DNA of 45,469 nucleotides from an uncultured Gammaproteobacteria bacterium. GTDB taxonomy: Bacteria > Pseudomonadota > Gammaproteobacteria > CAKMZV01. The stretch covers positions 1 through 45,469 of the forward strand of contig CAKMZV010000001.1 of the NCBI GenBank assembly GCA_929200535.1. Reading direction: 5' to 3'. The notes beneath the pieces were generated by a model that was not told the origin of the DNA, made no database searches, and was given only the letters and a program-made list of their open reading frames with translations. Positions 1-45,469 of the stretch are shown here, in pieces (the first letter of the stretch is position 1; each line of letters starts with the position of its first letter). The position numbers and the translations under genes were made by a program.

Positions 1-10
1 TCTTTCTGTC

Positions 11-40
11 ATGCTGAAACTTGTTTCAGTATCTCAGCAT
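11..40. repeat. Palindromic intergenic repeat
   Basis: The core CTGAAACTTGTTTCAG is a perfect inverted repeat, and outer ATGCTGA/TCAGCAT-like arms extend it into a longer imperfect hairpin. Sequences of this kind recur as dispersed intergenic repeats in many proteobacteria. No gene was found in 1-286. Confidence 0.55.
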
Positions 41-109
41 CCTATAGCACAATACTGATTTCTCGCAAGAGATTCTGAGGACAAGCCTCCTTTTTTGAAC
101 ATTAAATCT

Positions 110-150
110 GCCCCCTCACCCCAGCCCTCTCCCTCAGGGAGAGGGAGCTT
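110..150. repeat. REP-like palindrome (CCCTCTCCCT / AGGGAGAGGG)
   Basis: Two perfect 10-base arms at 125-134 and 136-145 are separated by one base and flanked by CCCCTCACCCCAG. This matches the general pattern of GGGAGAGGG-type dispersed repeats seen in many bacterial genomes. It could also act as a transcript end for the genes around it; no T-tract follows directly. Confidence 0.6.
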
Positions 151-171
151 GTTTGTGCTTCTGCGTGGGAA

Positions 172-297
172 CCATTAACCATTAACCATTAACCATTAAC
201 CATTAACAACTAACCATTAACCATTGACCATTAACAATTAACCATTAACAATTAACAATTAACAACTAACCATTAACCATTAACAATTAACCATTGA
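172..297. repeat. 18-unit tandem array of a 7-bp repeat (CCATTAA)
   Basis: Eighteen consecutive 7-bp units, mostly CCATTAA with CAATTAA, CAACTAA and CCATTGA variants, run without a break. Because 7 is not a multiple of 3 and each unit carries TAA or TGA on the plus strand and usually TTAATGG on the minus strand, the array stops translation in several frames on both strands. Its right end forms the last codons and the stop codon of the flavoprotein gene that ends at 287. Confidence 0.9.
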
Positions 298-1507
298 CCA
301 AGGAACAAGCAACACAATAGGCACTTGACCAAGCACTTTGAAAATTAAATCCGCCAGTAATTCCATCGATATTTAATACTTCTCCGCAGAAATATAAGTT
401 CGGGATTGCTTTGCTTTCTAAATTTTTTGGATTGATTTGTTTTAAATCAACTCCGCCACAGGTTACAAATTCATCTTTATTCAACGTTTTGCCGTTCATT
501 GTTAATTGAGATTGTGTGAGAATGTCGCAAATTTTCTTTAAATTTTCTTGGCTAACATTTGCCCATTGACCATTAATTCCTAAGATATGCTCAATAATTT
601 TTTGCCAAAAGCGCCTCGGGAGTTCCGCAAAAGGTGATTGATTACTAACTAATTTTTTACTGTTATTCTGTTTATATGCTTTGAGAGCAAGTAATATATT
701 TTCCTGAGTAGGGACCCAATTAACCATTAAATCACATTGGTAGTTTTTTTTATGAAGTTCAATTGCCTGAAAAGCGGATAACTTTAAAATAGCAGGACCG
801 CTCAAGCCACGATGCGTAATTAACAAGGGAGCCGATACAAAAAACTTAGAACTCTGTAATTTAACCTCAACCTCTTGAAAACTTATGCCAGCAAGACCTT
901 GCAACAAATCACTTTGAATATGAAAAGAAAATAACGATGGAAGGGGCAGAATAATTTGATGATTTAAATTTTCTAAAACACTTTGAAAATTTTTGTTTCT
1001 CAACCCTCCAGTAGCGACCACTAAGGATTGTGCAGAAAAACTTTTTTCTTGTTTGGTCTTTATGTGAAAATGCTCCCCTTCTTTTTTTATACTAATCACT
1101 TGTTGCTTAATCAGCACTTCTATTTGGTATTTATCAATTAGTTGATAAAAACAATTGATAATGCTTTGTGACTGATTGCTTGTTGGGAAAACTCGCCCAT
1201 CAGCTTCTGTTTTTAATGGCACTTGATGGCGTTCAAACCAATTAACCGTATCCTCTGGACTCCAACGATTAAATAAGGTTAATAAAAATTTCTCTCCTCT
1301 TGGATAACTTTCTACAAAACGTTGAACACCGCTAAAATGATGCGTTACATTGCACCTTCCCCCACCAGAAACTTTAACTTTCTGCAAACACTGGGGTGAG
1401 CTTTCTAAAATTAATATTTTTAGTTTTTTCTTAGCGAGTTCACAAGCCTGAATAGCACTAAAAAATCCAGCGGCTCCGCCTCCAATAATCACAATATCAT
1501 AAACCAT
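287..1507 (-). CDS. BaiN/YhiN (HI0933-like) family NAD(P)/FAD-dependent oxidoreductase
   Basis: Flavoprotein of 406 residues. An N-terminal dinucleotide-binding motif GGGAAG (residues 9-14) follows a beta strand of hydrophobic residues, and the SGGGRCN block near residue 47 is typical of the HI0933/YhiN family (PF03486). The C-terminal GGVDLKQ and GEVLNIDG..GGFNFQSAWSSA blocks form the second FAD-contact region of this family. Length is near the usual 390-410 residues. Its substrate is not known from sequence. It is divergent to leuS, with 84 bases between the start codons. The stop codon and the last residues (VNG) are made by the 7-bp tandem array at 172-297, so the C-terminus may vary with the repeat. 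Confidence 0.88.
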   Translation of the reverse strand: MVYDIVIIGGGAAGFFSAIQACELAKKKLKILILESSPQCLQKVKVSGGGRCNVTHHFSGVQRFVESYPRGEKFLLTLFNRWSPEDTVNWFERHQVPLKTEADGRVFPTSNQSQSIINCFYQLIDKYQIEVLIKQQVISIKKEGEHFHIKTKQEKSFSAQSLVVATGGLRNKNFQSVLENLNHQIILPLPSLFSFHIQSDLLQGLAGISFQEVEVKLQSSKFFVSAPLLITHRGLSGPAILKLSAFQAIELHKKNYQCDLMVNWVPTQENILLALKAYKQNNSKKLVSNQSPFAELPRRFWQKIIEHILGINGQWANVSQENLKKICDILTQSQLTMNGKTLNKDEFVTCGGVDLKQINPKNLESKAIPNLYFCGEVLNIDGITGGFNFQSAWSSAYCVACSLVNG

Positions 1508-1591
1508 AGAAAAATTCTATTCTCACAACAACTTTATGCCTACACTGGATAAAATTATAATTACCGTTTAAAAAAAATCATTATCTAAGCA

Positions 1592-4081
1592 ATGCAAACA
1601 CCGGATCCTTCTTCAAGCTATAATCCTCAACAAATTGAGAATTATGTACAAACATTATGGCAAGAAAATCAAGCATTTAAAACCACTGAAGATTCTAACA
1701 AAGAAAAATATTATTGCTTAAGTATGTTCCCCTACCCTTCGGGAAGTTTGCATATGGGACATGTGCGTAATTACACCATTGGTGATGTTATCTCCCACTT
1801 CCAACGTATGCAAGGAAAAAATGTGTTACAGCCAATGGGTTGGGATGCTTTTGGCTTACCTGCGGAAAATGCCGCGATTAAAAACCAAAAACCCCCTGCT
1901 GAATGGACTTACGCAAATATTGATTATATGCGAGCTCAGCTAAAACAGCTTGGTTTTTCTTATGATTGGGATAGAGAGCTTGCTACTTGCAAACCTGAGT
2001 ATTATCGCTGGGAACAATGGTTTTTTATCCAGTTACTTGAAAAGGGTTTGGTTTATCGTAAGAACTCAATTGTCAATTGGGACCCTGTGGATCAAACGGT
2101 GCTGGCTAATGAGCAGGTAATTGAAGGGCGTGGTTGGCGTAGTGGGGCTTTGGTAGAAAGGAGAGAAATTCCACAGTGGTTCTTAAAAATTACCGATTAT
2201 GCCGAGGAGCTTCTCGCTGAGTTGGATGAAATGGAAGGCAAATGGCCTACGTCCGTATTGCAAATGCAACGTAATTGGATTGGCAAATCACAAGGGATAG
2301 AAATTGATTTTGAGGTTGTTGATAGCAATGAAAAAATCCGTGTTTATACCACTCGCCCAGATACTTTAATGGGTGCCACTTACCTCGCTCTTGCTGCTGA
2401 ACACCCACTATTATCATCATTATCTGACCCCGAACTGCAAAAGTTTAAAGAAAAATGTTCGCAGCACGGCGTTTCTGAGGCGAGTATTGAACAACTCACT
2501 AAAGAGGGAATTAATACCGGCTTAAAAGCAATTCATCCTCTAAGTGGGGAGATTATCCCAATTTGGAGTGCTAATTTTGTGCTAATGAATTACGGCACAG
2601 GGGCAGTAATGTGTGTGCCTGCTCATGATGTACGCGATCATCAATTCGCGGTGGAATACAAATTGCCTATTAAACAAGTTATTGCACCAAAACCTCAGGA
2701 GCAACAAGAAGAAATCAATACCGATCAGGAAGCCTATACAAGTAAACACGGCATAACAGTTAATAGCGGTGAATTTAATAATTTAGGTTTTACTAATGCT
2801 TTTGATCGCATTGCCGATGCCTTAGAAAAACAAGGCAAGGGAGAACGAAAAATAAATTATCGTCTGCGTGATTGGGGCGTATCCAGACAACGCTATTGGG
2901 GATGCCCAATTCCTGTGGTACATTGTGAAAAATGTGGTACAGTACCTGTATCAGAAGACCAATTACCTGTTACTCTACCAGAGGATGTCGTCGTTCAAGG
3001 AGATGGCTCACCGCTAACTCGCCTTGAGAATTTCACCCAAACACATTGCCCAAAATGCCAACAGCCGGCTACACGAGAAACCGATACATTCGATACCTTT
3101 TTTGAGTCCTCTTGGTATTTTGCTCGTTTTACCTGTTCTGATGCTAATGCTATGGTTGATAAACGTGCCAATTATTGGCTACCTGTCGATCAATATGTTG
3201 GTGGCGTTGAGCATGCCATTCTTCATCTTTTGTATTCTCGCTTTTTCCACAAAGCAATGAGAGATTTAAAGTTAATTAATTCAAATGAACCTTTTGAACG
3301 CTTGCTAACTCAAGGGATGGTTTTAAAAAATAATGAAAAAATGTCTAAATCAAAAGGCAATACGGTTGATCCTCAACCGCTGATTGACCGCTATGGTGCC
3401 GATACAATCCGCTTGTTTATGATGTTTGCCTCACCTCCGGAGCAAAGCCTTGAATGGTCAGATGCCGGTGTCGAAGGAGCTTCACGCTTTCTCAAACGCT
3501 TTTGGCATTTTACTATGGCCTATATCGAAGAACATCATAAAGAGGCGCCAATTACTGATTTAAAATTAGCTAAATTAAGTGAAAGTCAGCTTAATTTTCG
3601 TTTTAGTACATATCAGGCTTTAGAAAAAGCCACTCAAGATATTCAACGAAACCATTTTAATACTGCAATTGCTGCAATGATGTCTTTGCTTAATGAGGCC
3701 TATCGTTACCTCATAAAAGAGCAGCAAGATAGTGCCCTTATTAAAGAAGCTCTATTGATTATGATCCGAGTATTAGCACCTATTACCCCACATATTTGTC
3801 AGTACCTATGGGAGCAAATTAATCAGAAAAATGAGCTCCTTTGTTTTCAAGCGTGGCCAGAAGTTGATAACAATGCCTTAAAACGCACTACGGTAACCAT
3901 TGTGGTGCAAGTCAATGGTAAAATTCGTGGTAAGATTGAAGTAGCAACTAATGCCCCAGAGGAAAACGTCGTTAAGGCAGCTGTCATTGCTCCAACCGTT
4001 AAAAAACATATAGAAAATCAAAAAATTATTAAAACAATCTATGTTCCCAACAAACTTATTAGCTTAGTCATTAAACCATAA
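1592..4081 (+). CDS. leuS: Leucyl-tRNA synthetase
   Basis: Class Ia aminoacyl-tRNA synthetase that charges tRNA-Leu in the cytoplasm. The 829-residue protein has the HIGH-type motif HMGH at residues 54-57, the catalytic KMSKS at 583-587, a CP1 editing domain between them (including [12 protein letters not shown]), a zinc-type Cys cluster (CEKCGTVPV ... CPKC) and the C-terminal VNGKIRGK block characteristic of bacterial LeuRS. Length is close to that of the family (about 860). It begins a plus-strand run with lptE (8-base gap) and then holA, the classic gammaproteobacterial order. Confidence 0.98.
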
Positions 4082-4089
4082 AATCCACT

Positions 4090-4647
4090 ATGTTTATTAT
4101 AAAACCCTATTCTAAACTGTATTTTTTTTGCTGTAATTTGCCGGTCATTCCTTTCCTAATAAGTGCTTGCTCAATCACTCCTTACAGCACTGAATCAATG
4201 GAGAAAATTAACTGGATTGTCAAGAACCAAAACACAAAAACAGGAAATTTGGTAAAAAAACGCCTTGCATCGCTGTCTAATTCTAAGGGAGCAACCTACA
4301 ATGTCGATATTAGTGGTGAAAAAATTAGACAACGCACTGTTGGGGTGGATGAATCAGGGCAACCCTCAACCTATCTTAAAGAAATTCTAATTGTTTTAAA
4401 AGTTTCAGAAAAAGGAAAAACACTTATTTCCGAACCCATAATCACAGCTCGTCAACTCTCGCAAAAAGAATCTTCTCATCAAGTATCGCAACAACAAAAA
4501 CAGATGCTTAACGAGCTTGCTAACGATATTTTACTAAGACTCAATGATGTTGCTAATCAAGATAAGGATGAGCTAATTCACAGACAAAGCGTTTACGAAG
4601 AATTACGCCAACACCCTAAACCTAAAATTGCCAAAGAAATAGAATGA
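4090..4647 (+). CDS. lptE: LPS-assembly lipoprotein LptE
   Basis: Short outer-membrane lipoprotein of 185 residues. An N-terminal hydrophobic stretch ends in a lipobox LISAC with the acylated Cys at residue 27, so the mature protein should be anchored to the outer membrane, where LptE plugs the LptD barrel for lipopolysaccharide export. The position between leuS and holA is the standard lptE (rlpB) position in Gammaproteobacteria; the primary sequence itself is weakly conserved, as usual for LptE. The stop codon TGA overlaps the first bases of the hairpin element at 4646-4683. Confidence 0.85.
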   Translation: MFIIKPYSKLYFFCCNLPVIPFLISACSITPYSTESMEKINWIVKNQNTKTGNLVKKRLASLSNSKGATYNVDISGEKIRQRTVGVDESGQPSTYLKEILIVLKVSEKGKTLISEPIITARQLSQKESSHQVSQQQKQMLNELANDILLRLNDVANQDKDELIHRQSVYEELRQHPKPKIAKEIE

Positions 4648-4683
4648 GACCTTTGCACAAAAGATATGACAAGCAAAGGTCTC
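4646..4683. repeat. Minimal hairpin element (GAGACCTTTGC / GCAAAGGTCTC)
   Basis: A perfect 11-bp inverted repeat with a 16-base loop sits between lptE and holA. The end sequence matches the end of the longer element at 10742-10900 almost base for base, so this looks like an internally deleted copy of that family. It contains no downstream T-run, so terminator function is uncertain. It begins inside the lptE stop codon. Confidence 0.8.
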
Positions 4684-4711
4684 AGAATAATATCTCCACA
4701 CCTCTATCTCG

Positions 4712-5725
4712 ATGAAAAGTTATTGGCCACTTAATGTAGGCTCCCTCAGTACACAACAACGCTGCTATATCGTTAGTGGTATTGAAGACCTATTATTAGA
4801 GCAAAGTTACCAACAAATTATTAAATTTGCAAAAAAAAATGGCTTTAATGAGCATCACCGCCTATACGGCAGTGAGGATTTAAATACATCCAAACTCGAT
4901 CAACTAATCATCAACAAGGGGCTATTTAGCCAAGGCACCATTATTGATATTCGCCTCCCCGAAGGAAAAACTGGTCGCTCTGGAGCTGGAGTCTTACTTG
5001 AAACAATCGATAAAATTCAAAAACACACACATACATTTTTACTGATTAGTGCCAATAATTTAAGCAAAAAACTATCGGCAAAATGGGTCGATAAACTTGA
5101 GCAAGTTGGAATGCATATTCAACACCCTTTACTTAATGAAAGAAAAAAAAGAGATTGGCTAAGGCAACGTTTACAACAAGCAAATATCTCCATAGAACAA
5201 AAAGCACAAGATTTTTTATTGGTGCTAACCGAAGGAAACTTATTAGCCTTAGAGCAACAAATTCGCCAATTAGAAATTGCCACTATAGAAGAAATCACAC
5301 TCCAACAACTACATAAAAGATTCCAAGATGAAGCACGCTTTAATCTCTATGCCCTGCCGGAAAAAATATTTAGTGGGCAAGCCACTAAGGCACTTCGGAT
5401 GTGTCGCAGATTACGTCAAGAAGGCGAACCTTTAGTATTAATTTGTTGGAGTATTATTAACGAATTAAGTTTAGGCATTCAAGTTGCCGAACTACAAAAA
5501 AATCAACAATCACCAGCAACATTTTTTAAAAGCAAACGTATTTGGCCCGAACGCCAACAAATCTTAAATACAGTTGCTCAATATGGGTTAGAACATTTAT
5601 TACAAAAAATCCAGCACTTACACCTTATCGATAAACAAAGCAAAGGACAAGCAAGTGGCGATGGTTGGTTAAGCCTGGAACAATTTATTAGCTTATGGGA
5701 AATTTATGAAACAAAACAATCCTAA
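4712..5725 (+). CDS. holA: DNA polymerase III subunit delta
   Basis: Delta subunit of the clamp loader, which opens the beta clamp during DnaX-complex loading in the cytoplasm. The 337-residue protein is close to the usual length (343 in E. coli). Recognisable blocks are the GIEDLLLEQSYQQI start, the RLPEGKTG and LLISANNLSKKLSAKW strand regions, and the C-terminal collar with FKSKRIWPERQQ. The gene follows lptE, as in most Gammaproteobacteria. Its last 20 bases overlap glmU, suggesting translational coupling. Confidence 0.93.
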   Translation: MKSYWPLNVGSLSTQQRCYIVSGIEDLLLEQSYQQIIKFAKKNGFNEHHRLYGSEDLNTSKLDQLIINKGLFSQGTIIDIRLPEGKTGRSGAGVLLETIDKIQKHTHTFLLISANNLSKKLSAKWVDKLEQVGMHIQHPLLNERKKRDWLRQRLQQANISIEQKAQDFLLVLTEGNLLALEQQIRQLEIATIEEITLQQLHKRFQDEARFNLYALPEKIFSGQATKALRMCRRLRQEGEPLVLICWSIINELSLGIQVAELQKNQQSPATFFKSKRIWPERQQILNTVAQYGLEHLLQKIQHLHLIDKQSKGQASGDGWLSLEQFISLWEIYETKQS

Positions 5726-7112
5726 AATATTTAGCATTATTCTCGCTGCTGGTAAAGGCACCAGAATGAACTCAAACAAGCCAAAAGTCTTGCATCATCT
5801 TGGTGGCAAGCCATTACTAATGCACGTACTTGAAATTGCTGAAAAAATTTCTCAAAATACGGGAGTCGTTGTTGGACATAAAGCTGATTTATTAATTGAA
5901 TCCATTGAATCACAATGGATAAAAAACCTCAAACAAGCTCCTATTTGGATTCATCAAGAGCAACAACTTGGTACTGGACACGCCGTTAAAATAGCACTAC
6001 AACAACTCAAACAACATATTGAACCACAAGATATTGTGTTGATTTTATATGGCGATGTCCCCCTTATCCGCCATAGCACCTTAAAAGAACTGATTAGCCT
6101 ATGTCACAATCATCCCTTAGTGCTATTAAGTGCCCTATTAGAAAAACCCAAAGGATATGGACGTATCATTCGAGATAAAACAAATTCGGTAATGAAAATC
6201 GTTGAGCATAAAGATGCCTCGGCAGAACAAAAACTAATCACAGAAGTAAACAGTGGTATCCTTGCCACCACTTATGAACATCTTGAAAATTGGGTAAACC
6301 AACTCAAAAATGATAATAAACAACAGGAATTTTATCTCACTGACATTGTAGCGTTATGTGTATCTGAAGGTGGTGGCGTTGGGGCATACTGCATCGAAAA
6401 GGAAGAGGAGATAAAAGGCATTAATTCGCAAATACAACGAGCTGAATTAGAACGCACCTATCAAGTGCGTAAAATTAAACAAATGGCAGATGAAGGCTTG
6501 GGCGTTGCCGATTTTAACCGCCTTGATATTCGTGGTAATTTATCCTTTGGTGAAGATGTTTTTATCGATATTGGCGTTATTATTGAAGGCGAAGTTGTAT
6601 TAGAGAAAAATGTGACCATTGGAGCACACTGCATTCTTAAAGATTGTCATATAGGTGCCAATACGATTATCAAACCTTATACAACCATTGAGCAATCTAT
6701 TTGTGGCACCAATTGTATTATCGGACCCTATGCTCGCCTACGCCCAGAAAACACACTTAAAGATAATGTTCACATCGGCAACTTTGTTGAGGTGAAAAAA
6801 TCCTCCATTGAAAAAAATAGCAAAGTGAATCACTTAAGCTATATAGGCGATGCCCACATCGGTACACAAACCAATATCGGTGCAGGGACCATTACTTGCA
6901 ATTATGATGGTCAAAACAAGCATCAAACTGATATTGGCAACAATGCATTTATTGGCTCTGGGACGCAACTTGTTGCTCCTGTTAAGATTGGAGATAATGC
7001 GACCATTGGAGCAGGCTCAACCATTACCCATGATGTTAAAGAAAATACACTTGGTTTATCTCGCCCCAAACAAACTGAAATCACTAATTGGAAACCCCAT
7101 ACAAAAAGTTGA
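5706..7112 (+). CDS. glmU: Bifunctional UDP-N-acetylglucosamine pyrophosphorylase / glucosamine-1-phosphate acetyltransferase
   Basis: Makes UDP-GlcNAc for peptidoglycan and LPS through acetyl transfer to glucosamine-1-phosphate and then uridylyl transfer. The N-terminal nucleotidyltransferase motif LAAGKGTRM is at residues 13-21, with QLGTGHAV and YGDVPL following. The C-terminal half is a left-handed beta helix of hexapeptide repeats, with conserved RLRP, VEVKKS, GAGTITCNYDG and SGTQLVAPV blocks around the acetyltransferase site. At 468 residues it is full length (456 in E. coli). The start lies inside the end of holA, with a GGGA stretch upstream as a possible ribosome-binding site. Confidence 0.98.
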   Translation: MKQNNPKIFSIILAAGKGTRMNSNKPKVLHHLGGKPLLMHVLEIAEKISQNTGVVVGHKADLLIESIESQWIKNLKQAPIWIHQEQQLGTGHAVKIALQQLKQHIEPQDIVLILYGDVPLIRHSTLKELISLCHNHPLVLLSALLEKPKGYGRIIRDKTNSVMKIVEHKDASAEQKLITEVNSGILATTYEHLENWVNQLKNDNKQQEFYLTDIVALCVSEGGGVGAYCIEKEEEIKGINSQIQRAELERTYQVRKIKQMADEGLGVADFNRLDIRGNLSFGEDVFIDIGVIIEGEVVLEKNVTIGAHCILKDCHIGANTIIKPYTTIEQSICGTNCIIGPYARLRPENTLKDNVHIGNFVEVKKSSIEKNSKVNHLSYIGDAHIGTQTNIGAGTITCNYDGQNKHQTDIGNNAFIGSGTQLVAPVKIGDNATIGAGSTITHDVKENTLGLSRPKQTEITNWKPHTKS

Positions 7113-7121
7113 GTTGCATCA

Positions 7122-9194
7122 ATGTCAGATAATGCCAACTCAGCAAAAATTCTTCACGGACTCAATCCCCAACAACAACAAGCTGTTAAAAATTGCCAGC
7201 AACCTTGCCTCGTACTCGCCGGTGCTGGTTGTGGAAAAACCTCGGTAATTACACGCAAAATTCTATGGCTTTTGCACGAAGAAAAAATACCCAGTAATCG
7301 CCTTGCTGCGGTCACCTTTACCAATAAAGCCGCCAACGAAATGCAGAGTCGGCTTAAAAAACACCTTTCTGCAACTGAGCGAAAAAATCTCACTGTCTGC
7401 ACCTTTCACTCGCTTGGTCTTTCTCTACTCAAGCAAAATTATAATGAAGCAAACCTCAGTGCCAATTTCTCATTAATTGATCCGCAAGATGTACAAAAAT
7501 TACTTAAAGAAATAGGAGACGAGCAAGGGGTATATGACCTCGCACAAATTCGCCAAGTTTCATTTATTATCTCACGCTACAAAAACCAAAATATTTCCCC
7601 AGAAAAAGCCTTTCAATTAGAAGATAAATTAGACTTTGCCGAACCGGAGATTATCGAACTCTCCAACCGCATATATTCATACTATGAACAAAAGCTCCAA
7701 GCCTACAACCTCATTGATTTTGACGACTTACTGCTCAAACCACTGCAACTTTTGCAACACAGTGAAATCGTAAAAAATGACTGGGGAAAACGCTTTCAAC
7801 ATATTCTAATCGATGAATATCAAGATACCAACGAATGCCAATATCAACTCCTTATCCAGCTTGTAAAACCTGACCCCACCAACCCCCTACCCGATCCACA
7901 ATTTACTGCCGTTGGTGATGATAACCAATCGATTTACGAATGGCGAGGCGCTAACCCACAAAATCTAAACCAATTAAAAGTCGATTTTCCCAACTTAGAA
8001 ATTATCCCTTTAGAACAAAATTACCGCTCCACCAACACCATCCTCAACGCCTCAAACGCACTCATAGAAAACAACCAGTCTATTATTGCAAAAAAACTCT
8101 GGTCCACCCTCGGGGATGGCAACGCCATCAATCTAAGGCACTTTCCCAACAACATTGAAGAAGCCAATAAAATCACCCAAGCAATTGCTCATCATCACTT
8201 AATCAACAAAACATCGCTCAATGATTACTGTGTTTTATATCGTAGCAATTACCAAGCAGAGCCCTTAGAAAAAAACCTCAAACAACTTGATTTAGCCTAC
8301 ACAGTTAGTGGGGGAATTTCACTCTTTAATCGCTCCGAAATTAAAACCGTTCTTGCCTACCTCAAACTAATGGCAAACCCTCAAGATAATGTATCTTTTC
8401 TGCGAATCATTAACACCCCAAAACGAGAAATTGGAGATAAAACAATCCAACAACTTATTCAATACGCCGAAAATACAGACCTATCCCTCTTTGAAGCCTG
8501 CAATAGCAACGGCTTATACGGCATTTTTACAGAAAAAATATGCCAACGCTTAAACCACTTTCATAGCTGGATAAATGAAAAACGCAATAAAATACTCGAT
8601 GATTTAAAAACGGGAATGGATACGCTCTTAGAAGAAACACATTTTTTTGATTGGATAATAGCACAAGCCAAACACAAAAAAACGGGTCAAAATCAAGTAG
8701 AACGCATCAAAAGACTACAACAATGGCTACTCAATATTCAAAAATATAATGAAGGATATGACCTTGCTGACATCATTCATCACCTCAACCTTGTCGAACG
8801 TCTTGAAGATCAAGACAACAAAGACCAAGCCAGCATCAGCCTAATGACTATCCATAATGCCAAAGGCTTAGAATTTCCCTACGTCTATCTTATCGGCTTA
8901 GAAGAAGGCTCCATCCCACACTACAACAACCTACAAAATGAACGAGGCATCGCCGAAGAAAGAAGGCTCGCCTACGTAGCAATGACTCGTGCAAAAAAAC
9001 AACTCACCCTATCCCACTCAGCAAACAAACAAACCCATAAAGGAAACGTCAAACTCACCCCAAGCCGCTTCTTGAAAGAAATTCCTCAACAATACTTTAT
9101 AGACACAAACAAACAACTCACCCCCGAAGAAAAAAAACAACAAAGAGAATTCTACATCAACCGAATGAAAGAAATGTTTGTTGAGAAAGAATAA
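7122..9194 (+). CDS. rep: ATP-dependent DNA helicase Rep (UvrD/Rep superfamily 1)
   Basis: 3'-5' SF1A helicase of 690 residues, with Walker A GAGCGKT at 34-40, motif II DEYQDTN at 231-237, motif III GDDNQSIYEWRGA, motif IV LEQNYRS, motif V MTIHNAKGLEF and motif VI AYVAMTRAKK. Length and the absence of a UvrD-like C-terminal tail favour Rep (673 residues in E. coli), which clears proteins ahead of the replication fork; UvrD or PcrA remain alternatives. It follows glmU by 9 bases and probably shares its transcript. Confidence 0.9.
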   Translation: MSDNANSAKILHGLNPQQQQAVKNCQQPCLVLAGAGCGKTSVITRKILWLLHEEKIPSNRLAAVTFTNKAANEMQSRLKKHLSATERKNLTVCTFHSLGLSLLKQNYNEANLSANFSLIDPQDVQKLLKEIGDEQGVYDLAQIRQVSFIISRYKNQNISPEKAFQLEDKLDFAEPEIIELSNRIYSYYEQKLQAYNLIDFDDLLLKPLQLLQHSEIVKNDWGKRFQHILIDEYQDTNECQYQLLIQLVKPDPTNPLPDPQFTAVGDDNQSIYEWRGANPQNLNQLKVDFPNLEIIPLEQNYRSTNTILNASNALIENNQSIIAKKLWSTLGDGNAINLRHFPNNIEEANKITQAIAHHHLINKTSLNDYCVLYRSNYQAEPLEKNLKQLDLAYTVSGGISLFNRSEIKTVLAYLKLMANPQDNVSFLRIINTPKREIGDKTIQQLIQYAENTDLSLFEACNSNGLYGIFTEKICQRLNHFHSWINEKRNKILDDLKTGMDTLLEETHFFDWIIAQAKHKKTGQNQVERIKRLQQWLLNIQKYNEGYDLADIIHHLNLVERLEDQDNKDQASISLMTIHNAKGLEFPYVYLIGLEEGSIPHYNNLQNERGIAEERRLAYVAMTRAKKQLTLSHSANKQTHKGNVKLTPSRFLKEIPQQYFIDTNKQLTPEEKKQQREFYINRMKEMFVEKE

Positions 9195-9269
9195 AAAATC
9201 AAGTATTATAATTATTGCTAAATTAGCAAAAACACCTAAGTTTATTAACACCTTTATAATCATTTCATT

Positions 9270-10442
9270 ATGACAATATCAGACGATCATTCACCTAACT
9301 CAAACGCTCGCCGTTTTGGCTTTGGTACACAAATTCGCAAAAGCCCATATTTTGATGCCACTGTTCGTTGGGGGGCTCGAGATTTTTCAGTTTATAACCA
9401 TATGTATATTCCACGTGATTTTGGTGACCCTGAACAAAATTTTTGGAATCTAATCAACACAGCAACATTAAGTGACGTGGCTGTTGAACGTCAAGTTGAA
9501 ATCACAGGACCAGATGCTACTAAATTTGTACAGTTATTAACCCCTCGTAACTTAGAAAAATGTGCCGTAGGTCAATGTAAATATGTACTTATTACCAATC
9601 AAGATGGGGGCATTTTAAATGATCCTGTTTTACTACGATTAGCAGAAAATCATTATTGGATATCCCTTGCTGATAGTGATGTCTTAATGTGGGCACAAGG
9701 GGTGGCAGTGCATTCTGGATTAGAGGTAACTATTGATGAGCCTGATGTCTCACCCGTACAATTGCAAGGTCCTAAATCAAAAGAAATAATGGAAGTGTTA
9801 TTTGGTGACTCCATCAATAATCTGCGTTATTTTTGGTTAATAGAAACGCAATTAGACGGTATTCCCTTAGTTATTTCACGTACCGGTTGGTCCAATGAAT
9901 TAGGCTATGAAATTTATTTGCGTGATGGCTCAAAAGGTGAGCTTCTATGGGAAAGAATTATGGAAGCTGGTAAAGCGTTTGGAATACAACCTGGACATAC
10001 CTCAGCTATTCGAAGAATTGAAGCGGGGATGCTTTCTTATCACGCTGATATGGATAGATATACCAATCCATTTGAACTTGGCTTAGAGCGTTTAGTGGAT
10101 CTGAGTATGTCAGCGGATTTTATCGGAAAAACCGCCTTACAAAAAATTGCTAAAGAAGGTATTAGGCGTACACAAGTTGGGCTTGAATTGTTATCTGAAC
10201 CCTTGCAAGGCGCTAATAATGAATTTTGGTATGTTTACGCCAATGGAGAAAAAATTGGTAAAGTAACCTCAGCCATTTACTCACCCAGACTCAAGAAAAA
10301 CATTGCTCTTGCAATGATTGGAATCGAACATAGTGCAATGAGTACCTCACTAAGCGTTATCACGAATAATGGCGAAGTCAATGCAACAGTTGTGCCCATC
10401 CCTTTTTACGACCCAAATAAAGAGAAGGTACTTGGAAAATAA
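9270..10442 (+). CDS. DmdA-like GcvT-family protein, candidate DMSP demethylase
   Basis: A 390-residue member of the aminomethyltransferase (GcvT) fold, with an N-terminal tetrahydrofolate-binding domain and a C-terminal barrel. From memory of the SAR11 DmdA sequence, long blocks agree with it: YNHM near residue 42, SDVAVERQVEI (68-78), NDPVLLRL (117-124), YWISLADSDV (129-138), QGPKS (166-170), RTGWSNELGYEIY (204-216), with Trp, Glu and Tyr where DmdA has them, and FIGK at 284-287. Canonical GcvT has RTGYTGEDG here instead. DmdA moves a methyl group from dimethylsulfoniopropionate to THF. Many DmdA-clade proteins have other or unknown substrates, so the reaction is an inference. There are about 20 extra N-terminal residues. 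The gene stands alone, with no gcvH or gcvP nearby. Confidence 0.75.
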   Translation: MTISDDHSPNSNARRFGFGTQIRKSPYFDATVRWGARDFSVYNHMYIPRDFGDPEQNFWNLINTATLSDVAVERQVEITGPDATKFVQLLTPRNLEKCAVGQCKYVLITNQDGGILNDPVLLRLAENHYWISLADSDVLMWAQGVAVHSGLEVTIDEPDVSPVQLQGPKSKEIMEVLFGDSINNLRYFWLIETQLDGIPLVISRTGWSNELGYEIYLRDGSKGELLWERIMEAGKAFGIQPGHTSAIRRIEAGMLSYHADMDRYTNPFELGLERLVDLSMSADFIGKTALQKIAKEGIRRTQVGLELLSEPLQGANNEFWYVYANGEKIGKVTSAIYSPRLKKNIALAMIGIEHSAMSTSLSVITNNGEVNATVVPIPFYDPNKEKVLGK

Positions 10443-10471
10443 GAAGTTTGAGAGCTAAACAAACATATCCA

Positions 10472-10545
10472 TATTCGCAAATTTTACGACGATAATTAGA
10501 GTAATTTTTTACTTTACATACATTATCTTTTGTAAAAATGTCCCA
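10472..10545. repeat. Degenerate half copy of the hairpin element family
   Basis: GCAAATTTTACGACG ... TTTTTTACTTTA ... ATTATCTTTTGTAAAAATGTCCC aligns by eye with the right half of the element at 10742-10900. The left half is missing. It sits directly downstream of the DmdA-like gene. Confidence 0.5.
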
Positions 10546-10554
10546 GAAGGGTTA

Positions 10555-10712
10555 TTTTTGACGCACTAACTGGCTTTTGCAGATTATATCCACGAGGCTT
10601 TTTTTCTCAGAATTAAAAAAACAGTATAGCAATGAGGGAATAGCGATTATTCCCATTGATAGGCGGATGATGATTTGTTGATTAGTGATTGGATAGGGTG
10701 GTGAATTGGCAG
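10555..10712 (-). pseudogene. Duplicated 3' fragment of the RDD-family gene at 12710-13159
   Basis: This stretch is nearly identical to 12712-12868, the end of the RDD gene. Reading the minus strand gives the same C-terminus (PITNQQIIIRLSMGIIAIP ... SQLVRQK and a stop). No upstream coding part is present, so it is a gene-tail fragment, probably left by duplication or recombination through the repeats around it. Confidence 0.8.
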
Positions 10713-10741
10713 AGAACTTGATTTTTCATCTAACAAAAATT

Positions 10742-10900
10742 GAGACATTTGCATAAAAGTATGGCAAAAGAAAAAAGATAAAAAATCGTTCTGATTGAGG
10801 CGTGAAATGAAGCTAATACGTCCGTCTTCGCAAATTTCACAACGAAAAGCAGAGCGGTTTTTTACTTTTTTACTTGTCATATCTTTTGTGCAAAGGTCTC
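10742..10900. repeat. MITE-like long hairpin element (159 bp)
   Basis: Bounded by GAGAC at the left and GTCTC at the right, with terminal inverted repeats GAGACATTTGCATAAAAG and GAGACCTTTGCACAAAAG. The internal GTGAAAT and ATTTCAC pairing makes most of the element an imperfect hairpin. Related copies are at 22757-22918 (full), 4646-4683 (ends only), 10472-10545 and 17954-17979 (partial). It has no transposase; mobilisation in trans or a structural RNA role is an inference. Confidence 0.75.
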
Positions 10901-10916
10901 AAATTTAAGTAAAAGG

Positions 10917-11102
10917 ATGTTGAGAAATTTGAAAGATATTTATACTATGGAGAAAAACTCATCAAGCTCATCTGAAATTGGGAACTTTATGAAAAGAATA
11001 ATAGATGGCGAACCCCCTCTTGTTGTGCTATCTAAAGATGATAAGCAAAGTTTTTTAAATCATATCAAAGATTCTGATTCCAGCTCCGATATTCTAGAAT
11101 GA
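10917..11102 (+). CDS. Small hypothetical protein (61 residues)
   Basis: Short acidic, serine-rich ORF with no family I recognise. A second in-frame ATG at 10947 (MEKNSSSS) is an alternative start, and neither start has a clear ribosome-binding site. It lies just right of the hairpin element in a repeat-rich region, so it may be spurious or a decayed fragment. The middle (PLVVLSKDDKQSF) looks protein-like and argues mildly for a real gene. Confidence 0.35.
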   Translation: MLRNLKDIYTMEKNSSSSSEIGNFMKRIIDGEPPLVVLSKDDKQSFLNHIKDSDSSSDILE

Positions 11103-11169
11103 GGAGAGATATTTAAGAAAAATTAGGGTCGAAGTGTGGTTTATTTTATAACAGCCTAGTTATGCTAAT

Positions 11170-12210
11170 TCAAGTCCCTTTTTTCTTTAATCTTTCAACT
11201 TGTTTTAGTGTCTTATCAAAATCGCTAAGTGATTTTGCCGAATTAGATAATTGTTTTGTATGGAACTTTTCATATTCTTCTTCTGCCATTTGTGTGGCTA
11301 TTTTGTGAGAAATTTTACCTGCGTGAGTGAGAATATTTCGATCATTAAGCGTCATAAAGCTATCTAATTTCTGTATCCAATCGCCCATATACATCGGAAC
11401 ACGACGCATCGCTTGTCCCTGAGCAAAAATCAAATATTGTTCAACCAAATTATTAAGGGCAGATAATTCAGCTTCATTCAGATAATTTTTAGCAATAGTC
11501 ACATCCTGTTTGCGAACCTTAACTCCTCGATAATTGGATAGTCCCATATTGGGTTTATCCGCATTGGCTCGGGAATGAACAATCTCCGCTGCCGTTTGAC
11601 CCGTAATTGCCCAGTGCATTTTATTTTGCACGGTTTTAAAGAACTCAATGCTAATATCCAGCGTAGGATCATAATCAATGCTGGTGGCGTAAATATCAGT
11701 GATTTTCTGATAAAACCGTCGCTCAGAAGTCCGAATATCCTGAAGTCGCCGCTCCAACTCTTCAAAATAATCAAAGGGTTGCTCAGGATTTTTCAGACGC
11801 TCATCATCCAATAAAAACCCTTTTTTAATAAACTCCGTCAATTGTTGGGTCGCCCAAATACGAAAACGTGTTGCCACATGACTTTTTACCCGATAACCAA
11901 CTGAAATAATCATATCCAAATTGTAGTAATCCAGCTGGCGTTTAACCTCACGATTACTCTCAACTCGAACTGTCAAGTATTTCTTGACAGTTGCCCCTGA
12001 TACCAATTCCCCTTCCTCGTATATATTTTGAATATGAAGGCTTATATTCTGTTTTGTCGTTTGGAATAACTCTGCCATTAACTGCTGAGTTAGCCAAACC
12101 GACTCCTCCTCAAATCGAACGTCAAGTTTCAGCTTACCATCTTCAGCCTGATAAACCAAAAACTGCCCCTTGCCCTGTTCCATTTCGTGCTTTTCTTGGC
12201 TCATAGTCAA
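11170..12210 (-). CDS. RhuM family protein
   Basis: A 346-residue protein of the RhuM family (PF13310), named after a Salmonella pathogenicity-island gene. Typical blocks are the FLVYQAEDGKLKLDVRFE start, VWLTQQLMAELFQTTKQN (a helix-turn-helix-like segment near residues 38-56), NLDMIISVGYRVKS, RFRIWATQQL and the C-terminal RRVPMYMGDW and LTHAGKISH regions. The N-terminal part resembles KilA-N/Bro-like DNA-binding segments of mobile-element proteins; biochemical function is unknown. Two in-frame Met codons lie near the start (residues 1 and 3). It is isolated between repeat blocks, consistent with acquired accessory DNA. Confidence 0.85.
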   Translation of the reverse strand: MTMSQEKHEMEQGKGQFLVYQAEDGKLKLDVRFEEESVWLTQQLMAELFQTTKQNISLHIQNIYEEGELVSGATVKKYLTVRVESNREVKRQLDYYNLDMIISVGYRVKSHVATRFRIWATQQLTEFIKKGFLLDDERLKNPEQPFDYFEELERRLQDIRTSERRFYQKITDIYATSIDYDPTLDISIEFFKTVQNKMHWAITGQTAAEIVHSRANADKPNMGLSNYRGVKVRKQDVTIAKNYLNEAELSALNNLVEQYLIFAQGQAMRRVPMYMGDWIQKLDSFMTLNDRNILTHAGKISHKIATQMAEEEYEKFHTKQLSNSAKSLSDFDKTLKQVERLKKKGT

Positions 12211-12254
12211 TTTACAGTGATATAAAAATTCATTAAATTATGGCTATCTCTATT

Positions 12255-12415
12255 AAATATGGAACGATGGAAAAAAGATGAAAAATTCTTCTCAATGAGG
12301 CAACAAAAAGTGTTTTTACTCTTGTCAAGTTTACAAGCCTTAGAGTAACAGCATTTGAATAGCTTGCTGGTAATATTGGGGAGAATTTTTCGCTTTTTTA
12401 CACGGGGCATATTTA
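12255..12415. repeat. Possible divergent copy of the hairpin element
   Basis: Segments such as GGAAAAAAGATGAAAAATTC, TCTCAATGAGGC and TTTTTCGCTTTTTTACAC resemble the corresponding parts of 10742-10900, but the internal CGTGAAATGAAGC core is lost. A 67-codon minus-strand ORF spanning it is probably not a gene. Confidence 0.35.
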
Positions 12416-12589
12416 AATAGAGGTAGCCTTCTGTTAATTAACGCATTTGCTTTATGGTGGTTTAATAATTTTACTCTTTTTACCTATGATAAGTCTTGCT
12501 GAATTAAGCTCCACTATAACAATCAGTTTTTAGTTAGGGTAAATTGGCTATAATTTAAAGTTAAATTACGAAAGAGAGTTGTTTGTAAC

Positions 12590-12706
12590 TGAAGCAATCT
12601 GCCGAAATATTTCTCTCATTACGATACAATCACGGAGTAAGTCTCTACGTTTGCTCCAACGGATTGCTACAGTCGCTGAAAAACTCTCCCTCGCAATGAC
12701 GAAGAC
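12590..12706. repeat. Dispersed intergenic repeat (GAAGCAATCTGCC ... CTCGCAATGACGA)
   Basis: The region contains GAAGCAATC, AACGGATTGCTAC and CCTCGCAATGACGA, the pattern of a dispersed palindrome-type repeat found in many bacteria. The rest of 12411-12709 shows no gene. Confidence 0.45.
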
Positions 12707-12709
12707 GAG

Positions 12710-13159
12710 TCATTTTTGACGCACTAACTGGCTTTTGCAGATTATATCCACGAGGCTTTTTTTCTCGGAATTAAAAAAACAGTATAGCAACGAGGGAATG
12801 GCAATTATTCCCATTGATAGGCGGATGATGATTTGTTGATTAGTGATTGGATGAGGTGGTGAGTTGGGAGAGGAGTTGATATAGGTTAATCGCCATACAC
12901 GCATGGCTGGGGTTTGCCCTTTATGCCAAAAATAGGCGTAGTAGAACAGTATCCAAAAAAGATAATAAAATGAGTGTACCCAATTGGGGAGTGGGTTTTT
13001 GAGGTCAATAGCGTTTAAGCTAAGTACGAATATAAAGCCAAGAATAAATAATAATCCAATCAGGAAAAAAAGGTCATATAACTGGCTTAATAATCTTACC
13101 CATACTGGACAAGGCTGGTAATTATTAGATTTATTCAGATTACCGTTATTTTTCTTCAC
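12710..13159 (-). CDS. RDD family membrane protein
   Basis: About 149 residues if it starts at the GTG at 13157-13159, which overlaps the stop of the upstream glycosyltransferase. The open frame continues to an ATG ending at 13264, but that start would lie 119 bases inside the neighbour. The RDD fold (PF06271) is visible: the CPVWVRLLSQLYDLFFLIG start, two hydrophobic segments, GQTPAMRVWRL and a final RLSMGIIAIP ... LVDIICKSQLV. Several bacterial RDD proteins have been linked to ion transport; the role here is unknown. Its last 155 bases are duplicated at 10555-10712. Confidence 0.75.
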   Translation of the reverse strand: MKKNNGNLNKSNNYQPCPVWVRLLSQLYDLFFLIGLLFILGFIFVLSLNAIDLKNPLPNWVHSFYYLFWILFYYAYFWHKGQTPAMRVWRLTYINSSPNSPPHPITNQQIIIRLSMGIIAIPSLLYCFFNSEKKSLVDIICKSQLVRQK

Positions 13160-14279
13160 TATTACGGTGGTTTGAATTTTTTTGCATCCCTTCTTCCACA
13201 CGAAGATTATGGAATACAAACAGATTAGAGAATAAAAAATTAAAGCCCATACCCATTGCCACACCAGTCATTAAGGCGATTACTTTATATTGATTGAAAA
13301 AGTCAATATGGGTCGTCATAAGCGTATAACTACCCCAGTTAATAAAAAAGCCAATCAATGAGGTCATTACAAAATTTATCCATTGTCGTAGAGGTTTTTT
13401 GTATGAGCGATGATTAAAGGTGATGGTACGATTGAGTAGCCAATTGCTGGTAACCGCTGGCCAAAAAGAGATTGCACGTGCAATTTGATGTTGCAAGCCA
13501 AATCCTTGCAATAAATAATAAAGAGCCAAATCAATCACAAATCCAATCGACCCTACGCCAGCGAACTGCACGAGTTCTGCCCAAGTGGAGTATCGATATT
13601 GATAAAGGCGACGTAGGTGACGTAAATATTTAAGTTGCTCGCTAAAAGTGAGTTTGCTTTCCCCTTGAATGCGATCTTGAAAATGAATGGGGTGTTCGTA
13701 AATTTCCTTAAAACCACCTTTAATCAAAACCTCTAAGGCAATTTTATAACCAATAGGATTAAGCGTATGGCGTGCAGGTAAGTTTTTATTGCAAATCGCA
13801 AAAAAGCCAGACATTGGATCACTAACTTTAGCGAGGGGGCGTGCTAATATGGTAGCTACCCAAGAATTAAGCCTGCGTTTAATACCCCAGTCCTTTGGGA
13901 GGCTTCCTTCACTGGTGTAACGAGAGCCAATAACAAAATCACTATTGGCTAATTTTAATTGCTCTATCATAGCTGGAATCGCATCCACTGGATGGGACAT
14001 ATCGGCATCCATCACTAATAGAAATTTGCCTTTGGCTTGGTAAAGCCCATCAATCACTGAGTCTGATAGTCCGCGAATTTTATTATGCCGAACTATGATT
14101 TTCACAGGCATTTTTTGACTGTATTGCTTGACTACTTCTTCGCTACCATCTTGCGAAACGTCATCCATAATTAACACTTCGTATTCAAGTTGATAAGTAC
14201 TCATCACTTGAGCAATTAAATCTAATAAGGTGGGTAAGTTTTTGACCTCGTTATAGGTCGGGACGATAATGCTAATCAC
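13146..14279 (-). CDS. Polyprenol-phosphate mannosyltransferase-like GT2 with C-terminal GtrA domain
   Basis: Two-domain protein of 377 residues. Residues 1-225 form a GT2 glycosyltransferase (VPTYNEVKNL at 6-15, nucleotide-binding MDD near 38-40, DAD at 91-93, SDPMSGFF near 153-160) of the dolichol-phosphate mannosyltransferase type. Residues 236-365 form a GtrA membrane domain with four hydrophobic segments. Such fusions transfer a sugar to undecaprenyl phosphate and help present it across the inner membrane for surface-polysaccharide or protein glycosylation. It starts with GTG, overlapping the manC stop by 8 bases; adjacent manC would supply GDP-mannose, so mannose is a reasonable donor sugar. 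Confidence 0.88.
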   Translation of the reverse strand: MISIIVPTYNEVKNLPTLLDLIAQVMSTYQLEYEVLIMDDVSQDGSEEVVKQYSQKMPVKIIVRHNKIRGLSDSVIDGLYQAKGKFLLVMDADMSHPVDAIPAMIEQLKLANSDFVIGSRYTSEGSLPKDWGIKRRLNSWVATILARPLAKVSDPMSGFFAICNKNLPARHTLNPIGYKIALEVLIKGGFKEIYEHPIHFQDRIQGESKLTFSEQLKYLRHLRRLYQYRYSTWAELVQFAGVGSIGFVIDLALYYLLQGFGLQHQIARAISFWPAVTSNWLLNRTITFNHRSYKKPLRQWINFVMTSLIGFFINWGSYTLMTTHIDFFNQYKVIALMTGVAMGMGFNFLFSNLFVFHNLRVEEGMQKNSNHRNSEEK

Positions 14280-15678
14280 GATTATACCTATCTTCTATGC
14301 GAACAATATCATCCTCTCCGAGATACGTGCCGTTTTGTATTTCAATAATTTGTAAATTTTGAGAGTCTTTATTTTCTAAGCGATGCACTCCGCCACAGGG
14401 GATAAAGGTTGATTGATTAGTGTATAGTTGAAACACTTTCTCATCGCAAGTAACGGTTGCCGTGCCACTTACGACAACCCAGTGTTCAGAGCGATAGCGA
14501 TGTTTTTGTAAAGAAAGCGTCCCTCCTGGATAAACATTAATACGTTTGACTTTAAACGTATCATCTTCGATTAAGGTTTCATACCAACCCCATGGGCGAT
14601 GCACTTGAGAATGAAAATGCGTGCGCTCATCCGCTGATGCTTTAAGTTTCTTAACAATTTTCCCAATCTCTTGAACGCGAGATTTGGGGGTAATTAACAG
14701 GGCATCATAGGTATCGATAATAGCCAACTCTTTTATTCCCAGCACACCAATAAGGCGATTTTTACTATGAATAAAATTATCACTTGACTCAATAGCAACT
14801 GCCTCACCAAGAATGGTGTTGCCATCCTGCTCACTCGGGAAAAAATCCACCATTGCATTGAAAGAACCCACATCACTCCACCCAGCATTAAGAGGGATTA
14901 GAGCTCCTTTTTGGGTTTTTTCCATCACCGCATAGTCGATAGAAATATCTTGTGCCTGATTAAATGTTTCACCCAATCGGAAAAAGTCTAAATCACGGGT
15001 GCCTTGTGCAACTGCTTGAGCCACTACTTGCTTAATTTGTGGAGTATATTTCTCAAACTCTTCTAACATCACCTGTGCTTCAAACATAAAAATACCCGCA
15101 TTCCAAAAATAATTATCCTGTTGCACATACTTTTTAGCCGTTTCTAAATCAGGCTTTTCTACAAATTTTTCTATCTCTATGGCAGTTTCGGAAATTTTTT
15201 TTGCACATTGAATATAACCATAGCCTGTTTCAGGATGAGTTGGCTTAATGCCAAAAGTCACAATATAACCTTGCTTAGCAATAGATTCCGCCTGAGATAT
15301 TGTTTGCTGAAAGGACAGCGGGTCTTCAATATGATGATCCGAAGGCATAACCAATAATGTATTATCCATATCATCGTTACACAACACAAAATCACTAACC
15401 ATAGCAATTGCAGCTGCCGTATTACGAGAGCTTGGTTCTAAAATAATATGTGCTTTAACACCGAGTTCATAGAGCTGATGAGCAACAATAAAACGATGCT
15501 CTTCATTGGTTAAACAAATTAGATTTTTAAGACTTTGATCTTTTGCTAAGCGTTGAATAGTTTGCTGAAAAAGGGAATATTCTTCATCAAGCAGCTTGAG
15601 ATATTGTTTAGGATATTGTGACCGTGATAATGGCCATAATCGTGTTCCAGAACCTCCACAAAGAATAATAGGCGTCAT
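14272..15678 (-). CDS. manC: Mannose-1-phosphate guanylyltransferase / mannose-6-phosphate isomerase
   Basis: Type II PMI-GMP of 468 residues. The N-terminal pyrophosphorylase motif CGGSGTRLWP is at residues 7-16, with the YPKQYL metal/sugar loop following and FVEKP in the middle. The C-terminal cupin domain starts near RPWGWYETL and contains HRYRSEHW, the phosphomannose-isomerase site. It makes GDP-mannose from mannose-1-phosphate and probably also interconverts fructose- and mannose-6-phosphate. It starts 2 bases after the DUF3579 stop and overlaps the glycosyltransferase start, so the genes are coupled. Confidence 0.95.
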   Translation of the reverse strand: MTPIILCGGSGTRLWPLSRSQYPKQYLKLLDEEYSLFQQTIQRLAKDQSLKNLICLTNEEHRFIVAHQLYELGVKAHIILEPSSRNTAAAIAMVSDFVLCNDDMDNTLLVMPSDHHIEDPLSFQQTISQAESIAKQGYIVTFGIKPTHPETGYGYIQCAKKISETAIEIEKFVEKPDLETAKKYVQQDNYFWNAGIFMFEAQVMLEEFEKYTPQIKQVVAQAVAQGTRDLDFFRLGETFNQAQDISIDYAVMEKTQKGALIPLNAGWSDVGSFNAMVDFFPSEQDGNTILGEAVAIESSDNFIHSKNRLIGVLGIKELAIIDTYDALLITPKSRVQEIGKIVKKLKASADERTHFHSQVHRPWGWYETLIEDDTFKVKRINVYPGGTLSLQKHRYRSEHWVVVSGTATVTCDEKVFQLYTNQSTFIPCGGVHRLENKDSQNLQIIEIQNGTYLGEDDIVRIEDRYNRD

Positions 15679-15680
15679 TA

Positions 15681-15980
15681 TTATGGATTTTCTATTTCGT
15701 TAGATACATCGGCATCTGCTTCTACACAAGTGAGCCGATTAAGAGCCACAAAATTCATCACGTGCTTATACATATCAGGAAAATGTTGGGATAATTCTTC
15801 ATTGACTAATAAGCATCTTTTATTTTCCACCATTACAGGATATAAATGTGAGGAAAATACTAATCGATGATTGTGATTAAAATCAGCCGCAAGAGAGCAA
15901 AGACGGTCTATCCAGTCACTCGGGCGGAATGTTTTTCCCTCTAAAGTAATGCCTTTGATTAAGAACTTTTTTGCTTTCAA
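15681..15980 (-). CDS. DUF3579 family protein
   Basis: Small 99-residue protein with the family pattern FLIKGITLEGKTFRPSDW followed by RLCSLAADF and a C-terminal FVALNRL. DUF3579 (PF12112) is common in Beta- and Gammaproteobacteria; its function is unknown. No signal peptide or membrane segment is visible. It heads the manC-GT2-RDD run, so it may be co-transcribed with envelope-sugar genes. Confidence 0.8.
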   Translation of the reverse strand: MKAKKFLIKGITLEGKTFRPSDWIDRLCSLAADFNHNHRLVFSSHLYPVMVENKRCLLVNEELSQHFPDMYKHVMNFVALNRLTCVEADADVSNEIENP

Positions 15981-16057
15981 AACAAGAGGTTGTGTCTATA
16001 ATTGGTAACAATTAAGCTACCTTGTCAACAATAAACCGTAAAAAAGTTATGGGATTA

Positions 16058-16081
16058 GGGTTATAAAAGAGATTATAACCC
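16058..16081 (-). terminator. Hairpin at the end of the atp operon
   Basis: GGGTTATAA (16058-16066) and TTATAACCC (16073-16081) form a perfect 9-bp stem with a 6-base loop that overlaps the atpC stop codon. In the transcript direction a T6 run follows about 15 bases later (near 16040), so this is a candidate but not a classical intrinsic terminator. Confidence 0.5.
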
Positions 16082-16495
16082 TTGTTTTTTAAGTTTATCC
16101 TTTAATTTGCTAAGAAGCTCGATTTTGACGGTAATGTTGGCAAGGTCTGCTTCGGCTTTAGCGATGTCGATATCTGTTTTTGCTTTTGCTAATGCGTCTT
16201 CGGCGTGTTGTTGTGCTTCAAGGATGCGTGCATTATCTTCATCTTCTGATCTAACGGCAGTATCCGATAGAATCGTCACGACACCTGGCTGAACTTCGAT
16301 AAAGCCACCAGATACATAAACAGCCTCTTCTGCACCATCTTCTGTGCGAATAGTGATTTGTCCAGATTTGAGCGTTGAAACAAAAGGAGAATGTCCGGGT
16401 AAAATCCCCACTTCTCCCATCTCAGCAGGAGCAAAGACCATCTTTGCCTCGCCTTGATAAAGCTCTTTTTCTTGACTAACAATATGAACTTGCAT
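16073..16495 (-). CDS. atpC: ATP synthase F1 epsilon subunit
   Basis: Central-stalk subunit of 140 residues. The N-terminal beta sandwich is typical (VSQEKELYQGEAKMVFAPAEMGEVGILPGHSP), and the C-terminal two-helix part is rich in Ala and Lys. It couples rotation to catalysis and can inhibit ATP hydrolysis. Six bases after atpD; last gene of the operon. Confidence 0.96.
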   Translation of the reverse strand: MQVHIVSQEKELYQGEAKMVFAPAEMGEVGILPGHSPFVSTLKSGQITIRTEDGAEEAVYVSGGFIEVQPGVVTILSDTAVRSEDEDNARILEAQQHAEDALAKAKTDIDIAKAEADLANITVKIELLSKLKDKLKKQGL

Positions 16496-16501
16496 CGTGT
16501 T

Positions 16502-17914
<1,413 letters not shown>

Positions 17915-17953
17915 CTATTTAGAATTTTTGATTTTTTAAATTTCAATTTGTAC

Positions 17954-17979
17954 TTGAGATATTTGCATAAAAGTGGCAA
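17954..17979. repeat. Partial end of the hairpin element family
   Basis: GAGATATTTGCATAAAAGTG in the atpG-atpD gap is nearly identical to the left end of the element at 10742-10900. The rest of the element is absent, so this may be an old excision scar or a solo end. Confidence 0.55.
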
Positions 17980-17982
17980 TAC

Positions 17983-18843
17983 CTATACGGCAGCTGCCCC
18001 ACCAATAATCTCTGATAATTCTTGAGTGATTGCTGATTGACGTGCTTTATTATATGCAAGATTCAAATCATCTATCATACCGCTTGCATTATCGGTAGCA
18101 CTTTTCATCGCAATCATTCTTGCTGATTGTTCACAGGCGATATTTTCAATTAACGCCTTATAAACTAAATTCTCAATATATCGATTTAACAACTGATCCA
18201 AAACAACTTGTGAATCAGGCTCATAAATATAATCCCAATGCCCTTCTTGAGCCGTTTCATTTGGCTCAGTTGGTAATAACTGAGTTAATGTAGGCTGTTG
18301 AGTCATTGTATTCACAAACACATTACTACAAAGCACTACCTTATCAATCTCACCCTCAATAAACGCCTTAGTCGTACTGCTCACAACACCAAGAATTTGT
18401 GATAAAGAAGGATTATCTCCAAGCCCATTACAAGAAGCTAACACCTCACCACCCACAGAGTTAAAGAAACTTAATCCCTTGCCTCCAATCAAGCATAATT
18501 TAACTTCTTTGCCTTGATCTTTGTATTGCTTAATTTCACGAATGACCGCTCTAAATAAATTGGCATTCAATCCACCACATAATCCGCGATCGCTGGTAAC
18601 AATCAATAAGCCTACGGTTTTTACATCATCTCTTTGTTGTAAAAAAGGATGCTTATATTCCGGATGTGACGAGCTTAAATGTCCAATAATCTGCATTATC
18701 TTCTCCGCATACGGGCGAGATTTTTGCATATTATCCTTAGTTCGACGCATCTTAGATGTTGAAACCATCTCCATCGCCTTAGTGATTTTTTGTGTATTTT
18801 TTACACTAGCGATTTTTTGCCTAATTTCTTTTCCTGTGGACAT
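17983..18843 (-). CDS. atpG: ATP synthase F1 gamma subunit
   Basis: Rotor shaft of 286 residues. The N-terminal helix (KEIRQKIASVKNTQKITKAM) and the C-terminal helix (SATDNASGMIDDLNLAYNKARQSAITQELSEIIGGA region) form the coiled coil that turns inside the alpha3beta3 ring. SDRGLCGGLN is the usual middle block. Length matches the family. Confidence 0.98.
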   Translation of the reverse strand: MSTGKEIRQKIASVKNTQKITKAMEMVSTSKMRRTKDNMQKSRPYAEKIMQIIGHLSSSHPEYKHPFLQQRDDVKTVGLLIVTSDRGLCGGLNANLFRAVIREIKQYKDQGKEVKLCLIGGKGLSFFNSVGGEVLASCNGLGDNPSLSQILGVVSSTTKAFIEGEIDKVVLCSNVFVNTMTQQPTLTQLLPTEPNETAQEGHWDYIYEPDSQVVLDQLLNRYIENLVYKALIENIACEQSARMIAMKSATDNASGMIDDLNLAYNKARQSAITQELSEIIGGAAAV

Positions 18844-18881
18844 AATTGTCTATCTTCCAGTAACCTTTTTTTTGAAAAAGC

Positions 18882-20423
18882 CTAACTAATAGCAGTTTTT
18901 GCGTAAGTGCTAACAATTTCTTTCAATTGATCAGCAATTTCATCACTATAATCACCAGTCTCATTGATTTTTTTCGCAAAATCTTTGTGTGAGGCATTTA
19001 ATTCTTGATGTAATCCTTTTTCAAACTCAAGTAATTTATTCACCTCAACATTATCAAAATAGCCCTCATTCAAAGCATATAGAGAAATGCCAAGTTCTGC
19101 CACAGTGAGTGGAGAATATTGAGCTTGTTTCATCAATTCTGTTGCACGTTGTCCACGTTCTAATTGTTTACGAGTTGCTTCATCAAGATCTGAGGCAAAT
19201 TGGGCAAATGCTTGTAATTCACGATATTGAGCAAGATCCAAACGCACACCACCACCAAGTTTTTTAACAATTTTAGTCTGTGCTGCACCACCCACACGAG
19301 AAACCGAAAGACCGGCATTAATCGCAGGACGAATACCCTGAGCGAACAAACTTGTTTCCAAGAAAATTTGCCCGTCAGTAATCGAAATAACGTTCGTTGG
19401 AACGAATGCAGACACGTCCCCTGCTTGAGTTTCAATAATTGGCAAAGCAGTAAGTGAGCCAGTTTTTCCTTTTACTTCACCATTGGTAAACTCCTCAACA
19501 TATTCCGCATTAACACGTGCGGCACGTTCTAATAAACGAGAATGCAAATAGAAAACATCACCTGGATAGGCTTCACGACCTGGAGGACGACGCAATAATA
19601 GCGAAATCTGACGATATGCCCAAGCCTGCTTAGTTAAATCATCATAAATAATCAAAGCATCTTCACCACGATCACGGAAATACTCACCCATAGAGCAACC
19701 TGCATAAGGAGCGAGAAATTGTAAAGAAGAAGCATCACTTGAGTTAGCTGCAACCACAATAGTGTTTTCCATTGCACCAGCTTCTTCTAATTTTGTTACT
19801 AATGAACGTACAGAAGAGGCTTTTTGACCAATCGCAACATAAATACACTTAACGCCAGTTTCTTTTTGGTTGATGATTGTATCAATCGCAATAGCGGTTT
19901 TTCCAGTTTGACGATCGCCAATAATCAATTCACGCTGACCACGCCCAACAGGAATCATAGAATCCACTGATTTTAGCCCAGTTTGCAGTGCTTGAGAAAC
20001 GCTCTGACGAGCAATAACCCCAGGAGCAATACGCTCAATAGGAGAGGTTAAAGTGTTGTTAATATCACCCTTACCATCAATCGGACGACCTAAAGCATCA
20101 ACAACACGACCAAGTAATTGTTCACCGACAGGGACCTCAAGAATACGCCCAGTACATTCTACCGAGCCACCTTCAACCAAATGTTCATACGCACCAAGCA
20201 CAACCACACCAACACAATCTTCCTCAAGATTAAGTGCCATACCAAATGTTTTTTGGTCAAATTGCACCATTTCACCGTACATTACGTCAGAAAGACCATG
20301 AACCGTTGCAATACCATCGGAAACACTAATAATCGTGCCTTGATTTCCAGCCGATATACCACCATCGACACCCGATATTCTCTTCTTAATAAGTCCAGAG
20401 ATTTCAGCGGAGCTTAATTGCAT
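18882..20423 (-). CDS. atpA: ATP synthase F1 alpha subunit
   Basis: Non-catalytic nucleotide-binding subunit of 513 residues, with Walker A GDRQTGKT at 169-176, YVAIGQK, and the conserved [17 protein letters not shown] block containing the arginine finger. A GAGGT ribosome-binding site is placed well before the ATG. It sits between atpH and atpG as in standard operons. Confidence 0.99.
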
Positions 20424-20467
20424 TTATATTACCTCGTCGTTATATATGTTAAATTCGTAAAAATAGG

Positions 20468-21004
20468 TTAGCTTGCAAGCAAATATTCTAATTTATCTAA
20501 GCGTGCAGCGAGTGAGCCATCGAAAACGGTATCATCGTCCATCCGAATGATTGCCCCACCAAGCACACTTACATCCACCTTTACCTGCACTTCAACTTTA
20601 CAATCGAAACGCTTTTCTAAAGCCTTTGTTATCAAATCAAGTTTTGCTTTATCTAAATCCTTAGCGACCCTTATTTCTGCTTGGCGAACTTTAGAATCCA
20701 AAGAAATCGCCTTTACTAATTGCTCTTGCAAAGCAGGTAAAGCAGGTAAACGATTATTCTCAATAAGCAATTCAATAAAAGACTCAAACGATTTAGGTTC
20801 TTTGCCTTTTAACGCACTTAAAATGATTTTTACTACGTCACTTCTATGGGTACTGGGCGAATGAACAAGAGATTGAAACTCTTTATTTTCCACCAAACAA
20901 ACAACTGTTTCGACACATTCCAACCAAGCAGACACCTCGCCATTTTCTTTGGCAATGTCAAAAACAGCCTTGGTATAAGGTCGAGCAATTCCTTCAAAGT
21001 TCAT
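20468..21004 (-). CDS. atpH: ATP synthase F1 delta subunit
   Basis: Peripheral-stalk connector of 178 residues. The N-terminal ARPYTKAVFDIAKENG block and the C-terminal LDKAKLDLITKALEKRF ... DVSVLGGAIIRMDDDTVFDGSL signature are typical of the OSCP/delta family. Nine bases separate it from atpF. Confidence 0.97.
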   Translation of the reverse strand: MNFEGIARPYTKAVFDIAKENGEVSAWLECVETVVCLVENKEFQSLVHSPSTHRSDVVKIILSALKGKEPKSFESFIELLIENNRLPALPALQEQLVKAISLDSKVRQAEIRVAKDLDKAKLDLITKALEKRFDCKVEVQVKVDVSVLGGAIIRMDDDTVFDGSLAARLDKLEYLLAS

Positions 21005-21013
21005 AGCGTACGT

Positions 21014-21484
21014 TTAAATTTGTTTAGTTAGATTGTCAACCAATGCTGAATGTGTTTTTGGATCAACTTCTTTATCGATTACTTGGCGAACACCAGACAT
21101 CACTAAATTTCCAATCTCTTTACGCAAATCATTGCGTACATTGTTAAGTTCTTGCTCAATTTCACCTTTTGCTGAATCAATCTGCTTTTGGCTAATTTCT
21201 TTTGCATGAACTGCCGCCTCTTCCACAACCTCACGGCTACGCTTATTTGCTTGTGCGAGAATGTCTTGAGCCTCTCTTTTTGCATCGGCAATTACTTCAT
21301 TTGCACGTTGCTCAGCCAGCTCAAAATCTTTCTTACCCTTTTCTGCAGCTTCTAAGCCATCTTCAATTTTCTTTTGACGCTCTTCCAAAGTAGCACTCAA
21401 AGGAGCCCACATATAACGCCTAACTAACCAAATCAAAAGAAGAAAGGCAATCACCTGAAACAAGAGTGTAATTGTAATATTCAC
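21014..21484 (-). CDS. atpF: ATP synthase Fo subunit b
   Basis: Peripheral-stalk subunit of 156 residues. A single N-terminal membrane segment (TLLFQVIAFLLLIWLV) is followed by WAPLSATLEERQKKIEDGL and a long charged coiled coil rich in Ala, Glu and Lys. It dimerises and links Fo to atpH. An AGAGG stretch lies upstream of the ATG. Confidence 0.97.
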   Translation of the reverse strand: MNITITLLFQVIAFLLLIWLVRRYMWAPLSATLEERQKKIEDGLEAAEKGKKDFELAEQRANEVIADAKREAQDILAQANKRSREVVEEAAVHAKEISQKQIDSAKGEIEQELNNVRNDLRKEIGNLVMSGVRQVIDKEVDPKTHSALVDNLTKQI

Positions 21485-21554
21485 CTACAAACCTCTATTA
21501 AATTATTTTTGAGTAATTTCCTAATCGGTGTGCTAAACACACAGCAAAAAAGAC

Positions 21555-21803
<249 letters not shown>

Positions 21804-21895
21804 TTAAACTCCTAAAAAATTAATATATTATGTTAAAAAATTAAAAAAAACAGGTAAACCCAAAAAAAAATTTGTTACAAAACTTATGCGACAAA

Positions 21896-22744
<849 letters not shown>

Positions 22745-22756
22745 TTATAAAATTTA

Positions 22757-22918
22757 AAGATCGTTGCAGAATGGAAAGGGATAAAAGAAAAATGAAAAAA
22801 AATAGTTCTAATCAAGGCGTGAAATGAAGCTAATACGCCTGTCTTTGCAAATTTCACAACGCAGATTAGGGCTATTTTTTTCATTTTTCTTTATTCTTTT
22901 CTATTTTGCAACGGTCTC
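22757..22918. repeat. MITE-like long hairpin element inside the atp operon
   Basis: Arms of roughly 75 bases pair imperfectly over the whole 162 bp: GATCGTTGCAGAATGGAAAG at the left against GAGACCGTTGCAAAATAG on the opposite strand at the right. The centre (AAGGCGTGAAATGAAGCTAA ... GCAAATTTCACAACGC) matches the element at 10742-10900. It lies between atpI and atpB, with its right end 3 bases from the atpI stop, so it could shape expression of atpB onward. Confidence 0.75.
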
Positions 22919-22921
22919 ACA

Positions 22922-23302
22922 TTAATCTGTTAATCTTTTTTTGAAAGGCACTAATAAAATTGGTGCAATCAACACCACAACAAAAGGCAACATCAACGCT
23001 AAAGGCTGTTTTGCCCAATACTTAAATCCAATCATAATTAATAATCCGGTGAGGACAAAACGTAATACCGCAAAAAACGCAAGAACTGCCATACCAGATT
23101 GAGGAGAGTCTTGAGTTAATCGGTTGGAAATCACTACCCCGAAATAAAGCATAATCGAGTAACACACTCCAACTCCAACGCTATATATCAAAGGTTTCCA
23201 AGCACCTGCATCAAATAACAAATACAATCCCACACACAACAAAGCCCCACCAAACTGCACGGGCAAAACCTTTAACTGCTGCTGTGTAATTGGGTTGCTC
23301 AC
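22922..23302 (-). CDS. atpI: ATP synthase subunit I (AtpI)
   Basis: A 126-residue membrane protein with four hydrophobic segments at the head of the atp operon. It matches the ATP synthase I family (PF03899) in length, topology and position. AtpI proteins help c-ring assembly or ion supply, are not part of the final enzyme and are often dispensable. Sequence conservation is low, so the call rests largely on position and topology. Confidence 0.85.
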   Translation of the reverse strand: MSNPITQQQLKVLPVQFGGALLCVGLYLLFDAGAWKPLIYSVGVGVCYSIMLYFGVVISNRLTQDSPQSGMAVLAFFAVLRFVLTGLLIMIGFKYWAKQPLALMLPFVVVLIAPILLVPFKKRLTD

Positions 23303-23318
23303 TTAAAAGTATAAAAAC

Positions 23319-23546
23319 CTACTTCTGTGATTGAGAGATAGCCAACATTCTATGTAACTTTTGCAGACCACCAATAAAACCCATTATGCCACATCCAATA
23401 ATAAAAATAGGCTTCGTATCAAATAAGCCATCCAAAAGATAACCCAATATAAATCCTGCCAATATCATCCCGGCGAAACTACTTCCCATACCAATCAATA
23501 AGACCGAACTTTTACTAACAGTATCTTTTTTGTCTGAACTTGACAT
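23319..23546 (-). CDS. AtpZ/ATPase_gene1-like protein
   Basis: A 75-residue protein with two membrane helices (a Gly-rich VLLIGMGSSFAGMILAGFIL and FIIGCGIMGFIGGL). It resembles the AtpZ/ATPase_gene1 family (PF09527), typically the first gene of atp operons together with atpI. The GYLLDG stretch between the helices is the family hallmark. It may assist ATP synthase assembly or Mg/Ca transport; function is uncertain. The start is 16 bases from the atpI gene end. Confidence 0.75.
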   Translation of the reverse strand: MSSSDKKDTVSKSSVLLIGMGSSFAGMILAGFILGYLLDGLFDTKPIFIIGCGIMGFIGGLQKLHRMLAISQSQK

Positions 23547-23674
23547 TTGCGATTTTAATAAAAAAATTCGAAATATGCAAAAGTGTTGAAAAACTCAAAA
23601 CCGAACAACCAATTATAGCAAAAAATGAACTCTTTATCAATCCAGATAACAAAAAATCCTTTGAAATACATTTT

Positions 23675-24349
23675 TTACTCACGACGCAAAATATTGCGTG
23701 CAATCCAATCACCCCAACGTCTAACATAAAAAGACTTTTCAATAGCCTCTTTATCATAAACATTTGCTATCCACTCCTCAAAAGAAACCTGAGGATTTTC
23801 TTTTTGGTAATTCACCCAATGCGTAAAGAAAAGGTCCAAAACCCCAGTTGACCAAAACGCAAGATGCCCATAATACCACTTCAAAGAATTTGCCTGCTGA
23901 AAATCCTGTTTTAACACAAACATTTTATAAAGCGTGCTCATCATTCCAGCCCGATCTGCACCGGATTTACAATGCATCAAAATTGGATACTCGGCTTCTT
24001 TAAAAATTTTTTGACACCGCAAAAACTCATCCTTTGTCATCAAACTACTCGAGCTAATAGAAAAATCAATCATCTCTATTTGATGTTTTTCACATTGTTC
24101 TTTTTCAACAACATAAAAACCATTGCCCTGATTACCGCCACGCAAATTAATAATTGTTTTTATTCCTAAGCGATTAATCCGCCTAAAATGAAAAGGGAGA
24201 GGATGTGAAGAGCGATAAACGCCCTTAGAGACAGGATAAAAATTATTATAAAGTAAACGAACAACACCATGATCCTTAAACAACAAATGCAACCACATCA
24301 AAAAACGTGAAAAAGGTTTGTTGGGATGATTTTTATCCATAAAGTACAT
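23675..24349 (-). CDS. Dual-specificity/tyrosine phosphatase family protein
   Basis: A 224-residue Cys-based phosphatase with the active-site loop HCKSGADR at 126-133 (Cys127, Arg133), the YRSSHP block (45-50), GIKTIINLRG (62-71) and a preceding general-acid region. It resembles bacterial proteins of the atypical DSP/Siw14-like group, which act on phosphoproteins, phospholipid head groups or inositol phosphates; the substrate cannot be read from sequence. An internal ATG (residue 4) is an alternative start. The 23547-23674 gap shows nothing. It lies between the atp operon and tRNA-Asn. Confidence 0.8.
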   Translation of the reverse strand: MYFMDKNHPNKPFSRFLMWLHLLFKDHGVVRLLYNNFYPVSKGVYRSSHPLPFHFRRINRLGIKTIINLRGGNQGNGFYVVEKEQCEKHQIEMIDFSISSSSLMTKDEFLRCQKIFKEAEYPILMHCKSGADRAGMMSTLYKMFVLKQDFQQANSLKWYYGHLAFWSTGVLDLFFTHWVNYQKENPQVSFEEWIANVYDKEAIEKSFYVRRWGDWIARNILRRE

Positions 24350-24406
24350 TGTTTGCTCAGGCTAATTTCTTCCTTAGAACAATAACCTACGGAAAATAAC
24401 CAAAAA

Positions 24407-24482
24407 TGGCTCCGGATGCTGGACTCGAACCAGCGACCCATGGATTAACAGTCCACTGCTCTACCAACTGAGCTAATCCGGA
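24407..24482 (-). tRNA. tRNA-Asn (anticodon GTT)
   Basis: A complete 76-base cloverleaf on the minus strand. The acceptor stem TCCGGAT pairs with ATCCGGA, followed by G and an encoded CCA. The D arm is AGCTCAGTTGGTAGAGC, the anticodon loop CTGTTAA gives GTT, and the T arm contains GGTTCGAGTCC. No integration signature is seen next to it. Confidence 0.97.
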
Positions 24483-24610
24483 GTACGAGATTCCTGAGAT
24501 TAGATATAAAAACGAAACGATTCTAATTTTTATACCCCTTGACAAGAAATTAAGAGAAAAATCTATCAAAAGCATAGAGAAATTCTCCTTGACAAGGTTA
24601 AATTATAACC

Positions 24611-25489
24611 TCATACATCTTTCTTAATGGAAGGTTCGCCCATAAAAAAATGATACAGTTCCTTACTTGATTGCGAGGAAATTTTTTCTGTAATCTTACA
24701 AGCAAGTTTAAGAGGCAAATGCTCTCGCAACTCAGACATACAAAGCCTACTCAATGCAGACGGCTCAAAATCCCCCGTATTTTGTAAAGAGATTTCTGGA
24801 GTGCTCGCAACCACCAAAACAAACTCCCCCTTACAATGTACTGGAGATTGTTGTAACCACTCAATAATATGCTCGGCATTACCTTTTATCACATTTTCAT
24901 TAATTTTTGTAATTTCTTTAACCAAACTCATCTGTCTTTGTGCTCCATAAGCTAAAGCAACATCCTCCATTTCTGCCAATAAACGATGAGGAGATAAATA
25001 AAAAATGACTGAATGAGGCAATTCTATATATTTTGTTAGATAAGTGCGTCGTTTGCTGGGCTTAGTGGGCAAATAACCAACAAATTGAAATTGATCCGTT
25101 GTCAATCCACTCACGCATAAAGCAGCAATAGCCGCACAGGCTCCTGGAAGAAAACTTACTGGAATTCCCTCTTGATGGCACTGGGCAACTAATTTATAAC
25201 CAGGATCCTGAATCAAAGGCGTTCCTGCATCAGAAACAAGCATCCACTGCTCACCCCGTTGCAACCGCCGAATAACTTTATCCAACAGAGCCTCCTCATT
25301 ATGCTGATGATACGCCTCTAAACGAGGGTTAATACCCAAATGGCTAAAGAGTTTTCTGGAATGTCTGGTATCCTCACATAATACTCCATTCACCTGTTTA
25401 GCAACAGAACAAAATCTCTGATTTACATCTTCAAGATTACCGATAGGAGTAGCCGCAAGGTATAATTTACCTAAAGATATTGATAACAT
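24611..25489 (-). CDS. rsmI: 16S rRNA (cytidine1402-2'-O)-methyltransferase
   Basis: SAM-dependent methyltransferase of the tetrapyrrole-methylase fold, 292 residues, that 2'-O-methylates C1402 at the decoding site. Conserved blocks: LYLAATPIGNLED (9-21), LCEDTRHSRKLFSHLGI, VSDAGTPLIQDPGY, LPGACAAIAAL and GYLPTKPSKR. Divergent to lpoA with only 24 bases between the start codons, an arrangement known from rsmI (yraL) and lpoA (yraM) in Gammaproteobacteria. Confidence 0.97.
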   Translation of the reverse strand: MLSISLGKLYLAATPIGNLEDVNQRFCSVAKQVNGVLCEDTRHSRKLFSHLGINPRLEAYHQHNEEALLDKVIRRLQRGEQWMLVSDAGTPLIQDPGYKLVAQCHQEGIPVSFLPGACAAIAALCVSGLTTDQFQFVGYLPTKPSKRRTYLTKYIELPHSVIFYLSPHRLLAEMEDVALAYGAQRQMSLVKEITKINENVIKGNAEHIIEWLQQSPVHCKGEFVLVVASTPEISLQNTGDFEPSALSRLCMSELREHLPLKLACKITEKISSQSSKELYHFFMGEPSIKKDV

Positions 25490-25513
25490 ATAAAACTGAA
25501 ATAAATTGAAATT

Positions 25514-26827
25514 TTGAAATTACAAATCAAACCCATACTCCTAATTATCCTTCTTTCGCAATGGATGGTGGCGTGCGTCCCTCCTCCTAAAAAAGACACC
25601 CCTGCTGCAAATAAATTAAAAAACACTGCTGCTGAATCCCGCAACTCTGAAGAAGGACAAGATGCAGACGCTAAAAATTTAATTATTAGTGAACAAGATA
25701 ATACCCTCCTCCAAATCACAGAACACCGGCCAGAAGGCTCCAGCATAACAAACAATCAAACAGGACAAAAATCCTTAGTATTGAGTTTCCGCACTCCCTT
25801 AAGCTCAACCATAGAAGAATCTACAAAAAAAATAGCCATAATGCTACCCCTTACAGGAAAGTACAAATCCTTAGGGTTAGAAATCCAACAAGGCGTTATC
25901 AGAGAATATTTTAACGTTACTATAAAACCAAAAAAAATATCTTTCTACGACTCAAACACAAAACGCGTTAATGAACTCTATCAAAAATTAAGCAAAGAAT
26001 ATACAACCATTATTGGACCACTACTTGTTAATAAAATTGAGCAAATAAACTACTCTACACAAATAACCAACATTATTTTAAATAAAAAGAATAATCCATC
26101 ATCAAATACATACACCTTTAATTTTAAAGAATACAGCCAAGATGAAATCAAGCAAATCGTTCAATTTTTAAAAACAAAAAAACATCACAGTGTTTTACTC
26201 ATCACAAATAACAACCTCTCTGGTAGCATCTTCTCAGATGAACTATCTAAACAATGGTTTAGTGAAGGAAAAGTCATTAAAAAAATCATATACCTTACCG
26301 ACGACCTCACTAAAAACGCAACAAAAATCAAGACCACTTTATCCCAAAAACAACCGATGAAATCAATCACTTCGCGAACTGGGGAAAGTGATATTTTCAC
26401 AAAAAATGTCAAAGACGACTTCCCCTTTATACGCCAAGACATTGATGCTATTGTTATCTCTCTCGAAGCAAAAAACAGTCGCTTAATCAACCCATTAACA
26501 ACCGCAATCGGTGGACAAAAAATTCCTATTTACGCCTCCTCAATACTCGCCAAATCCTCCAATTTCAACACAAAAAAAGACAGATCCCTAAGACAAATTT
26601 ACTTCTTAGATTCCGTATGGAAATACGACTCACAAAACAATGGATTCCTAAATTCACTTGCCCGAGACGCCCTACGCATTGCCCTAACCATTGACAGAGA
26701 CCCAAGAATTATTTACCAAGGACTTACAGGCACTTACTTCATCAATTCAGGCAAAATGAACAGACAACAAAACTGGTACCAATTTCGCCGAAATAAAGTT
26801 ACCCTTGTAAAACGACTTGTTAACTAA
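25514..26827 (+). CDS. lpoA: LpoA/LppC family outer-membrane lipoprotein, penicillin-binding-protein activator
   Basis: A 437-residue lipoprotein starting at TTG. The signal peptide ends in a lipobox MVAC (Cys21), followed by a Pro/Lys-rich linker. A periplasmic-binding-protein-like domain begins near residue 106 (KIAIMLPLTGKYKSLGLEIQQG region) and ends with RDALRIALTID and LTGTYFINSGKMNRQ. LpoA reaches through the peptidoglycan to stimulate PBP1a. Relatives are about 575-680 residues with an N-terminal TPR-like domain; here that domain is missing, making this a short form. The position between rsmI and yraN supports the call. Confidence 0.87.
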   Translation: MKLQIKPILLIILLSQWMVACVPPPKKDTPAANKLKNTAAESRNSEEGQDADAKNLIISEQDNTLLQITEHRPEGSSITNNQTGQKSLVLSFRTPLSSTIEESTKKIAIMLPLTGKYKSLGLEIQQGVIREYFNVTIKPKKISFYDSNTKRVNELYQKLSKEYTTIIGPLLVNKIEQINYSTQITNIILNKKNNPSSNTYTFNFKEYSQDEIKQIVQFLKTKKHHSVLLITNNNLSGSIFSDELSKQWFSEGKVIKKIIYLTDDLTKNATKIKTTLSQKQPMKSITSRTGESDIFTKNVKDDFPFIRQDIDAIVISLEAKNSRLINPLTTAIGGQKIPIYASSILAKSSNFNTKKDRSLRQIYFLDSVWKYDSQNNGFLNSLARDALRIALTIDRDPRIIYQGLTGTYFINSGKMNRQQNWYQFRRNKVTLVKRLVN

Positions 26828-26832
26828 TCTCA

Positions 26833-27174
26833 GTGAAAATACTAAGTATATTCAACTTATACGAACGTTATGCTCAAAAACACCTAAAAAAGCAAGGGCT
26901 CAAACTAATCGCGCGAAACTACCTATGTCGATATGGCGAAATAGACCTTATTATGAGCGACAAAGACTCCCTCGTTTTTATTGAAGTACGCTACCGTAAA
27001 AAAGCAGACTATGGCAACGCCTTAGAAAGTGTTACAAAAAGCAAACAAAAAAAAATCACCAAAACAGCCCAACACTTTCTTCTCACCTACCCTCAGTGGG
27101 AAAACCACCCCCTACGATTTGATGTTTTTGCCATCACAGGAAAAGAAATAGACTGGGTAAAAGCAGCCTTTTAA
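26833..27174 (+). CDS. yraN: UPF0102 protein YraN
   Basis: A 113-residue protein of the YraN/UPF0102 family with a restriction-nuclease-like fold. Landmarks are LIARNYLCRYGEIDLIM (25-41), VFIEVRYRK (48-56) and LRFDVFAI. Glu36, Asp38 and Glu51 correspond to the acidic site of the fold. The role is unknown, though relatives have been linked to DNA repair or uptake. The start is GTG, 5 bases after lpoA. Confidence 0.93.
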   Translation: MKILSIFNLYERYAQKHLKKQGLKLIARNYLCRYGEIDLIMSDKDSLVFIEVRYRKKADYGNALESVTKSKQKKITKTAQHFLLTYPQWENHPLRFDVFAITGKEIDWVKAAF

Positions 27175-28362
<1,188 letters not shown>

Positions 28363-28371
28363 CTGAGACTT

Positions 28372-29388
28372 TTATCGAATCAACTTAAGATTCCCCTTAA
28401 CCTGCTGAATATCTGCACAACCTAACAAAAACAACCCAAGTCTAAACTCCTGCTGTAACTGCTGAATTTTCTCCACAGTTTGCTCCACCCCCTGCTTAGC
28501 ACACTCCAACAAAGGCGCTGCCATCGCACACAATTCAGCACCAAGAACAAGGCTTTTTACCATATCAACGCCATTGCGTAATCCACCACTCGCCAACACC
28601 TTAAACTCCGGATACTGAGCAACTAAGCGAATCACCTCTGGAGTCGGAATACCCCAATCCTGAAATACAATCCCCAAATCATCATCCAAACCCTTTGACT
28701 GGCGCCGATGATTCTCCAAACGGCTCCACGAAGTCCCCCCACGTCCGGCAACATCAATCCAACGAATTCCTGCCTGCTTCAACAACATCAAATCTGGCAA
28801 TGAAAAACCGCACCCTACCTCCTTCGCAATCACCGGCACATCCACCGCCTCAACCAACGCCTGCACCTTATCAGCCAATGAAGAAAAATCCGTATCCCCC
28901 TCTGGTTGAATTACCTCCTGTAAAGGATTAAAATGCAAATAAATTGCATCCGCCTCAAGCATAGAAATCATCTCCCCCACCTGCTCCAACTGCAAACCAT
29001 AATTCAACTGCACAGCCCCAATATTCGCAATCAAAGGCACCGTAGGAGCATACTTTCGCAACTCAAAACTCTCCACTGCCTGACTATCAGACAAAGCAAT
29101 ACGCTGAGAGCCCACCCCCATTGCCACCTGACACTCCTCCGCTGCCAAAGATAAAACCCGATTCAACTCAATCAACTGCTTCGTATTCCCCCCCGTCATC
29201 GAAGAAATCACAAAAGGGAACGCCAAACGCTTACCAAGAAAAAAACAACTCGTATCCACCTGCTGCAAAGAAATCTCTGGCAACGCACGATGAACCAACT
29301 CAATCCCATCAAAATAATTCCCAGACCGCTCAATCTGCTTATCCGTGACAAACAACTCGATATGCTCTGCCTTACGCTTATTACTCAT
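28372..29388 (-). CDS. fni: Type II isopentenyl-diphosphate delta-isomerase
   Basis: FMN- and NADPH-dependent enzyme of 338 residues that interconverts IPP and DMAPP. Family blocks: FPFVISSMTGG, MGVGSQRIAL, ANIGAVQL, HFNPLQE, KEVGCGF, DVAGRGGTSW and LASGGLRNGVDMVKSL. The start overlaps the mvaA stop by 4 bases (ATGA), so the two are translationally coupled as one mevalonate-route operon. The type I Idi is unrelated in sequence. Confidence 0.95.
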   Translation of the reverse strand: MSNKRKAEHIELFVTDKQIERSGNYFDGIELVHRALPEISLQQVDTSCFFLGKRLAFPFVISSMTGGNTKQLIELNRVLSLAAEECQVAMGVGSQRIALSDSQAVESFELRKYAPTVPLIANIGAVQLNYGLQLEQVGEMISMLEADAIYLHFNPLQEVIQPEGDTDFSSLADKVQALVEAVDVPVIAKEVGCGFSLPDLMLLKQAGIRWIDVAGRGGTSWSRLENHRRQSKGLDDDLGIVFQDWGIPTPEVIRLVAQYPEFKVLASGGLRNGVDMVKSLVLGAELCAMAAPLLECAKQGVEQTVEKIQQLQQEFRLGLFLLGCADIQQVKGNLKLIR

Positions 29389-30443
29389 CGCTCAAAACGT
29401 ATATGTGCATCCACCAACTCCCCCTCATTGGTCAAAGCTGCCAACAAAGAAAGTTCCCCACACGCCACAGCCACCGCAGCCAAACAACTCAAACGCTTAG
29501 AATTATCACCCACCTCCTGCTGCTGCAAACACCCCAATCGCTCAAGAGCCTTCTGAGCCTCCGGCAAATGCTTACCATTACCCACCGAACCGACAATAAT
29601 ATTCGGAATAGAAACTGAAAAATACAAATCCTCGCCATTCTCCCCGCGCCTCTCAAGATGCGTAATCCCCTGTGAACCCTCCACCACATTCGCCCCATCC
29701 TGCCCAGTCGCAAGATAAAAAGCCAACAACATATTCGCAAAATGTGCATTCGCCGAACGCACACTCCCAGCAAGCACCGAACCCATCAAATTCTTCTGAA
29801 TATGCAAATTATGCAACCGCTCCGCACTGCTATGTAAAAAACGCCTTAACACCTTATCACTAATCAAACAATCAGCAATCACATGCTTTCCCCGACCCAA
29901 AATACCATTCACAGCCGAAACCTTCTTATCCACACAATAATTCGCCGAAAGCGAACCATAACGTAAATCAGCGACATTATTCAAAATCCAACTCTGAATC
30001 ACCTGAGCCCCAAGCGTTGCCATATTATGCCCACTCGCATCACCGGTCTTAAACGCCAACCGCAAATACAACAAATTCCCGACAAACTCCGGCGTTATCC
30101 CCTCTAAAATCGTAAACCGACTCACCTTCTCCAACTCACCAACAAGCACCGCCTTAGACTCAACAATCCTCCCCCAAGCTGTCTGAATCTGAGCCATACT
30201 ATCTGCAGAAAACACAATTGAACGAGTCATACACTCACTCACCACCTGAACATTCAACCCACCACAAGCATTAAACACCAAAGACCCACGGCGTACCGAA
30301 GGCCACATAGGCGTCTCATAAGTCGCCAAAGGCAAAAATACCTCCTCCGACATCTCAGCATTTGGCAACAAACCATTCACCAAAGCAGGCCCAATCCACT
30401 GCGTTGGTACAGATGTAAACTCAACAGTTCTATTTTTTGACAT
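29385..30443 (-). CDS. mvaA: Hydroxymethylglutaryl-CoA reductase
   Basis: Makes mevalonate from HMG-CoA in isoprenoid synthesis. In the 352-residue protein, catalytic landmarks are Glu43 in ATYETPMWPSVRRG, the TGDASGHNM block (133-141), DKKVSAVNG with the catalytic Lys (172-180), GQDGANVVEGS with Asp249, and His347 in DAHIRFER near the C-terminus. MvaA proteins of class II are longer (about 430), and this compact form resembles those found in some mevalonate-pathway Gammaproteobacteria. Cofactor preference cannot be read confidently. Its first 250-odd bases and upstream region are duplicated in decayed form at 32190-32445. Confidence 0.9.
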   Translation of the reverse strand: MSKNRTVEFTSVPTQWIGPALVNGLLPNAEMSEEVFLPLATYETPMWPSVRRGSLVFNACGGLNVQVVSECMTRSIVFSADSMAQIQTAWGRIVESKAVLVGELEKVSRFTILEGITPEFVGNLLYLRLAFKTGDASGHNMATLGAQVIQSWILNNVADLRYGSLSANYCVDKKVSAVNGILGRGKHVIADCLISDKVLRRFLHSSAERLHNLHIQKNLMGSVLAGSVRSANAHFANMLLAFYLATGQDGANVVEGSQGITHLERRGENGEDLYFSVSIPNIIVGSVGNGKHLPEAQKALERLGCLQQQEVGDNSKRLSCLAAVAVACGELSLLAALTNEGELVDAHIRFER

Positions 30444-30531
30444 TAAATTGTATAAATTTAAAAAAGTATCCGCATTAAACTATTTTTAACACGAAAAAAA
30501 AGAATTTAGTGCAGGCTCCGAAAAAACAGCC

Positions 30532-30555
30532 CCTATGAAAATTTTATCTTAAAAG
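30532..30555. repeat. 24-bp direct repeat downstream of hsdR copies (copy 1)
   Basis: The same CCTATGAAAATTTTATCTTA stretch plus AAAG occurs here, at 32375-32398 and at 36967-36990. In each case it lies just past the 3' end of an hsdR or hsdR remnant (in transcript direction), so it marks the ancestral flank of that gene. Confidence 0.75.
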
Positions 30556-30579
30556 CACAACAAACCCGACAAAGCAGAT

Positions 30580-30676
30580 TTATCCTGCTCTTTTTTGATA
30601 TAAATATTCACAATACCCCACCCAGCCTCTCGCAGAACAGGCTCTATTAAACTATGGGTATTTGAGCTTCATTCAT
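30580..30676 (-). pseudogene. hsdR micro-remnant: 5' end joined to 3' end
   Basis: Reading the minus strand from 30676, the first bases match the hsdR start (MNEAQ, then AGAGCCTGTTCTGCGAGAGG aligned with hsdR codons 12-18). The next part matches the hsdR end (EYLY.KRAG and a stop at 30580-30582). About 2.4 kb of the gene is gone. It lies just after the stop of the 30682-32157 gene, as hsdR lies just after its upstream gene at 39471. Confidence 0.7.
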
Positions 30677-30681
30677 TTGGA

Positions 30682-32157
30682 TTATTGCATAATACGCTTC
30701 TTTTTGCGTAACCCTTTTTTAGATAAACGATACTTTTGATTTTTACTCGTTGGCTTCTCTGGTATTGTTCTTTCAACCAAACCTGCCTGAAGAGCTGGTT
30801 CTAAATATAGTTTTTGAAAACTCTTTTTGTCTTTTAAAGACAACTTTGCCATCAATTCCTTACTGGACATTTCCTCAGTTAATACAGTGATTAAAATCAC
30901 CGTAGCATCAATATCCTTAGGAGTATCTTTGGGGGTATCTTGGGGGGTATCTTGGGGGGTATCTTGGGGGGTATCTTGGGGGGTATCTTGAGGGGTATCT
31001 TGGGGGGTATCTTGAGGGGTATCTTTGGGGGGGGCTTGAGGGGTGTCTTGGGGGGTATAAAAATGATTATAAAGCGTGACTTCAACCCCTCCGTTTTTCT
31101 CTATGATTATAGGTTCACAAAGTCCTGCATCTTTACAAGCCTTAAACACCTTAAGTGTTCCTCTACCCCAAGTGTCGATATAACCAGCTTTGAAACATGC
31201 CTCTGCTAAAACAGGATTAAGTGGTATAGATTGATGCTCTTTTTTTAAATCTTCAATCGTCAACCCCGTTGGCAATACACCCTGATTCCAAATGCTACAC
31301 CTCTCATCAAAAACACGAATTTGTATCGTGGTACCATTATATTTTTTATGCACAAAAGCATTTAACAAAATTTCTCGTAATGCAGCTAAGGGATATTCGT
31401 AATTCTCTCTTCTATGCATACCTTCAAATTCAATAGGACGAACCAAAAATTTGTAGTTCAATATCTTTAGCACTTCTTCTAACAAAAAGATGATATTACC
31501 TTCTAAAAATTCCTGAAACTTTATATCCTCGCTGTCTTTTCCAAAACGCCCTATCATCACCTTACAGTTTGGAATGAAATAATTAGGGTCTTTTCCAAAA
31601 AGAATGATTCCAGCTCGTTTAATTTTGCCATTCTTTGCTAATCGTAATTTCTCTAAAATCTCACAATCGCTTAATCCACTTATATCCGGCAACCTACCCT
31701 TTTGTTGGCTATCATTGATGAACTTTTTGATACTATTAGAATCAATATCCTGAATAGAAGCTTCTTCAACAATAAGTTCATCCCAAGTTGTTCCAGATTT
31801 TTGAAGTAAAAACTCCGATAATTCAACGCCATTTAATTCATGAGTAGCACTACCAGAACGCACATAATATTTACCACGATAAGAAATAGGATTGGCATAG
31901 GATTTAACATCGATTTCAATAAATTCGCTTCCGTTATCACCATGTAAATTAACGGCACAAACAATACCCATACAGCTTTTGATTTTTGAAGGAATATCTT
32001 TCAAAAGCGATGCAAAATTAGAAAGAGGAACTACATTCCCCTTATTATCTTTACCAATAAATAATTGCCCTCCATCTGTATTGGCAAAGGCACAAACCCA
32101 CTTAAGGTACTCATCCTTCCAAATTTGTTTCCACTCAATATTTTGGGATTCGTTCAT
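30682..32157 (-). CDS. AlbA_2 (Schlafen-type)/HATPase_c_4/wHTH regulator with 12-bp repeat linker
   Basis: A 491-residue protein of the COG2865 type. Residues 1-120 form an AlbA_2 domain (ESQNIEWKQIWKDEYLKWVC, FANTDGGQLFIGKD, YYVRSGSATHEL). A GHKL-type ATPase-like domain includes LREILLNAFVHKKY and TWGRGTLKVFKACK (roughly 250-360). A linker of 12 four-residue units (mostly TPQD) follows, and a C-terminal winged-helix-like region (SSKELMAKLSLKDKKSF) ends the protein. Such proteins are predicted transcription regulators and often lie beside type I restriction genes; the ligand is unknown. It is flanked on both sides by hsdR and mvaA remnants. Confidence 0.85.
   Translation of the reverse strand: MNESQNIEWKQIWKDEYLKWVCAFANTDGGQLFIGKDNKGNVVPLSNFASLLKDIPSKIKSCMGIVCAVNLHGDNGSEFIEIDVKSYANPISYRGKYYVRSGSATHELNGVELSEFLLQKSGTTWDELIVEEASIQDIDSNSIKKFINDSQQKGRLPDISGLSDCEILEKLRLAKNGKIKRAGIILFGKDPNYFIPNCKVMIGRFGKDSEDIKFQEFLEGNIIFLLEEVLKILNYKFLVRPIEFEGMHRRENYEYPLAALREILLNAFVHKKYNGTTIQIRVFDERCSIWNQGVLPTGLTIEDLKKEHQSIPLNPVLAEACFKAGYIDTWGRGTLKVFKACKDAGLCEPIIIEKNGGVEVTLYNHFYTPQDTPQAPPKDTPQDTPQDTPQDTPQDTPQDTPQDTPQDTPKDTPKDIDATVILITVLTEEMSSKELMAKLSLKDKKSFQKLYLEPALQAGLVERTIPEKPTSKNQKYRLSKKGLRKKKRIMQ
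30913..31056 (-). repeat. 12-bp tandem repeat encoding a (TPQD)12 linker
   Basis: Twelve in-frame 12-bp units, mostly ATCTTGGGGGGT on the plus strand, encode TPQD with TPKD, TPQA and PPKD variants. Since 12 is divisible by 3, copy-number change lengthens or shortens the linker without shifting the frame. The units join the ATPase-like domain to the winged helix. Confidence 0.93.
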
Positions 32158-32189
32158 TGGTTATTTTTTTGTTAATGTATTCTCATTAT

Positions 32190-32287
32190 CGGCACCTCAT
32201 AAGTTGCCAACGGCAATAACCCATCTACCAAAGACCAATCCACTGCGTTGGTACAGAAGTAAACTCAACAGTTCTATTTTTTGACAT
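32190..32287 (-). pseudogene. Decayed copy of the mvaA 5' end
   Basis: The minus strand from the ATG at 32285-32287 reads MSKNRTVEF.SVPTQWIG as in mvaA, then diverges through deletions. It is the edge of a roughly 250-bp duplication that also covers the mvaA upstream region and the hsdR 3' remnant (compare 30310-30600 with 32190-32445). Confidence 0.8.
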
Positions 32288-32422
32288 TAATTGTATAAAT
32301 TTAAAAAAGTATCCGCATTAAACCACATTTAACACAGAAAAAAAGAATTTAGTACAGGCTCGGAAAAAACAGCCCCTATGAAAATTTTATCTTAAAAGCA
32401 CAACAAACCCGAAAAAGCAACT

Positions 32423-32680
32423 TTATCCTGCTCTTTTTTGATATAGAATCAATATCCTTAGGGGTATCTTGAGGGGTATCTTGTAGGGTATCTTGTAGGG
32501 TATCTTGTAGGGTATCTTGTAGGGTATCTTGTAGGGTATCTTGTAGGGTATAAAAATGATTATAAAGCGTGACTTCAACCCCTCCATTTTTCTCTATGAT
32601 TGTAGGCTCACAAAGTCCTTCATCTTCACAAACCTTAAACACCTTGCTCTACCCCAAGTATCGATATAACCAGCTTTGAG
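32423..32680 (-). pseudogene. Remnant: 3' part of an AlbA_2/HATPase regulator fused to an hsdR tail
   Basis: From 32680 downward the minus strand matches the C-terminal ATPase end of the 30682-32157 gene (FKVCEDEGLCEPTIIEKNG) and then a repeat linker of eight units at about 32455-32550, six of them TLQD instead of TPQD. At about 32446 it jumps into the last codons of hsdR, stopping at 32423-32425. The N-terminal two-thirds and the winged helix are gone, so it is not a functional gene. Confidence 0.75.
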
Positions 32681-32683
32681 TTG

Positions 32684-32824
32684 GGGCACTCGTCTATTTT
32701 GACTAATTAAACGCCCTTGAATAATAGAAAATTCTAACCACAAACGACTACCTGCCACCTTCCCTCAAACAGCCTTACGCAAAGAAAGCTCTATTAAATC
32801 GTGTTTGGTTTGGGCTTCGTTCAT
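32684..32824 (-). pseudogene. Remnant of the hsdR 5' end
   Basis: The minus strand from the ATG at 32822-32824 matches the first 45 or so codons of hsdR at 39471 (MNEAQTKHDLIE, LRKA, LWLEF.IIQGRLI), with frame damage. Its ATG overlaps the TGA of the alternative winged-helix frame of the gene upstream (ATGA), the same coupling seen between the RloC-like gene and the intact hsdR. Confidence 0.8.
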
Positions 32825-32888
32825 ATTTTTATGATTTGCCAATAACCCCCTACATTATCACCTTTGCGTTCTATGTATCCAGCTTCTT

Positions 32889-34061
32889 TTAACTTAGCTT
32901 GGTGGTTTTCAATAGTTCTTGATGTAACGTCCAATTCTTGAGCAATTTGTTTTGCCGAGTATTCTGGGTGTTCATTGATAATTTTAAATGTAGCTTCCAC
33001 TGGGATTCCGAATGTGTTCCGAATATGCTCCGAAGCCGTTCCGAAATCATTCCGAAATCATTCCGAAATCGTTCCGAAACGTCCTTTTTGCTAATCGCCT
33101 TAAATAATGTCACTTCAATACCACCATCTTTTTCTAAAATTTTAGGCTCTGGAAGACCAGCTTCTTTACAAGCTTTGAAAATTTTCAATGTGCCACGACC
33201 CCAAGTATCAATATAACCTGCTTTAAAGCAAGCTTCTGCTAAAACTGGATTTGGCGATTTAGAATGGTGTTCTCTTTTTAAACTCTCTACGGTCATTCCT
33301 AAAGGTAAGGTTCCCTCATTCCAAATAGATAATTTGTTATCGAATATGCGTATTTGTATAGCGGCTCCCATGTACTTTTTATGGACTAACGCATTTAATA
33401 ACATCTCTCTCAGTGCAGCTACAGGATATTCTTCTCCTTCTACTCGATGCATGCCTTCGAAACCTACAGGCCGGGTTAAAAACTGATTGGGGTCTTTACC
33501 GAAAAGGATGATACCTGCTCGTTTGATTTTGCCATTATGTGATAATCTTAATTTGTCTAGTATCTCCGTATTTGTTAGCCCATCTACATTGGGAAAACGT
33601 CCGCTGTTTGTACTATCTGAGATAAATTGTTGGATGGAGACTTCATTTATACCTTCCATACTGACATCTTCGATCGTTAGTGCATCCCAAGTTGTTCCAG
33701 ATTTTTGAAGTAAAAACTCCGATAATTCAACGCCATTTAATTCATGAGTAGCACTACCAGAACGAACATAATATTTGCCACGGTAAGAAATAGCGTGGGC
33801 ATAGGGTTTAATCTCCACTTCAATAAAATGGCAACCAGCATCATCGCGTAAATACACCGCACAAACAATACCCAAAGCATGCTTGATTTTACTCGGAATA
33901 TCTTCTAACAGTTTTTGATAATTATCGAGATGAACCACCTCGCCATTATCTTTTTTACCAATAAATAACGACCCACCTGTAGAATTAGCAAACGCACAGA
34001 CCCCTTTGAGATACTCATCTCTCCAAGTTTGCTTCCATTCTATGTGTTGGGTTTCGTTCAT
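32889..34061 (-). CDS. AlbA_2/HATPase_c_4 regulator, frame-shifted at an 11-bp repeat
   Basis: A 390-residue paralogue of the 30682-32157 protein. The AlbA_2 domain (TQHIEWKQTWRDEYLKGVC, STGGSLFIGKKD) and ATPase-like domain (LREMLLNALVHKKY, TWGRGTLKIFKACK) are present, but about 45 residues after KDPN are deleted in frame. The linker is a 7-unit 11-bp repeat. After it the current frame gives an unrelated 40-residue tail. Another frame gives a good winged helix (VEATFKIINEHPEYSAKQIA, TSRTIENHQAKLKEAGYI, GGYWQI) that stops at 32821-32823. Losing one repeat unit would join the two. It starts 6 bases after the upstream ATPase gene, in the same operon. Confidence 0.82.
   Translation of the reverse strand: MNETQHIEWKQTWRDEYLKGVCAFANSTGGSLFIGKKDNGEVVHLDNYQKLLEDIPSKIKHALGIVCAVYLRDDAGCHFIEVEIKPYAHAISYRGKYYVRSGSATHELNGVELSEFLLQKSGTTWDALTIEDVSMEGINEVSIQQFISDSTNSGRFPNVDGLTNTEILDKLRLSHNGKIKRAGIILFGKDPNQFLTRPVGFEGMHRVEGEEYPVAALREMLLNALVHKKYMGAAIQIRIFDNKLSIWNEGTLPLGMTVESLKREHHSKSPNPVLAEACFKAGYIDTWGRGTLKIFKACKEAGLPEPKILEKDGGIEVTLFKAISKKDVSERFRNDFGMISERLRSIFGTHSESQWKLHLKLSMNTQNTRQNKLLKNWTLHQELLKTTKLS
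33005..33081 (-). repeat. 11-bp tandem repeat, 7 units, likely phase-variable
   Basis: Seven uninterrupted 11-bp units (ATTCCGAAATC and variants on the plus strand) lie inside the coding region. Eleven is not divisible by 3, so each unit gained or lost shifts the frame. Three units encode an 11-residue period (SERFRNDFG-type). With 7 units the downstream winged helix is out of frame; with 6 it would be in frame. Confidence 0.93.
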
Positions 34062-34067
34062 TAGGGA

Positions 34068-36641
34068 TTATTTTTTATACTTTCTAATTTTTGTTCGTAT
34101 ATTATTATACCTATTAATTTCTTCTTTAAGGTTTGTCGGCTCTGGCTTTTTATATCCATACTTATCGCTATGGCTGTGTCCTTCCATGTATCGACAACAT
34201 TGAGCAAAACTATCAAGAAGTTCATTTATTAAATTTTCATCAAAATATACACTCCTAAGACTATCAATACTCACTCGTTCATTGAATCTTTGAACAACAT
34301 TTTTAAATAAATCATTAATTACTAAAACTTCATAACAAGTACGCAATGCAGTGAAGCCAGTCCTTATCAAACCTTCTCTTTCTTGTGGTGGGCATTCTTC
34401 TTTAATTGCTTTAGAATAATGTTTTTGTGCTTCATCAGAATTACGATATATGCGTTCATAACTGGGAGAGTTTTTTAAAAAAACGTATCCTGAACTTCCA
34501 TCTCGATGTTCAATCCAATGACACTCATTCAATATACCCATGTTTTCAGCATAATTTATAAGACTATAAATAAAAACTAGATCATGAGTAAAAATGATAA
34601 CTTGCTTCTCTTGAGATATAGAAACAAGACGCTCTGCAATTACACTTTTTCTTTTTTCATCAAGGGAATTAACAGGATCATCAAAAATAATACCTTTGTT
34701 AATTGTGGTGATGTTGGTTTCTGCAATGAAATCAGCAAGAGCAATTACTTTTTGTTCCCCTTCACTTAAAATAGCAGAAGGGTCTTTGCCTTTAAGCAAA
34801 AGTTGCCGGTTAGATTGTGCATCAGAACTTTTTGCATCTATTTCAATTCCAAACTTTCCATTAAGTTTTTCACATTCGTTATTAAATGCATTAATATAGT
34901 CAGTATTGAAATATTCTTTTGATAAACGCTTTTCTGCATTGGTCGATGTAGTTTTGTAACTTTGCTTATTAAATTGATTAGCCTTATTTACCCAAATCAT
35001 GTTTTTATGTAGGTTTTCAATGTCTGTGTATCGGGCTTTTAATTTTTCTTTATGAGCTAAAAATGTCTTTTGTTTCAACAGTTCGCCAAGTTTTTTAGTT
35101 TGTTCATCTTCCTCATACGCTTTAATTTCGATATCAATAGCTTCGCTAATTAAGTCTAAAGAACTTAAATCTAACTGTATTTGACTTTGCTTAATATCCT
35201 TTTTGTCAATAATGTTTAAAATAAGGTTTTGTCTTAATATTTCTTGATTTTTAAGTTCATTCTTTAATTTTATTAAATTTTCTTCGTATTTGTCTTTTAG
35301 CCAAACGGTTAAATTATCTGTTTCCGAAAATTGATTAAAATTTAAATTTTCGTAATCCTCTTTATACTTAACTAGTTTTTCATTAGCTGTTTTTGCTTCT
35401 TTTTCAGCAATACTTTTAAGATATGCCCAATAATTACTTATTAGGTTTTTGGTAGTATCGTTATTGATGGCTTGTTGACACAACAAACAATTATCTTCAA
35501 GTTCAGGATATTCACTTTCGCTTTGAGTTGAAGCAAATTTTTCAGCAGCTTCAATGAATGTCTTCCATTCTGTAGAACCGACATTTTGAATTTTATCGGT
35601 TTTGAATTTCTCTACACCTTCTGTTTGTGCAATATCTTCTTTGGTTTTACAGTTGGTAATATCATCTCTTACAATATTTAACTTTGCCTGAGTAAACAAC
35701 GAGTTTAAATTCTCTAAAGTTTTTTTTCGAGCCTTGATTAGTTCTTTTATGTTTCGTAACTTTGTAAGTGTTTCTTGTTTTTGAGCTAAAGAAATTTTTA
35801 ACTTGTCATATTCTTTTTCTACTTTTACTTTCTCTATTTCATCTTGATTAGTATATGGTAAGTATGCTTTTAAATCTTCTAATTTAGAATTATGTGAAAG
35901 TTCAACTAGGAACGTTTTGATTTCAGACTCTCCTTGAAAAATATCATCATCTGCAAAAGGATTAGCAATATTTTTTGACCCAATATCATACTTGAGTTTG
36001 CTATTTAATTTCTCTAATACAATATTAAATTCATTAAACAACTGTAAACCAGCAGGACGAAAGCTAAAATCATTTCTTTCACTAAGATGTTTTTTTCCAA
36101 TATCTCCATCAAAAACAGCAAATTGACTAAAAATTCCATTCTCTTTATCATCAGGATATTTTAAGATAATTTTTCTTTCTTCTGATGAAAAATTGAAGGT
36201 CGCAGTAATGTCTTTATGTTCAGAATCAATATTAATATTTGGTAAAATTTTTTCTTTATCCTTGGAGTAAAAAATATTTTTCAATAGTCGTGTATAGCCA
36301 GACTTTCCAGCTCCATTTGATCCATATATAATGGTTAAATTAGGCGTTAATTCAATTTTTTGATTTTCAGCAAGAGCATTAACCCCTTCAACATTTGTTA
36401 GAGACTCAAATAAAAGATTTTGCTTATAGTCATCAGATACGGTTGGATTGTATGAAATAAAAAGTTCGTTTTTTTTCGTCTTTTCTTTAAGACTTAATTC
36501 TTCCAATAAGTAAGAATATATAATCTCAATTGTATTATCTGAGATTTTTCTCCCTGCTAAAATTTCAGCACATAAATATCTTGCCCAATATGGTTGATCT
36601 TTAGCAAATTCTTTAATTTCTTCTTCCAGAGTTTTATTCAT
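34068..36641 (-). CDS. RloC/PrrC-like AAA_13 family ATPase with zinc-hook CxxC (second copy)
   Basis: An 857-residue SMC/Rad50-like ATPase: Walker A GSNGAGKS at 107-114, a long coiled coil with CxxC (Cys385, Cys388), ABC signature LSEGEQ at 625-630, Walker B GIIFDDPV at 650-657, His switch THD at 685-687. The C-terminal region has Arg767 and Glu771 (R-x3-E) followed by His822/His824. RloC and PrrC anticodon nucleases use an Arg-x3-Glu plus His triad and are regulated by type I restriction enzymes; RloC also has a coiled-coil zinc hook. Whether this protein cuts tRNA is inference. It follows an hsdS fragment by 3 bases and precedes the frame-shifted AlbA_2 gene. Confidence 0.8.
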   Translation of the reverse strand: MNKTLEEEIKEFAKDQPYWARYLCAEILAGRKISDNTIEIIYSYLLEELSLKEKTKKNELFISYNPTVSDDYKQNLLFESLTNVEGVNALAENQKIELTPNLTIIYGSNGAGKSGYTRLLKNIFYSKDKEKILPNINIDSEHKDITATFNFSSEERKIILKYPDDKENGIFSQFAVFDGDIGKKHLSERNDFSFRPAGLQLFNEFNIVLEKLNSKLKYDIGSKNIANPFADDDIFQGESEIKTFLVELSHNSKLEDLKAYLPYTNQDEIEKVKVEKEYDKLKISLAQKQETLTKLRNIKELIKARKKTLENLNSLFTQAKLNIVRDDITNCKTKEDIAQTEGVEKFKTDKIQNVGSTEWKTFIEAAEKFASTQSESEYPELEDNCLLCQQAINNDTTKNLISNYWAYLKSIAEKEAKTANEKLVKYKEDYENLNFNQFSETDNLTVWLKDKYEENLIKLKNELKNQEILRQNLILNIIDKKDIKQSQIQLDLSSLDLISEAIDIEIKAYEEDEQTKKLGELLKQKTFLAHKEKLKARYTDIENLHKNMIWVNKANQFNKQSYKTTSTNAEKRLSKEYFNTDYINAFNNECEKLNGKFGIEIDAKSSDAQSNRQLLLKGKDPSAILSEGEQKVIALADFIAETNITTINKGIIFDDPVNSLDEKRKSVIAERLVSISQEKQVIIFTHDLVFIYSLINYAENMGILNECHWIEHRDGSSGYVFLKNSPSYERIYRNSDEAQKHYSKAIKEECPPQEREGLIRTGFTALRTCYEVLVINDLFKNVVQRFNERVSIDSLRSVYFDENLINELLDSFAQCCRYMEGHSHSDKYGYKKPEPTNLKEEINRYNNIRTKIRKYKK

Positions 36642-36644
36642 AAT

Positions 36645-36872
36645 TTATACTGTTAATTCTCCTTTAAAGGCTTTTTGTAAAATGGATTTTTTGAGTTCTT
36701 CTAAATTGGTGAGTTTTTGTTGGTAGTGGAATTCTAATTGAATTATTTCATTTTCAAAGTATATTAAATCTTCAACGATTTTTTCCTGTTCGTTAATTGT
36801 CGGCAAGTAAATTTTGTAATTACGCATTGATTTCAATGAGAAATTTTTAATTTTAAATTTCTTTATTTTCAT
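36645..36872 (-). pseudogene. HsdS C-terminal fragment
   Basis: A 75-codon frame whose end (NLEELKKSILQKAFKGEL) is almost identical to the end of the intact HsdS (41886-43016), with a preceding helix-like conserved region (INEQEKIVEDL). Both target-recognition domains are missing. The DNA of the last 60 bases is nearly the same as in the intact gene, so it could recombine with it. Confidence 0.8.
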
Positions 36873-36966
36873 ATTTCGCTTCTAACCTCAAATAATGTTA
36901 GAATCAAATATCAATTCACTTGCGGTAATCGTTAAAATTTCTTTTAAGCTCCTTAAACGCTTAATA

Positions 36967-36990
36967 CCTATGAAAATTTTATCTTAAAAG
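36967..36990. repeat. 24-bp direct repeat downstream of hsdR (copy 3)
   Basis: This copy is the natural flank of the intact hsdR, 25 bases past its stop. The other copies are at 30532-30555 and 32375-32398. The rest of 36873-37014 shows no gene. Confidence 0.75.
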
Positions 36991-37014
36991 ATTGATAACC
37001 CCTCTAAACAACCC

Positions 37015-39471
37015 CTACCCTGCTCTTTTTTTATATAAATATTCTTGAAACTCAATAAAAGTCTCTCTAATTTTGTGTATTTCCCCCAATTCACTTTTAG
37101 CATCAACAATAGAGTTATATTTCAATTCTAACAAGCTGGGTAATTTACCTTCATCTAACTCCTGTACGCCATCTCTAACATACTGCTCCAAAACAAAATT
37201 TAAGAAATCTTGCAGTTGTGGACTATAATCCACAAACCAAATTTTTGCCTGTTCTGCCCGCTCCAATCGTGGGACTAAATCCCGATGATACGCCACATAA
37301 CTTAACACATCAAATAAATCACTATTTTCCCCATTAACAAGCTGCCTTAAATCTTCTAACTGAGCTGCCGTATAACCTTTATCCTCTAATTCTACGAGTA
37401 GTTTTTTTCTTGTATCTGGTTTACTCCATATTGCTCTCAGTTCCTCTTCACTATTAAAAAATGCGGGTAAATCCCCAAAAAATTGTTGGAGAAATTGAGT
37501 AGCAGAAATGGGGGGCCCTTCTGTACTCCAAAAAGTAGTTTTTGAAATAGCATCTATCTCCAAAGCTTTTCCATTGGATAATTGCACTTTTATCAATGAC
37601 GATGACTCCTTTTCACAAACACAAGGATCATTGCCACACTCATTACAGAGTTCAGATTCTACCTTTTCGCAAACACATTTTTTCTCCCCACAAATTTTAC
37701 ATACTGAATCGCCTCCCCCCACTATTGGTGATTCAGGAGCTTCTGGAGGTCCGTCCCATTCAGAATCTTGGAAATGCTCATGGGCTTTAGTAAAGTCGTA
37801 CACAGTGAAATAATCTTTACCATCAAATAAACGAGTCCCTCTTCCTATAATTTGTTTGAACTCCACCATAGACTCCACAGGACGCAATAACACAATATTT
37901 CTAATCTCAGGAGCATCCACCCCAGTGCTCAGTTTTTGAGAAGTGGTTAGTATAGTTGGGATGCTTTTTTCATTATCTTGGAAATCTCGTAAATGATTTT
38001 CTCCCATACTCCCATCATCTGCCGTTACTCGGTGGCAATAGTTACTATTCTTGCTGTTAGCAATTTGATTGATTAAATCACGAATAAGAGCCGCATGAAC
38101 TTGGGTAGCACAAAAAACCAAAGTTTTTTGATTCTGATTGATCAAGTCCATAAAATACTTGACACGATAGCGTTCTACCTGCTCAATAATAATTTTTCTA
38201 CCATAATCTCTATAAGTAAAAGTATCCCCAACTTCTGCCTCGCCTTGTATGATTTTATCATCAGAAGTGATGGTGTAATCATCATAGTTGGTTTGGATTT
38301 CTTTGACTCTAAAGGGGGAAAGAAAGCCATCATTGATGCCGTCTTTGAGGGCGTAAGTATAGACGGGCTCTCCAAAGTAATCATAAGTATCAGCATTGAC
38401 ATCGCGTTTTGGAGTCGCTGTTAACCCGAGCTGAACTGCTGGGGAGAAATGCTCCATGATTGCCCGCCAAGTGCTCTCATCCTTCGCTCCACCACGGTGG
38501 CACTCATCAATGATGATGAAATCAAAAAAGTCTGGTGGATATTGCCCAAAATTGAATGGGTGGGTTTGATAACTCTCGCTAGACTCCGCTACCAGAGGAA
38601 GTGCTTCTTCTATTTCCTCCTCTGTATGCTGAGCAGAAGTCATGAAGGTTTGAAAGATGGTGAAAAAAATGTTTCCATTCGTAGGAACTTTGCCTTTCTT
38701 TTTAATTTCCGATGGATTTATGCGAACTTTGATATTTTCATCGATAGCATCAAACGCATTAAAGGCATTAAAGGCCTGGTCAGCTAAGATATTTCTATCT
38801 GCTAAAAATAAAATCCTAGGTCGGCGTTTCCCATCTCGTTTCAAGTTCCATTTAGCATGAAAAAGTTTCCAAGCGATTTGAAAGGCAATATCCGTTTTCC
38901 CAGTACCTGTAGCTAAGGTAAGTAGGATTCTGTCTTTTTTCTCTGCGACAGCATCTAAAGTTTTCGCAATGGCATTTTCTTGATAATATCTTGGTTGCCA
39001 TGTGCCAGCTTTATCTTCAAATGGAATAGAAAAAAGTTCTTTTTTCCAATGAGCTATTTCTTTTTTATATTCTTGCTTAGGTGTTGGATAAGTCATTTGC
39101 CAAAGTTCATCAGGAGTAGGGAACTTAACTAGCTCTCCTTCTGTGCCTTCTTGCATATCCACTTCATAGATTTGCAAACCATTAGTAGCATAAGTAAAAC
39201 GAATATTAAGTCGTTGGGCATAATCTTTTGCTTGTCCTACACCATCAGTATAATATAAATTTCTTTTTTTAGCTTCAACAATACCAATCCTACGGTTTTT
39301 ATACTCTAGGATATAATCAGCAAATAAAGGCTTGGAGCGTTTATTACTTCCAATGAGTCGCCCTTGAGTAATTGGAAACTCTAATAATAAACGACTACTA
39401 GGGACTTTTCCCCAACCAGCCTTACGAAGAGCAGGTTCTATTAAATCGTGTTTTGTTTGGGCTTCGTTCAT
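37015..39471 (-). CDS. hsdR: Type I restriction endonuclease subunit R
   Basis: An 818-residue restriction and translocation subunit of the EcoEI-like type. The N-terminal PD-(D/E)XK nuclease has Asp52, Glu66 and Lys68 (FADYIL ... IVEAKK). SF2 helicase motifs follow: Walker A ATGTGKT at 187-193, DECH at 322-325, TATP at 351-354 and IGRGTRLFDG at 542-551. A cysteine-rich insert with two CX2CX4CXC motifs (591-619) sits between the helicase and the C-terminal domain that docks on the methylase. The start overlaps the stop of the upstream ATPase gene (ATGA). It appears intact. Confidence 0.95.
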   Translation of the reverse strand: MNEAQTKHDLIEPALRKAGWGKVPSSRLLLEFPITQGRLIGSNKRSKPLFADYILEYKNRRIGIVEAKKRNLYYTDGVGQAKDYAQRLNIRFTYATNGLQIYEVDMQEGTEGELVKFPTPDELWQMTYPTPKQEYKKEIAHWKKELFSIPFEDKAGTWQPRYYQENAIAKTLDAVAEKKDRILLTLATGTGKTDIAFQIAWKLFHAKWNLKRDGKRRPRILFLADRNILADQAFNAFNAFDAIDENIKVRINPSEIKKKGKVPTNGNIFFTIFQTFMTSAQHTEEEIEEALPLVAESSESYQTHPFNFGQYPPDFFDFIIIDECHRGGAKDESTWRAIMEHFSPAVQLGLTATPKRDVNADTYDYFGEPVYTYALKDGINDGFLSPFRVKEIQTNYDDYTITSDDKIIQGEAEVGDTFTYRDYGRKIIIEQVERYRVKYFMDLINQNQKTLVFCATQVHAALIRDLINQIANSKNSNYCHRVTADDGSMGENHLRDFQDNEKSIPTILTTSQKLSTGVDAPEIRNIVLLRPVESMVEFKQIIGRGTRLFDGKDYFTVYDFTKAHEHFQDSEWDGPPEAPESPIVGGGDSVCKICGEKKCVCEKVESELCNECGNDPCVCEKESSSLIKVQLSNGKALEIDAISKTTFWSTEGPPISATQFLQQFFGDLPAFFNSEEELRAIWSKPDTRKKLLVELEDKGYTAAQLEDLRQLVNGENSDLFDVLSYVAYHRDLVPRLERAEQAKIWFVDYSPQLQDFLNFVLEQYVRDGVQELDEGKLPSLLELKYNSIVDAKSELGEIHKIRETFIEFQEYLYKKRAG

Positions 39472-41873
39472 TGGATAGGGGTTATATTTATATTATTTAA
39501 AAAAGCTTTGTATTGTTCTGGATCTTTTTCTTCAATTTTTGTAATAATTAATTTTGCAACTGTAGACATTTCCGGAACTTCTATAATAGACTCTCCTCTT
39601 TCAAAAGTTCCACTTAAATGTGAATACTCATTATTTAATCTATCAATAAAAACTGTTGGGATATTTTCATCTCCAAAAAAAATCTTCATTTTATCGCATA
39701 GCTTTGTTGAATCTGGATATTTATAATAAAGATATAGTTCTAAAAATTTTCTTGCATTATTTCCAAAATTATAAAAAGTAGTGTAATTATTATCATCAAT
39801 ATTTTTGATTATCGAACACTTGTATATTTGACTGAATAAGTAGTTAAATTCAGAAATAGAATCTCTCAAATAATTTGGCATTATTTTAATAGAAGATTTA
39901 TTTTCATTTCTTTCGATTATTAAGTATTGATATAGTTTCTTTTCTTCTTTTTTCTTCTCATCATTATGGGCATTTAGTAATCTTTTCAGGTATTTCAAAA
40001 AATTTAAATTGTGAGTGGAAATAAATAATTGCTCAAAATCATCTCTTTCAGAGATTTGAGTATTAATTAATGTATAAATGAAAAAGATGTGATTACTGTC
40101 TAGGCTAGAAATAGGATCATCAATCCAAATAATCGGTTTTAGCCCTTTGGTTTTAGTATCTTGAAGCTTTGCCATAAAATAACAAAATGCGATTAAGCTA
40201 TTTTCGCCCTCACTTAAATGGTATGCTTTTTTGTTTTCTCTATGTATTTCGAATCTATATTGTTTGCTACCAGTATCTTCATTTTTAAACTCAATGGCTT
40301 CCAATGATAAAAATTTATGTCCAAAATAATTATTTAATAATTCATTTACCTTTTTAGCTCCAGCCTTCTCATCATTCAACTCTGTTTGTCGCTGTGAAAT
40401 ATCACTTAAAATGTTATTTATTTCGACTTGCTTATTGTCTTTTTTAGCCCTTTCTTTTTCTAGTTTGTCACTAAGTTTAAAGATATTATCTTCTTGATTG
40501 TCGTATTCTATTGTAGCTATAAAATCGCAAACCTCTCGCAACCTTAAATGCTCTTTTGCACTATTTTGGTCTTGACTTAAATTTTCTGTATATTTATTAG
40601 ATTTTATTCGTAATGTTTCTATTGCTTCTACTGCTGTATCAATCTGTGATTTTACATTATTAGGTGCTTCAAAAATTTGAGTATTTATAATATTGTCTTT
40701 TCTTTTTTCTAATTGTTGAATTAATGATTCAAGTGATTTCTGATACTCTTTAATACTATTATCAAATGCTTCTTTTACCCTGTTAAACTCATCATTATAT
40801 TTCGAATAGAAACTATCTTTTGTTACAATTTCTATTGACTCTAAAGAATTATTTTCATGTTTAATTTCAGTAATTAAGCCAGAGATTTCTGTTTCTAACT
40901 TTTTTGATTCTTCATCAAAGTGTCTATCTAATTCATCCCATCGTGATGCTTTTATTTCATTATCACAAAATGCACAAGTATTTAATTTATCCTTGTGTAA
41001 TTCCCGACCTTCTTTTACCCAGTTATTTAAAATGGCATTTTTAACTAAATTCTCGATTTTATTAGATTGAGAAATTGATTTTTCAACTAAACCTTTAGTT
41101 TGAGTGGAAAAGGATTCGAATGTTAAACTAAGTTTAGGTAAATCTTGAATATGAGCTTTAGCTCCTTCTCTTATTAAAGCTTTTAACTTTTCTTTTTCTT
41201 CATTAGTTATAGGGTTAAATTCATCTTTTTTGACTTTTGTTATATCATCTCTTAATTTGTTTATATTATAATTTTGATCTCCAAACTTACCAGAATTATA
41301 TTTAATTCCATTGGGTTGCCCTATAGCTTTTTCTCGAAGCTGTGAATCTAAATCCTTTTTAGCAGTCTGATGTGCGCATTGAGCACTATTGAAATTACTT
41401 TGAAAATCTCTTAACTCTTTATACAAAGCAGTTTCTTCATTCTCTTTATTAACTCCTAATTTATCTTTTAAATCTTGTATTTTTTTTTCAATTACATTAT
41501 TGTCTTCACCTAGTATAGCAAAGGGGTGAATATTTTCATCTGAATCTATAATAAACTTTAAATTATCTTTAATAAAATCTTCATTGAAAACTCTGATAAT
41601 TTTATTGTGAGAGGAAAAATTATTTTGAGTAATATTATCTTGACCAACTATAGAAATAGAACATTCAGGATTTTCGTACTTATCAGAAAGTCTTCCTGTT
41701 TCCATAGCTCTAACAATTCTTGAAAGAGTTGTTTTTCCAGAGTAATTTCTACCGTAAAGAATATTTGTCTTTTTCAATTCTAAAGGTTTTGATTCATTAT
41801 CAATTACTTCTTTATCCCAATCAAAATCACTAAAAACAGCAAGATTATTAATATATAAAAATTTTTTTATCAT
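39468..41873 (-). CDS. RloC/PrrC-like AAA_13 family ATPase with zinc-hook CxxC (between hsdS and hsdR)
   Basis: An 801-residue ATPase encoded inside the hsd operon, as prrC and rloC are. Walker A is GRNYSGKT at 41-48 in a PrrC-like context (NILYGRNYSGKTTLSRI). A coiled coil carries CAFC (Cys300, Cys303). The signature is LSEGEN at 553-558, and Walker B with D-loop is IIWIDDPISSLD at 581-592. The C-terminal domain holds Arg708 and Glu712 (NARKFLEL) and His752 (NEYSHL), a candidate anticodon-nuclease triad; the spacing Arg-x3-Glu is that of PrrC (Arg320, Glu324, His356). Such enzymes are thought to be held inactive by the restriction complex and released on phage attack. It is distinct from the copy at 34068-36641. 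Confidence 0.85.
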   Translation of the reverse strand: MIKKFLYINNLAVFSDFDWDKEVIDNESKPLELKKTNILYGRNYSGKTTLSRIVRAMETGRLSDKYENPECSISIVGQDNITQNNFSSHNKIIRVFNEDFIKDNLKFIIDSDENIHPFAILGEDNNVIEKKIQDLKDKLGVNKENEETALYKELRDFQSNFNSAQCAHQTAKKDLDSQLREKAIGQPNGIKYNSGKFGDQNYNINKLRDDITKVKKDEFNPITNEEKEKLKALIREGAKAHIQDLPKLSLTFESFSTQTKGLVEKSISQSNKIENLVKNAILNNWVKEGRELHKDKLNTCAFCDNEIKASRWDELDRHFDEESKKLETEISGLITEIKHENNSLESIEIVTKDSFYSKYNDEFNRVKEAFDNSIKEYQKSLESLIQQLEKRKDNIINTQIFEAPNNVKSQIDTAVEAIETLRIKSNKYTENLSQDQNSAKEHLRLREVCDFIATIEYDNQEDNIFKLSDKLEKERAKKDNKQVEINNILSDISQRQTELNDEKAGAKKVNELLNNYFGHKFLSLEAIEFKNEDTGSKQYRFEIHRENKKAYHLSEGENSLIAFCYFMAKLQDTKTKGLKPIIWIDDPISSLDSNHIFFIYTLINTQISERDDFEQLFISTHNLNFLKYLKRLLNAHNDEKKKEEKKLYQYLIIERNENKSSIKIMPNYLRDSISEFNYLFSQIYKCSIIKNIDDNNYTTFYNFGNNARKFLELYLYYKYPDSTKLCDKMKIFFGDENIPTVFIDRLNNEYSHLSGTFERGESIIEVPEMSTVAKLIITKIEEKDPEQYKAFLNNINITPIQ

Positions 41874-41885
41874 AATCTATTCTGT

Positions 41886-43016
41886 TTATTCTCCGTTAAA
41901 GGCTTTTTGTAAAATGGATTTTTTCAGTTCTTCTAAGTTATTTAATTTAACACGATAGCTATTAATTATTGATTTTGTTTTAGAATCCAGATCAACCATA
42001 ATTCCAACTAATTTTTTTTGAGTACTTTTATCGGGAAATGATATTTTTATCTTTCTCAAGTCATCATTATATAGCCTTGAAATTGTTGCTCCTTTTGAAG
42101 GATTCCAATCACAAACACCATAGAACTGATATAGATAATTATTTAAGAGTTGCTCTTCATTATTTGCTATCCAAACAATATTTGAATCTTGGAAGTAAGC
42201 TGGTTCACCATCATATATCACTCTCCTTCCAATAGTTCCCGATGCTGATATAAGAATATCACCTTCATTAGGAAAGGAATATTTACTTTTAAAATCGTTG
42301 TATATTTTTTCAGGTATATAGGCATTAGCTACTTTACCAAATGTCCCAATTTTATAAAAAGGGATTCCCTCTTCTGTATTTGTTTGTTGCTTCAATATTC
42401 TTTTACACATTGACACCTTTCCCACTTCCCCTAAAGTCTTCTCTTCCCAGCCGTTGCCTTTTTGGCTAAAGATTTGATTGAGTTTGGATTGAAAAAGCTC
42501 CTTAGCGTTTTGGATGTTTTTTTCAAGATTGGCTTTGGCTTGGTCGATGGCGGCAAAGGCTTTATCGAGTATCGCTACAATTTGTTTTTGTTCGACAAGG
42601 GGTGGGATGGGGATTGGAATTTTTTTCATATTACCTTGATTCAATTTTGGAACTGTCATCCCAGTAACAAAGGGCATCAAATTTTGAAAATTTAAATTAT
42701 ATATGAGCCAAAAATCATCAAGAAAATTTCTATCCGGTCTGATTACATGGGCATGATTATTAACCCATGTTTTTCCTTCAACTAGGAATGCACTATTATC
42801 ACCAGATTCCCACTTAGCACCATCCTCACCTAATAGAACAAGAGGTTCATTAAAAATATAATCTTGAACATAGCTTAATATACCAGTTGCACCGTAATAT
42901 GGTATTTCTCCTTCAATTCTGTCCTTTTTAGTGATTGGTTTTCTTTTGTTATCAAGAACCTCACAAACCTCTCCCAACTTTTTTATTTCCCAACCTTCTT
43001 TCATATCATTCATCAT
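41886..43016 (-). CDS. hsdS: Type I restriction-modification specificity subunit S
   Basis: A 376-residue specificity subunit with two target-recognition domains (residues about 1-150 and 190-330), each followed by a conserved helical spacer: LVEQKQIVAILDKAFAAIDQ in the middle and LNNLEELKKSILQKAFNGE at the end. The TRDs read the two halves of the bipartite DNA target. Start codons ATGATG overlap the end of the upstream gene. The two TRDs differ, consistent with an asymmetric target. Length is near normal (about 400). Confidence 0.93.
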   Translation of the reverse strand: MMNDMKEGWEIKKLGEVCEVLDNKRKPITKKDRIEGEIPYYGATGILSYVQDYIFNEPLVLLGEDGAKWESGDNSAFLVEGKTWVNNHAHVIRPDRNFLDDFWLIYNLNFQNLMPFVTGMTVPKLNQGNMKKIPIPIPPLVEQKQIVAILDKAFAAIDQAKANLEKNIQNAKELFQSKLNQIFSQKGNGWEEKTLGEVGKVSMCKRILKQQTNTEEGIPFYKIGTFGKVANAYIPEKIYNDFKSKYSFPNEGDILISASGTIGRRVIYDGEPAYFQDSNIVWIANNEEQLLNNYLYQFYGVCDWNPSKGATISRLYNDDLRKIKISFPDKSTQKKLVGIMVDLDSKTKSIINSYRVKLNNLEELKKSILQKAFNGE

Positions 43017-43512
43017 TTTCTATTTTCCAATACCCACCTTTATCACCCCCTATGCGTTTGATTGCCTTTTTTTGTTTTAGGTTTTCAATGTGCTTTTGTA
43101 TAGCGGAGGGATTGATTTCTAATTGTTTGGACAACTCTTCACGGCTTATTTTTGGGTTTGTTTGAAGCAACTTTAAGACTTGTTCTTGTTTCTTTGTTAG
43201 CTCGATTTGAGTATTTCTCTGACCACCTTTCTGACCACCTGCTTGGCTACCTTTCTGACCACCTGCTTGGCCACCTTTCTGACCACCTTTTATAGGCAGG
43301 GTAATTTTTAAGAAATTATCAGAAAATGCAAAGCATGATTGTGGGTAATATTTTAGGATTCGGGGTAATCCAGAGCCTAATTGTTCTACAAATTTTAAAT
43401 CTTTGAAGATACGAATAATTTCTTTATTTCTTGGTATGGAAAAACCTACAGCTACTTGTTCAAAAGAATCATTGAGTTCTCTTTTAAATTCTATTTTTTC
43501 AGATTCTCTCAT
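43006..43512 (-). CDS. Shortened AlbA_2/HATPase_c_4 wHTH regulator with GGQK repeat linker
   Basis: A 168-residue protein. The first 15 residues look like an AlbA_2 start (SEKIEFKRELND), then the sequence jumps to the end of the ATPase-like domain (RNKEIIRIFKDLKFVEQLGSGLPRILKYYP). A repeat linker (residues about 74-98, GGQKGGQA type) and a winged helix (KISREELSKQLEINPSAIQK, IKRIGGDKGGYWKI) follow. It is therefore an internally deleted relative of the genes at 30682 and 32889, but its frame is open. Overlaps hsdM by 4 bases (ATGA) and the start of hsdS, so it is translated within the hsd operon and may regulate it. Confidence 0.78.
   Translation of the reverse strand: MRESEKIEFKRELNDSFEQVAVGFSIPRNKEIIRIFKDLKFVEQLGSGLPRILKYYPQSCFAFSDNFLKITLPIKGGQKGGQAGGQKGSQAGGQKGGQRNTQIELTKKQEQVLKLLQTNPKISREELSKQLEINPSAIQKHIENLKQKKAIKRIGGDKGGYWKIENDE
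43219..43290 (-). repeat. 12-bp tandem repeat encoding the GGQK/GGQA linker
   Basis: Six in-frame 12-bp units, alternating CTGACCACCTTT and TTGGCCACCTTT/CTGACCACCTGC types on the plus strand. Copy change keeps the frame. It occupies the same position between ATPase-like domain and winged helix as the repeats at 30913-31056 and 33005-33081. Confidence 0.9.
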
Positions 43513-44987
43513 AGTAATGTTTTGATACTGGCTAAAATGTTTTTGGTTTCAGCATCCAAGTTTTCCATTTCTTTTAAAATCTCTTGAGGCTCACGCAATG
43601 GGGCTTCTTCAGGGGTATTGGGGTTTTTAACGCTTAAATCAAAAGTGGCTTCATCAATGTCTTTGATTTTCACATTCCAAGATTGCTGGGTTTTCGACCC
43701 TTCGACTCCGCTCTGGGTGGCAGTTTTTTGTAGTTCTATAAATTCCGCCATATCCTTATCATTTAAAGGATTGGTTTTTCCCATATTTCTTCCCGGATCA
43801 AGCTGGTAGTACCAAATGTTTTTGGCGGGTTCTCCTTTTTGGAAAAAGAGGACAACGGTTTTGACCCCCGCCCCGAGAAAGGTGCCACTTGGCATATCTA
43901 AAATAGTATGGAGCTGACAGCTCTCTAATATGAGTTTACGTAGCTTAATAGAGGCATTGTCGGTATTGCTTAGCACTGTATTTTTAATCACAATCGCGGC
44001 TCTTCCACCAGTTTTTAGACTTTTGAGAAAGTGCTGCATAAATAGGAAAGCGGTTTCCCCCGTTTTAATATCAAAGTTTTGTTGGACTTCTGCTCGTTCC
44101 TTTCCGCCAAAGGGGGGATTTGCCAAAATAACGTGGTAACGATTTTTCTCTTGTATGTCTCGAATGTTCTCGCCAAGGGTATTGGTATGAATAAGATTTG
44201 GAGCTTCAATGCCGTGTAGAATCATATTCATAATCCCAATCACATAGGCGAGGTTCTTTTTTTCTTTTCCGTAGAAGGTGTTTTCTTGTAAGCTCTTGAG
44301 ATTGTCGGTCGTCTTTTCCATACGTTGGTACATATACTCATATGCTTCACACAAGAACCCACAAGAGCCAGCGGCAGCATCATAAACCTTTTCTCCTATT
44401 TGCGGATTGGTAACTGCTATCATAGCTCTAATTAATGGACGAGGTGTATAGTACTGCCCTCCGTTACGCCCTGCATTACCCATATTTTTGATTTTACTTT
44501 CGTAAAGATGGCTCAATTCATGCTTATCTTGGTTGGAACGAAATGGTAGGGCATCTGCATGTCCTAAAATCTCACGCAGGTTATACCCTGATTGTATTTT
44601 GTTTTTTAACTCCGAGAAGATTTCACCAATCTTGTATTCAATGGTTTGGGCAGATTCTGCCTTTTGTTTAAACCCAGCTAAATAAGGAAAAAGTTTGCCA
44701 TCGACAAATTGGACTAAATCTGGACCTGTCATAGCTATATGATGGTCAATTTTTCCATCATTACCTTTTGGCATTGCCCAAGTTGCCCAACGGTATTCTT
44801 TATCTAAAATGTATTGGTAGTCTTGCCCCGTGAGTTCGGCTTCATCGGCTTTTTCTAATTCTAATTCATCTAAGTAACGCAAGAACATCACCCAAGAGGT
44901 TTGACCGATGTAATCTAATTCGCTGTCCGCCCCTGAGTCTTTATAAAGCAGGTCATCTATGTTTTTAAAAGTTTGTTCAAAGTTCAT
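43509..44987 (-). CDS. hsdM: Type I restriction-modification methyltransferase subunit M
   Basis: A 492-residue N6-adenine methyltransferase. The N-terminal HsdM helical domain (YIGQTSWVMFLRYLDELE) is followed by GQYYTPRPLIRAM (177-189), the SAM-binding DAAAGSCGF (203-211) and catalytic NPPF at 290-293. It appears complete. The start is 7 bases after the lipase-like gene and the stop overlaps the shortened AlbA_2 gene, so transcription runs lipase-hsdM-regulator-hsdS-ATPase-hsdR. Confidence 0.96.
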   Translation of the reverse strand: MNFEQTFKNIDDLLYKDSGADSELDYIGQTSWVMFLRYLDELELEKADEAELTGQDYQYILDKEYRWATWAMPKGNDGKIDHHIAMTGPDLVQFVDGKLFPYLAGFKQKAESAQTIEYKIGEIFSELKNKIQSGYNLREILGHADALPFRSNQDKHELSHLYESKIKNMGNAGRNGGQYYTPRPLIRAMIAVTNPQIGEKVYDAAAGSCGFLCEAYEYMYQRMEKTTDNLKSLQENTFYGKEKKNLAYVIGIMNMILHGIEAPNLIHTNTLGENIRDIQEKNRYHVILANPPFGGKERAEVQQNFDIKTGETAFLFMQHFLKSLKTGGRAAIVIKNTVLSNTDNASIKLRKLILESCQLHTILDMPSGTFLGAGVKTVVLFFQKGEPAKNIWYYQLDPGRNMGKTNPLNDKDMAEFIELQKTATQSGVEGSKTQQSWNVKIKDIDEATFDLSVKNPNTPEEAPLREPQEILKEMENLDAETKNILASIKTLL

Positions 44988-44994
44988 GGTTAAT

Positions 44995-45469
44995 TTAAGA
45001 ATTGTTTATATGATCACGCAATTTGTATAATTGTTTAATGTAATTACCCAACAAATGCTTATCCTCCCATTCCCAAGGAAATAGCCCTCCAAATACAATA
45101 TCAATTTCTTTGTCAACATGTTTGTAAGGGATTTCAATATCTTTAAAAGGAATTTTAGATATTTCATCATAGGTATTAACCACTCGCCAAGATTGCGTAA
45201 TGGATTTGTTGTTGTTATACAGCGTAGCGTACTCAGGTGAGCCTACAAGAGGTCCCGCAAATGAGTATAAAACCAAATTGCGGTGCTTGGTATTTTCTGC
45301 AATGTCAAGAATATTTAAAATAGCAAGTGCCGCTCCTAAGCTATGCCCTGTCACATATATTTTTCCTTTGACTTCTCTTTCTTTTAGAAAATTCAAAACG
45401 GCTTCTTGAGGTGAATCACCATCTTTTTTATCAACATATACGGAGTGAAAGCCACTCTCAACTTTAGGG
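44995..45469 (-). CDS. Lipase class 3 family protein (5' end beyond the window)
   Basis: The frame is open to the window edge; only the C-terminal 157 or so residues are seen. The alpha/beta-hydrolase nucleophile elbow GHSLGAALA is present, with a likely Asp in NTYDEISKIP and His in PYKHVDKE completing the Ser-Asp-His triad, as in lipase_3 (PF01764). A TTG at 45394-45396 is only an internal codon, because coding-type sequence (VESGFHSVYVDKKDGD) continues upstream of it. The substrate is unknown. It lies 7 bases before hsdM and may belong to the same transcript. Confidence 0.82.
   Translation of the reverse strand, partial: PKVESGFHSVYVDKKDGDSPQEAVLNFLKEREVKGKIYVTGHSLGAALAILNILDIAENTKHRNLVLYSFAGPLVGSPEYATLYNNNKSITQSWRVVNTYDEISKIPFKDIEIPYKHVDKEIDIVFGGLFPWEWEDKHLLGNYIKQLYKLRDHINNS

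Follow-up and report, generated by a model that had tools for sequence, protein, structure and literature searches.

The protein encoded by the gene described in this work is one which we take to be COG2865-like and type I restriction-associated, with an SLFN_AlbA_2 domain, a HATPase_c_4 domain and a C-terminal winged helix (wHTH). The closest described systems carry short tandem repeats. The hsdM gene of Haemophilus influenzae is a phase-variable restriction gene with a non-triplet repeat, in this case a pentanucleotide (PMC2651432). The HsdS proteins of EcoR124I/II have an in-frame 12-bp tandem repeat (TAEL) which alters the specificity spacing and does not act as an on/off switch (PMC3874165). 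The Rpn proteins, encoded by a defence gene, have variable dodecamer repeats which separate an HTH-like C-terminal domain from the effector domain (PMC10327210). Literature searches for AlbA_2 in combination with phase variation, for 11-bp repeats in restriction genes and for restriction loci with RecG-like regulators yielded none, and no description of linker arrays of two unit-length classes in this regulator family was found in the literature searched.

The window, i.e. the whole stretch of 45,469 nucleotides that was analysed, carries a type I restriction locus, with hsdM, hsdS and hsdR in one cluster (HsdM at 43509, HsdS at 41886, and HsdR, of the EcoAI family, at 37015). The gene under study is part of this locus, as are its relatives in L054 and L058 of theirs. 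Its present open reading frame (32889..34061, minus strand) encodes 390 aa with an SLFN_AlbA_2 domain (residues 3-108, 55.2 bits) followed, as in its relatives, by a HATPase_c_4 domain (residues 232-319, 78.4 bits), both above the Pfam cut-off. The protein then continues into an off-frame tail and ends before the wHTH, which is found in the next frame. While the family has its C-terminal winged helix in frame, here it is one base out of frame, and the window copy also lacks 43 residues conserved in its relatives.

Within this gene, on the minus strand, the motif TTCGGA is found seven times at exact 11-bp spacing. The seven 11-bp units (33003..33079, minus strand) lie at 33079-33069, 33068-33058, 33057-33047, 33046-33036, 33035-33025, 33024-33014 and 33013-33003, with the TTCGGA core invariant in 7/7 and the remaining five positions variable. 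The initial annotation had the number of units and their spacing right and placed the array two bases off, at 33005-33081. At lag 11 the array matches itself at 54/66 positions in its best 66-base stretch, and none of 1000 shuffles gave more than 35. Perfect period 11 extends over about 30 nt or about 2.7 units, the rest being degenerate.

The present frame is open through the whole array and stops at 32891-32889 with a tail unrelated to the family. The wHTH frame, which is offset from it by one base, has a TGA at 33060-33058, the end of unit 2, and from unit 3 onwards (32821..33057, minus strand) no further stop before the TGA at 32823-32821. With the seven units of this genome, translation therefore exits the native frame within the array and reaches the stop at 32889 without the wHTH. 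Since 7x11 = 77 = 2 mod 3, the ATPase and wHTH frames would be joined if the array became, on balance, one unit shorter or two units longer; however, the fusion would not be open in every case of a lost unit, because unit 2 contains a TGA when read in the wHTH frame. The arithmetic by which deletion of one unit or addition of two was proposed to fuse the frames is thus correct, while the absence of any stop between them is not general, as this TGA closes some of the fusions.

Codon usage, domain matches and homology all point to the wHTH frame as the one in which the gene natively ends, this being the native C-terminus in the family. After the array this frame scores 0.29 per codon, the median of the genes in the window being 0.28, and the present frame scores -0.02 per codon, which is within the off-frame range. 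Stop-free off-frame stretches of 78 codons were found in 17 out of 3314 cases. The Pfam model HTH_11 matches the wHTH frame with 32.1 bits (cut-off 25). A wHTH-like C-terminus, with or without a repeat linker, is present in all twelve aligned relatives (12/12), and none of them (0/12) ends like the present frame. Comparison of the wHTH of the window to two other wHTH sequences showed 41 and 37 third-position changes and 17 and 17 second-position changes; third positions are the most changed, a pattern as in coding DNA. The unrelated tail ending at 32889 and the clean winged helix in the other frame with its stop at 32821-32823, both described in the initial annotation, are confirmed by these data, and relatives have the fused C-terminus that it named for comparison.

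The nearest relative with a TTCGGA array is found in a Cytophagales draft genome (L010; 51% identical). It has six units, the ATPase frame passes through the array into the wHTH in the register that this number predicts, and the end of the gene shares an ATGA with the beginning of an intact hsdR. The order of the locus is hsdM, hsdS, an AbiE-like pair, the AlbA_2/HATPase gene and hsdR. This gene carries an internal TAA within its AlbA_2 domain. In L025 the array reads in frame into a wHTH which is then interrupted by a TGA, and L026 is a fragment made up of linker and wHTH, an orphan ORF that begins with an ATG of its own and holds array and wHTH. With a stop in two of these, a fragment in the third, and a deletion plus a frame break in the window, every known carrier of the TTCGGA unit is therefore damaged. 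Some of these lesions may be errors of draft genomes; alternatively, such damage may be normal in these genes, which would speak against reading the window copy as a relic. The TTCGGA repeat was present in the window only among 369 gammaproteobacterial genomes and, with one mismatch allowed, in the L010 genome only among 223 genomes of Cytophagales. No close match was found in the E. coli and plasmid DNA searched.

Tandem arrays are not restricted to the TTCGGA carriers. In a sample of 89 distinct HATPase_c_4 genes, mostly of Bacteroidia, 37 have a tandem array between the ATPase and the wHTH, 28 in the 12-bp class (periods of 12, 24 and 36) and nine in the 11-bp class (11 and 33), a count which leaves aside two arrays at gene ends. 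Elsewhere in those loci only three arrays with a period of 11 or 12 were found in 156 kb. Unit sequences in the 11-bp class are of several kinds, unrelated to each other. All the other 11-bp linker arrays found (6/6) read into the wHTH in frame, and at least six out of seven would be in frame with a probability of about 0.007 under random phases. The joined state is therefore usual, and it is the window that departs from it. The TTCGGA pattern led to L025, and protein or domain searches led to the remaining genes with 11-bp arrays, so that frame state was not a criterion of selection.

The window itself contains paralogues, all on the minus strand and all with 12-bp arrays. A full-length paralogue of 491 aa (30682..32157) has AlbA_2, HATPase_c_4, a 12-bp TPQD array and a Fic-like_C wHTH in frame. 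A further AlbA_2/HATPase copy is represented by a fragment (32376..32660) that carries a 12-bp TLQD array and has a broken end. A miniature paralogue between hsdM and hsdS (43006..43512) is composed of a short N-terminus, the end of the HATPase, a GGQ 12/24-bp array and a wHTH, and is apparently a protein of the family with a large in-frame internal deletion. These 12-bp arrays resemble the repeat of EcoR124I/II HsdS, where a 12-bp unit adjusts a linker within a type I restriction locus (PMC3874165). They also resemble the Rpn genes in having 12-bp repeats between effector and HTH-like C-terminal domains, but belong to another protein family (PMC10327210).

Other genes of the region are mentioned for completeness. 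Inside the hsd locus two large ATPases (34068-36641 and 39468-41873) match PDC-S06, a candidate defence family of PADLOC; the one at 39468-41873 is AAA_13 and RloC/PrrC-like. Adjoining the locus are genes which, named by eye from the sequence, are HMG-CoA reductase-like and type 2 IPP isomerase-like (28372-30443); the pair look like part of a mevalonate pathway, which would be unusual if the genome is gammaproteobacterial. At 170-300 there is an array of the heptamer AACCATT (18.7 copies). Contigs C40, C46 and C48 of the same genome have it as well, and a Bacteroidota genome (G500, L059) has many copies next to an AlbA_2/type I restriction locus.

The window copy is damaged apart from its frame. 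Forty-three residues between FGKDPN and FLTRP, present in 12/12 aligned relatives including the paralogue at 30682-32157, are absent from it, and this gap is unique among the aligned sequences. The alignment with the twelve relatives places the in-frame 43-codon deletion approximately at 33475..33489 (minus strand), after residue 192, within FGKDPNQFLTRP. The loss preserves the frame, as if the product were still under selection, which counts against reading the gene as a relic. At the other end the stop of the wHTH overlaps by ATGA (32821..32824, minus strand) the start of an hsdR-like remnant (32702..32824, minus strand), which has about 81% DNA identity to the start of the intact hsdR (39359-39471). 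The overlap that the full form was expected to make with an old hsdR start is therefore real, but this hsdR copy stops after 19 codons. The intact hsdR of the locus (37015-39471, EcoAI family) is overlapped by an upstream gene other than the wHTH gene. ATGA overlaps are thus present at the start of both the intact hsdR (39468-39471) and the remnant (32821-32824) with different upstream genes, as if modules had been exchanged exactly at the hsdR start.

The reading we prefer, with a probability of about 0.58, is that of a one-unit frame break, reversible in principle, in an eroding paralogue of a rearranged restriction island. A gene of the AlbA_2/HATPase_c_4/wHTH family beside type I restriction genes would have its linker between ATPase and wHTH encoded by an 11-bp tandem array and its frame kept at six units, and we infer that a single gain of one unit, which could in principle be lost again, disrupted the frame of a duplicate that was already eroding. 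The two partial copies of the family elsewhere in the locus are in line with this. As neither frame has been closed and a gene-like codon pattern persists in the wHTH, the break would be recent or reversible, which again counts against a relic.

The initial annotation had gone further and proposed that the gene is phase-variable and at present off. In such a contingency switch 11-bp slippage would join and separate the wHTH, together with coupled translation where hsdR follows by ATGA, and the genome would have been caught in the off state. Several features are those of a contingency gene: an in-ORF tandem repeat of seven 11-bp units, not a multiple of three and placed at the junction of ATPase and wHTH, and a unit count which toggles two open frames, one of them native, as indicated by the frames open over units 3-7, by codon statistics and by the relative L010 in frame with six units. 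Non-triplet repeats do phase-vary restriction genes, and the window shares with hsdM-type genes a non-triplet unit in a gene of a restriction locus whose number sets the frame; it differs from them in the long impure 11-bp unit with only about 2.7 perfect copies and in a gene which is otherwise damaged and itself not an hsd gene (PMC2651432). A contingency gene would be otherwise intact, while this one lacks 43 residues found in 12/12 relatives, and given this loss and the relic state of hsdR a switch would have little to act on. With the other 11-bp linker arrays in frame in 6/6 cases as well, we regard a switch in this genome as possible but doubtful. What stands of the proposal is that the unit count decides the joining of ATPase and wHTH; a working, maintained switch in the window copy is unsupported. 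Intact relatives could be phase-variable at a low rate through the same array geometry.

A trivial explanation of the frame break would be an assembly error in the unit count, for which the draft state of the genome (50 contigs) might speak. Ordinary reads are longer than the array (77 bp), and differences among the units allow these to be placed; such an error is very improbable. Even less credible is programmed -1 frameshifting at T TTA AAA (32988), which would join the frames without a change in unit number. The heptamer is in the right phase within the overlap of the two open frames, but such a heptamer occurs in 262/681 ordinary coding windows of equal length, the downstream fold is unremarkable (z -1.4) and no such heptamer site was seen in the L010 sequence.

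As in Rpn systems, where variable 12-bp repeats precede a separately translated C-terminal domain (PMC10327210), an internal start might also yield the wHTH as a small protein of its own. The truncated ATPase would then act with it in trans. A GTG is present in the wHTH frame at about 33000-32998, and the orphan ORF of L026 with its own ATG and the miniature gene at 43006-43512 are in line with such a product. The truncated ATPase is the one without the 43 residues, however, and we consider this arrangement improbable.

A further possibility is that the array is primarily a DNA element, e.g. binding sites for the wHTH of the encoded protein, located in the linker or across the stop codon, with the effect on the frame being secondary. 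In the window units the TTCGGA core has 0 changes in 42 sites versus 14/35 at the other unit positions, and synonymous core sites alone give a chance of about 0.002, a value to be taken with care, since the units are derived from each other. Among 46 non-redundant genes similarity of the units tracks similarity of the wHTH on the coding strand (rho 0.38, 0/2000 permutations), with the correlation being absent on the non-coding strand. It is also seen between 11-bp and 12-bp arrays, whose frames differ (0/5000); in this latter test wHTH groups were set after the sequences had been seen, while the coding-strand rho test is done without such groups. Several relatives have arrays of 9-12 bp that lie across the stop codon or behind it; among arrays at the stop taken by themselves, however, the correlation is not significant (884/5000). 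Common descent could account for much of the correlation, shared ancestry and linker peptides could yield the same pattern, and repeat units are not independent of each other. An 11-bp TTCGGA iteron as a general element of phages was considered and rejected, as the pattern is no commoner in phage contigs than its reversed control (29 stretches versus 25; 21 at 12-bp and 12 at 10-bp spacing). Taken as a whole, a primary DNA element is unlikely for the window array, and a DNA-level role of the arrays in general is a lead.

The relatives with arrays at the stop codon (L051, L184, L185, L047, L177, L011 and L222) have a different wHTH type and, at their 3' ends, tandem units that span the stop or follow it directly, in several with 11-9-11-11 spacing; the units include ATTGCACA, ATTGGCTC and ATAACGCC. 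These look like DNA-site arrays rather than linkers. A more elaborate and still less probable proposal is that 11- and 12-bp arrays, be it in the coding linker between ATPase and wHTH or across the stop, would be recognition arrays for the gene's own winged helix, with the unit sequence co-evolving with the wHTH. A change in the number of 11-bp sites would then also sever the DNA-binding domain, the operator doubling as a frame switch.

If intact relatives of this gene do switch, restriction would be turned up or down via the wHTH and by a repeat unit which, at 11 bp, is unusually long, and where hsdR follows by ATGA coupled translation would also be affected. The presence of linker arrays in 37/89 genes of a common family of defence-locus regulators makes linker length, reading frame and DNA sites candidate roles for these repeats.
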